Shown here in pieces: positions 1-64,000 of a DNA stretch of 64,000 nucleotides (positions are counted from its first letter, which is position 1; the number at the start of each line of letters is the position of its first letter). The DNA is taken from NCBI RefSeq assembly GCF_932294415.1, contig NC_065542.1, forward strand, positions 40,513,942 to 40,577,941, given 5' to 3'. This DNA is from Quercus robur. Taxonomy: Eukaryota > Streptophyta > Magnoliopsida > Fagales > Fagaceae. The notes under the pieces were generated by a model that was given only the letters and a program-made list of their open reading frames with translations, was not told the DNA's origin and made no database searches. A program made the position numbers and the translations under genes.

Positions 1-41
<41 letters not shown>

Positions 42-387
42 AAAAAAAGGAAAAAAGAATAAACCTCCATTAATTAATAAAAAAACCCTTTGTGCATTAT
101 CATGGGGTTTTTTTTGTCACTATGCTACAAAGTTTTAACTAATCATGATATTTTTTAATATGTTTTCTAAAATTCAAGAAAATAATAAAAAGCAAAAGCT
201 TTCATGAAAATAGACAAGGAAAAAAATGCCCCAAGGTGAAACAAATAGACATTTAATATCATAAATGAAAACATCTCACTCATGATAAATATTTCAAAAT
301 GAGCACTCAATCTCTTCTAAAAAAAAGAGCATTCAATCTAAATTCATTATTAATAAGCACTAGACAGCTATAATGAAGATCAATTTA
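1..387. other. AT-rich window edge, no gene
   Basis: The window opens with a poly-A run of about 38 bases, followed by AT-rich sequence. No coding region or structured repeat was recognised. The poly-A could be the tail of a retroposon lying outside the window, but nothing here proves it. Confidence 0.5.
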
Positions 388-551
388 GTCACCACCGTGC
401 ACTTTTGGTGTGGTGGTCATTTTACAAGTATAAGTGCATGTGAGGTGTGGGGGGCAAAAGTCGGGATTCAAGTCTCCAGAAGGAAGTTTCACACACATAT
501 ACACTTAAATTAGGTTAAAGTAGAATTTATATCTTGTATTAAAAAAAAAAA
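388..551 (+). repeat. tRNA-derived SINE-like repeat
   Basis: An A-box-like segment (TGGTGTGGTGGTCA near 408) is followed about 60 bases on by a B-box-like segment (GGGATTCAAGTCTCC near 464). The unit closes in TTGTATT plus a poly-A run. This is the layout of a plant tRNA-derived SINE. Boundaries are approximate and no target-site duplication was confirmed. Confidence 0.45.
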
Positions 552-740
552 AGGAAAAAAAAAAGAAGGAGAAGAAGAAGAAGAAGATCAATTCACTCAA
601 TGTACTTACGGTGATCATCAAACAAGATGAAACAACTTCTATGAAAAATCACATAAAAGTGCCCTAATATTTACACAAAAGGCCCATTTTTGACAATATT
701 ATGTCAGCAGAAACAACTTCCCTATAAGCATGATTTACAA

Positions 741-1299
741 ACCAATCAATAAAGGACTTCAAACCTTTTTTTAGTCCTAGCCCAAATATTTTCTATGGCC
801 CAATGTGGACAGGTGAAGGCATTATGGATTGGTTGAATACTTGAATTACATTCAAAGCATCTCTTACAAGCATTGCTAATTTATTTGGGGAGATTATCCT
901 TGGTTTTGGTTTAAATCCATCCAACTGTGGTACCCTGTAGCATCTATATACTTAGGGCAATCTCATTTTCAATCTTCCAACAAGTACCTTTTTTTTCTTC
1001 TAACAATTCCCTTGATGCTAGAATGGTGTTCCAAACCCACGAGCCATTTTTAACTTTGGGAACTTACCATAATTGTTTCCCTTACATGTACTTGCTAGAT
1101 AACATTTTTACCCATAATTTATCTACTTTTATTAGTATGTTCCATACTAAATTACTAAATTTAGCAGTTAAGGCGACATTCATGCATTGCATTGTTCTCA
1201 ATCCTAGACCTCCTTAGTCCTTACACATTTAGGCCTACATATGTCATCCCAAGCTTTGAGATACACTTTTTTTTTTTTTTTAATTCCTTCTTTCTCAAC

Positions 1300-1330
<31 letters not shown>

Positions 1331-1965
1331 CAAAATTGAATCGATTTTTTACAATTTTATTTATTTATTTATTTATTATTTTCCTTGGATACTAGGGAAG
1401 ACATTGTGTAAATGTAGTAGTAGTAGCTATTGCTTTGATTAGGTCGGTTCTGGTGGCTTGGGATAAAAGTACAGAATTTTTTATGTAATTTATATACCAC
1501 TTCTTCCGAAGTATTCCTTCTAGATCCATTTTTATTGAGAGGCATCTCAAGGTACTTGAAGTTTAATTCCATTGACTCGAGTTTGAAGAATCTTATGATT
1601 TGGCAACATAATAGTGGAAATTTACAAATTCACCATTTGGCCTTACAACTCCTTTATATTTAGTCAAATATTCCTACACTTTATTTGCATTATCCTATTC
1701 CTGGGTATCCTTTACAAAAATAATTAGGTCATCTGCAAATAGCAAATGACTAAACTGTCTAAATCTAAAACAACCATTGCCTAAATTAAAGCCCCTAATA
1801 ATACTTCTTTCTGATTTCACCCTTCAAAAAAAGCCTAGAAAGAACCTCGTCACTAAGTATGAAAAGGAAAGGAGGGTAAGGGTCACCTTATCTCATATCT
1901 CTTTCAAGATAGATAATTCCGAATGGTGATTCATTAATCAAAATAGAGAAAGTCATAGTTGAAAT
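741..1965 (-). mobile_element. Degraded L1-type LINE ORF2 fragment
   Basis: On the minus strand, 1965 to about 1690 gives reverse-transcriptase-like sequence. It contains a TFSILIN segment, a GDP-PPFLFIL block and then SHLLFADDLIIF, the catalytic FADD box of plant LINE reverse transcriptases. About 900-770 gives a zf-RVT-like stretch (CKRC, then HNAFTCP and ENIW). Stops and frameshifts interrupt the frame throughout, so this is a dead, old copy. It lies next to a second LINE fragment in the same orientation. Confidence 0.6.
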
Positions 1966-1968
1966 ACT

Positions 1969-3960
1969 CTTTTTTTTTTTTTTTTTTTTGGGTGTAATTC
2001 AGCTTTTATTCATTGAAACAAACACAAATTATAAAGGGGGGTCCCAAACAAAGAAAAAAACTAGCATAGGCTCCCTGCTACGGCAACCAAGATACAAAAC
2101 TAACTACAAAACCAAAGCCAAAACAAATGGCAAAGCAAAACATACTAACAACTAAAAAAAATACATCATTAATGCATCCAAACCAACACCTTTAGCACAG
2201 TAGCACACCGACAACACAATAGCACTCTGGCAAAACACATCAGCATAGGATTTCTAGGATCAAGTTAAAATACTACTTGGATCAATCCCCAATTACAACA
2301 GATGGTAGCCAAAACTAACTTCTTGAACTTCGTTCTAAACCTTAGCCTAGCTTTGACATCCTTAATGATGCTTCTCTTTAGCTATTCTTTAGTCTAAATT
2401 CTTTCTTCATGAACCATGTCTTTCCTTCGTAGCCAAATGTGGTAGACCGTTGCCTACCATGCAAGTTTGCAAACTATTACTCTTAGCCCCTTCCCTTTTA
2501 ACTCTCTAGCCCCCAAGCAATCAAGTTCTCCCACACAAACAACATTTGAAACTAGACACAACTTCATCATGTCATCCCAAATTCTTCTAGTGACAACATT
2601 AAAAAGAGAGATGATCTCTACTTTCAAGGCAATTTCTAAAAAAAACACATAAGCTATCACCCAAGAATCTCCACTTGGCCATTCAATCTCGTGTAGACAG
2701 CTTATTGATTACAACTAACCAACCAATAAACGAATTATTTCATGATAGTTAAATGGAACAAAGCAACTTCCATCACTCAACTTCGCTAGATTTATCTCTA
2801 AGCTCAATAGGGGTGTTCACAATGCAGTGTGGTGTGGTGTGGTTTTGGGCCATTTTTAGCACCGCACTTTGTGGTGCGGTTTAGCTAAAATCATAATTGC
2901 ATCGCATCTTGTTTTTGCGGTCACATGTATGGAGTGGTGCGGTTTAGAGTTTAGCCAAAACCATAACCGCACCACACCTCATTTTTGCAGTCACATATGC
3001 GATACTATGTATAAGATGCGGTTTGAAGTCGGTATATTTTTCAAATTTTGGGCTTTTCTTACTCGGCCCAAAACTAATTTTTCCCTTTTTTTGGGCCAAG
3101 TTTTAAATTATTGGGCTAGTTTTTCTTTATTTTGGGTTGGCTTTTCTAGTCAACACTTGCTAGAGTTATTAAACTTTTTTTTATATAGAAAACTAGGGTT
3201 ATAAAATTATTAATAATATATTTAATATTAAAAATAAATAAATATATTAATATATAGAGAAGGTGCGGTGTGGTGCGGTTTGTGCGATTTTCTTATTATA
3301 AAACCGCAAACCGCACTGCACCATGCGGTGCGGTGTGGTTATGCCATTTTGTGGGCGATTTTGGTACGGTTGTTGCGGTTTATGCGGTTTGGTGAACACC
3401 CCTAAAGCTCAACATATGTTGTAGCACAAGAAAACTTCCCAAATTTAGTAACTTGACAAAGGGCTTTATCCTTATCTTTATGCTTAACATGAAATAGTTG
3501 ACTCTAAATAGTTAAAAGGGCATCAGATCTATCTGGCCTCCAATTCCATTTATTATCTTTTAACACAAAATCCACTTTAGCTTTAGGATTACTTGTAGCA
3601 TCATAAATGACACAGAAGCTATATAACCAAAACCCTAGCAACATCATAAATACTTTTTTTTTTTTTTTTTTTTTACCAAAGTGATCCAATCCTTACCAAA
3701 ACCAAATCTATTTCATATTTTTATGATGAAAGACCACTTCATAATTTTTCTCCATGTCTACCTATAATGTCAAAAATCCTTGCTTGCCTTTCATTTTTCT
3801 CTTTGCATGGGTAATCTCTTTAGCAATTGCAGGGTTTGTGTTGGATTACCCTTATTGAGACAAAAACTCATTGTCAAGGGGATATTCATTTTCATGGCTA
3901 TCAAGGCTCTTAAGATGAGAGTTATCTCTTTTCTCTATAATGGTTTGGGGAAATCTTAGA
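1969..3960 (-). mobile_element. L1-type LINE 3' fragment interrupted by a hAT MITE
   Basis: The poly-T at 1969-1989 is the A-tail of a minus-strand retroposon. Reading the minus strand, about 3610-3504 encodes VIYDATSNPKAK and then WNWRPDRSDAL. About 2560-2400 encodes ARELKGKGLR-VCKLAW-ATVYHIW. Both are typical of the region after the reverse transcriptase in plant L1 LINEs. The frame is broken many times. A 597 bp hAT element at 2808-3404 splits the copy. The upstream (higher-coordinate) limit is uncertain. Confidence 0.55.
2808..3404. mobile_element. Non-autonomous hAT element (MITE), 597 bp
   Basis: Terminal inverted repeats are TAGGGGTGTTCAC at the left and its exact complement GTGAACACCCCTA at the right. 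A perfect 8 bp target-site duplication, AAGCTCAA, flanks it at 2800-2807 and 3405-3412. The 8 bp duplication and TAGGG ends are hallmarks of the hAT superfamily. There is no transposase frame. The interior is unusually rich in GTGCGGT and its complement ACCGCAC, mostly near both ends, which suggests subterminal transposase-binding repeats. It lies inside a LINE remnant, so it is younger than that LINE. Confidence 0.88.
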
Positions 3961-4281
3961 CATCTCAGATGAAATTCATGTCTCTTCGCATCTTTTTAAG
4001 TAATGTTTGTTAATATTTGGCTACTAGTCATTGAGTAGAATCAGTCAACCTAAAAATTAAATAAAACAAATTATATTATAGTGATGCTAGCAATATTTAA
4101 AAAAAGTAAACTAATAGTAAAAAAAGAAAAATCAATTAATATATATATAAATAGATAGATATACTGATATAGATAATAATAATCTAAGTTATAGGTCTAT
4201 TTTAGCCAATCAAATAAATCTATAAAGTACGAGGGTGTACAAATAAGTATCAAATTTATATTATTATTATTATTATTTATT

Positions 4282-4900
4282 TATTTATTTTTAGAAGAAA
4301 GACATCCATTTCATTAAATCAAAGAGGTATTGATTGATATGAACTATATGAGAAATATCTGATGGTATATCTTCCATTCAGATAGGTAATATGGGCAATA
4401 TAAATGCCCACGTAGTGAGAGAGTGTGCAACAAAATTCCCTTGATAACGTACATAAGAAAAATTAATACAAGAGAAATGAGAAGCCAAAAGTTTTATGTC
4501 TTTGATTAGATGACCATGCAATGCTAAGGATGACTTAGGGTTTATAAGATCTTTAAAAATAATCTTTGAATCACCCTCAACAGTTGCATGCGTGAATCGT
4601 AATACCTACTTCCAAAGCAAAATTCATAGTATTTATGGCTACTAAAGCTTCAACTTGTGCTATACGACATGGGATGGGAATTTGCTCAGATAAAGATGCT
4701 ATAACCAGACCCTCAGAATCACGAATGACTACCCTAATTCTTGCTTTGTTCTCCTTAGTAAAAATTGCTCCATTGAAATTGACTTGGAAACAATTTGAAT
4801 CCAGCGGTTTCTATTGAACTTGCCGAGTAAAAGATTAGTCGAGTAGAGCTCGTCTTTCGTTCTCTTGAAACTCTAATTATTTGATTCATTGGGCAAGCTT
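4282..4900 (-). mobile_element. LINE 3' end, RNase H domain fragment
   Basis: The minus strand from about 4830 down to 4590 reads as the RNase H domain of a plant L1 LINE. Recognisable blocks are NFNGAIFTKENKARIRVVIRDSEG, quoted here only as NFNGAIF and RVVIRDSEG, then VIASLSEQIPIPC. A degraded tail follows towards 4282. It matches in kind the RNase H domain of the LINE at 44525-46854. The copy is 5'-truncated and dead. Confidence 0.6.
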
Positions 4901-5716
4901 CTTGATTCATATGAAGTTGGTTACGCTGATTCCAAATAGCCCATACAATTTATTATTATTTGTATAAGAGTTGTTTAACATATTTAACACAAGATGCCAT
5001 CTATCTATATATATATATATATATATATATATTCAGGTATATCATTTAAACAAATTACATGACTCGATAGCAAAGTCATTTAATTAAAAGTATACGTAGA
5101 TATTCATTTCAATAGATTGCATGATTTTGAAGAGATTAGTTAAAAGAAAACGAAATTTAATAAAACTAAGGGGAAAGGAAATTTGTACTCATATAATCTA
5201 AATTTAATTGATAAGAGTGAAACGCTAGAAAAGAATAAGAAAGCGGAGGGATTTAAGGAGAAATTTTAGGAGTAAGTAGCAGTAGATGTTCATGAATATG
5301 TTGACTTTTTATCTGGCATAATTAGAAAATAATTGATTGAAAGTGGAGATTCAGTAGTTGACTATGTAAAGTATATGGCAGATCTGGCTCCATAAATTAA
5401 CAAAAAAAAAAAAACACATTAATGGGGGCCTGCGCTGTAGACCACTGAAGAAATTTTATGCAATGAAAAAATATGTTATTTAAGTAGACCCAATTATTGT
5501 GTCTATCCAAATTATAGTAGATTACAAAGACCTTTAGCAAAATAACCAAAAAAGAAAAGAAAAGTAGACTATGAAGACTTCTTGAGGCACACTATTTTCC
5601 TTTTTCAGTTTATTGAAAGAAAAAAAGATTCAACTAATGAAATATTTTTGTGATATTAAAAAGAAAAATGGAACGATCAGCTTGAGATTGTGAAAGACTT
5701 ATCTTCTTTTCTTTTC

Positions 5717-5757
<41 letters not shown>

Positions 5758-5990
5758 TTTTGAGAAACAAACACACACATAAGGAAGAGGGAAAGAGAGT
5801 CGTGGTATGCCTTTGTGAAAGACGTATCAGAATGTAAATATAATATGATGAAAACTACAATGAGATCCATCATCTATTAAAAAAATATAAAGTAATTCAC
5901 ATTTCAAACACTAGAATTTAGGGGCCTAAGAAATTAAATTATAGTCATAAAAGTAAAAAATAAAAAACTTAAACTTTCAAAAGTCACAAA
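4901..5990. other. AT-rich intergenic DNA
   Basis: It holds a TA microsatellite at about 5005-5032 and a long poly-T tract at about 5727-5755. I found no supported gene or transposon. Confidence 0.5.
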
Positions 5991-5994
5991 TTAA

Positions 5995-6115
5995 ATTCTA
6001 AGTTTTGGGGTTCAACTGATGAGACATTAATAATAACATTATTTGTGGTGTTCTATGTCCGTGCTTCGAATCTCATCTCCCCCTTTTCTCTTTATTTATT
6101 TAAAAAAACCCTAAG
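5995..6115 (+). repeat. SINE-like unit
   Basis: An A-box-like start (GGGTTCAACTGATGAGAC) and a B-box-like GTGCTTCGAATCTCATC about 60 bases later precede pyrimidine-rich and A-rich sequence. The spacing fits a tRNA-derived SINE. Ends are not defined. Confidence 0.35.
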
Positions 6116-6755
6116 TTTAAAAAAAACAAAAAAAAAAAAAAACAAAATGAAGTCTAGTTTGTTATTTTTTTTTTTTGAAACTTTAAGTTGAATTTATTAC
6201 TTATAAAACTATAAGGTTTAATTTTTTTTTTCTTTAAATTCTTTGTTTAATCTCTTACTTTTGAACTTTTTCTCAATTTTTTTTTTTGAAGTTATATGGT
6301 TTAATTTGTTACACTCCCTAAACTATAAATTTTAAGATTTTTTTTCCTAAAAATTACAATACCTATTAAATTAGGATTGTTCTTTTTTTAGACCAAATTA
6401 GGATTAATCTTAATGGTTCAAGAAAAAAGAGAGTTTTTACTTAATTAATGATAGAAAAACGACTTATAACATGACTTTTGAGTATAGTTCGTGGTATAGT
6501 TTTATATTATAACCTATTTCTTCTTTCCTTGTGACTATGTTTGTTTGTGTTTCCAACAAAAAAGAGAGTTATATATAATTAAATTAGGTAAATATAAATA
6601 TAAATACAAATACGCATAGATTAGATTTTTTCTTGCATCGTTTTTTATTCTTTTTCTTGATTGCCGTTTGTTGAGTTTATTTATTTATTTTTGCCATAAA
6701 TATTTTAGATTTGTTGGGTGTTGACATCTTTTTCGTCAAGCTGCTTTTCAAATAA

Positions 6756-7222
6756 AAAAATGTTAAAGTTGTTACAGAAGTCTTGTAATTGACATAACAA
6801 TAAATATGATTGATGTTGATTAAATAAGATAATTAATAATTTTTTGAATAATTTTTATAATTAATGATACATAAATTTGTAGTATAAAAATGTTAAAATT
6901 ATTACAAAATTCTTGTAATAGACGTAATAATAAATATGATTGATACCAGTTTAATAAGATAAGGGTCATGCTAACGAGTGCTCTTAGGGCACTTATTAAT
7001 AATCCATTTTAGGAAAGTTTTGATACCACTTTTATGGGAAATGAAAAAAGTTGTCAAAATATTAATTATTTTTTTTTCATTTCCCATAAAAACTTTTTTT
7101 AAATGAATTATTAACTAGTACTTTAAAGACACTCGTTAGCATTTTTCATAAGGTAATAAATGATTATTTGAATTATTATTTTTTTTTTATAATTAAGACA
7201 CGTAAGTTTGTAGTTTCACTCT
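6756..7222. repeat. Imperfect ~127 bp tandem duplication, second copy split
   Basis: Copy 1 (about 6756-6884) runs from AAAAATGTTAAA through TTGTAAT-GAC and AATAAATATGATTGAT to CATAAATTTGTAGT. Copy 2 begins at about 6885, is interrupted at 6963-7147 by a MITE, and resumes at 7157-7222. Copy 1 therefore shows the empty site. Confidence 0.75.
6963..7147. mobile_element. Mutator-type MITE, 185 bp
   Basis: Inverted ends are GGGTCATGCTAACGAGTGC and GCACTCGTTAGCATTTTTC (right end as written on the plus strand). It is flanked by 9 bp duplications differing at one base, ATAAGATAA (6954-6962) and ATAAGGTAA (7148-7156). Nine-base duplications are characteristic of Mutator-like elements. A second element of exactly the same length and similar ends lies at 26140-26324. 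It is non-coding. Confidence 0.8.
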
Positions 7223-7517
7223 TGCAAATATATTTCTAAATTTAGTTTTTTTCTTTTCTTTTCTGGTAATGAAATTATGGAAAAACTATGGTCAAAATTT
7301 TTATTTTTCTTTTAACTGTTGTCCCCACTACATCCCACCTATCCAATTTCATTGATGAGCATGATGATGGGGTTAGTGCTTATTTATTGACTCCAACAGC
7401 GCCAATAGCAACCAATCATTCACTAACAAAATATTATAAACTATTAACAAAAAACAATTAAAAGGTACCAAACCCATGTATAAACAGTCTCTCAACTCTC
7501 AAGTCTACTTCTCAACG

Positions 7518-7554
<37 letters not shown>

Positions 7555-7716
7555 TTTTTCTTTTTCCACTTATTTATTTATTTTGGGTTTGCCATGGTTT
7601 CTTTTTATAGTTTTTACCCTCCCAAACCATTTGAAAACCCCAAGAAAGAGACCCTCCTTGATGAACTCAACTTTGATTCTTCATCATCAGACCAAATCCC
7701 AATTTTTTTAGTATTT
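7223..7716. other. Upstream region of the POL-like gene
   Basis: AT-rich DNA with a TA microsatellite at about 7519-7551. It probably contains the promoter of the phosphatase gene that follows. No transposon was recognised. Confidence 0.4.
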
Positions 7717-7730
7717 TATAAAATATAAAT
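7717..7730 (+). promoter_or_regulatory. Putative TATA element of the POL-like gene
   Basis: TATAAAATATAAAT is followed about 30-40 bases later by a CTTCT-repeat tract typical of plant 5' leaders. This would give a leader of roughly 800 bases. A leader intron is possible, with donor ACAAG/GTCAGA near 8186 and acceptor CATCTCAG near 8549. It is inferred from sequence only. Confidence 0.4.
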
Positions 7731-8587
7731 ATGTTTCAAACCAAACCCACATTTTCTCTTCTCTTCTCTTCTCTTCATTTCTTTGCTCTTGTCTTCTCTC
7801 CCCATATGGTCAAAACACACACTCCAACTCTCAATCTTTGATTTCTTAACAAAAAAGAAAAAAAAAAAAAACTATTTTTTAAAATTTTTCTTGGAATGCT
7901 CTCTTAGTTTTTATTTTTGGGTCTTAAATTTTTTTTCCTTGCACAGTTTGTTGTGTAATTATATATGTCTGCATGACTCAATCATATAATATGGGTATTG
8001 CTTTCTCTTTATTTGGATATTTGTCAGATTCCACAAAAAAAGATAATCTTGAAATGGGTTTGTGGCTTTGTTTGATTCTGATGTGTTCCATTCACTGATT
8101 CACTGTCCTTGGCGCTTCTAGATCTGTTTGCGGCTCTGCTCGATCCACTGCTTTTCTTTTTTCTTGCTTTACCATTACCCACAAGGTCAGATCATGGCAA
8201 ATATATATAAATTTTTTTTCTTCTTCTTTGGAAGTTTATAGTTGTTGCTTTGTTTCTCTACTTTCAGCTTCCTATTTCTAGTTGATGAGAGAATTTAGTT
8301 GCTTTGAACTATTTAGTGATGCACAAAAGAGTTGGCTTTTGTGTTGTACACTAGTTCTATGAAAAACAAAACACAATAGGGTCTCTCTCTACTGTTTAAT
8401 GCTTTGAGTCTGAGAACTTGATGATGCATAGGTACCAGAATAACAATAAGGTGGTTGGGGGGTTTACTGGGTTTTTGCCAATTAGGCTGAATTCTTTGAT
8501 TCTTCTATATTTGGTCATGGTGCATAGTTACATAAACCCTCCATCTCAGAGGTATATGATATAAGTCCTGAGAGTGTGTTCTAAGTA

Positions 8588-11500
8588 ATGGGTAACGGCA
8601 CTTCTCGTGTTGTTGGTTGTTTTGTGCCATTTAGTGGGAAAAATGGTGTTGATATAGAGTTCTTAGACCCACTAGATGAAGGATTAGGCCATTCCTTCTG
8701 TTATGTTAGGCCATCAATTTTTGAATCTCCTGCCATTACCCCTTCAAACTCTGAAAGGTATACTGTTGATTCAAGTACTCTTGATTCGGAAACGTTAAGT
8801 GGGTCGTTTAGACATGACATGATAGATGATCCCTCGGGGTTTCATAGACCAATCAAGAGCATCCCGGAAACCACATTTAAAACCATTTCGGGTGCTTCAG
8901 TCAGTGCCAATGTTTCTACAGCTCGGACTGGTAACCAGAGTGCACTGTTTTCCAGTGATGTCCAAGAGCCTGCTGCATCATTTGATTGCACCTCCTCATT
9001 TGCTGCAATCCCTTTGCAGCCTGTACCTCATTGCTCTGGACCATTGAATGGGTTCATGTCTGGACCTCTTGAGAGAGGTTTTGCTTCAGGCCCTTTGGAA
9101 AGGGGAGGTGGTTTCATGTCTGGGCCAATTGAGAAGGGAGTAATGTCTGGTCCACTTGATACTACTGATAAATCTAACTTCTCTGCACCGCTTGCACATG
9201 TTCATCGAAGACCAGGCCTCCAGCGTCTCATGAGGAGTGTGAGTGGGCCAATGAAGAGTGCTTTCTCCCGGACCTTCTCAAAACATTCTGTTGGGCCTGG
9301 TTGGATGCAACGGTTTTTCTTGCACCCAGTGTCTCAATTGGCCTGGCATCCCAAGGAGCCAAAGTTTCGACCAGAAGCCTCGCGAAACTGTCCTGAAGGA
9401 GGCCCATCGGAAGGGGAGTACAGATGTACTCAAAACTTGCAATGGGCTCATGGAAAGGCTGGTGAAGATAGGGTTCAAGTTGTGCTTTCTGAAGAACAAG
9501 GATGGTTGTTTATTGGGATATATGATGGTTTTAGTGGGCCAGATGCTCCAGATTTTCTGATGAGCCATCTTTATAAAGCTATAGACATAGAACTGGAAGG
9601 ACTGCTTTGGGATTATGAAGATAAACCTCTTAATGATCCTTTGAAACCTGAACTCCATAGCACTGGAAATACAGAAGTGGCTTCAGAGCTCTGCAAGGAG
9701 GACCAGCTGAATCCTTCTTGTAGTGGACTTTCTTGTAGTTTAGAGGAATCATGTATCCCAGGAATTGTTAGAGGTCAATCTTCTAACTTTGAAATAGTTG
9801 AGGAAAATGAGGAAGTTCGGATCAGTGTTGAACCCAATTGTGAAAAGCCCAGCGTCTCAGGAATACCAGCTACTTCTGTTCCAATTGCAAATTTGACAGG
9901 TCAAGGCAGAAAAAGCATGCGGCTCTATGAGCTACTTCAGATGGAACCTTGGGATGGGCAAGGTTCTATGTTAATCTCAGAGGTTGGGAACCGAAAAAAG
10001 GTTTCACGGGATTGTCAATCGAGCCAAGAAACTTTGGATTCTAGGGAAACCTTACAAGAAGATCAAGTAAGATCTTGCTCATTGAACCCCAAAGGAGATA
10101 CTTGTAGCCTTCGGGGTGAAGATCCCACTACTTCAGGTGAGGATCAAGCAGTTAGGGTTGATTCCATTAATCATGGTGCTGTCACTGCTCTTTCTGGTTC
10201 AAGACACAGGCAGAATACTAGAAAGTCATTAATCAGTTCAAAGATTAGAAAAATGTATCGGAAGCAAAAGTCCCTGCGTAAGAAACTTTTTCCTTGGAGT
10301 TATGATTGGCACAGAGAGGAGACTTGTGTTGATGAGAGAATGATTGAACCCTCGGGACCTATTAGGAGATGCAAATATGGTGTTATTGATCACGATGCGG
10401 TTTTAAGAGCAATGGCTCGAGCTCTTGAGAGGACTGAAGAGGCTTACATGGAAATGGTGGAAAAGGCTCACGACAAAAACCCAGAGCTTGCTTTGATGGG
10501 TTCATGTGTTCTAGTGATGTTAATGAAGGATCAAGATGTGTATGTCATGAACCTGGGGGATAGCCGTGTGATCTTGGCTCAAGAAAGACCAAATGACCGT
10601 TATCCTAATCCAAGTTTTTTGAAAGATGATGCAAGGCATGGGAATAGATCCAGGGAGTCATTAGTGCGCATGGAGCTGGACAGAATATCAGAGGACTCTC
10701 CAATGCATAATCAGCACGGTCAGGTTAGCAAGTTAAATAAAAACAGGGAGATTTCGATGTGCAGATTAAAGATGAAAGCAGTTCAGCTTTCCACTGATCA
10801 CAGCACAAGTGTCGAACAGGTGTGTTTCCAGTTTTGTTAATGGTTCAATATGATTGTTTTTACTTGCCTTTTTTCTAATGAATTTATATTATTTTGGTTT
10901 GTGGATTCTATCTTTGATGTTTCTCAAGTACTCTTTTTTTCTTTGTGATTTTGTAAATTATAGAATAGTGCCAATGGCTTGGGCCAATTGGCATCTCCAT
11001 CATCCATAAGTATGGGGCAGTGGGTTAGGCTGGGGGTTAGAGTTTCCTTAGGTGTGAGTAAATTACTCTGCAAATGAAAAAAAAGGGACAAAAATCTAAA
11101 ACAGTGCTTTGTGCCTGTCCTCATTTGTGTTTCTTCATTTGAATGTCAGATTTATAGAACTTATGGACTATGGCTACCAAAATGTCCTCTCCATATTACG
11201 CTTACATTTTTTGGTTCCGTTATACTGGGAAAAAAAACATATATCTTGTAAATTATTGCCATTTTGGTGCGTGTCTTGAATTTAATTTCTAGTTTCTGTG
11301 TACTTTACATGTGATCATGAAATACTTGTCATGCTCTGTAACAGTAATTAGTCATTTGGTGAAAGAACAGTAGTAGTCATTGCACAGTAATTGAAACTAA
11401 ATGGCAGAATTTCGCTGCCAAATCCATGCCAAATGGTGGTTTAACCAACCAGTTGTCTGGAGTTTTGTTCATAAATTGAGATAAACTTCATATGTAACCT

Positions 11501-13472
11501 GCTTTCATATAGGTTTTTTTTTTTTTTTTTTTTGGTTGGGGGGGGGGGGGGAATTAGATTAAATTTTAATAAATGGTATATATCTAAACCCAGAAATGGA
11601 TTGAGGAAGAAAAATTGTGATGAAATTTTGTTATTCTGTACCAACAATTTGTGCTCTTTTATTGCCTGCTGCAGGAAGTAATTAGAATTAGGGCAGAACA
11701 TCCGGATGACAACCAGGCTGTATTCAATGATCGAGTGAAGGGACAATTGAAGGTCACCAGAGCATTTGGTGCTGGTTTCCTGAAGAGGGTCAGTTGCTCT
11801 TGTAAATTTGACATATTTAAAAAGTTGTTTCTTAGCGGCAGAACATTCTTAGGAAGTTTATTTCTTTGAACATTTTAGCACAAATTCAGCTATATGATGG
11901 ATATGTTATGTCTGTGTACCTTTTGTACTTACGCCTGGCTAACTGATTAGGTTGCTAGATACCTGAAAATAGAGAATGAAATGCAACTGCAGGGAAACAT
12001 GCATATATTATATTATAATTTTTTGGTTATGTATCAAATAATGATTGCTGTTTTAAATATTCTGGTAACATGATTATTTTTTCCCAAGTTTTTCAGTAGG
12101 TTTTCTGAATAGAAACTGATCATGCTTGCTTTGTACCTGTTGTCCACTTTGGGCTCTATCTTTGATAGTGCTAGAACTATTATTGGTAAGGGTCACACAA
12201 GCATTAGATAAATTACATGGTACTCGCATGTTTTATAATGTTATTATCTGTATTTGACCTCATGTTGGATGGTCTACTCTTGCTGACCCCAATTTAATTG
12301 AGATTTAGGTTTAGTCGAGTTGAGTTAGACAGTTCACTCTTGTTTGCTTCAATATGGATTGTGTTTTCTACCAAGCGCTACTTTGCTTATAATGCATCTT
12401 AACATTATATGTGACCACAATAAAGTTGAGATCAAGTAACTCTAAGTGGTGGACAAAAACCACTGTGCATCCTTTCATCTGTGGCTGCCTGAAAGAAGTG
12501 TCATTGATGTCTAACTTTGACCATATGTTTTCAGCCCATTTATTTTAGATTTATTTTTGTGTCATTGCATTGATTTATAATTGAGGGAAATTTTTTAATA
12601 TTTTCACTTGTTGGATGCAGCCAAATTGTAATGAAGCTCTGTTGGAGATGTTTCAGATTGATTATGTGGGAACTGTTCCTTATGTCAGCTGCATTCCTTC
12701 CATTCGTCACCATCGACTGTCTTCAAGTGATCGATTCCTGGTTCTCTCTTCTGATGGACTTTACCAGTACTTTAGCAATGAAGAGGTAATTGCCCATGTA
12801 ACTTGGTTCATGGAAAATGTTCCTGAAGGTGATCCTGCTCAGTACCTCATTGCAGAGCTTCTCTTCCGTGCTGCCAAAAAGAATGGTCAGTTGATTAACA
12901 TTAACTTACTAGTCCTTGTTTTAGCAGTTCATGAAAGCTTAAATTGAATCACACTTGTTAAAAAGAAAAATGAAAAAGAAAAACCTTCAATGTGATGAGA
13001 GGAGTAGAATGTACACTCTTTCAGTTTAGCATGCACAAGGGAACACCTTGCCTTTGTATGTTCCAGCAAGCACAGTTTCGGGCTGAAGTAGTGGCAAATT
13101 TCTGACACAGCTTGATAATTTGTTAGACTATTTTGGAAAGGTTCAAAGCCAGTTTAGAGAAAGTTGATATTGTTGTGAATGATATTTCCTCAGATTGAGG
13201 TGCTTTTGTATATTTGCTGCAGGAACTTTTGTTTTACAGATTGAGGACTAATTGGTGAAAACACCATGAAAGAGAATTTTTATGGAAGAATGGTACTAAT
13301 TGATATTTGATTGTATTAGCTTTCTTATTCTTATGAATGCTTCTTGATGATTGTAGGAATGGATTTTCATGAATTGCTGGATATTCCTCAAGGGGATCGA
13401 CGTAAATATCATGATGATGTTTCTGTTATGGTGGTTTCACTGGAGGGAAGGATCTGGAGATCATCTGGATAA
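8588..13472 (+). CDS. POL: POLTERGEIST-like protein phosphatase 2C
   Basis: Four coding exons (8588-10819, 11675-11788, 12621-12885, 13357-13472) join in consistent phases into a 908-residue protein. Residues 1-12, [12 protein letters not shown], fit N-myristoylation at Gly2 and likely palmitoylation at Cys11, as known for POL and PLL1, so it should sit at the plasma membrane. Residues 155-190 carry SGPLERG-type repeats. The split PP2C domain has GEDRVQ (292-297), YDGFSG (312-317, metal-binding Asp313), [29 protein letters not shown] and DDVSVMV. A variable insert of about 250 residues separates the first motifs from the rest, usual for this clade. In Arabidopsis, POL dephosphorylation acts downstream of CLAVATA receptors in stem-cell and vascular patterning. 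The N-terminus and motifs closely resemble my memory of Arabidopsis POL (At2g46920). The protein ends at WRSSG, where I recall Arabidopsis POL having a short extra tail. Confidence 0.95.
10955..11095 (+). repeat. SINE-like unit in POL intron 1
   Basis: A segment with TGGCTTGGGCCAATTGGCA (A-box-like) and GGGGTTAGAGTTTCC (B-box-like) is followed by an A-rich run. It lies in the first intron after the coding start. The assignment rests only on the box-like motifs and is weak. Confidence 0.3.
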
Positions 13473-14870
13473 TTGTTTCACATTTACTTTTTTTTTTTTT
13501 GGGTTCCTCTCTTGGCTAGGCTTTTTTCACATTTGCACATTGCATCAACAATGTCACAATTTTCGGGCAAGGGGTAAATCATTAATGCATTCAGAATCTG
13601 AATCAGAGTCTCAACTTTTTGAGATAGAAGTTTTTTTTTTTCCTTTCTTCCTCCTTTATGTTTAAGATTGGTATACATAAGGCAGGATGATCTAACCATG
13701 TTGCTAAAAGGCTGTCATAGATTTTCACCATTCAAGGATACTGTATACTTCATATTCATCTTAATGATACTTGGACGGTGGTTGGGCATTGACCAAGAAG
13801 CCATGAATACATGGTTGTTGCCTGGCTTAATTTCACTTCACCTTCACTACATGTACACTTCAGTTCTTCATTCTGTTTAAAAATTTTTCTGATTGTACTT
13901 CAAATCAATATGATTTGCCAATTAAAACAGTCTGGAAAGACTATGGCTAGAAGATTGACAAACAGTCTTTATTACCTTTAGTACTCAGAATTATTTTTGT
14001 GGAAATTAAGACCAGAATGTGCAGTTAAAATAATGCCATTGATGGATTCTCTCTCATTCACTGTCTCTCTCTCATTAGTGTTACTCCATACTTGGAAGGA
14101 AATTTTCACCTATATTTTATGTTACTCATCTTTTTCTTTTATATTAAATGTATATATCCTCAGGACCTATGATGAAATATTCGTGCATTGTTTATTAATT
14201 TGGAGACCGTAAAACAGATGGGTGCTTTTCCTAATATCTTTCTCAGATGTTGACATCTATGTGGCTTCCATGTAATAACTTTTGTTAATTGACTCATGAG
14301 GTGTAGTAGTTTGGTGAAAGACACTGCTTTGCCTATACAGCCTTTTTCCTATTATCTGTTTTGACATCTGCCCCCTTTTCTTTTTGGGTAAGTAATCAAA
14401 TTGCAAGGATTGCCTCTTCAATTTCCTTTAGTAATGCTACTATATTCTCCAGTAAATTGTGGTATCAAAAAAAAAAAAAAACTTCAGTAATGTAAAACAA
14501 TGTCATTGCCACAGTAATTTGTACCACTCTTACTCTAGATGCAAAACATTATGATTAGGCAAGAAGCAAGTTCTATTAGTTTGTCTTCTACATAAAGAAT
14601 AACTGCGGAATAACTGCAGATTACTTTATCTAAAGATTATATTATTACTTCTCTTTTCGAGCTGAACCTACAAGGCTACAACACAAGATGCAAACAGCTT
14701 GACCATCCAACTACTGCTGAACGGAAGCTTGTTAACCAACTCTGTACGTTTCAACTATACTGGAAGTCAACTTTTTCGTTGAAAATCACACATCAATTAC
14801 TCTAGAGACAAAAATTTCGCAAAAAAATTCACAGCATGGTATGTAAAATTTTGGCGAAAGTTTGTGGACA
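13473..14870. other. POL 3' region and intergenic DNA
   Basis: The first few hundred bases are probably the POL 3' UTR. The remainder is AT-rich and I recognise no gene or complete repeat in it. Confidence 0.4.
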
Positions 14871-15111
14871 ACTTTTATTCACAGCTTTTGATGCAACTTT
14901 GACGTGATTGACAATGAGTGACGAAGAAAAAATAATTGATATATATATATATATATATATATGTATACGATTTTTGATGCAACTTTGACGTGGTTGACAG
15001 TAAGTAATGAAGAAAAAATAAAACAATAATTCATTATAATATCAAAGTTAAATAAAAGTTAAGAAAAAATAAAACAATAATTCATTATAATATCAAAGTT
15101 AAATAAAAGTT
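14871..15111. repeat. Nested short duplications, one perfect 51 bp tandem
   Basis: A segment containing TTGATGCAACTTTGACGTG occurs at about 14887 and again at about 14978, separated by a TA microsatellite at 14940-14961. The block 15010-15060 is then repeated without a mismatch at 15061-15111. The perfect copy implies a recent slippage or duplication event. Confidence 0.9.
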
Positions 15112-15819
15112 ATGATACTAAAAGAACTTGTCAAAGTTAAACAAAATTTATGATATTAAAACTAAAAGAACTTAAAAAAGTAATGTCAGTAATGAGATTA
15201 TATGAAAAGTAATATAAGCTTATTCATTTCAAGTGTTGCGAAAAATGTGGTGTTTTTTTTTTTTTTTTTTTTTATTGTCATCTTCAAGCAAGGTAAATTT
15301 TTGTTCGAGTAAGAGCATCCACAGCAGTGGAGCTAAATTTTTAGCAATTTAGCTCCACTAAAAGTTACTTTCTCTATTTTACCTACACACATGCTGCAGC
15401 AGTGGATCTATTTTAGCTTTCAACATAATAAAATAATATAAACATCACAATAAAATATTATATCTACTACAATAAAATAATATATTCCACTACCAAAAAA
15501 ATATTACACCACCAACCTCAATCACCTCTATCGTCAACCACAGGCACAACCACCACTACCACCACCACCACCATCACCACCATCACCACCGGCGGCAGTC
15601 CACAAAAAAAAAAATAATAAAATAAAAAAAAATAAAAAGAAAGAAACCCACAACGAGCACAAGCCCACTGCCACAAACACAAATACAAGTCCACTTGCCC
15701 ACAACAGATCGGAAAACACCACCACCACCACCACCACTACCGGCAGTCCACAGCAAAAAAAAAAAAAAAAAAAATCCCACAACGAGTACAAAAAAACAAA
15801 ACCCACATCAGAGCTAGCA

Positions 15820-16066
15820 GTCCCGGTCCATAGTACCGACTCCAACGGTCATGATCCAGGGTGCCACGTTGGCCAATGAGGCTCTGGTAGGCCCACTGTT
15901 TCCGGCAGAGCAAGAGACGAAAATGCCCTTCTCAACCGCCGTGGAAGCTCCGATTGCGATGGTGTCTCTGTAATACGGAGCTTACCCACCGCCGAGAGAG
16001 AGCGAAAGCACGTCCACGCCGTCGCTTATGGCTTGATCCATACCCGCAAGAATATCGGATCCGAAG
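15820..16066 (-). pseudogene. Captured subtilisin-like protease (SBT1-type) fragment
   Basis: On the minus strand the frame reads [18 protein letters not shown] then LSLSLGGG, a stop, [39 protein letters not shown] and TMDRD. These are, in order, the conserved blocks between the catalytic His and Ser regions of plant S8 subtilases of the ARA12/SBT1 type, including the Asn-containing SAGNSGP motif. The fragment covers about 80-85 residues of a protein of about 760. It has one in-frame stop and no start, and ends in unrelated sequence shortly after DRD. It is therefore a non-functional exon piece carried by the surrounding Harbinger element, not a resident gene. Confidence 0.88.
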
Positions 16067-16339
16067 CACGTCCACGTCCACGCCGGCGAGCTGAGGGATG
16101 AGAGAGGCCGTCCACGCCGTCATTATCGAGCTGAGGGATGAGGGAGGCCGGCGAGCTGAGGGATGAGAGAGGCCGGCGAGCTAGAGATGGGTGAGGGAGA
16201 TGAGTGTTTGTTTGATGATTGAGGGAGATGAGAGTGCACGGTGAAGGAATGAAATAAAGGGATGAAAAAAAAAAAAGATTAGTTTGATTATTTTATTCGG
16301 TAGTGGGAGTAAAAAATTATTTTTTTTGTTTAGATGAGT

Positions 16340-16377
16340 GCTACAGTGCACATCTATAGATAGATGTGCACTGTAGC
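16340..16377. repeat. Perfect 18 bp hairpin in Harbinger element 1
   Basis: GCTACAGTGCACATCTAT (16340-16357), two bases, then its exact reverse complement (16360-16377). It lies about 110 bp inside the right end of the element. The core ACAGTGC/GCACTGT is shared with the hairpin at 30205-30238. Confidence 0.95.
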
Positions 16378-16489
16378 AAATAAGCTAAATTTTTTACCTT
16401 TGGCTCCACTGCTGCAGGTCCTTTTTGCTATATTGGTGGAGCTAAAATAACATTATAGCTTTTTAGCTCCACTGCTGCAAATGCTCTAA

Positions 16490-17064
16490 GTTGGAAAAGA
16501 AAATTCATAGTACAACGAAAGTAAAAGCTAACCAAGCGGTAGTGGTGCTGTCCCATCCAAAGGGCCCATTCCTCCAAGGTAAGTTGAATTAGATTTGGTG
16601 AATGCTGCAAATGTTTACAACTATGTCTATATGTCTTGGCCAAAAAAAAAAAAAAAAATTGCCTCTTTTGACTGTACGAACGTGGCAAACATGCTCATCG
16701 TCCTTAACACATTACCATCTCTAGCGAACCTCACCTCATTGAATTGGCTATTTGGGTTTGTCACTTTGGAAACTTCTCTCTTGGGTAGCAAGTTTACTCT
16801 TCTATAAACCCAACAGGCAGTTGGCTGTGTCCTTTGATTTGTCTAGTTTAACTTACATATATAAACCTTAACATGCATTTATGTCACTTTCTTTTCCATC
16901 AATTAATTTCTCTGTCCCCATAATAAAATAAAGGTAATCGGTATGGCTATTCACTCGAGTTGCTTGAAATTAAAGTTGGAATCCTTATTATTCTCTGCTT
17001 AAGCATTACATTATACTCTCTCTCTCTATCTATAACCATACTTTGTTTACATGTATGATGTGTG
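16490..17064. other. Upstream region of the germin-like gene
   Basis: Intergenic DNA between the Harbinger element and the TATA box. It contains a CT-rich tract near 17016-17029. A tRNA-like A box (AAGCGGTAGTGGTG near 16533) hints at an old SINE, but that is not convincing. Confidence 0.35.
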
Positions 17065-17072
17065 TATAAATA
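17065..17072 (+). promoter_or_regulatory. TATA box of the germin-like gene
   Basis: TATAAATA lies 126 bases upstream of the start codon, placing transcription start near 17097 and a leader of about 100 bases. Spacing is typical for a plant core promoter. Confidence 0.65.
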
Positions 17073-17197
17073 AGCAGCTGGCCCTCCATTCTCCATATTC
17101 ATTCCAAACCAAACATTCCACTCTTTTCTTAGTTTCACTACTATATCAGTCTCTGTTTATTTAGTATTAACCATTGCCACCTCTTAAAATTCCAAAC

Positions 17198-18086
17198 ATG
17201 GTGGCAAAAGTTCTTGCATATCTGATCCTCTTTGCTGCAATCTCTAGCACTGTCACATCCGATCCTGACACCCTTCAGGATCTCTGCGTCGCTGCTCCTT
17301 CTTCAGGTATGGTTAATGTTGCTTTTGGTATCACTCACTCAATGGATTAGACCAAATCTAAATATTCTCTCTCTCTAATTAGTGTAAAAGTCCATACATT
17401 GTTAGATTCAAGAAATAAAATCTTAACTAGGAAACGGATTCCTGTTCCCCAAATCTTGTGGTTGTTTATTTATAGTTTATACATCATTGACTTGTTGATT
17501 AAATGTACATTTTGGTGTATGTATGCATTATATGATAGGGGTAAAGGTGAACGGGTTTGCTTGCAAGGAAGAGGCAAATGTTACAGCAGCTGATTTCTTC
17601 TTTGACGGCCTAGCTAAGCCAGGAGTTGTTAACAGCTCAGTTGGATCACTTGTTACAGCGGCCAATGTGGACAAGATTCCAGGCCTAAACACACTAGGTG
17701 TTTCACTGTCCCGTATTGACTATGCACCTGGTGGCCTTAACCCACCTCACACTCACCCTCGCGCCACTGAGATTGTGTTTGTGTTAGAGGGAGAATTGGA
17801 TGTTGGGTTCATCACTACAGCAAACAAGCTCATCACCAAGACCATCAAGAAAGGTGACATCTATGTGTTCCCAAAAGCTCTTGTTCATTATCAGAAAAAC
17901 AATGGTGACAAGGCTGCTTCTGTGATCTCTGCCTTTAATAGCCAATTGCCTGGCACTCAATCCATTGCTGCTACACTTTTTACGGCAACACCCGCCGTGC
18001 CAGACGACGTTTTAACTAAGGCCTTTCAGGTTGGTACCAAGGAGATTGACAAAATCAAATCAAAGCTTGCTCCCAAGAAGAGTTAG
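17198..18086 (+). CDS. Germin-like protein (subfamily 2 type)
   Basis: Two exons (17198-17306 and 17539-18086, phase 1 junction) give a 218-residue secreted cupin. Residues 1-21 form a hydrophobic signal peptide ending near VTSDPD. Cys30 and Cys45 (NGFAC) are the conserved disulfide pair. Germin box 1 is GLNPPHTHPRATE with metal ligands His107, His109 and Glu114; box 2 is KGDIYVFPKALVHYQKN with His153. Possible N-glycosylation sites are Asn50 and Asn68. A KGD motif replaces the RGD seen in some relatives. Germin-like proteins form apoplastic, metal-binding oligomers; some have superoxide dismutase or oxalate oxidase activity, but activity cannot be read from sequence. The ISR... conserved blocks LNTLGVSLSRIDYAPGG and FNSQLPGTQSIA point to subfamily 2. 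The track-style start at 17523 is inside the intron; the true start precedes the signal peptide. Confidence 0.94.
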
Positions 18087-18149
18087 AGCTCACCTAATTT
18101 GCTCCCGGAAATTGTTTGCTCTAATTTTTTTTTTTTTTTTTCTCTCAAA

Positions 18150-18193
18150 AATAAAATCTATATGTGAGTCTGAAAATGGTACTCTGTAATAAA
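18150..18193 (+). promoter_or_regulatory. Polyadenylation signals of the germin-like gene
   Basis: Two AATAAA hexamers, at 18150-18155 and 18188-18193, lie 64 and 102 bases past the stop codon. Either could direct 3' end formation. Confidence 0.5.
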
Positions 18194-18664
18194 CTAATAA
18201 TTTGAGAAAAGCTGTTTATTTGTAACGATGTGCAATGCTACCTAGAATGGAAATTATCTAATCCAAAACCAAAGAAACTATATGGATTTAGCATACAAGG
18301 AGTTTAATTCATTTTCTTCAGGTTTGCTATGATTTGATATTCAAATCAATAATTGTTTTTTAAGGTATGAACAAGCATTCGACATTGTTGCGTACAGTAC
18401 GGGCGAATTCTAATTATATAATTTGGGAGTGATTGGTTGAATGATAACTAGTCTGAAGTCGCTTATCAAAAAAACTTGTCTGAAGTTTGGTAGAACAACT
18501 TAAGCGAATGGAGTCGGTTAAAACATCAATTTATGGTAGGTAAAGACGTAAAAGTGTAAAAGCATTATGTGTTGGAGTCAGCAAGAACCCCTTTTTTATT
18601 TTCTATTTTCTTGGCTTAGCATTGCAAAAAATAGAAAGCCACAAAGAACTCGATGGATAAAAGC

Positions 18665-18793
18665 TGTTACACACAATCTGTCTACACTTTTTTTTTTTTT
18701 TTTTTTAAAACTAAAATTATGAGTTGAAAACACGATTTTAACTTAAAATTGTGTCATTAATTCACAATTTCAGTTCAAAAAAAGTGTGTAACA
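18665..18793. mobile_element. Foldback MITE
   Basis: Ends are TGTTACACAC and GTGTGTAACA. The interior is largely self-complementary, for example AACTAAAATTATGAG against TTCACAATTTCAGTT. The target-site duplication was not resolved, so the superfamily is unassigned. Confidence 0.6.
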
Positions 18794-20700
18794 AACACTA
18801 TCCTTTAATCTATATGTACTGCAGTACGAGAACCCAAAATAAATCAATTTAATGGACTTCTAGTGGGAGATAGTAGTAGGCTAATAGCTTGGAAACAAAT
18901 TTGTTCTTTTGTTTTTTTTTCCCCCGAATGTTACACAAATAACTCTACCATATATCGCTTATGTGTGTGTAAAATATTCAGTTATTATGATTTATTATCT
19001 TGTTTATTATCCTTACTTTATCTAATTACAGTTTAAAAAAATCTCATTTTTATGTATAATTATTTAAATACCACTTAAATCCCACTTATTAAAGGGATGT
19101 CAGCTTTAAAAATAAACTAAAATAAGATGTCCTAAAAAAAAGGGTGAAATATAATATAAAATCATTCACATCTAGTTGTTTAAAGGTTTTTTTAATCAAA
19201 TTATATCTAGTCATGAAAAATAACCACTACATCCAACTAGCTAACACCCTTTAATTTTTTCAAAAAAGTTCCAATGCATGTCTATAGTAGGGATAGCAAA
19301 AATGCTCCACATATTGCCTATGCAGGTTTTTCCCATCTCAAAGAAGTTATTTGTAGAGACATGTTTTGCTCACCCTACCCCAAATTAATGTATATATATG
19401 AGTTAAAATATATCTTTTATATGCATATTTTATTTCTTTAATACATATTCTATTACCATTAGACAAAACACTAGTTTTTTTTCCTTTCTTTTTTAACATT
19501 TTCACGATTGTTCCTCTCTTATTAGAGAGGAAAAATACCCCCAATCTAATCTACTTCCAACTTGTCTTGCTCCCACCTTGAATGGGTTTTTTCTTGCCTT
19601 AAAGAGAGGACAGGGAAGGGCTAGGGCACTCTTGAGCCAATCTCGCCCCCACCATGTTGCCATACCTACTCTATAGAGGCCAATATCATGCGCTTTCCAT
19701 TTATTTTTATTTCACTCAATCTATACTTAAAAGGTTGTCTATTGAGATGGTGGATTTGGGTGTTTTAAATGGAAGGGTCAAAATCCCCTTCCCCATTGTA
19801 ACTATTGAATTATCTAGAGGGAAAAAAAGATTAAGCAAAAAAATTGATAATAATATTTTAATAAAAAATACATAAAACGTGAAAAGTGAGAGACAAAATA
19901 CATTTGAAAAGTGAGTAATTAAAAGAGAAATTCTAAAGATACAACAAGATCTCACAACATTTTTATTTTGAATTATGGTGGGTTCAAGTATAATCTTATT
20001 TTATTTTGACTTATAATTAGTTGATAAATCAGCTTGTTGTGAAAAATGTTGTAAGATTTTATTATATCTATAGAAGAACTCATAATTAAAAAAAAAGGAT
20101 ATTTTATTCTAAAATTTAAGAATGAGTCATAAATGGTTTTAGAGGAAGGAGACCCAAGAGTCTTGAGATACATCATTAAGCTCTAATCATTACTACTTGC
20201 TAGCTAGGCATTTAGAAAAATAAAAGGGGAAGGGAGGGGGGGGGGGGGGGGGGTTACACCCTATCAACTATTAGCTCAAAACCAATTTACCCATTAGCCA
20301 TATGTTTTGAAGGGAGGCGTAAATTTGTCTTTCAGTACTAAATTCCATAAGATTTAACACCAAAACAAATGGTAAAGAGGACATTAAAATAGAGTTATAG
20401 TTTCTCAAAAAAAAAAAAAATAGAGTTATAATTTTGGGATTAATCATGCATTTCGAACTTTTGATAGTTAGGGATCAAGTGTAATTTAAGTGATAGTTTA
20501 GGGTATAAAAGTGTTATTTAGCCCAAAAAAGAAAAAAAAAGAAAAAAGAAAAAAGAAAAAAGAAAAAAAAAAAAAAAAAAAGGAGAAAGAAGTAAACAAA
20601 ACGGTAGAAATGTGTGCGTTTTGGGAAGAGAAGGGAAAAAAAAATGTATACCAAAACGAAGCGTTGTAGTTGTAGATCAGATTTTAGTTTTTAGCCAAAA
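18794..20700. other. Intergenic AT-rich DNA
   Basis: It contains a poly-G tract at about 20236-20253, an A-rich microsatellite at about 20525-20580 and one MITE at 19933-20076. No gene was recognised. Confidence 0.45.
19933..20076. mobile_element. MITE with ~30 bp inverted repeats
   Basis: The left end CTAAAGATACAACAAGATCT pairs imperfectly with the right end, read on the minus strand as CTATAGATATAATAAAATCT. Both run on into ACAACATTTTT. A degraded relative with GCTACAGATACAACAAATTT lies in expansin intron 2 near 36388. No clear target-site duplication. Confidence 0.55.
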
Positions 20701-20850
20701 GGGTTTGAATTGATTTGGAAAGACGGAAGGAAGAGCAGAGAGAGCAAAAGAATCAAGTCGTTCGATTTGCAAAGGAAATCCCTTTTCCCTCCACCAATCT
20801 GACAGAGAAAGCTTCCAAACTCTCTTCCTTTTTCCTTTTGAGAGGTCGAG

Positions 20851-22415
20851 ATGCAGCAGCAGCAAAAGAAGAAGAATTTCAGGAAAAGAAGCAGTATTCA
20901 AGAGGAAGAAGTAGAAGGGGAGGAAAACCCAGTAAAATCCGATGACGAACAAGAAAGAAGGTACCCCATCTCTCTCTCTCTCTCTCTTTCCCCCTTTTTT
21001 CTTTTCTTTTGGTTGTGTTCTACTTTCATATACTTAGTGGATTTCCTTTATTTTTCAATGAAAGTATAGAATGGCATTGGAGGAAGTGAAATTCCTGCAG
21101 AAACAGAGGGAAAGGAAATCAGGAATCCCTGCAATTTCTAGTACTAGTAATAATGTAACATCACAAACAACAACAAGCGGTGGTGCTGTCATTGGTGGTC
21201 TTGGGTTTGGACTTGGTTTTTCTAAAGTGGGTAACAATCGAAATATTGTTAACGACACTAATAATAAAAATGACGCCACCGATGCCGAGAAGGAAGACCT
21301 CGTACTTCAAGACAACTTTGCTCAAGAAACTGCTGTCATGGTTGAGGATCCCAATATGTAAATTTCTATCTATCACTTAAAACTTAGATTTTGTTGCATT
21401 AAGTTCCCTAAAGTGTTGAACAATGCAACCAGTTGTTTAAGTTTAATCTGGGAACCTAATGTAATGCGCCTAATGAAGTACCTAAGTTTTGCCAATTTTA
21501 AGATTAAAGCTATTGATTTTCAAAATTTTATTAATAGGGTGAAGTATGTGGAACAAGAATTGGCCAAGAAGAGGGGCAGGACAATTGAATCCACGGATCA
21601 AGTTGAGAACGAATTAAAGCGTGCTGAAGATGAATTGTACAAAATTCCTGACCATCTTAAGGTGACTCTATGACAAATAGATCAAATTCAGATATTTACG
21701 TTTCACATATAAATGTTTATTCTTTGTTCCATTATCTATGGACCAAATGGGTGTGATGATTTATGTGTATTGAACCAAACTATGCATAACTAAACATGTT
21801 TTGTGTTTACTATGGTTAGCTACTAATTTCATTCCTTGCTATTTACTTAATGTAAACATTGATCTTTTTGGGATTCTTTGCTGGCAGGTGAAGAGGCGAA
21901 ACTCAGAAGAGAGCTCTACTCAGTGGACCACTGGAATCGCTGAGGTTCAGCTTCCCATTGAGTATGCCTAGTTTCCTTTTCTTTTCCACATGATATTTAT
22001 TACTAGTGTTAGTTATAACCATCTGGTGTGCTCATTTGTTATGTTTGCGGTGCTACTTTTGTACTCTATTTTCTTTAGCTGAAGTGGTTGATTGGACCCT
22101 GGGTGCATTACTGACATGATGACATGGTCATGTGTATAACCACTTCATAAAAGAAAGAAGTTATTATAGACGTGTTCCATGATAGATGAAAACTTAATAT
22201 TTGCAGGCGTTTATTAGGATTCATTCTTTCTTTGAAATGGTTGCAGATACAAGTTGAGAAATATTGAGGAAACAGAGGCTGCCAAAAAGCTTCTGCAGGA
22301 GAAAAGGCTCATGGGTAGGCCAAAATCAGATCTTAACCTCCCCTCAAGCTACAGTGCTGATTATTTCCAACGTGGCAAGGATTATGCTGAAAAACTTAGA
22401 AGAGGTTGTTTATCT

Positions 22416-22450
<35 letters not shown>

Positions 22451-22860
22451 CCCTACTTTTGCCATTTGATAATATGAGTGCATTACCTTTTATTGACTTT
22501 CTACCAAATTGGGAAGTAGAAGGCCAGGTGAGTCTGGACTCTGGAATGCTTTGGTTTGTTGTGTTAACCATTTATTCAACTTTGCTATATTGCATGTGTT
22601 TCATCATATCTGCAATGTTCTATGGGCTTTTGGCCTTGTACCTTGTCATATTTTGATCCCTTTACCTTCTACTAACGACCAATGAGAAACTTGCAGAACA
22701 TCCTGAGCTGTACAAAGATAGAAGTTTACCAGATGATGGTGCTGGTTCCAAACAAACTGAAACTAGCACAGATGCAGCTGGACAAAGGCAAGCTGCAACA
22801 GATCAGTTCATGCTAGAGCGCTTCCGTAAACGAGAACGCCACCGTGTGATGCGGAGATAA
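20851..22860 (+). CDS. C9ORF78/TLS1 (Hep_59 family) spliceosome-associated protein
   Basis: Six exons (20851-20960, 21070-21357, 21538-21661, 21888-21961, 22247-22404, 22697-22860) join in phase into 305 residues. The N-terminus is basic then acidic (KKKNFRKRSS, EEEVEGEEN). A Ser/Thr/Asn- and Gly-rich linker follows at about 55-100. The family core has MVKYVEQELAKKRG, ELYKIPDHLKV, TGIAEVQLPI and NIEETEAAKKLLQEK. The C-terminus is strongly basic (FRKRERHRVMRR) and is a likely nuclear localisation signal. Human C9ORF78 and fission yeast Tls1 bind the spliceosome (Brr2/SNRNP200 context) and affect splice-site choice; a plant counterpart is expected to do likewise in the nucleus. Length is close to human C9ORF78 (289). 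It follows the germin-like gene in the same orientation, 2.8 kb away. I know it as the Arabidopsis At1g02330 type. Confidence 0.93.
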
Positions 22861-23410
22861 CATGCTCTTGATTCTTGCAGCAGCACCTGTTACAACTAAG
22901 TTTGAAGAATAATTTCTGTACTGTGTCCGATGATGTCATTTATGCTACATTGCAGTTGGTTAAATTTTGACACATAAGTCATGTTGCAGTAAAATTGTTG
23001 TAATCATTAATCTTTTTGATGATTTGTACATTATTTGAATAGGTTTACATGCCTATATTCTGCGGATGACAACTGACAGTCCTTTCATTATTAGGTTCCA
23101 ACTTCTTTCTGTTTTTAACAACTAACAAACTTTCCTAAGGGAGAAAGATTGTCTCTATTTATCCATAATGCTTTTGATCTGCCACTCTGCCATCTGGGTT
23201 TTCTAGGTTGATTAAGCAGTCCAGCATGCACTGGATCTATTTGTGCCTAGCTGCGTTAATTGTAATTTATACTATTTTCTGGGTGTTGATTATGGGGTGT
23301 GGTAGATTTTAAGTTTAAATGTCTTACAATCAGACATACACTCGCACATGGACACATGCACACTCGGTTCATTTATGCATAGCTCCATTGATTGTAACTA
23401 GCTGATGTCT
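22861..23410. other. 3' region of the Hep_59 gene and a dispersed repeat
   Basis: The first part is the probable 3' UTR. About 23270-23400 (GGGTGTTGATTATGGGGTG and following) resembles sequence found twice at 30505-30700. No gene is present. Confidence 0.45.
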
Positions 23411-23540
23411 TTTAAAGCAGTATTTTATAGCCTATGTAGTATGTACAATATTTATGACGTGTAATAAACTTTAAATATTTTTTTAAAGCATTATTTTTTA
23501 GCCTATGTAGTATGTACAATATTTTTGACGTGTAATAATA
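23411..23540. repeat. ~70 bp tandem duplication
   Basis: TTTTAAAGCA followed by TAGCCTATGTAGTATGTACA and GACGTGTAATAA occurs at 23409-23468 and again at about 23480-23539 with few differences. Confidence 0.85.
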
Positions 23541-23545
23541 ATTAA

Positions 23546-24585
23546 GGAATCAATTTCAATTATATTGTATGTCATTAGACTTCCTTTCAATTGTTGTTAA
23601 AACAAATAAAGTTAAGCGAGAATGTGATATTTCTCTATGCATGGAAAAACTGTGTAAAGGTATAATCTGTGTATGCATAAAAATAATGTATATATGCTAT
23701 GTAGAGCATATATCACCATATAATTGATAGGAGATTACAAAAGTTGGAAGAGGGTTGGGGGAAAACCTCAATAGTGTTTTTAAAAAACCCTTTGGACATA
23801 CTAATAGGTTTATGTTCCTCAAAATTTGCTTGTATAAACAGCTAAGGTAAATCATTACTTGTCACAGATCTATTAATCATGTATAACATTAAACCTTAAA
23901 TTTATTTATAAAGATAAACATGGAACATAAAATGTCATATCCAAGAAGAATGTTCAAACGCTTATGATAGAGATGCAAATAATTTAAAGAGCTACCTTTC
24001 TTCCAAATGTCTTAAGAGTTTTATAATGAACTTATGTTCTTCCAAAGCTCAAATGAGTTTTATAAAGAGCTACTATTCTTCAGGCAGGATTGGATCTAAT
24101 TCTACAAATGGTGCTTCAAGAGGAACTTGAAGACCATGCTATATAATTTCATAGAGACAATATAAAAATAAAGCACCACCCTAAAAAATTGCAAGAATCA
24201 AACTCTGCTTGGATACAGGACCATTGAGAGATACTCAAAAGAAATTCATCTTAATATGAGGTTGGCCAGCTTCAAATATCTCAAACCTCCATTGAAACAT
24301 ATAATTTTAGTCATTTTCCTCGCTCTAAATTTCCCTCAATAGCCATTTCAATATCTAAATTAGCAATTTCTAGGAACCCAGTTGTCCACCATCCACTCTT
24401 GCATTCTTTCAACCCTTTCTTTGATAGCTCATTGCAGTCTAGGTTCCTTATGTTCAGTACAGGCTGTCTGACACAAGCTTGCATGTTTTCTTTAGTCAAC
24501 TATAATATACAGCCCAAAAACCCATAATGGAGTTAGCTCTGTTGAAACTTTCGCCCAAAAAATGAAAAAATAACGTTAATTGTCT
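23546..24585. other. AT-rich intergenic DNA
   Basis: Nothing firmly identifiable. A minus-strand reading frame at 24311-24499 has no family I recognise. Confidence 0.4.
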
Positions 24586-24795
24586 TAGTTTGAGTTTTGG
24601 CTCCAAATTAAAAAGTCAGATTATTTTACTATTTAATTTATTTTTGCTATTATTTATGGACCTCATTGCACTTTTTAGTACTATTCATGGGTCCTATTAT
24701 ACTATTTCAGCTAACTTTTATCTTTATCTATTGTACTTTCAACAAAAAGTTTTTAATTTTAGCAAAATAAGTGAATCCCAAACAGACTCTTAATG
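24586..24795 (-). mobile_element. MITE-like repeat, family shared with 35006-35178
   Basis: Reverse-complemented, it contains CATGAATAGTA, AGCAAAAATAAA and AATAGTAAAATAA in the same order as the unit at 35006-35178. It also has a TTTGG/CCAAA-type terminal segment (CCCAAACAGACTCTTA). It is non-coding, with ends approximate. Confidence 0.5.
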
Positions 24796-26139
24796 CATTG
24801 AATTTATCAAAATTATGTGATACAATATGAACGGAATTCAAGAGTTGCCCCAAGTCATTGTATGATGCCAAAAGACTGCATTATATGAGATTGCAGCTGG
24901 TTGTGCTTGGGGTAGTATTGCAAGTTAGGGATTGACCATTATGATTATCACTAAAGTCCATTCAACTTTTTCCCAATTCATGAAATGAATTGCAACTAAA
25001 TCTTCAATTAGAATTGCTTAATATTTCAATGAGATTCACTAATCAAGTACATGCTGCATTACTACAATTTTCCATTGACATAACATTTTATCGTTGGCTC
25101 CCTAAAAAGGAAGCAAAACCTTTTCTAAGAAGTTGAATAGGTCAGCACTAATTTTCATTGAGCAAAAACAGAAAAAAGAATGATTTGGAATTAGGAAAGT
25201 ACTAACTGCATATGCTACTTGTGATCTCTTTCAGTGTTTAAGATCACTAAGCTCCACCACAAGTGATTTATCTCTACAAAAACAAAAGAAGAAAAATCAA
25301 ATGAGAATAAAAAATTAAATTACTTATTGGAAGCCTTTTGTTGAACATCTAGTAGATATAGTCATTTGTTCGCATTGACATAATTCTTATGGAAAACTAA
25401 ACTTTGCACAATAAATGGAAAAGAAAAAAAAAGATGAAAAAAAACATTAAAAAATAACATAGAAACATTGAACAAATTTGAATCCAACATATTAGTGATC
25501 ATCTTTTGCTCCCTTTTTTTTTTTTTTTCCCCCTCTACAATCAAAACTGAGGCCTATTGTTCTCTAATACCCATAAACATTTGTGAGTAATTCTAAAATT
25601 TTCCAATTAGCTAAAGAAAGTAGGGAAAGAAACAATATTGAACATAAAAATTAGTTCCTTAACTGTCTGAGAAACCAAATAGAGATTATTTATTAAATTT
25701 TTTTTTGTTATAATAGAATTTATGAACATTCCTTTCAGAAAAGAAACCAAGAGACTGCGAAAGAAATTATGGAGGAATTTCACGGGCAAAAGAAAACGAA
25801 TATATAAAACAAAAAAAAAAACAATTGTACAACATCAACATGCAAAGCCAAGGAGCACAGAAATCTCTTAATCTTCTGCCTTATCGCTTCAACTGATCAC
25901 TAAATTGAGACTGCAAATTGTTGTTTTGGAAGGAGGTGAACAGTTTATGTATAGATTCAAAGACAACATGTATTAAGAGAGAGAAAACAATTTATGTGTA
26001 GATTTAAAGACAACATGCATTATGAGAGAACTTCGAATCCAGTAGTGTTGTTATCTATATAGTACCTGGGGTTTATTGTAAGAGTTATTATTATTTATTA
26101 TTCATTAGAGTTTGGCTGGGGTTAATGTAATTTATAAAA
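24796..26139. other. AT-rich intergenic DNA
   Basis: I see no gene, RNA gene or defined repeat here apart from homopolymer tracts. Confidence 0.4.
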
Positions 26140-26324
26140 GGAAAATGTTAACGAATGCTCCAAGAGCATTGGTTTAAGAACTATTTTTAGAAGCATTTTA
26201 TAGAAAAATGATAAAGTAATTAATTTTTCTAACAACTTTTTATTTTTCCTATGAATGTGGTGTTAAAATTTTTTTTAATATGATTTATTTATAATTGCCT
26301 TAAAGGCATCCATTAACATGACCC
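26140..26324. mobile_element. Mutator-type MITE, 185 bp
   Basis: The left end GGAAAATGTTAACGAATGC pairs with the right end, read on the minus strand as GGGTCATGTTAATGGATGC. A perfect 9 bp duplication TTTATAAAA flanks it at 26131-26139 and 26325-26333. It belongs to the same family as the 185 bp element at 6963-7147 and is non-coding. Confidence 0.85.
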
Positions 26325-26771
26325 TTTATAAAAATGGGCTTGGGCTTGCTATCAACTTTAGTCTTGGACAAAACTTTTTCTTTATTTTTAATGTCAGCCC
26401 ATGTTTTGTTTGCAAAATCACTTTATTAAGCGCCACTTAGTAGAACCTCATGCTCTCCTGTATGAGGTCTCTGCTTTTATATATATACTAGTCGTAGACC
26501 AACACGATACGTAAGAATATACAACTATTTTGTAACGTGGTATAATGTGTGATTTATTCTATAAAATGTACTAAAGATATTATTTCTAAAATTATTTTTT
26601 ATATCTCTATCTCTAAAATATATCATTCTATTATTTTGAGTTTTTTTTTTTGGGGAAAAACTTAGGTGCATTTGATCGATATTATTCCTTTTTTTTTGAG
26701 ATGAAAAGATAGAAATACCATTATTTTTTCAAGTGATCTATATTATTCAAACTTTTTGTATAGTGTGTTAT

Positions 26772-26807
<36 letters not shown>

Positions 26808-27125
26808 CTACAACTAAAATTTTTAAGTTCCAAAATTAATTATTTGAATTTCTCATTCTCTTAAGAAGATTATTATGATAACCAAACCTCATCACAAATT
26901 TATAATTGATATTACTCAAATAATTTATAGAGACATTCAAATACATAATCTTCTAACTTCTAAAATATCTAAAAATTAACTCAAACCAAAACTTTAAGAG
27001 GGATAGAGAGTACATGTGATAAATAACTCAAAAAACACGCCACTAAAGTGTATCATCCAAAAGTAGAGACAACAAAAAGAAAAAAAAAATTCATCAATCT
27101 AAAATAGAGTTGCAAGAAAGAATTG

Positions 27126-27167
<42 letters not shown>

Positions 27168-27217
27168 AATCACCTTTTTTGGAAAAGAATGTGAGACAAA
27201 TAACAAAATTATATAAA

Positions 27218-27250
27218 ATTAGTTGTTAACCCGTGCTATGCATGGGGACC
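27218..27250 (-). mobile_element. Helitron-like 3' terminus
   Basis: The minus strand reads CCCATGCATAGCACGGG, then TTAACAA, then CTAAT. The first block folds with a 7 bp stem (one mismatch). A hairpin a few bases before CTRRT is the classic Helitron 3' end. Confidence 0.6.
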
Positions 27251-27359
27251 TACTTATTTGAGAAGCAGACTAAAATAATTTAATAAAATCTTAAATTGAT
27301 TAAGAAATTACACCATTGCATGATTTGTTCTTGTATGACTTCAGCTTGTGTTGCAATTT

Positions 27360-27466
27360 GATAAAGAAACCAATATAAGAGAAAGATGAGTTATATTCAA
27401 AAGAATAATCCATGGCTATAACCATTGAAAGGAATAAAAAGATTCAAAACCTACAAATTATAGAAA

Positions 27467-27512
<46 letters not shown>

Positions 27513-27843
27513 TTACACAATAGAGAAATATAAGAAAAAGATGTGTTACCATCAAAAGAATAATTCAAATGTTAAAACTTATGAAAGACCAAAAAATATT
27601 AAAGAATCATAAGATTTACTTTCTATAAATTTTTGAAACAAAAAAAAATGTGTATGATTATACAATAGAGAAATATAAAAGAAAAATTGATTACCTTCAA
27701 AAGAATGATGCATGGTATAATTATAGAAATCTGCTAAATATGTTCAAATATTGCAAAAACTAACATAAATTCAGATGTTAAAACTTCCAAAAAGCCAAAA
27801 AAGATATATAATTAAAGAATAAGTTATTGAAACAATTCAAAAA

Positions 27844-27879
<36 letters not shown>

Positions 27880-27900
27880 GACTATTCAAAAGAGAAATAT
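27360..27900. repeat. Degenerate tandem units
   Basis: The anchor AGAGAAATATAAGAAAAAGA, or close variants, recurs near 27522, 27667 and 27886, with a related AAGAGAAAGATGAG near 27376. Each is followed by GTTACC or TTACC-TCAAAAGAAT. TA and TG microsatellites at 27469-27510 and 27852-27879 sit between units. Confidence 0.55.
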
Positions 27901-28411
27901 AAGAAAAAGAAAAAAGTACACGAACCCATGAAGCAATAAATTTTAAATTTTAACGGGTCTAAATTAAAAAAAAAAAAAAAAAAGGTTTGCCTTTAAACCT
28001 GTTTGTTATATTAGTTTATCACTTTACGTGAAGAGAACTACATTCACCCAAACCTGTTGTAACCATCTTAGGCTTCTTAGCATCTTTGATGACGTGTCTG
28101 CCCATGAGATGTTCTCTGTAGGTTCCTATGGTGCTATTATGACATAGAGGCAATCTCCTTGAAAGATAAAACAAAATAACATAGGGTTTCAAAAAGAACG
28201 GAGGCAGCTACAAATAGTTTGAGAACTATTGAGTGTTTACAATTTGGTGTTTTCTCCTTTAAAAAGAAATCGTTTTGTAAATTTAAAAAAATAAAAATTA
28301 ATTCTTAAATGAAATCTTGCAAATTTTGATATAAATTACCAACGTTTGAGTTTGATTTTAAGTTAGACTTGTTAGAGAAATAGAGTTTTACTCCTTGTTA
28401 AGTTTGTTTTA

Positions 28412-28602
28412 AAAAAATAATTTTTAAAATTTTTTAAAATTTTCATTTTTTATAAAATGATAATTTTATCTAAATACTGTATTGACATGGAAAATTATGA
28501 GAGCTTCAGAGTCTAAAAAATAATTTTTAAAAATTATCATTTTTTTATAAAATGATTATTTTATTTAAATATTGTGCTGACGTGGAAAATTGTGAGAGTT
28601 TT
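28412..28602. repeat. ~100 bp tandem duplication
   Basis: The run AAATAATTTTTAAAA, ATAAAATGAT-ATTTTAT, GACATGGAAAATTATGAGAG (28412-28511) repeats as 28514-28602 with scattered changes. Confidence 0.8.
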
Positions 28603-28869
28603 AGAGGTTTCGGTTATATATATATATATATATATATATAGATATATATAGATAAGATGAGTAGAAGAATATTCAAATATCCAAGTTATGTTATGTAATA
28701 GAATAACATCAAATCATTCTGAAATTTTATAGGATAGTATGTAACAAACAAAGAAAATAAAATTAAAAAGATAAAAAAATTAAAATATAACCAAATCATA
28801 TCAACCTAAAGTAGAGTTAAACCTAAAAATTCATCAATCTAAAGAATTAAACATCCACCAAAAGAAAGA

Positions 28870-28925
<56 letters not shown>

Positions 28926-29200
28926 CACCTTTTTGTGTGAACAAAATATGGATTAAATGGAAGAGAAAATAACAATTTTTTTTATAGTAAAAAAAATTGG
29001 AAGAAGAGAAGTCAAAATAAAAGGAAGATGAAGGGATAGAAAAATTGTAAGATTAATGTGTAGAGTAGTGGGGAGATAAAAAAGGTAAAAGTAAGTAAAT
29101 GTTGGAGAAGGTGTAATTGTAAAGTGGCAAATTAATAAGGAGAAAAATAATTAAAAATGAGAGAGAAAATATTGAAAATAGGTTGATGATGTGACGCTAA

Positions 29201-30350
29201 GAGCATTCTTATCAAGGATTGCAAAAAATTTAACATTTACCCTCTCAAAACCCAATTTTATAACATATAACACACTATTTTACAACATCACTTCCATCAA
29301 AACTTCTATTTTTTTTAACATTCCATTTAAATATTCTTTCTTTATCATTTTTTATTTTTCCTTATCTCTCCTCTGTCTCTCTCTTCCTCAACCCAATTAT
29401 TCTCAGCACCGCCGGCCACCGCATCCACCCACGCATACCACAACCACCACATCCACCCACCATCGCCACCACCAGCCACCAGTCAGGTCCACCGCAACCA
29501 CAAACAACAGCAGAGAAAAAAAGAAGAAGAAAAACCTCCACATCCATCCACCACATCCACATCCACCGTTGGACCAAAAAAAAAATCAATAGCAATTGGA
29601 CCAAATCACCACCAACCACAGCAAGAAAAAAAGGAAAAAAACCCACAAACCACGGCCAAATCGAACCACAACCCACAATAAAAAAAAACCCACAAACCAA
29701 ATCAACCAAATCGGACCACGACTCCTTCGATCAACGCTCCGACCTGTGCTCCATGGTTGACCACCAAGCTCCGTCGCACAATTGGAGCCCAATCGGACCC
29801 AAGAAGAACCACGCAGAACCAAAAAAAAAAAAAAAAAACCTCCATTGCCACCACCAGACCACAGCCATCGGCATCCCACAATCGCCGGAGCACAATCATC
29901 CGCAGAGCCCACTCATCGGCGAACCACATTGATGAAGCACAGAGAGAGAAGAGAGAAGAAAGAAGTGAGAGAGGAAAGAGAAAGATAGAGCAAAGAGAGA
30001 GCATTGAGTGAATAAAAAAAAATTTTGGCTTGGCTTGATACTCCGGCCTGGGTTTCGTCGGAGAGGGAGGTGTCGAGCAGAGGGAGAGAGAGAGCAGAGA
30101 AATGATGAGAGGTAAGAAACGGGAAATGAGAAAGACAAAGACAAAGAAGAAAAGAAAGTTGGCCCCACTTGAATAAAAAATTAATATAAATTTTACCATT
30201 GGTAAACAGTGCGGTCTCAAATATGAGACCGCACTGTTCATCAATGCAAAAAATTATAGCTTTTACCACTCTTGATGGAGCAAGCTTTTGGGTCAAATAT
30301 GCTAAAAAAAAAGCATCTTTTAGCATTTAAAACCCTTAATGGGAATGCTC
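29201..30350. mobile_element. PIF/Harbinger-type element 2
   Basis: The 1150 bp element begins GAGCATTCTTATCAAGG and ends, on the minus strand, GAGCATTCCCATTAAGG. It has TAA duplications at 29198-29200 and 30351-30353. Like element 1 at 15313-16486 it has a CCACC-rich middle, A-rich tracts, a GA-rich block and a perfect hairpin about 115 bp from the right end. Reading frames inside are low-complexity and I recognise no captured gene. There is no transposase, so it is non-autonomous. Confidence 0.82.
30205..30238. repeat. Perfect 15 bp hairpin in Harbinger element 2
   Basis: AACAGTGCGGTCTCA, a 4-base loop AATA, then the exact complement TGAGACCGCACTGTT. Position within the element and the ACAGTGC core match the hairpin of element 1. 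Confidence 0.95.
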
Positions 30351-30403
30351 TAATGTGGCTCAACAGGAGCGCAGTAACATTAAATTCTACTATTTAGTTT
30401 TTA

Positions 30404-30404
30404 G

Positions 30405-30486
<82 letters not shown>
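30404..30486. repeat. TA then GA microsatellite
   Basis: About 20 bases of TA repeat run directly into about 62 bases of GA repeat. The same TA/GA join occurs at 28870-28920. On the minus strand this reads as a TC-repeat start of Helitron-like units. Confidence 0.9.
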
Positions 30487-30490
<4 letters not shown>

Positions 30491-30504
30491 ATTGATTGAT
30501 GATT

Positions 30505-30700
30505 TATACTGCTGTGAGGATGTTGATCATGTGGTGTTGTAGAGTTTTAAGTTTAAGCAGTATCTCACAAACCCACATGCACATATTCATATGTGCCGTG
30601 CTCTACTGAGTCTTCTCATTGTAACTTATTTTTTTGTCTGGATGTTGATTATTGGGTGTGGTAGATTTTTAAGTATAAGTATCTCACACACAAGGTTTCA
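30505..30700 (+). repeat. Dispersed repeat, two local copies
   Basis: GGATGTTGATCATGTGGTG and GGATGTTGATTATTGGGTG, each followed by TAGA-TTTTAAGT and TATCTCACA, are about 120 bases apart. A third copy lies near 23280. The family is unassigned. Confidence 0.6.
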
Positions 30701-31649
30701 TTCACTAAGAAGAAATCTGGGGTATGTTTAAATCAATTGTTTCTCTTAAACAGTTGAGATTTTCTTGTCTTCGATCATAATATAGCCATGATTATGAAGT
30801 TCAAGGGAAGAAAAAAAGTCCTGTAGCGTTTTAAAGGTCGATTTGCTATAATGTCAATCTTGCTACGTATGAAACATAACAAGCCGTGAACACTGGTTAT
30901 ATATAATCTTCCCAAGTCAAACAATCTGCTTGTTGGTTTTTTATTTTAATTTTGAGCTTTTCCGATTTTCTGACATTTTTGTTTCTAGTTTACTTAATGT
31001 TATCTATCGCTCACTGTAGAATATTCTGCCAGCTTGCTTGTGTGTTACAGAATGCTGGTTCTTAGATTCTTTAGTAGTAACTAGTAAGTCTGGGACAACT
31101 TTTTTATCGTTAGAAGTAGGCAGTAAATCGCACATTGAAGATTTTGATAAAATAATCGGCACAGTTCAGCTACTAAATAGTTAGTGCCCCAGAGTTGCAA
31201 ATCATTTGCTAAACTTCACGTATCAAATAACCAATGCTTATTCTCTCAAATAAGGCCATGATAAAGAAAATCTATAACTCAGCAAATCTTTTTTTTTTTT
31301 TTTTTTTTGAGAAGATATAACTCAGCAAGTTAGGAATAGGCATGTACATGTAAGGTTGAAGTAAATTAATTAAGGACAAAGCTTATATACAGTACTTTAG
31401 GTGTTGTTTCTTAGGTTTTCTTCTTAAAATTCTACCATGTGACTACTTAACTTAAAAAAATATACTTCCATCAATGAGAAAAAAACCATATGGCAGAATT
31501 TTAAGAGAGAAATCTATGGAACAGTACCTAAATACTGTACCTAAGTCTTACTCATTAATTAATGTAAGGTTGAATTTATTTAACCATCTAATTGGCTTTA
31601 TTCCGTACCAAATTTGCTTGTAATTCAGCATTTAGTAACCCTGTATTTA
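30701..31649. other. AT-rich intergenic DNA
   Basis: I see nothing beyond a poly-T tract near 31290. Confidence 0.4.
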
Positions 31650-31657
31650 GGTGGGTT

Positions 31658-32641
31658 TGTTGTAAGGGTAGTGAGTGAGATAGAGTGAAGTTTGCTCAAG
31701 AGTGTGCAAGAAAACAGAGACTCGCGGCTGGGACTCGCAGGTGACTCGCGGTTGCAAGCCGCCAGAAGCAGCACACGTGCCAAGCATGCTGGAAGATGAA
31801 CAGTCATGCTAGCTGGAGCACTATAGGACAAAATAGGACAACTGGCCATACGGTTAACTCGCTACTGGATCTCGCGACTTAGTCAAGCCGCGAGTCACCC
31901 CTGTTTTGTAAAACCTGACGTTTCACATTCCTCTCCCACTCCAGTATAAATACCCCTTTTACCCACGATTGAAAGAGAGCTTCCAGAGAGAATTTTGAGA
32001 GAGAAACCCTAAAGAAAAACCAGATTGTTTCACCCACAATCTCTAACTTAAAGTCTCTTCAAATTCCTCAACTCTCTTCCTCTCCATTGTCAAATCCTTG
32101 AGAGGCATTATACCAAACCTGGTTCTCACCATCATCATCACTGTGAGACAGTTGTTTGGATTTCTGGGAAGCAGTTAGGAAGGAGCCAATCTTCATTGGT
32201 TGATGCTACGGTCTAGTAGCGGAATCCGGGAAGCTAGAAAAGAAAAAGGTTCGGCGCAACCTCGTTGGAGTAAGAAGCTTGGAGGGCTTAGGTGCACTGG
32301 GTAGATTAGGCTTGGAGGGTCTATTGCTGTCCTTGTATCCTAACTATATTTTCTAGTGGATTGATTACTGCTTGGAGAGCAGCGGAGAGGTTTTTTGCCG
32401 AGGACTTCGGTTTCCTCTTCGATAACACATCGCGTGTTGTCTTTGTGTTTGCATCTTCCTTCCTCTCCATCTTTGCCTTTATATTATCTGCTGTGGTTTT
32501 ATTATGTTACGGCTTAGATAGATTTTAACTAATTTCATTTTATAGCATGTGTTAAGTTTCCGCACATTAGTTGTTTGACATATTGCTTGAATTGGTTAAG
32601 TTGTTATTTGGGGGTCTAAACGTTCAAAGGTGTTTTGTACA
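31658..32641 (+). mobile_element. Copia-like LTR remnant
   Basis: A block of about 1 kb begins near TGTTGTAAGGG and ends near GTTTTGTACA. It has an internal TATAAATACCCC and a leader-like region after it. The composition and the GACTCGCGG repeats differ from the AT-rich flanks. No internal retrotransposon region follows, so it is a fossil solo LTR or fragment. Flanking repeats were not confirmed and both ends are approximate. Confidence 0.5.
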
Positions 32642-32713
32642 CGTTTTTAAACTTTCAATTAATTAGGAGAGAGAGAGAGAGAGAGAGAGAGTAGAAGAGA
32701 TAATAATATAATA

Positions 32714-33564
32714 TGTTAGGTTCTAAAGTTTAGGACTTTATGTTTTTAGAACTCTAATTTGTATTGTTGGCAAACCATGATCAAAACAATGTGTTTAGAA
32801 GTGTTTAAAACTAGCTCAAAGTTGTATGTCAATGTAAAGTTGGAATCGAGTGTAAAGCAGAAAGTAGTATGGCTTTCGGCCTGGCTCGATCGATCGAAGC
32901 TTAGGCTCGACCGATCGAACGTCGGGCAGATTGCTTTTCTGCAGAATTTTCCAACTCAGCCCTAATTGTTTTAAAACGTTTTTAGGGTTTCTTATTTGTC
33001 CTAAGTATAAAAGGTAAACCCTAGCCACGTTTTAGTGTTGCTCATATTGCGGTTTGTGTAAATCTCTTGTGAGATCTAGAGGAGCTTTCCTTTACACAAA
33101 CTTAGGTTTTTCAAGGAGGAGATATTCTCTACACCTTGATGATCAAAACAGTTGCTGCCATTAAAGCTTAAAGAATACACAAGTGGGGGTGCTTGTAGCT
33201 GATGGGAATCCAAAGAAAGAAGGAGTCCCTGGATTCGGAGCTTGCACGTGGTTGTGTCAGTAAGTTCTACTGGTTGGTAGCATTAGGAAGTCGAGCGGGG
33301 GTGCTTGTAAGTCCTTTTGTATGAATTTCGATTCTTTCTGATAGTGGATTCAAGTTTACCTTGAGAATAGCTAGGTCAAATCCTCCCCAGGTTTTTACCG
33401 GTTTGGTTTCCTGGGTGATCATATCGTGTGTTATTTATTTTCCGTTGCTTTGCATGATTTGATCTTAATTATTGTGATAACCTAAACTTGTTTAATTGGA
33501 CTAAGTAACAACTTGGCTAATTACCTAGGTTTAATCAATTGTTTAAGGGGTCTAAAAACTGTCA
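32714..33564 (+). mobile_element. Solo LTR, Copia-like
   Basis: 851 bp starting TGTTAGG and ending CTGTCA, flanked by the 5 bp duplication TAATA (32709-32713 and 33565-33569). A TATAAAAGG promoter motif lies near 33006. No internal region is left, so it is a fossil created by LTR recombination. The Copia assignment is by general resemblance only. Confidence 0.72.
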
Positions 33565-33928
33565 TAATATTCTCTCAAAATTAGTTAGGTTAGGTGATGC
33601 TCTGACAATAAATTTAATGAGGACATGGGTAATAGTGTTTTATCATTTATTACATCTCATAGCGTGTAATTTTTGTGAAGTTACACTGGTGTAATTTGAG
33701 TCCACAAGTTGTTAATGGCAAACAATGAAGTGGTATTAATATTAGATTCATGTGAAAATTAATGACAACTTACAAATTCAACAATTGTGAAAAAAATTGT
33801 GAGAGGTCAATGTTAGAGCAATATATAACACATTGAGAAAACCTTCATTTATAATAGATGAAAAATTTACATTCAAATTAATAAGCTTGAAAGAGTAGTT
33901 CCAAAGTCCATTTTAGGATTGCCTTAAC

Positions 33929-34403
33929 CATAGTTGTCAAAATCCCGATTTAGATCTTACAATCCTACGATTTTACGATCCCACCTGCCCAAAACAATCC
34001 GAATCTTTCAAGAATCTTTGCGATTGTTTAGGATCGATAGGATCGTCTGATTTTGACGATCTCAAATGATTGTGATTTCTTGTAATTTTCTTTAATTTGA
34101 CAGAAGGTTCAGTTGGACCAAAATGAAAAATAACATCCCAATAGTATCATGTTTTAAGGTTTTTAGCATTTTTAAATGATGCTTACAAATGAATGTAGTG
34201 ATGTATGGTAATTACATCAAATAGATGCAAATATTTGGTTTTTTATAAATGAATGTATAATTTATGTGATTATTTAAGATACCAATGTATGTGTGTGTTT
34301 TTTTTTTCAACTAATGTAGAATCTTATGATTCACGATTCGATCTTACGATCCACGATTCCACCTACCTCCCACGATCTTACGTAGGAGATTTTGACAACC
34401 TTG
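33929..34403. mobile_element. hAT-type MITE, 475 bp
   Basis: Ends are CATAGTTGTCAAAATC and, on the minus strand, CAAGGTTGTCAAAATC. A perfect 8 bp duplication GCCTTAAC flanks it at 33921-33928 and 34404-34411. The interior is rich in ACGATC/GATCGT motifs near both ends. It is non-coding. Confidence 0.87.
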
Positions 34404-34411
34404 GCCTTAAC

Positions 34412-35005
34412 ATACAATAGATAACCCAAATTGCATTTAATATCTTTGGTAATCAAATTGCATTTAATATTAAACCATCTATTTCCATCTTTCAATCAAA
34501 AACTATCACATTATTTTTTTGCAAATAAAACAAATGACTACCTTATACAATCATAATCCTATTAAATATATATGAGTTTTGAAGCATTTTATATGTTGCT
34601 TGAGTGCCTCTTGTTGTATGAGTATGCGTTTAAATACAACTTATTCTCAATCAATTATTTACATAATAGAAAGATAAAAAAGCTAATATCTAACTTATTT
34701 AAAAAAAAAAAAAAAAACTAAATGTTAAATAATTTAAGGTAAAGCTAAGTCAAAAAGCAACAAGCTTAAAGTTGTAGCCAACTTTATAAGTGTTTGCCTT
34801 CACCACTTCCGCTCTTTTTAGTTTTTATTACTTTCTCATGTCTCAAGTTTGACCCCGCACCCCCAAAATTATTTTGTTAACCCACCACCCATTAGGCTGG
34901 CGGACTATTGGGCCAGGCTGTGAACTGTAGAGTCATAGAAAAGTGAAAATTTGGTAGCACACTCGAAAAAAAAAAAAAATGTAGAGAGGTTCCAACAATA
35001 ACTTG
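34412..35005. other. AT-rich intergenic DNA
   Basis: No feature recognised. Confidence 0.4.
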
Positions 35006-35178
35006 GGGTTTGTTTAGAATCCGTTTATTTTATTGAAACTGAAAACTTTTTGTTAAAAATACTGTAGATAAAAGTAAAAGTTAGTTGAAATAGTACAGTA
35101 AGACTCATGAATAGTAGCAAAAATAAACTGAATAGTAAAATAAGTTGACAAAATTAAGCCATGTCAAACGCACACTTA
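35006..35178 (+). mobile_element. MITE-like repeat
   Basis: Begins GGGTTTGTTTAG and ends near CAAACGCACACTTA, giving weak inverted ends. Internal blocks match the inverted unit at 24586-24795. The duplication is not clear. Confidence 0.5.
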
Positions 35179-35409
35179 ATCCTCGGACTGCATGAGATTT
35201 GCATTGCTTTCATACTTTGAAATTCTTTCACATTGCCTTTCATTAGTCTGTATTATCTCTACCCTTTCCTCTTCCCATTTGTTTTTTCTATTCTTCATTC
35301 TCTTGTTATTTTAACTTTAAACGTCAATGATTGGAATGGTGCAACCAGAGAGGTTGCTTACATTTTGAATGATTTCCAATAAACCCCTATTTAATAGGAT
35401 TGTATTTTG

Positions 35410-35586
35410 AGGGCGAATCCATATTTTTCTATTTAAAATAAATATGATGGGGGGTGATATTTGATTGGAGAGTGTAGATGAGTGCTTTGAAGGTGAATCC
35501 ATATTATTCAATTTTTCAAAACGTAAAGTATGATGGGATGAGGCCATGAGGGTGATACTTGATTGGAGGGTGTAGATAGGAGGCTT
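35410..35586. repeat. ~90 bp imperfect tandem duplication
   Basis: GGCGAATCCATAT, GATGGG, GTGATATTTGATTGGAG and GTGTAGAT-AG (35410-35487) recur in the same order at 35488-35586. Confidence 0.75.
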
Positions 35587-35977
35587 TATATCGAATTGTT
35601 ATAGATTCCTGTCTTGAAGGAATAATCATAACAATAATAAGAGTAATAATAATAACGTAACAATAGCCTTGTAATAAAAGGAAGAATATTAGTTTCTTTA
35701 TTGATTCTTTACCCGTAGAAAATATAAAATATGGTAGCAAAGTGAGATTTATGAACAAGAATACATGACTGTTTATATGTCAAAGTAGCATTATGGTCCG
35801 GACCAACCATTTGGACCTACAAATCTGGTGGGCTTCACCGCAAAATCCTGAGCCACAACCGGAAACGAAAACATTGTAACATATAGTGAGGAAACAACAG
35901 AGAAAATCAACCTAGCAAGGCATAAATCCAAGACTGACCCTGCTATATGAATATTTTGTATGATTTGTATAAATCAC

Positions 35978-37162
35978 TTAGAATTGAACGTTGCTGGTGA
36001 AGGACTGGCCAAAACTCCAATTGGAAGGTGCAACATCAAGAGCTGTGACGATCTTTCCATTGCTGGATTGCACTCTAAAGGACAAGCTCTGACCATTGAA
36101 ATAACTTAGACTCTGCCAGTTGACACCCCAATTTCTTGACATGGTTTCCCATTGGTTTGAATTAGACCCTTTGATCCAAACATTTGAGATATCTCCAGCT
36201 CCCCCTACGTTAGATATGAGCACTAGCTCGAAGTAATTTTTGCCATTGATGGTAAATCTAATGCCCCCACTCTTCTTGCATCCAACTCTGGTACAAACAA
36301 ATAGCATAAAATTAATGTCAATGTTATCATAATATAAGCAAGACTACAATTTGCACTTAGGTTATCATTTGCTAGAACAATTAATGCTACAGATACAACA
36401 AATTTTACAACTGCTGAGATGACAAATTGTGGTTAGTGTAATACCATTTTCACATGGGATTATCATTCACATCACTTTTAATCAGCAATTGTGAATTATA
36501 TTGTGAAACTAGAAGACAGCCAACCGAATAAGTATGTGAAAGAAAGTTAACATACTTCCTATAGAGAATAGGTACAATTCCAGCCTTGTATAAGGCAATT
36601 GTCTGGAATGCAGGTTGAGACATGTCGAAGTGTGGCAATGGAGGATTGCACCAACCACCATTGTCACTAGGGAGATCATAGTTTGGAGGACAAAAGTTTG
36701 TAGCAGTAATTGTAATGGAAGTTCCCCTGAGGCACCATTGGGGATCCTTGGTTCTGTCACACACTATCTGATAGCACCCACCACATGACTTGCCATCGTT
36801 GAACAAAGCCGTGCTAAGTGCGGCAGTTTTTGTGCCATAACCATCGGTGTTAAGATTTCCATAACCACAGGCACCCCCTGATAAAAGAGAACCAATATTC
36901 GTCACCAAATGTTGTAACATATATTTATCCATGTCAGTACATATATATGGAAAGGTTGAAACTTGAAATGTTGATAATAATAATATATATAAAGAAGGAA
37001 ACATGAAATAAGAAAGTACTTACCCATTGTTCCTGAAGCATCACTTCCACCGTAAAAAGTTGCATGGGCTTGAATCCAAGAAGCTGCCATTGTTACACTG
37101 AATTTTGTGGTGAACACCCCCAGAAACAATACAAAACTAGTAAATAAATGGAGCTGTTCCAT
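35978..37162 (-). CDS. Alpha-expansin (EXPA)
   Basis: Three minus-strand exons (37162-37024, 36877-36556, 36287-35978) join in phase into 256 residues, normal for alpha-expansins. The signal peptide is about residues 1-26. Domain 1 (GH45-like) has [22 protein letters not shown], here abbreviated HATFYGG and [16 protein letters not shown], and the HFD motif at 129-131. Domain 2 (CBM63) has [17 protein letters not shown], and aromatic binding residues in WIKGS and RNWGVNWQS. It ends SFTSNVQF. Expansins loosen cell walls at acid pH without hydrolysing them. The start was set at MEQLHLF because upstream codons are a GA-repeat leader. Intron 2 carries a MITE-like remnant near 36388. The VGCKKSGG variant of the usual VPCRKRGG block sets it apart from the main growth-related EXPA clade; the exact orthologue is unknown. 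Confidence 0.95.
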
Positions 37163-37193
<31 letters not shown>

Positions 37194-37238
37194 AAAAGAA
37201 GCAACTGTTTAGATACTAAAGATGGCTGAGTTCCTTGT

Positions 37239-37246
37239 TATTTATA
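37239..37246 (-). promoter_or_regulatory. TATA box of the expansin gene
   Basis: The minus strand reads TATAAATA, 77 bases upstream of the start codon. A GA-repeat leader lies between them. Confidence 0.6.
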
Positions 37247-37878
37247 ATTGATGTTAAGGGACGACTATATGACTCGCCCAAAAAAGAAAAAACGAAAAAA
37301 AAATAAAAATGGGATGGCTATCTGTCAAGAATTATTAAGGGAAATTTTTTATTTTTTATTTTTTGGAGAAGAAAATAGGGAATTGAGATTGCAATAGTGT
37401 GAACACAAATCCGTTGACTGAGACTGATCATATATGATTTGTAAATTGCATGAGCAAATGATTAAGACTCTTCTTGTTTTAATTAATTTAAAATATGCTG
37501 CTTACTTTCAAATCTCTCGAGGGTAAATATGATGCTGTAGGTTTTGACATATATACTATATGATGTTAAGCTTATTTGACACACCAAATTATCGGCATGT
37601 GGTGATGAGTAGGTTATGTAACATGTGGGTTGTAAAGTCTTTTATTGTCGAATAAAAGATATGGGTTCGAATAGTGGCGGCTCTAGAAATTTTGTTCAAG
37701 GAGGTCATTAAGAAACTTAAACTAAACAAAATTTAATAATAATAAAAAAAAGAATTTGAATATATTGAGTTCTCGAAAAAAAAAAATGAAGTTTTATAAT
37801 TTTCTTCTGAGTTTTCATATTTTAAAATCATTACAAGATAGTTTATTATCAATTGTCATTATTTATTGTCAATGTTGG
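37247..37878. other. Intergenic DNA upstream of expansin
   Basis: Presumed expansin promoter and flank. A TGGGTTCGAATAGTGGCGG segment near 37671 resembles a common plant transposon end, but I could not find its partner. Confidence 0.35.
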
Positions 37879-38524
37879 TGTAGGATCACGTTTTTTGGCA
37901 CAAGCTCAAGATGCATGGGACTTTAGATTAGTGAGCCCGGTACAATGAATTTGTAGAGAGTGGGCCAAAGAGCTAGGTTTTAGTGTATGGACAACGGTTA
38001 GCACGGTGTTCTTCACAATCAAGCTGAGATGGATTGAGTTTACCAGACTAGAGAGGGTTGGTCCTCAGCACGATCCGAGGAGCTTTTTCTGGTGCCTCTG
38101 GTGTGTCGAGGGGTCTCAGCCCCCTCTGTCTGTCTCCCTCCACCCCCTTTTTATAGTAGTTTCCTTCCTCCTGAATGGGGTTCCTAGGGTAGGTACTTGT
38201 CCCATCAGCTCTTCCTTCCAGTTGTTGGGAGTGGTTGTAAAAGCAGAAAAGCATGGCTATGTCAGGCACAAGGCACTGAACGAAATCATGGCAGCCTTTC
38301 CCTCTGACATATCCATTTTCTCCATTGTCCTTTTCTGCTTTAGTACTTTTTTTGTTTTGTGGAATGACCTGGAGTGTCACTACCAGTGGCAGGTTGCCCC
38401 CTTTGTCCTCGGCTACATTCATGCTAAGGAGGGTTCCCTCCATGGCAGAGGAGGGGTTTTCCTTGGACTGGGCCAAGCCCAATGTGGAAATTGACATAGA
38501 CCTCCTGGTCTTTTACCCCCCACA
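37879..38524 (-). mobile_element. Solo LTR, 646 bp
   Basis: Ends are TG...CA (TGTAGGATCACG and CCCCCCACA on the plus strand). A perfect 5 bp duplication GTTGG lies at 37874-37878 and 38525-38529. A TATAAAAAGGGGG motif on the minus strand gives the orientation. No internal region remains. It is a fossil, and the long open frames in it are non-coding. Confidence 0.8.
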
Positions 38525-38529
38525 GTTGG

Positions 38530-40270
38530 TAAGTGTGACCATTTTATTTTATTAAGTTCGTATAACATTTTTAATTTTTATGAAGTTGTCATTATTTATT
38601 TGTCATTTTTTTATAAAAAAATATTTTAAATTAAATGACAAAACTCAACCCATTGTCACCGTATTAAATTGGCCCACACATTCACATTCATCCATACATA
38701 AATAATACATTAAGTATCTACATAACTAATAAAATGCTTAAACAATTACTAATTTTACTATTTTTGGTTCTTGAATCACTAACTTTATAACAAAAAGTTA
38801 TTATAACTTGATAATAATATAGACACATGTAACAAACTCTTCATATTTTCTAACTATTAAATTATATAAAGTTATATTATATTTGTAGTAACACACATTC
38901 ACATACATCACAATTCACACAAATAACATAATAAAAAATAACATACACAATCAATATTAGACACACACTCGCACATATATAATATAAATTTATAATAAAG
39001 AGAGACACCTACAACTTATAAACATTCTCTTTTTACTTTTAGAGAGACCTGTGATCTACGTTGTTGTTTAATTTTGGGCTGGGCTAATATGTGGTTAGGG
39101 TGTGCAAAATTTAAGTTAGAGTGTACAAACATATCTTCAGGGATAAATTATACTAGTAAAAAAAATTTATATATAAATTAAAAAAAAAAAAAAAAAATTC
39201 AAGTTGAACCCCCTGAGCATAAAGTAACGCCGCCCATGGGTTTGAACTCACCTGTTAAAAAAAAAAAATCAATTGGTTCCATACGTTTCAATTCTACCAT
39301 ATTTATAAAAAATAAAATAGTTTATGTCAGCACTAGAATCTATAACTAATGCAGTTGAGGATTATCCGTGGTACGGTCAATTGTATAGTTGAGCTGCAAA
39401 ATGCAAATGGCCAAGCATACTATATAATACGTAGATGAATTATTCTTTATTGTTACTGGTCACATGCTTATAGTTCAGACTGAAATTCTTTGATTTTAAG
39501 TCTGTTTTAAGTAATGATTCATATCAAAGTTTAAAGTCAATAATCGAATTTATATATTTATCATGTTTTCATGGTTGCAGTAACATGCAACAGCTAATGC
39601 ACATGCATTTTCCATGACTTGTTTATCAAGCAATTACGATTTAATAAAGAAAAATGCATGAATTATATATATAGAAGGGTTAAGATACAATAAAAGTCAG
39701 CTCTGATAAATGGGTACTAATCATAAATTTGTCATGAGTGCCATGTACTATGCCATGTCTTATGGGATTTCAAGTCTTCAACCCGTATGGCACATGGGTG
39801 ATGCAATTCTTGATGACCATCCACGCAACTAGTGATTCTTGAGGCCACAAACGAATGAAGGTGGCTAAAGAAACCAATATTTGTCTTTACAATGATGAGG
39901 AAAACCTTATCTAGTTTAGCATCTTCTAGAGTTCTCAAGATAATTTAATTTTGTGGAATTTTCAAAATTCTATGTATATTTTTTGACATAGGTAAAATTT
40001 AAGAACAATACTTTAGGTGCAATATATTAGAATCTCTTATTAAATTCAAACATATGATTGTTTGAATTTAATTAAGGAATCTAATGTTCTACATCTATGA
40101 TCCTAAGTTTTGCCATTTTAACATTAGTTAATTACATTGTACCATGCACATCATCAACATATAACAAACGTGAACTATTTCCATTAAAAAAAAAAATGCT
40201 AAGTACGTACCATAATTTTATTATCTATTTATATTATTGATGATGAGACAATATATTATCCACTCATTTA
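38530..40270. other. AT-rich intergenic DNA
   Basis: A GC-richer patch near 39200-39235 (CAAGTTGAACCCCCTGAGC, GCCGCCCATGGG) looks like a transposon end. Otherwise I see nothing identifiable. Confidence 0.35.
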
Positions 40271-40279
40271 AAAAAAATG

Positions 40280-40835
40280 GATGAATAGTGATGGTGCTAG
40301 AAAACGTACTTCAGATTCGTCCATAAGGGTCATCTTGATTGAGATTAGCAAGCGACATGAGAAGCTCGTCTTGGTCAAGCTCGTCCGTCCTTTAACACAT
40401 AGGACGAGTAATATGTACACCCAATTCTATCAATTCCAAAACTGTAAGCAAAAGATCGAAGTTCATTACTACGAACCGTTGCCAAACAACGGTTAGGGAA
40501 AACAAGGCCAAACAACCATGGCAGTTATGTCAGTTACTTTCAAGCTTTCCGGACTCCTCAACAATAGGAGAAGTTACTAAAATAAAATAACCGCTTCATG
40601 TGCACTATATAAGCATTTATCTACAAAAATGTGATTCATTTAGACACTTTTCACAGAATACTTCCTTTTTACTTGGAATCACAAATCCACTGACTTTATC
40701 ATCGGAGGACTTTTGGCCGGTCTCCACCGGTCTCCTCTGACTTAATATTTGTTTTTTCAGGATCAAGCCCTAAGATCATCAGCGCCCGAGACTTTCAACC
40801 TACTGATTTCCAAGGAATCATCAAATAGGATTTTA
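40280..40835 (+). mobile_element. LTR-retrotransposon fragment, Gypsy-like
   Basis: Contains a CACTATATAAGCA promoter motif near 40603. It is followed by CTGACTTTATCATCGGAGGA and CCGGTCTCCACCGGTCTCC, a leader arrangement I associate with plant Gypsy LTRs. Both ends are unclear. It is an old fossil. Confidence 0.4.
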
Positions 40836-40980
40836 AAAATTATAGGATAGAATTACTTAAAGTACTGTAAAAGTTTCTTTTTCTTTTTGAAGCTAACTGG
40901 AGGGATTAATATGTGATATACCACTTGTATATGGAAGACAAAATTTAAATAATTGGAAAATTATCATGTGAAATTGTGTT

Positions 40981-41959
40981 AATTAACTATATATATATAT
41001 ATATATATATATTTAAAGCTAAAGCTAAGAGAAAATTTAATTAGATTCTCTATCAATTTTGCGCCATGTGTTCATCTTTTTTTTAAAAAAAAGTCAAGTG
41101 AGTTTTTTTTTGGTTGAGTCAAGTGAGTTATTGCTAATAGAATAAGAAATAGTTCTCGAAAACTTAAAACAAGATTCAAATATTTTAACATAAAAAAGTC
41201 GCAAACTACTACAATTCGACGCACTTCATGAGTTACATGCTAGTGTGTGTGTATATATATATATATATAAAGTAAAAACTTAAAGAAAATTCAGTTATAT
41301 TCCAAATTAAAATTCAAAGCTGATAAAAAATTCAATTAGATTCTGAATCAATTTTGCGCCACTTGTTCATCTTTTTTTTTTGGTGGAATCAAGTGAGTTA
41401 TTGCTAATAGAATAAGAAATAGTTCCCAAAAACCCAAAACATGACTCAAATAGTTTAGCAAAAAAGAGTTGCAGACTAAACTACTTCAATTCGATGCAGT
41501 TTATCTATTTTTTCCATTTTAGAAAAATAATAGGACAAATTACAACTTACCCATATGTGGTTTGGTTAAAATTTAAGTTGTTTATCTGTGGTTTAAAATT
41601 TGACACTTTACCCCTTGAGATTTGACTGAAATTTAAGTTGCCTACCTGTGGTTTGAAATTTTGTGATGCAAGTGTTTCGTTAGATTCTTTTTTTATCTTA
41701 TTCGATCTTGTACTTTTATGTTTTTTGCGTTTTTGGAGGAGAGAAACATAAAAGTGAAGCAAAATCACATATTTAGCTATGTTTTTAACAGAGATGGGTT
41801 AAAGAAATCTAACTGAACTAACCTTAGGTGGGTAAAGTGTCAAATTTCAAACCACAGGTAAGCAATTTAAATTTCGACTAAACCACAAGTGGGTAAGTTG
41901 TAATTTGCCCAAAATAATATTAATAACATTTCCTGCATATTGCATGGGTTACTTGCTAG

Positions 41960-42031
<72 letters not shown>

Positions 42032-42429
42032 GTCAAAACTTAGAGAAAATTCAATTAGATTCCAAATAAGAATTCAATTACTTGTGGGCTAATTTTGTGT
42101 CATGTGTCTACTTAATTTTGTAATCTTTGTACCAAGTGAGTTAATGAATGTAAACTACTAAGAATTTAATATTGATGAACTATATAATAAAAATAAAAAA
42201 CCAATCATATTTGCTCAATAAAAATCACCACACAACAAAGATTATCACACATTCTATCTTATTAAAAATTAGGAAAAAAATTTATCATAAGTGGTATTAA
42301 ATTTGGGAAATAATTTTAACTTGTAACTAATTACATTTACTTTTTTTTTAATAATTTGACCAATTATTTTTATTTTTATAATTAATTTTTTTTTAAATGC
42401 ATCAATGCATATGCATGAGTTATAAGCTA

Positions 42430-42462
<33 letters not shown>

Positions 42463-42811
42463 CAAAGCTGAGGAAAATTCCAATTAGACTTCAAATTTGA
42501 ATTCAATTAGAGTTTAATTTTGTATCATGTATCTCATCTAATCTAAATTTTTAAATTTTTGTGCCAAGTGAGTTAATTCAGTGTAAAAAATGAGGAATCC
42601 AATATAAATAAACCATAAAAAAGCCTAATCATATATCTAACTTTATATATAAAATTAGAGGAAAAGAGAGTTTGAATGATTTTATATTTATGAGCCATTT
42701 TTGTGTAACTAAAAACAATTCAAATTTATAAGCTATTTATGTAATATACCATGATTATGTACAATTCATTACTAACTAGGTAATATATATATATATATAT
42801 ATATATATATC
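40981..42811 (+). mobile_element. Helitron-like tandem units, left part
   Basis: Repeating units start in TC/TA microsatellite, continue with the anchor AGAGAAAATTCAATTAGATT (near 41028, 41281, 42041, 42471) and TTTTGTGCCAAGTGAGTTA. They end in CATGGGTTAC-TGCTAG-type sequence (CTAG at 41240, 41956, 42427, 42776). At 41956-41961 the CTAG is followed directly by TC, the expected head-to-tail Helitron junction. The units are non-coding. One carries a Mutator-type MITE (41533-41910). The right part continues after the LTR element at 53982. Confidence 0.55.
41533..41910. mobile_element. Mutator-type MITE, 378 bp
   Basis: Inverted repeats of about 48 bp: left GGACAAATTACAACTTACCC, right (minus strand) GGGCAAATTACAACTTACCC, running on through TGTGGTTT. 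A perfect 9 bp duplication AAAATAATA flanks it at 41524-41532 and 41911-41919. The interior repeats TGTGGTTT-AAATTTGACACTTTACC-type pieces in both orientations. It is non-coding. Confidence 0.88.
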
Positions 42812-43148
42812 TATAGGGAATGAGTTCGAAAACGGGCCGAAGGACAAAAGCCCAATAGACCAAACTCTAGAGGATGGGCTTGGCCGAAAAAAGAAGAGGA
42901 GAGTGAAGAAGCCTGTTATGCAAAGGGAAGTCCCCTGAGAGAAATCCTGTAGAGACCTAAGTTAACTGCTTTCCCCGATGCTCGTATTCGAGCTGGTAGG
43001 CAGAGCTTCACCCATGGCAAACACATGAGGATCCATGGGTAACCAATTCTCAGCTTAATTCGAGATGACATCGTCAACAAGATCACCTTGGGAAACGTTA
43101 CAAAGGGATAAGGATCACAAAGGCAGCCACCTCCGCATTAAAGATATG

Positions 43149-46100
43149 TGCGAGACTAGGAACTTGGGTGCTCTCAAAAAAGAGATTCAGGTACTTTAAG
43201 GCACCTCTCTTTTTGGGTAAGTGGTGTGGAGTCGCCACTTATTTTTTTATACAAAAAGAAAAAGAAAAAATAAATACAATTACATATTCAAAATACTTCA
43301 AATGTTATTGATTGAATAAAAAAAGTACAATTTGGTAGATTAACCTTACAAGTCTTTGGTCCTAGTTACAATCTATGCAAAAAAAAAAGAAAAGAAAAAA
43401 CTACGAAACTTTGGTCCTAGTTACATTCTACCAAAACTAAAGACAAAACACTAATCTACTAACCAAAATCCTAAGTTCAGGGGCTAGGTTATGGAATGGG
43501 AAGGTGTTAGGCACCCATTCCGCCCAGGCAGAATTTAGTCTTCTAGACTCTAATGACCATTGTATATCCTTTTGTATTGATGTTGAATGATATGTTATAA
43601 TACACATGACGAACACTTGACAAAGTTAATTTAAACAAATTTGTCTTATGGATATGTCCTCTTTTCAAAGAAAAATCAGATTTGTCTTGAAAATTTAAAA
43701 AAGAAAAAAGAAAAAAAGAGATTTGATTAAGAAAAATCAGATTTGTTTTTGTAAAGGAAAAAAAATGAGATTTGATTTGAGAAAAATCAGATCTATTTTT
43801 TTGTAAAGTTAAAAAAAATGAGATTTCATTTGAAAAAATCAAATCTGTTTTCTTAAAGGAAAAAAAGAAAAAAAGAGATTTTCTTAAAAAGAATAAGATT
43901 TGTTTTGAAAAGTTAAAAAAAAAATGAAATTTGATTTGTAAAAATCAGATCCATTTTTGAAAGTAAATAAAAAAGACTTTTAAAAGAGGATTCACATTCA
44001 TGAGACAAACTTACTATGCATGCATCACATATTAAAAAGAAAGACTTTAACTTAACTCTTAATTCCTTCTTTGAAATTTCAAAATCTGCAATTTTATATA
44101 TATAAAAAAAAACTTTTTCAAAAAAAATTTCAGATCTATATTTAATGAAAATATAGATCCATTTTATGACCAGAAAAATACAGATTTGTATTTAATGAAA
44201 ATACAGATAAGTTTTGAGATCAGAAAAAAATTCAGATTTGTATCTAAGGAAAATACAGATTAGTTTTGTGTTTGAAAAAAAATTCAGACTGCATTTAAGG
44301 AAAATACAGACTAGTTTTGTGTTTGAAATTTTTTTTTTTTTTTGATGATCATTAGCAGATTTTGAAATCAAAGAAAAAATTAAAAAAGACAATCAACTAA
44401 AGAACATGTCAAAAAAAATTCCAACTAAGTATCTAAGCATGGCAAACATGAATTAAGAACAAGGCACAATAAAAATCAAACATATTAACCAAATTCATGC
44501 AATGAACAATCATAACATATTAATTAATGGAGAGGATGGGCTTCAGTAGGCAATGGATAAACCTTATATCAGCTTGTATTAGTACTGTGACGTACTCTAT
44601 ACTTGTAAATGGAGAACCCAAGGGCAACATCATTCCTACGAGAGGCATCAGACAAGGTGATCATTTATCTCCTTATCTATTTTTGCTGTGTTCAGAAGGG
44701 TTGACAGGTCTTATAAAACAAGTTGTAAATGAAGATAAAATCAGGGGCTTTTCTCTTTGTAGAAGAGGCCCAAAGATTTCACATTTGTTTTTTGCGGATG
44801 ATAGTCTGCTCTTTTGTCGTGCTCAAATGGGAGATAGTCAGTGTATCCTAAGTATTCTAGAAAAATATGAGAGGGCTTTGGGGCAGAAAATTAATAAAGC
44901 TAAAACCACTCTGTTTTTTAGCAAAAATGTATCTACTCCCACAAAAAATTCTATATAGGAATTTCTTGGAGTCCCTGAAATTAAAGAGTATGAGAAATAC
45001 CTTGGTCTGCTAGCAGTGGTAGGAATGAATAGAAGAGCAAGCCTAAATTTCATCAAAGAGAGAGTTTGGGGTAAAATTCAGGGATGGAAGGAAAAATTGC
45101 TCTCCCAAGCAGGTAAAGAGGTATTGCTAAAATCTATTGTTCAAGCCATACCCACCTTTGCAATGAATTGTTTCCGGTTACCTGTGGGATTATGTAAAGA
45201 TATAGAAGCTATGACGATGAAATTTTGGTGGGGTCAAAGGGGAGATCGGAGGAAAATTCACTGGAAGAGCTGGGATGTGCTATGTAGACCAAAAGATGAA
45301 GGTGGTATAGGGTTTAAAGACTTGTGCAGGTTCAATGAAGCAATGCTAGCAAGCCAGGTGTGGAGGCTGATTCATCATACAGACTCTCTCTTTTTTAAAG
45401 TATTCAAGGCTAAATATTTTCCCAACAGTTCCATCTTTGAGGCGAAACCAAATTCAGGCTCTTATGCTTGGAGAAGCATATTGAAGGCAAGGGCAAGATG
45501 GCGTGTGGGTGTGGCAGAACAATCAGAGTATTTGCAAACAAATGGTTACCTGGGAATAATGGAAGCCGAATCTTATCTCCAAACAATTCACTCCCTAGTA
45601 CCTGCATGGTGTCAGACGTAATTGATCATGATTCAAGGGACTGGAATTACCATTTAATTGACGCTTCTTTTGCCCCTGTAGAGGCAAGCCTGATTAAAGC
45701 TATTCCCTTGAGCGCTCTGCCACAAAAAGACTTATTATACTGGCCACTAGAAAGGTTTGGAGACTATACGGTCAAATCCGGGTACAAAATGCTCTGTGAA
45801 GAGAGCAGAAGAGAGGAAGCTGCATCCTCAAATCGGGAAGCCAGCAAAGCTTTGTGGAGAGGAATATGGAAGACGTCTACCCCAGGAAAGGTTAAACATT
45901 TCCTATGGAAGGCCTGTTCTAATGCTCTGCCAGTAAAACTCAACCTAGTGAAACGAAAATTTTTGGAGGAAGATGTTTGTCAGGTTTGTAATAAGGAATC
46001 TGAAACAATTTCCCATGCTCTATGGGAATGTGAAGTGTTGCAGGAGGTGTGGAGCAAAAATTCGGATGGGTGGATAGAGGTCAAGCACGGCATGGTTCTT

Positions 46101-47788
46101 TTTGTGATTTAGTTGCCTGGATTCAAGGAAAACATCAGCTCATTGATCTCTTTGCCACGACAGCTTGGTTTATATGGTGTAGAAGAAACAAAGTGCGCCT
46201 CAACGAACCAGTGATCCCACTAAATAAAATTGCAGATGAAGCTCTACACTACCTCAGGACATATAGAAACGGGCATAGCAAAGAGAAGAGGAAGACACCG
46301 AGAGGTAAAATAAAATGGAGCCCTCCACCATCTGGAATGTTTAAGACTAATTTCGACAGCGCGGTATTTGAAGAGTCAGGAGAGGCAGGCATAGGGGTGG
46401 TAATTCGAAATTCTGCAGGAGAGGTGATGGCTTCCTTATCTGAAAAAATCCCACTTCCTGCCACGGTTGAAGCTGTGGAGATGCTTGCTGCCCGTCGTGC
46501 AGTCAGATTTGTGCAAGAAGTGGGGCTAGCTGAATCTATATTTGAAGGTGATTCTCAATCTGTCATCTTAGCCTTACAAAGAAATACTATGGTGAATTCT
46601 GGTATAGGTCATTTAGTAAAAGATGTATTATCATCTGTAACTCTCTTCGGAGATGGTCATTCTCTCATACGTATAGGCAAGGCAATGCTGTGGTACATAC
46701 TTTAGCTAGGAGAGCTAGACTTTGTGAATCATATGAAGTATGGATGGAAGATGTCCCTCTAGAAATTACTGTTGTTTTTTTAGCTAATTTTGCAGTAAGA
46801 TGAATAAATATAAGTTGATGGTTTCCTCAAAAAAAAAAAAAAAAACAAAAAAAAGATACCTCTTGCATGAGCGTGCTCTTCAACAGAAGAATACTTTAGA
46901 AATCAAAGAAGTTTTTACTTCTTTGAGGTCTAAAATACTTTACTTATAAAAAAGAAGTTCTTAAAGCAAAAACCTCCAAAACGTCTTTAACGTAAGGGGA
47001 GTAGAGAAGTCAGAAAGGAAGAACCCCTAATTTTGATCTTTTTCCTCTATATATAGAGGTTGGGATGCTTAAAAAATAAGTTGAATGAGATCAGATCCGA
47101 ATTGGAACGCGTCCTTATCTCTAAAGATTTGAAAAAGATAAGTTTTATCTCAATTAGGAGGTTCCTAGGCCGAGCCACACATTTGGGCCAATCAGCACTT
47201 GGGAAGTTGAACCTCTTAGGTGCCAGGCCCGCGTTCGAGTTTTGGTTCAATTTGGACTCCTTTTTTTGAGGATTGTTGAGTCGGAAATTGCACCTAGACG
47301 TGTTTTTGATTCGTATTCTAAAAATGAATTCATTTTTCTTGATATTTAGGTCTTTAAAGTGATAATTGTCTTATAGATAAATATTCTAAAAAGACTTAAT
47401 TATCTACAATTTCTTTGTTATCTGATTATCCACTTTATTCCCATGCAAGCAGGCTTATTTTTGACACTAACTCACAACCAATCACAAAATTATTTAATTA
47501 ATTTTAATTGTTTAACTAATCATAATTAATTTAAATTAATCACGCGTGGTTGGTTCCACCCAAACAAACATGCGGACCGTGAAAACTTGATCATGTGATA
47601 TCTTTCAATCTGATGGTCTAATTTGGAAATCAGACATACCGTCGCATCCGTTAGAATCTCAAGATCTTTTTTATGATATGCAATGAATGAATTAATGCAT
47701 GTAATGAAACTCTAAATTTTGGGTATATGAATGGTTACTCTACCCATCTTCCAAGATTAAATTATGAGTGCAAAATCTAGTGTCTACA
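43149..47788 (+). mobile_element. LTR-type element nested in the left LTR
   Basis: Begins TGCGAGACTAGG and ends TGTCTACA. It is flanked by a 5 bp duplication (ATATG at 43144-43148, ATATA at 47789-47793). The right LTR at 53480 shows the same site uninterrupted. Blocks GGAGTCGCCACTT and GAAGGTGTTAGGCACCC mark it as the same family as 48345-50113. It is a fossil solo LTR or LARD-like piece, later interrupted by a LINE. Confidence 0.7.
44525..46854 (+). mobile_element. 5'-truncated L1-type LINE
   Basis: ORF2 enters in mid reverse transcriptase (MERMGFSRQWINLIS) and runs through TRGIRQGDHLSPYLF, the catalytic HLFFADDSLLF (near 44785) and the thumb. Next is a zf-RVT domain (PGKVKHFLWKACSNALP, CQVC, HALWECE, about 45890-46040), then RNase H (NFDSAVF, GIGVVIRNSAGE, EGDSQS, about 46335-46560). 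It ends at the TGA at 46801. A poly-A tail follows at 46829-46854. The frame has one in-frame stop (44956-44958) and frameshifts near 45510, 46090 and 46670, so it is defective but relatively young. Only about the last 755 residues of a protein of about 1300 remain, as expected from incomplete reverse transcription. I could not match target-site duplications. Confidence 0.9.
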
Positions 47789-48344
47789 ATATACTCTCTA
47801 CCTAATCTCTTCCACATTAAATGCTGGCAGGCTAGCTTGAACAGTACAAACGCCCCTCAAAAGCCTTCTTTCATGCTGAAAAGGGGAAAAAAGGAAAAGT
47901 GTAAAGGTGAGTGATAGGTATCCCTTAGAACTAGTTGGAAACAAGCCAGTTGGGGGGATAAGGGAGAGAGGGATGCCTATAAAAAGGGAGAGAAGGTAAG
48001 GTGTGGCTCGTGTGGGGGGGTTGAAAAATACTTCAAGGGAAGAAATTCTAAAGAAGAGGGTGAAAGAGAGTATTGTAATAGTGAAAAAGGTTGAAGAGTT
48101 TTTTTTTTTTTTGAGTCTTTTTCTACTCTATGTATCTCGAGAAAACAGCTTATGGATAATTTAATCGTTTTACTTTTCCACCTTTCTTTCTAGTCAATTG
48201 TCTTGATCTCCCACTATGGAAATTTCTCCTTATATCTTTTATAAATTAATTGTGCAAATAAGTTACTTGTTCACAGCTTGAACATAGTGTTTGGTTTTTA
48301 TCCCCCACAATTGGCGCCGTCTGTGGGAATTTCCATCAACCAGT

Positions 48345-50113
48345 TATGGGCACTAGTCGTTTTTTCCTCCTCGGGGAGGAAATGGGAGTACGCCTTGGCC
48401 AAAGGGACCGGGGTGGAGAAGAGATGGAGTCACCACTTAGATTAGGTCTAGGAACCATTTACATAGCACCCTTACGTGGAAGAACTGATCTTACTACCAT
48501 AGTATGGGTTTGGAGTTTAGGTACGATTTTGAGAAGGTGTTAGGCATTCAAAACCGCCTGACCCATGGGTCGGCTTCCACTCATTGTGTCTTACGTCTTA
48601 ATCTCATTAAAGGCATATTCAACATTGGATTCTATACTCACACACATACACACTAACATACATCTAACAATCAACATGGCATCAATCACCCCAAAACCCT
48701 AACATACACCTATCATGGCAACTCATATCAAACCTAGCATACATCTATCATGTATATCATATCATCTCATCCAAGAAAACAAGAAAATAAGATATCATAA
48801 GGGCAAAAACATGGCAGGGATCAAACAAACATGTTTATCATATTTAAAGCATGGCATATAGACTTTGCATATACATATTCATCAAAGGAAAATCAAAATC
48901 ATACAACAAACAAATACATGATCATGTGAAATGCATGACTCACCTTTACTTACCTCGCTGCACCATCGCACCTAGGCATCAATGCATGATCATATTAATA
49001 CATGTTCATGGCATATCAAGGCAAGACATGGAAAGAAACCCTAATCTAGCACGTTAAAGCAAACAAACAATCAAACAAGGAAACAGGAACTCAAAAACAT
49101 AAAAAATGGACAAAATAGAAGCATATCATACAAAAGAAATGAAGAAACAGAAGTAGAAAGTCTGGATTAGAGTTTTTGGGCACAAGTATGCGTGCACATA
49201 CATAGGCTTGCGTATGCAGGCTAGTTGTATGTGTACGCATACTTTGAGTCTACGTACGCATGTAGAAAGCGTGCACACGTAGACACGCCTTAAAAATCCT
49301 AACCCAGAAACCAGAAATGTAGAAATAGAACAGAAACCAAAAAATAAAAATAAAAAACTAAAGAAACTAACAACCTAACATGCTTAAAACAGGAAAATAC
49401 TAAACCCTACGCTACCTAAACTTGTTAAAACACAAAGAAAGCAATAAAACAAATAAAAATAGAATTAAAACAAGGAAAAGAAAAGAAAAAAGGTTAGAAC
49501 TCAATACCTTAAGCAAGAAGCTTTTCAAGCTTGATTTTGACCGTTCCTCTCAGTCAATCTATTCACAATCAAATACAAAGTGATTAGTAATCTTAAACTT
49601 GAAAGATCAAGAACAGAAAATGCCCCAATCAAAAGAAAATTGACTTGAGGATTTTTTGAGAAAAACTCCCTCTTTGATTCACTATTTATAGTGAATCTTA
49701 GGTTTTCTCTTAGGATTTTTTGTGTGTTTTAAAAAAGGTACCATATATAGCTTTTTATATTGAGAAAATGGGGGTTTGGAACGGCTCTTAGACGATGTGG
49801 GATTTATTCTGAACCTCAGTCTTTAATGCAGAAAGCATGCCTTTCATAGCTTATAGAACCCTAGTTGCGTACGTAGGCCCGTGTATGCGTACGCATACAT
49901 TAGACCTGTGTACGCATACATGTGTTTGCGTACGCAATCCTGGGGTTTACGTGGTCTTTATTTTCCAAAAATACCTTTATTTTATTCATAAAAGAGTTAT
50001 ATTTTCCACAAAACCTTCCTCAAGTCAATTTCTAATCTGATTGGCTTTAGAATTTTACCATCATTGGGGATCGGGGACCCGAGTTGTAAGGTGTACAAAA
50101 TACGGTGTCTACA
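48345..50113 (+). mobile_element. Second nested LTR-type element
   Basis: Shares GGAGTCACCACTTAGA, GAGAAGGTGTTAGGCATTC and the end TGTCTACA with the element at 43149-47788. It lies just inside the internal region of the outer element. It contains several GTACGCATAC-type palindromes. The start is approximate and no terminal duplication was confirmed. It is a fossil. Confidence 0.55.
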
Positions 50114-50369
50114 GATGCCCCTTTTTTGATTCGTGAGCTTCGCTAACGGAATCAAAAAAATAAGAGACAAAACATTTTCTTTCAACGAACGACTCAGGCC
50201 CAACCCATGCACATGGCACATAACACACATACTTGGTAGCTCTTAAAGGTTAGTTCCCTTTTGTAGCTCATGTTTTTCCCATTCTTGAAATTATTTTCAT
50301 CCACATGTCATTCAAGCTTAAAGAAAACTGCACATCAGGCTCTTGTAAACTATATCTGTGCCTTCATCT

Positions 50370-50533
50370 TGCAAACTGTTCACATTTGTATCTTGCAACT
50401 GCTTTTCTTGCAAATTGCAACTATTTTTCTTGCAAACTATCATCTTGCAAACTGTAACTACTTTTCTTGCAAACTATCATCTTGCAAATTGTAACTTCTT
50501 TTTTTGCAAACTGTCATCTTGCAAACTGTTATC
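50370..50533 (+). repeat. CTTGCAAACTG minisatellite
   Basis: CTTGCAAACTGT, CTTGCAAATTG, CTTGCAACTG and CTTGCAAACTATCAT variants repeat about ten times, partly as a higher-order unit of about 36 bases. Confidence 0.85.
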
Positions 50534-53154
50534 TTAATTTTTCCTTTTCAGCATTGGGTCGTGCAATATGGTCTCATTGCTCGTGGTGCGGAGGTAGATC
50601 TGAAGAGCTTCTCTTTGGTTAAGGCTCATTTCAATGGGCTATCTTCCAATGAGGTGAGTTAGGAATTCAATGCTTCTTATTATTTCCCTTGCATGTTTCT
50701 TAGGGCTTTTCTTCTAACACTATGTGTTGTCATTGGTCATATGGAGCCCATGGGCCAACCTTCCCCTTATTGCAGACCCGAACTTGGAGGCTGCTGCTTT
50801 TGTTACTTCTGGGATCACCCAGCCCTTTAAGGGTGTTGGCTTGAGGGTACTTTACCTGGTGGAGAGGGTACGTTGCTTGTTGGTGGGTAAGGATGTCCCA
50901 CAAATTCCAATGGACCCTTCGGTGTTTATACTTGCCTCACTTTCCATGACGGACGTTGAATACCAGTTGTGGAGGAATGGCATTCCCTATGCCGCATGAG
51001 TTACAGACAAGCATGACTATAAGAGTTCAACGATTCTCACCTCATGCCTTCTCACTCTTGCGGTATGTGTTCTTCCCTTTCTCATTTACTTCGATTTTTC
51101 CTTTGCATTGCTTCACATGATGATATTTAAATGGAATTCTTATGTCAGGCTGGCCTTGTTGCTAGTGCTCCTATTGCCCTTCTCGTTTACCTTGGTCGGT
51201 TTATGCCTATGGTTCTAATGGTTTTGCTTGTGAGCATGCGATGGACCGCAACATAAATGTCATGGGCTACATGCCAAGTACCTGCTCTCCACCATTACGG
51301 CACATTGGTAACCCTACAAAGTAGAAGTTAGAAACAAAATTCAACCTAAGGGTAAAGGAAAGGAAGTAAAAAGATAGAAGGCTTACTATGATTGCTTTCC
51401 TTTTCATGTTGAGAAGGAGGGCATCGTCTCCCCACTTCTCCCAATGATTCATATCTTTAGGAAGGAAGAGTTCCTTACCCATACACTCAGCAACATGGCC
51501 CTCGTAGCCATCCCTCCAAGGTTTGACTTTATCAGTGGTAGGAAAGGGCTCCCTGTCTACCATGAAGGCCTTTATGTAGGCCGAGGCTCCCAAGGTGTCG
51601 ACGGGAGTGTCGTCCTCCTCGGTAGGAGAACCTTTAGGGTCAAGGACCATCACTTTAGGCTCTGAACTTCCCTTTTCCCCCTTCTACCGTTTTCACCCAC
51701 CTTGCGATCCTCGAGATAGGGTAATGGACACCGGGGTAGCTGGTGTCGGGTTGGGAGCAGTTAAGGCTTGAACTTGAGGAACGGGTGGATTCTGGGCTTG
51801 AGCTATAGGTAGTGTAGCCAAAATTTGGCTAAGGGTGACCGTCCTCTAATAGGACATCTCAACAGAGGTTCCTTCTTTGGGGAGAGTGGTGGGGACGGAA
51901 AGTTCCTAGGTCGCGGCACAAGGACTTAACGAAGAGGAGTTACCCATCCTTCTTCTCCTTCTCTTGCGTGGATGTTCAGTAGGAATGGAAACTGTTATCT
52001 TGAGGTGGGTTGGAGTGAAAGGAGTGGGTGAGTTGCTATGCTTTCTTCTCTCATTTCACTGCGCTATCTCCGTAGGAGACAAAATGTATCCCTTAACCCA
52101 AACGTCAATATGCGGGAGCAATGAGTCTTTCTGCTTGAGGGCCTTCCTAATGTTTTGGAAACTCCGATACAAGGGAGTATAGGCGAGTATGAGGTATGCT
52201 ACCTAGAGTTGCTCATCTAGATGAATGTAGATCAGGGATCACAACAATCTGTTCAATCCCGTGGAATTGGTCAACTGCCTTTTCTTCTAGAATGCGTGAT
52301 CCTCTGTAGGAATGGACAAACAAGACAGAAGTAAAAAAAAGAAGGAAGGTTTAAATAAATAGCATACACAAACTTGAAGAAAATTCCTAGTATTTCTACC
52401 CACATACTCAACCTATGGTTGTAGGGCAATGGATTCCGTTAGGATGCTAGTTTTCCGAGATGATCAAATAATCCCCTTCTATCTCCTTGTCGGAATCAGG
52501 AAGACTCGATATCAGCCTTACTTCCTTGTGCCAAGTCTTAAAGTAAAATCCTAAGATTTAATATCTTAAAAACTATATAAATGATTAATCTCATGTTCGG
52601 CTAAGCTAAGGCCGAGCCTTCTATTGAGCTTAACCACACTATTAACTACTCTAAAAATGTTAGGGATGCATTGGTCGGGACAAACCTTAATATTCCTCAA
52701 AAAATCAGTAAGAAGTTTATTCAAAGGGATTCTAACACCCCCCCCCCCCCCCCTTCTACAAAAGCTACTAAAGGGATGATACCCCTTCCTTCCCCTCTCA
52801 AAAATTCTACTTCGGATTCAAGGCAGTAACTCAACCCTACATTCTTGGGAATCTCATACATCCTCCTAAATTCAGCTAACCTCTTAAACGTATCAACCAT
52901 GGATTTAAACTTACCCATTATTCCAATCCATTGATGGACAGAATAAACGAAAGGAAGAAGAATAAAAGGGGCAAAAAGGGACTTACAAACACAGAATACA
53001 GGGGCAGAACACCTGGGGTCGTCTGAAGGTAATCAAAGAGCATTTATTGCCTAACTGTGCCACGTCCCATCAATGATAGTTAATGATTACCCATTTTATC
53101 TCGATCCATGATCTCCACCTTAGCATTAATAAGATAGGGATCATGGAGGGCTAT
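50530..53154. mobile_element. Internal region remnants of the outer LTR element
   Basis: Short open stretches occur on the plus strand (50724-50999) and the minus strand (51267-51653, 52721-52918). The minus-strand pieces have a retrotransposon-associated look (EFRRMYEIPKNVGLSYC), but I cannot place them in a named domain. Coding pieces on both strands suggest mixed origin. The region is broken in several places. A poly-C tract lies at 52738-52753. Confidence 0.45.
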
Positions 53155-53981
53155 TGTAGGGGGAATGAGTTTGTACATGGGCCGAAGGACAAAAGCCCAA
53201 TAGACCAAACTCTAAAGGATGGGCTCGACCCAAAAAAGAAGAGGAGAGTGAAGAAGCCTGTTATGCAAAGGGAAGTCCCCCGAGAGAAATCCCATGGAGA
53301 CCTAAGTTAACTGCTTTCCCCGATGCTCATATCTGAGCTAGTAAGGAGAGCTTCACCCTTGGCAGACACATAAGGATTCGCGATAACCAATTCCCTGCTC
53401 GATCCGAGATGACACCATCAACAAGATCACCTTGGGAAACGTCACAAAGGGATAAGGATCAAAAGGCAACCACCTCCGCATTAAAGATATGATCTCTACC
53501 TAATCTCTTCCACATTAAATGCAGGCTGGCCGGCCCAAATAGTACAAACGCCTCTCAAAAGCCCTCTTTCATGCTGAAAATGGGAAAAGTATAAAGGTGA
53601 TGTGACAGGTATCCCCCAAAACCAGCTAGAAACAAGCCAGTTGAGGGGATAAGGGAGAGGGGGATGCCTATAAAAGGGGAGAAAAGGCAAGGTGTGGGGG
53701 GTCGAAAAAGACTTCGAGGGTAGAAATTCTAAAGAAAAGGGGAAAAGAGAGTATTGTAATAGTGAAAAGGATGAAGAGTTTTTTGAGTCTTTTTCTAGTC
53801 TATGTATCTCGGGAAAACAGTTTAGGGATAATTTAATCGTTTTACTTTTCCATCTTTCTTTCTAGTAAGTTGTCTTGATCTCCCACTGTGGAAATTTCTC
53901 CTTATATCTTTTATAAATTAATTGTGCAAATCAGTTACTTGTTCATAGCTCGAACACAATGTTTGATTTTTATCCCCCACA
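53155..53981 (+). mobile_element. Right LTR of the outer element
   Basis: 827 bp, beginning TGTAGGGGGAATG and ending TATCCCCCACA, so the ends are inverted copies of each other. A GATAGGGATCATGGAGGG purine-rich tract lies just upstream. It is uninterrupted, and so serves as the reference for the split left LTR. Confidence 0.82.
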
Positions 53982-54524
53982 ATATATATTTTAAACCAAA
54001 GATAGAGAAAATTCAATTAGAATCAAAATTAGATTTTGCTTTTGTTAGCTTTTCAGAAAAATTAAATTGTTTAAATTTTTGCTATTATTTTTCTCTAAAC
54101 TAATGAGCATATTTTTTATACCATTTCTATTCATATATTTTGTATGCAAAGATTTTGAACCTAAAAAATTGTAATCAAGCTGAAAGATCCCATGCACTTA
54201 TCCCCATTCAATTTAAGAGATACTATTGAACTAGTCTATTCTTTTTATTTTATGTTGTATTTAGTTGAATTTCACGTACAATGATTGTAAATTGATATTG
54301 TATATGTATTATCCACTAGTGATTTTCAAAATTATATATATAATAGTAATGTAATGAGAAACTTGGCATAACTAATATCATGAAAATTGCAAGGAAAAAC
54401 CATTTTAGTACCTCTAAATGTCTTGGTCGAACTATTGTCCTATATGTTTAATAACCCAAGCTAACATCAATAGCACTACTTCAATTTATCATTTTTATAC
54501 GTAAGCATGGGTTACATACTAGTC

Positions 54525-54556
<32 letters not shown>

Positions 54557-55290
54557 TATTTATATTAATAGGCAAAACTGAGAGAAAATTCAATTAGATT
54601 TCAAATTAGAATTCAATTAGAGTTTAATTTTACACCACATGTCCCATCTATTTTAAATTTTTGTGTTAAGTGAGTTAATTCAGTGTAAAAATTAGATTTT
54701 AATTAGAGTTTAATTTTGTGCCCCATGTCCAATTTAATCTAAGTTTTTTTAATTTTTGTGCCAAGTGAGTTAATTCAAGATAGAAAACAAGGAGTCCAAT
54801 ATAAATAAACCATAAAAAGAACTTAATCATATATCTAAATTTATATATAAAATTAAAAGAAAAGAGAGTTTGAATGATTTTATATTTATAAGTCATTTTT
54901 TGTGTAACTAAAAATAATTCAAATTTATAAGTTATTTATGACTATGTACAATCCATTACTAACTAGGTTTTATATATATATATATATATATATTAAACCA
55001 AAGGTTAGAGAAAATTCGATTCTAATTAAATTTTGCTTTTGTTAGTTTTTCATAAAAATTAAATTGTTTAGATTTTTGCTGTTATTTTTTCTCTAAACTA
55101 ATGAGCATATTTTTTATATTGTTTCTATTCATATATTTTGTATGCAAAGATCTTGAACCTAAAAAATTGTAATCTAACTGAACGATCTCATGCACCTATC
55201 CTCATTCAATTTAGGAGATACTATTAGACTAATCTATTCTTTTTATTTTGTGTTATATTTAGTAAAATTTCACGTATAATGTAATGAGAA
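53982..55290 (+). mobile_element. Helitron-like tandem units, right part
   Basis: The anchor recurs at 54004, 54581 and 55006, and CTAG ends at 54519-54522 (followed at once by TC) and 54963-54966. About 54536-55280 repeats the sequence that flanks the LTR element on both sides (42440-42811 plus 53982-54295), but without the insertion. Confidence 0.6.
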
Positions 55291-56600
55291 ACTTGAGAGG
55301 TGATTATTGAAGGCAATGTTTTTGCAACTATGAGATCTTCCTCAAGAGTATATCTTGGATGAAGAAAGAAGTTATTTGAATTTGAGGAAGTGGGGGGTAT
55401 GAACTATGAATCATAAAGGCAGAAAGGAGAATAACCCAAGCAAGGACCAAAATTTGTATTCTCCTTTCATAGGATTGGAACTCATAGCAGCCTCAAAAGT
55501 TTTTGATCCACCTTGATTAATCATACGTTAATTCCTCTTTTCTCGTCAGAGTGAGTGCTCAACAGCTGTGCATGCACAAGCAATGCAAGCCGAATCCAGA
55601 ATCTCACTTAGATTATCAAAAATAAAAGAACAAAGCACACTAAGACCCAAAAATATCCCTTGTTTAATAGGAGCAAAAACAAATTCACAATATAATCACA
55701 AGAAAAACGTGCTTGAACAGAAACCAATTGACCTGATTTAAGATATCATAGAAAATGACTACCCTCACTATACACTTCCGAAGAGAACATGATTTTAATT
55801 GATAAAAAGAACTACCATGTGTAGGATACTAGTACGAGTGACAGATTCGAAATAATTGCACCAGAGATCTACAAGAAACACACAATAAGCGACTTTTAAG
55901 CGACTTAAATATGCGACTTTTAAGTTCCACACTATATACTCATGAAAGTATTAAATTTGGTATCACTCATATAAGTACACCACCAGTGATAAAAAGCATC
56001 AAACATATCCTCTTCAGCTTCTTAGATTCTTATCAGATGGAAGTAAGACTTGAGGTTAGCAAAGGAAATGCAGGCGTGTCTATCAATAATGGGATGGAGA
56101 TCAATGGAAAAACATGCATAAATGAAGCAGCAAGGGGTATTTCTTGCTTGGTATACCATATTTTTGGCCTTAGGAAAGTGTTGAGACCTCAGTATAAAAA
56201 AGAAACACCAACCAAGAGCTCCATAGTGGCAACTGACATATCCATAGGAATTCAAGAGTTCAAGCAAATAGAGTTAGACAGCTAGAGATGGGATATTGTG
56301 GGCATAGCTAAAGAGATGACTCAATCAGCTGCCTGAAGCATACCTTCAGTTTATGAGAAATATATGCAAATACTTACTAGTCCATATCAAATGCATCCCA
56401 TCGGAATTTATATCACTTCCTAGTGCATAATGGACTGGCACTGCTTAGATATTAACATGAGCTGCTTAGCTATTCACATGAAATTGGGAAACTATTTCAA
56501 ATACTCCTTTTACTCCCTATACTTTTTAGATTGGTGAAGAAAACCATGCAGTAGTAATTGGGATGCAAATTGTACAAACCAAAGTACTTAACATAGTATC
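55291..56600. other. Intergenic DNA
   Basis: No gene supported. A 124-codon plus-strand frame (55911-56285) overlaps a minus-strand frame, and neither resembles a known family. Confidence 0.4.
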
Positions 56601-57510
56601 TTGTAGCTTGATATCTTTCAACAGAATGAACATGTTCAGTCCTTGACAGGCAGTCTTGGAACACCTGCATAGAAGTATCTAAGCATCAGTTTCTCCACAA
56701 TAGTATATTGAAACAGTGCTGAAATCATCTATCAGAATTCAGCTAAAAACAAAAAGAAGAAGAAGAAAAAACAATCTGTCAGATATTGGTCAGAATTTAT
56801 ACAGTTAGGACTGGGCAAGATATCAAACAGGCTTCCTAAGTGAAGCTCATATTAAACTGGTCTAGTTGGTAGTTGTTCAAACTTTATTACACTTATGCAA
56901 TCCAAATTCAGGCCCGAGTTTAATCTTTTGCTTGGCATGGCTTGTGAACATTAACAAACTTGACTCATATTCTTTACTTGATCCTAAACCTGAGATACTT
57001 ACAATACACTGACCTACTTCATCTTACTTTTAAAAATTTATTTTCCACTATTTTGACTGTACATGGATCACTCATACCTGCTTAAAAACAAGTTTCCTAC
57101 TTTAAGTTATTTCTAGAAAGAGTAAACTAAGACCTCATCACAAATATGAGAAAAATATGACATGATATTTTAATGCTCCAAGATGTTGAAGAGCTGCTAC
57201 AATTCCAGGTTAAAACTGATCTAAGCTCATACATTATTGAACTCCTACTCAACCGAGCCCAATAGCCCAACACTTGGCTGAGCATGTCTTGGCTTGGGCT
57301 ATTCATAGCCCTAGGATTCAAGCACAATTTTTGATTGAGAAATTTATTGATACAAAATGATTGCATCCCTAATGTCCACACATAATTTCAAGTGAACATT
57401 TTTTCAGTACATTAGAAGGGACTTGTATAATGTTGCAGGCCTGTCAAGTGATATACTTGTAAATGTTTGCTTTACATGATAAAATAGAAAGAATGTATTG
57501 AAAATTACCA

Positions 57511-58334
57511 TCAAGAATCAATGTGAGCACTCTGTAGTAAGTATCGAGCATTTTGCAGAAGAGCATTGGCCTCCTCATTTGAGGAATCAAGCAACCGCAG
57601 GTCTTTGATCTCTTCTTGCCATTTCTCAATTTGTTCCTTATGTATCCTACAGACATAAAATTCGATGTAAAAAAAATAAAAAAGAGGCTCAGCTTTAAAA
57701 TTTTAAGTTCTGTTATATTTTGTAAACCCACATAATCATACGCTCCTCAAATTCGTTACTCAGTTCCTTAAAGCTAGTCTTCCCTGACTCCAGCAGCTCA
57801 GACACCTACACAAATAATGTATAAAGAGCTTGACAAGAAAATAAAGCTGCAGACTGAAGAGCCATTACTGGGCTCATAAAGAAGTCATTGCCACCATGTG
57901 AATTATGTTTCAGCTTTCAGTTGAGCACAGTATCATCTCAAACTTGTCAAGATGAACAAAAATTAGGTTTATGCATACAACATGTAGTTAATAAGAATAT
58001 ACAGCTGCATTAGGTTTATTTAGCTACCAGCTGAGTGAAGCGTTCAATCTTTTCTAGAATCTGAGCAATATTAAGTTCCATCTCCTCAGATCCAGCAATG
58101 TTGGTCTGAAATTCTTCCTTTTCTTCAATCTCTAAGACTACTCCATCTTCTTCCTTCTCTTCCATCTAACAATCATAAAAAAAATCAGATAACCTAATAA
58201 AACACAAGAAAGGTTTTTTTTTTTTTTTACTCCTAATTTTTGCTATAGGCTTGACAAGAGCGAAGAACGAACAAAAACAGACATACAGCTGGTTTCATGC
58301 GTTTCCTCATAACTTCAGTCCCTTGACTTTCCAT
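57511..58334 (-). CDS. Small coiled-coil protein, function unknown
   Basis: Four minus-strand exons (58334-58287, 58165-58028, 57805-57732, 57646-57511) join in phase into 131 residues. The N-terminus is short and basic (MRKRMKP). An acidic stretch follows (EEKEEDGVVLEIEEKEE). Residues about 48-115 are charged and helical with heptad-like spacing (AQILEKIERFTQLVSELLES, then FEERMIMIHKEQIEKWQEEI). The C-terminus is EEANALLQNARYLLQSAH. There is no signal peptide or membrane segment. I do not recognise the family. The leader has an intron (donor near 59254, acceptor CTCTGCAG just before 58357). A 3' UTR intron is likely: the stop is followed by TG/GTAATT, and a good acceptor (TTCTATGCAG/GTGTT) lies near 56667. 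Clean splicing in four steps argues for a real, conserved gene. Confidence 0.75.
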
Positions 58335-58493
58335 TTGAGCAATTTAAGGCTAAGGCTGCAGAGGGGCAACAAAAGTTAAGAATGCCACTATTTGTGAAAG
58401 AGACGACAAAGCAACATATACGTCAAAATGCTTGGGAAGCAAGATATCAGATTAAGATCATCTATTGTTCTTAGGCTAACTCCATTGCAAAGT

Positions 58494-58655
58494 TTTAAAA
58501 ATCCGATCCATCCATTTTGAAATGATTAAATTAGATTTTACCATGTCATCAACATTTGAAAAAATGCCGACTATCACCATTGTGGTATCTATTTGAATTA
58601 TTGATTACGCGGTAAAATCCAATCCATTCATTTCAAAATGGATGGACAAGGTTTT
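58494..58655. mobile_element. Foldback MITE in the 5' UTR intron
   Basis: CCATCCATTTTGAAATGA near 58517 pairs with TCATTTCAAAATGGATGG near 58628, with further complementarity in ATTTTACC. It lies within the leader intron of the coiled-coil gene. It is non-coding. Confidence 0.6.
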
Positions 58656-59368
58656 AACTTATAAGAAGTCTAGAGGATCTTAATTCCATGCAGCCTATGC
58701 TTATGCTATTCTATGATAAATATGTCAAAAATTACACGTCAGAGCAATTTTCTTTCTGGAGTGAAATTAAATAGCCATTGGAAGATCCTGAAAGAGGCAA
58801 AGGCATTCCGTTCTGGTGGAGAGAAAACACAAAGGACAATTGAACATACCACAATCTAAGCAGGAATAGGCAATACAATCAGGTTATACACTATCTTAAA
58901 AATGTTGATTTACAATCACCTGAAAAAATCATCAACCTCCGTGAAATACACCCAAAAAAAAAAAAAAAAAAATTTGCAGTATCAGCTAAGAACATCACAA
59001 AAGCACATATGAGGAAATTGACTTGTAATAGCTAAATTGAATAGGAGAAAATCAAAATGCTTGAATTAGTAATCGATTCCTTTTGAAAACTGAGTCAAAG
59101 ATTTGTAGAAGAAGAAACATGCTAATTAATCAGATCAAGAATAAGAATGAGAGTAATCGATCAAAAATTGAGAGAGAGTCAGTGACATTTTGTGTGAAGT
59201 GAAATCAAAATGAAGGTTAAGAATTAAATAATAAAGCAAAAGTGGTGTGGTGGTTACCTATGTATGATGTGCAGTGATTGATCTGATACAAGCTTTGGTT
59301 CTTCGATTTCACTGATTGATCGATTTATTGTGTTTGCTTTACGCTAGAGGGAGAAAGAGAATGAAACG

Positions 59369-59370
<2 letters not shown>

Positions 59371-59400
<30 letters not shown>
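59371..59400. repeat. TA microsatellite at the promoter
   Basis: A pure TA repeat immediately upstream of the presumed transcription start of the minus-strand coiled-coil gene. It may double as its TATA region. Confidence 0.7.
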
Positions 59401-59403
<3 letters not shown>

Positions 59404-60040
59404 ATTGCAATACCGTTTGGCCAAATTTCGGGAATTTTGAAACGCGCGCCAATCTTATGGGACGCGAACTCAAAAAATAAAGAGGGTACATGCTTTTTTT
59501 TTTCTTATAGAAAAAAAAAAAATTCCTTCTCTTTTTTATGGATTTTTTTTTTTTTTTTTTTTCTAATGGTGCTTTTTGTTATTATTGATTTAATTGTCAT
59601 ATTACATTTGTTTCTTTTTTTGACAAATTTGTATCGATTTTTATGCATATTATATATTTTGGTATTCCAATTCTCAATTACAAGTACTTTTTCTTTATTT
59701 CATTAGCTTGAATTGATTTGGGTTAATAATTAGTTTTTTTGCAAGTTGGAATAGTTAGAATTTGATTTTTTTTAGCAATCCAATTAGATGTTAAATTATG
59801 AGACTTTACTAAGGTTTTTTATTTATTTTTTATTTTTTATATATATATTTTATATTTTAATCCTTTTGGGTGGATAAACTTGTAATTTTAATTTGTAGAG
59901 AAAGTACTCTTAATAGTTGTATTTTAAAAGTACCCTATATTGCCAATTATTTAGACAAGAGCAAAGATTAGTCAAACAAAAATAATTGGATGAGTGACAT
60001 ATTTTAAATTTTGCAATTGTATTTTCATTTTCATTATTAT
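59401..60040. other. AT-rich intergenic DNA
   Basis: Poly-A and poly-T tracts only. Confidence 0.4.
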
Positions 60041-60840
60041 TGTAGGGATATTGGGCCTAAGAGCTCATTATCCATGTATGTATTGGGCCTAAAGCTCAAG
60101 CCAAGGACTAGAGATTGTCTAAAAAGGGGTAAACGTTATAAAGGGACTCCGTGTTAGTGGATGACGAGGTCAGTTTTGGTCATAATGGCACAAGAGGGTA
60201 GGCCAAGAACAAATGTCACCTCGAATAAGGAAAGCTGAGATCCGAATAGGCGGTCTACCGCCCAGAGGGATGTTCCAGGAAATTCAGTAAGCATAGATAA
60301 GCATTGCAAAAACAAAGTACAGAGGGGATTCCTAAAATATCTAAGGAGAAAGCTGCTACCACCACATTAAAGGTTTTGCAGCTAACTTTTTGACTGCATT
60401 AATGTGGAGAAGACCCCTGAACAGGGCTATATTGGCCGCCCTAACGCACAAAGGGGCCTGAGGGGATGTCCGATAAGACAAACACTTAAGTAGAGGCTTG
60501 GATGTTTGACAAGTGGAAGGTCAAGATCGTTTAAAGAGAACTATATAATAGAAGAAACCCATTGTGAAGAGAGGATTGGAAAAATCAAGAGAGAAACACT
60601 ATAACAATTAAGAACCAAATCTATAATCAAACTTGTGTGAAATAAGAACTCATCTCCTCGGATTGTGCCGAGGACGATTTTCCCTAGAAAAATCAATCTA
60701 TCTTCTTGTTCTTGTCTTTTTATCTTACTTTCCAACTCATTTTAGTCCAGTTTTCCAACTCACTCTCTACAAATTCATTGTTTTGGGCTTTTTGGGCCTA
60801 AGTCCATTCATCCTGGGCTGAGTCCTAAATCTGATCCTTA
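60041..60840 (+). mobile_element. Solo LTR, about 800 bp, Gypsy-like
   Basis: Starts TGTAGGGATATTGGGCC and ends near TCTGATCCTTA, approximate inverted ends. A CTATATAATAG promoter motif lies near 60541. It inserted in a TTA/ATT-rich site, so the flanking 5 bp copy (ATTAT) is suggestive only. No internal region remains. It is a fossil. Confidence 0.6.
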
Positions 60841-61684
60841 TTATTATTATTATTATAAGGATGCATATAAAAACTTAATTAGGAGATTTTTCTAATAATT
60901 GTTTATTTGTAATATTTTTGGGGACCAATTTTGCATTTTCTACTAAGAAAATAATCTCAATAGATTATCAACAACAAATTGTTTTCCTAATCGGTCTAAT
61001 TAACCATTGTTAAGTGAAGATTGGTATAACATTTTGTTTGCTTGCAAAGCATCTTCATACGAATATATTTTGGTTCGATATATATATATATATATATATT
61101 TGTGAATGTATTAAAATAAACAATGTATTCAAGAAGAAAGATCATGATCGTACTATGTATACTTCAAAAGAGATAGATTGGTTTGGGATTAAAGATAAGT
61201 TGACATTTTTTTAATGGTGAGAAAAAAAAACTTTTTTTATCATTCATTTCTAACTATCATTATTGGAAAAACTTAATTTTTCTCTTTGTATTCTATCACT
61301 AGCAAATTAGCTCATAATATGAGTAGATGAAAATTTTTAATATAAAAAGAAAGTTATATATATATATATATAATTATTTATTTACAAAGAACAAAAAATT
61401 CATTATTTAAAAAAGAAAGTAATATAACATTGTTTATTTTAGAAAAAAAAAATCTTGCCCTTTGTTGGTTTGGTAAAGGGTTATATATAATAAAAAAAAA
61501 TAGAAAATTTTTGATTCATAGTTTAATACATATAAAATTAAATTCTCTTATGAGAAAATGCTTTATTGAAGATTATTAATCCTAATATATGATATTATGA
61601 ATATTTAAAAAAAATAAATAATATATCATATTTCATTACAAAAATAATTAAATATTCTTACGTATCGCACGAGGTTGTAACTAG
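60841..61684. other. AT-rich DNA ending in a Helitron-like 3' terminus
   Basis: TA microsatellites lie at 61078-61100 and 61351-61372. At 61655-61684 ATTCTTACGTATCGCACGAG is followed by GTTGTAACTAG. This matches the minus-strand terminus at 26488-26520 in its ATTCTTACGTATCG block. Confidence 0.4.
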
Positions 61685-61689
61685 TGGTA

Positions 61690-62130
61690 CTTAAAAAACC
61701 AGATTTCCTGGAAAGAGTCCAAAGGAGGGTGCACTTAAACCCCTCTCCTCCTGGAGGTAAAGGTGAGTAATTTTCTAGAGAAATAACACCAAGTAATATT
61801 GTTTTTCCCACATACTTAACCATTTGGAGGATTCCGATGGACCTCATTGGGATGATCCGTGGCGTTTTGTTGGATTGTTTCAAGGCAAAGCGGTAGGAAC
61901 ACGTACAAGCTAGAACAGCCTCAAAGCACTCCTCTATCTCAACCTTGTGGTGATTTCTGTCTGTCCAGAATATACACCCCTACAATTCTCCTTCAAAATG
62001 TTCAAGTCTATCCCTTTAGTTTCTTCCCTATCATCCATGTTTTTCGGCCTTTCACAACCTCAAGTACTAGCAGCCCCCTTCTTTACGAGTAGGCATCTTT
62101 GATTAGTCTTCAATTTATAATTGGAAAATT
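61690..62130. other. Unassigned low-copy-looking sequence
   Basis: Less AT-rich than its surroundings, with short frames on both strands (61626-61883 minus, 61859-62092 plus). I cannot assign either to a family. It could be a gene fragment or an old transposon. Confidence 0.3.
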
Positions 62131-62317
62131 ATTAGTTTACATTGTACCATTCAAGTAAGATATATATTGTAAATTAAATGAACGTGTATAACATTGTACA
62201 CTTTTATGCAAATGTGTACATGTACAATATTATATTTGCATAAAAGTATATAATGTTATACACATTTGTTTAGTTTACCATATAAATCTTACATGAATAG
62301 TGTAATGTAAACCAATA
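62131..62317. mobile_element. Near-palindromic foldback MITE
   Basis: Two arms of about 90 bp meet near 62221. ATTAGTTTACATTG pairs with the right end, read as ATTGGTTTACATTA on the minus strand. GTGTATAACATT and ACTTTTATGCAAAT occur in both arms. It can form one long hairpin. The duplication is unresolved. Confidence 0.75.
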
Positions 62318-62347
62318 GTTTTTTTTTATAATTTAAGATGTAAAGGA

Positions 62348-62382
<35 letters not shown>

Positions 62383-63299
62383 GGTAAGAACTATGTTACG
62401 TCTAAGAGATAGTTAGAGAAAAATCTCGACAAACACTTTTTATGCTTTTCCAAGTAGTTTTGCTCCTCTTCTCCTAGTTAGTCAAATTAACACGCTTGTC
62501 GAATTTAACCAAAAAAAAAACTAGAAGCATTAGCTGTTTTTATTTTTTATTTTTGTGGACAAGAAGAAATTTTATTGAAGAAACTAGAGAACTAGTAGCA
62601 TACTGTGGTGGGTCTGTTTGTGTTTTGGGCTAGATTTCTCTTGCTGTACCACAGCCCGTGATTCTGGGGTAGGAGAGTCGGGACTAGCCTAATTGAAACA
62701 CACCTTAGGCCAGCTTGTGCGCAAGTTGAGCCATCCCTATACAGATGCATCCTGGCAGGAACCTTAAACATATTGCATGCTCACGGTAGGAAAGACTATT
62801 ACAAATATTATAGCAGGAAGTACGATGTAGCAGGATAACTAAAAAATTTTCTACTAATAACAATAATACATGATTAACACCACAAAGGAGGATATAGCAA
62901 TATGATTACGAATGACAAGGTCACCGCAAAAAGAAATTAACAGTAAGATAACAAGTTAGTCATTTATCAGCAAAAATAGGATTCATCTGCCAAAGGAATT
63001 GGCTTAGTTGTTCAGCAGACACAAGCCCAAAAAGGAGCCGATCTCCAATGTGGGTAACCTCAAAGGGAATTCCCGCTATAGCGATTACACACTTTGGAAA
63101 AAGGACCTAGATGGCTGAAACTTGAGTTCTTAGCTTAGCAAAGAGTGGGTTTATTGAGAGGGAGAGAAATGGGTAACCTATTAATGCATGCATCTATTCC
63201 TAGCACTCATGTTTCTTCCCTCTCTTTGGGATTTTTGTATTTTTCATTTTCTTCTTTGTTTTTTCTATTTTCTTTTCTTTCTTTCTATCTCTCTCTCTC

Positions 63300-63331
<32 letters not shown>

Positions 63332-64000
63332 CTTCCTCTCCCCTTTTCACTATTCATGACTATAGCCTTTTATACTGCCTGTTGTAATAGGATTTACCAT
63401 TTTTACCCCTCAACCACTTTTGGCTCATTGTGGGCGTCCTTCCATGACTGCCCACTGGTTTGCCGACTACCCAACCACCACCACTACACTGTGTTGGCTA
63501 CACCACGCCTCATTCCCAAACAAAAGTGGTTTTGTTTTGTCTCTTACCTCTCTTAATACTCTCATCCGGATAAGGGTTAAACCTCTCACTTACCAACCTT
63601 TATGGCATGCATCTAGTGATTCTAGCTCATGTTTACTTCTTTTGGGTGAGATGTCATCCTAGCAGGACATTTCTCCCAAAAGAGCTTGAGCAGGAACCCC
63701 AAAATAGGCTCCCCTTTCTCCCCACCGCCAGACCACACCCTCTTATACCTTTGACCCATGGCCAACCTCCCCTGTATTGGCTGGGTATAGGTAGGTGGTG
63801 CCTGAGTCTTATGTGTATGCTCCACTTTTGTCTGAATCCATTACTTTTCTGGCCTTCACGCATTTGCCATTACCTCTGCATTTGTCTGATTCTGTTGCAC
63901 GTTCTGGTATTTGTTAACTCTTGCAGCATGAATGATACATGGGCCTTTGGGCTTTCGTTCGCTGCATTCCATCTCCTCTTCAAACTGGATATTGTTTAGG
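62318..64000. other. Repeat-like sequence to the window end
   Basis: A TA repeat lies at 62350-62378. TTTTATTGAAGAAACTAGAG near 62570 looks like a minus-strand LINE tail. From about 62600 the composition changes and a minus-strand TATAAGAGGGTG lies near 63745. This suggests a retroelement LTR cut by the window edge. Open frames at 63145-63999 are low-complexity or have no family I know. Confidence 0.3.

Follow-up and report, generated by a model that had tools for sequence, protein, structure and literature searches.

A PIF/Harbinger-type element of Quercus robur carrying a captured piece of a subtilase gene

Introduction

Pack-MULEs are elements of the Mutator type with a target duplication of about 9 bp, and Helitrons are rolling-circle elements with neither terminal inverted repeats (TIRs) nor a target duplication. 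Tourist-like MITEs are non-autonomous and multicopy with a TWA duplication; they are usually shorter and usually lack cargo. Plant Pack-MULEs and gene-capturing Helitrons carry pieces of host genes on transposons, as does the element described here, but belong to other superfamilies.

The closest described elements are the Pack-PIFs of maize and rice, of which one group holds a host-gene piece internally and another group does not; the passages on their origin propose a fusion of neighbouring insertions (PMC8903248; PLoS Genetics, 2022). For animal Pack-TIRs, gap filling or FoSTeST has been described, with microhomology at the breakpoints and a multicopy state after transposition, and the relevant passage calls the applicability of these models to plant Pack-MULEs worth exploring (PMC8277862). 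A 2026 review on gene capture in plants does not use the terms Harbinger, gap repair or filler in its main text, and its template-switching passages concern retrotransposons (PMC13317346). Insertions next to genes are the subject of passages in PMC8495827. No earlier report of the present Quercus robur family was found in the open-licence literature.

Materials and methods

The window is the whole stretch of 64 000 nucleotides that was analysed (Q. robur assembly GCF_932294415.1, contig NC_065542.1, positions 40,513,942–40,577,941). Positions without a label refer to it; L numbers denote loci and C numbers contigs. The search of the organism's own genome covered 785.7 Mb in 42 contigs, and the copy numbers given are lower bounds. 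40 copies were analysed, comprising 39 fetched loci and the window copy. A tree of 39 copies was built from the element ends only and rooted at the midpoint, with L025 excluded as a composite.

For the protein comparisons of the subtilase piece, the query carried X at the stop position. 88 interior ORFs (at least 55 amino acids, low-complexity ORFs excluded) from the 29 copies without the subtilase piece were scanned against Pfam. The sharing of bases expected at random joins was calculated from a formula and also simulated, using the subtilase donor and L024. Synonymous and non-synonymous counts were limited to L012–L016, the counts for the window copy, L009, L010 and L011 being unreliable because the alignment was forced to accommodate their rearranged ends. 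Both window elements served as a positive control for the end scan of transposase loci L088–L094 and were recovered.

Results

The element and its ends

The sequence-only reading of the window had placed a Harbinger-type transposon with inverted ends and a TAA duplication at this locus. The boundaries proved to be exact: 22 of the 25 terminal positions are identical between the inverted ends, and TAA stands on both sides. The features are listed below.

15313..16486, plus strand: apparently non-autonomous PIF/Harbinger-type element, 1174 bp, recognized by its ends and target-site duplication and multicopy in its own genome
15310..15312, no strand: left target-site duplication, TAA
16487..16489, no strand: right target-site duplication, TAA
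15313..15337, plus strand: left terminal inverted repeat
16462..16486, minus strand: right terminal inverted repeat
15821..16069, minus strand: captured subtilase piece with one in-frame stop, 95.6% identical to donor L062 4082–4330 (C40)
16070..16115, no strand: rearranged, with short repeats; more donor sequence is retained here in sibling copies
16116..16128, minus strand: 13-bp remnant of the donor 5' junction
16339..16378, no strand: subterminal palindrome, perfect 19-bp stem

A scan of the window for inverted-end pairs flanked by TAA or TTA, with at least 14 of 20 matches, gave 35 pairs, and the left-end GC exceeds 25% in two of these only (15313–16486, 60%; 29201–30350, 35%). A cruder control with random 100-mer pairs did not single out the element ends, six of 4974 pairs scoring as high; this control is not decisive for the TIRs because AT-rich and simple sequence is common in the window. 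Genomic copies with duplications are stronger evidence for an element than end statistics from the window alone. A perfect stem of at least 12 bp lies within the last 230 nucleotides in 37 of the 40 copies; it is not always the palindrome at 16339–16378, and the one near the end of L020 differs from it. The TIR pattern gave no match in the viral contigs searched.

The pair at 29201–30350 belongs to a second element of 1150 bp with TAA at 29198–29200 and 30351–30353, which is similar in build, has different ends and is multicopy in the genome. A palindrome near 30206–30238 was seen by eye. Pfam comparison of 44 ORFs from eight copies of this second family, including that of the window, gave a best E value of 0.0032 and no convincing cargo. 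Also by eye, and from ORFs, the window appears to hold a PP2C-like gene (8585–12947), a germin-like ORF (17499–18086) whose start lies some 1 kb downstream of the first element, an expansin-like gene (35978–37019) and a broken LINE-type retroelement (44524–46705).

Copies in the Q. robur genome

The element search gave at least 129 matches (40 of 2222 first-look candidates scored). Among the 40 copies analysed, 11 hold the subtilase piece, five hold a 3-beta-HSD-like piece and 24 have no recognized cargo; 29 of 40 thus lack the subtilase piece. The sequence-only reading had made its case depend on inverted ends in other copies, and other copies have them, with TAA/TTA duplications. Identical 3-bp flanks were called automatically in 26 of 40 copies (TAA or TTA in 25, TCA in one); some of the remaining 14 have mis-called ends, such as L013 with six left-end mismatches. 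Copy length is 846–1269 bp in 38 copies, and 1482 and 2312 bp in the other two.

Classification and transposase source

The element is best classed as a Pack-PIF, a kind described in the passages of PMC8903248, so gene capture by a Harbinger element, as proposed from the window, was already in print. Its 3-bp TAA/TTA duplications (25 of 40 copies) and TIRs (22 of 25 positions) are those of PIF/Harbinger elements, and the identifiable donors (C40:1266081 and C2:16278904) are those expected of a Pack-TYPE element. Mobilization followed capture, the 11 copies with the subtilase piece lying at separate loci, six of them with identical 3-bp flanks. A Pack-MULE was ruled out by the 3-bp rather than 9-bp (approximate) duplication, and a Helitron by the presence of TIRs and a target-site duplication. 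The family differs from Tourist-like MITEs in that most copies are 846–1269 bp long and some have cargo.

PF13359 (DDE_Tnp_4) was absent among the Pfam matches of the 88 interior ORFs (at least 55 amino acids) from the 29 sibling copies; the genome holds at least 177 matches to it (150 of 895 candidates scored). The family ends were found at none of the seven transposase loci L088–L094, of which 6.4–7.4 kb each was covered, so that ends could lie outside. A stricter scan of L072–L079 gave one lone left-end-like match, in L075.

The subtilase piece and its donor

The sequence-only reading had taken the minus strand of the interior for a plant subtilase, and database comparison upholds this. 16 solved sequences match the minus-strand reading, the best plant subtilase chain being 7eox_A (E = 1.4e-23), with cucumisin 3vta and subtilisin-like protease 3i6s also among them; PF00082 matches with E = 1.4e-8 (34.8 bits, cut-off 21.8). 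The three protein blocks first picked out, joined alone, gave no subtilase match. The subtilase similarity stops inside the element.

A genome search with the piece found 13 places: 11 element copies, a 52-bp paralog match (C5:25856434, 88%) and one donor gene (C40:1266081–1266329, 96%), the single clear parent that had been sought. The donor has I9, S8, PA and fn3_6 domains in L062 3312–4940 and 5210–5896, two reading frames with a predicted join. The earlier term 'subtilase exon' was right as to a captured subtilase but not as to a whole exon, the piece being internal to donor exon 1.

The piece is present in the window copy and in L009–L018. Donor bases 3929–4330 or 4333 are retained in L012–L016 (402–405 bp, 95–96%) and 4011–4333 in L011; L017 and L018 match 3929–4258 with an internal deletion, and the window copy, L009 and L010 match 4082–4330 (249 bp). 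The window copy is a trimmed and rearranged version of the 402–405 bp capture, of which 249 bp and the 13-bp remnant are left. A 12-bp repeat near 16109 was considered as a copy of the piece and dropped, the siblings showing 16116–16128 to be the remnant of the donor 5' junction.

A second cargo

Pfam comparison of the 88 ORFs gave 3Beta_HSD in four ORFs (best E = 1.8e-7) and Epimerase in two. Other matches, namely New_glue (three ORFs, best E = 1e-4) and NST1, HVSL and others (E = 0.002–0.01), look like low complexity or chance. By DNA comparison with the donor, the 3-beta-HSD-like (HSD) piece is present in L037, L039, L043, L045 and L046, five of the 11 copies compared. A 326-bp HSD query matched five elements, one gene (C2:16278904, 96%) and 39 bp on C35 (93%) in the genome. 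The captured segment, in a sister lineage, is 386 bp long; the donor part, L084 1441–1826, includes the start codon and first codons of a gene with a 3Beta_HSD domain. L043 has extra DNA at about 748–1064, part of which resembles retroelement coding sequence by eye.

Empty relatives and the tree of ends

L024 shares the backbone but lacks the subtilase piece; its joint points enclose 151 bp of older interior. This interior is matched nearly throughout in L019, L020, L021 and L025 (87–94%), and also in L033 (97% over 113 bp) and L027 (73%). Since about 150 bp of older interior occupy the site of the piece in L024, the capture replaced resident DNA. In the HSD case, a segment of 70 bp is enclosed by the joint points of the empty copy L041; it is likewise whole in L029, L042, L044 and L047 (95–100%), which are also empty, and 61 bp of it are present in L034.

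The tree contains a set of 14 rows (support 100/98) made up of all 11 subtilase copies with L024, L031 and L032, the last two having a different interior. L019, L020, L021, L027 and L033 branch apart from this set, and since the L024 interior is shared by copies outside it, the absence of the piece is read as the older state. Parsimony on the tree needs two changes for subtilase and two for HSD, with a single change in 9% and 11%, respectively, of 200 bootstrap trees. These shares are low because L015 pairs with the empty L024 (93/87) and because the HSD copies mix with the empty L042 and L047; a single gain of either cargo would therefore not be established by the tree alone.

Joints

GGATTT (6 bp) at the 3' joint of the subtilase piece is common to the donor (CCGGGATTTCCC), to L011 and L016 (CCGGGATTTTTGC in L016) and to the empty L024 (GGTGGATTTTTGC on the reverse strand). 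It is readable in these two of the 11 subtilase copies only; the flank differs in the remaining nine, which we assume to be a later change. CG (2 bp) is common at the 5' joint. The right HSD joint shares CGGCG (5 bp). The left one shares AG; it exceeds 2 bp only if one mismatch is allowed, which extends it to CACRAG. At random joins, sharing of at least 2 bp is expected in 16%, of at least 5 bp in 0.46–0.59% and of at least 6 bp in 0.13–0.18%.

Later decay

TAA replaces a donor serine codon in seven of the 11 copies (the window copy, L009, L010, L012, L013, L017 and L018), and frame-changing gaps are present in L013 (1 bp) and L015 (5 bp). Against the donor, the differences fixed in all five of L012–L016 are four synonymous and one non-synonymous; their variable sites are 15 synonymous and 26 non-synonymous, not different from neutral (p = 0.11). 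L014 and L016 retain open frames of 194 and 163 codons, respectively, that span the piece wholly or partly, so coding loss is not universal. The captured pieces look neutral and decaying.

Discussion

A Harbinger-type element with a captured subtilase piece is confirmed at this locus. For its origin, the likely course is that the Pack-PIF formed by template switching into the subtilase donor and was then spread by a transposase acting in trans. We infer the following order of steps. A break or stalled fork would have arisen in the interior of an ancestor resembling L024, and about 405 bp of exon 1 would have been taken over by repair synthesis from the subtilase gene, which lies on a different contig. 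The switch may have been guided by the short matches at the two ends (GGATTT and CG), with about 150 bp of resident DNA replaced. The chimera would then have been mobilized in trans and have reached at least 11 loci, later copies gaining the stop, deletions and rearrangements, and the window copy losing the 5' part of the donor sequence. In the sister lineage, 386 bp of the 3-beta-HSD-like gene would have replaced the 70-bp interior segment, apparently by the same route.

Template switching into this donor is supported by the sole long match outside the family lying in a gene with S8, I9, PA and fn3_6 domains. Against it stand the 6-bp joint being readable in two of 11 copies, the frequency of joints of 2 bp or more among random joins (16%), the mismatch needed to lengthen the left HSD joint, the two changes per cargo on the tree, the lack of family ends in the regions covered at seven transposase loci, and the location of the donors, which are on different contigs or distant. 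It is difficult to distinguish template switching from end joining with a free donor fragment.

According to the model published for Pack-PIFs along with other Pack-TYPE elements (passages of PMC8903248), two neighbouring insertions flanking a donor segment would have fused, the outer ends being used and the inner ends lost. L025, a 2.3-kb composite of two head-to-tail copies, has the structure that such a fusion needs. However, the joints examined show no TIR core, and searches for the 13-base core over 9.9 kb at the subtilase donor and about 3.3 kb at the HSD donor found none; L062 has a lone GAGCATC at 8130. Nor does fusion predict that the backbone bases bordering the piece are those that border the older interior in empty copies. 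The joint microhomology (6 + 2 bp for subtilase, 5 + about 2 bp for HSD) favours template switching over it, and we consider fusion unlikely here.

Nested insertion, in which another mobile element carrying the subtilase piece landed in the element and then eroded, has precedent in the composite or nested copies of the family (L025 and L043). It appears improbable, as the 13 places with the piece include no repeat outside the element family and as resident DNA was replaced, not merely interrupted.

Equally improbable in our judgement, and compatible with any origin, is retention of the piece for an activity, for example as a source of antisense or small RNA against the donor. The 11 copies, their high identity to the donor and the palindrome near one end would suit such a role; the neutral-like variable sites of L012–L016 speak against it, for a protein role only.

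A resident subtilase pseudogene, beside which or into which the repeat had inserted, would account for the stop and the decayed look of the piece but was rejected as next to impossible, since the genome search and the element copies place the same piece in 11 elements at separate loci, six with identical 3-bp flanks by automatic call.

With template switching as the preferred origin, the family resembles the maize and rice Pack-PIFs in being apparently non-autonomous, in its TAA/TTA duplications, in the internal position of the piece in one group and its absence from another, and in its multicopy state after capture, and departs from the model given for them in the replaced resident interior, the short shared joint sequence and the lack of any sign of fused neighbours (passages of PMC8903248). 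Internal capture, breakpoint microhomology and a multicopy state are shared with animal Pack-TIRs, which favour nearby donors, whereas the Q. robur donors are not nearby (passages of PMC8277862). Animal gap filling/FoSTeST fits the captures better and the printed Pack-PIF fusion model less well.

A broader reading, to which we give about even weight, is that this PIF/Harbinger family repeatedly captures host genes by microhomology-guided template switching into an interior rich in repeats and then spreads the product, as a plant counterpart of gap filling/FoSTeST; on the same reading, the donor, empty and filled states of two independent events can be followed in one genome. Capture may be favoured by fragility of the low-complexity interior, with its A-tracts, CAC repeats and GA-rich tandem units. 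In print, the origin proposed for Pack-PIFs is fusion (passages of PMC8903248), while the animal studies prefer template switching and do not decide the case of plants (passages of PMC8277862). With the donor, the empty relatives and the filled copies of two separate captures in this family, these models can be compared by sequence alone.
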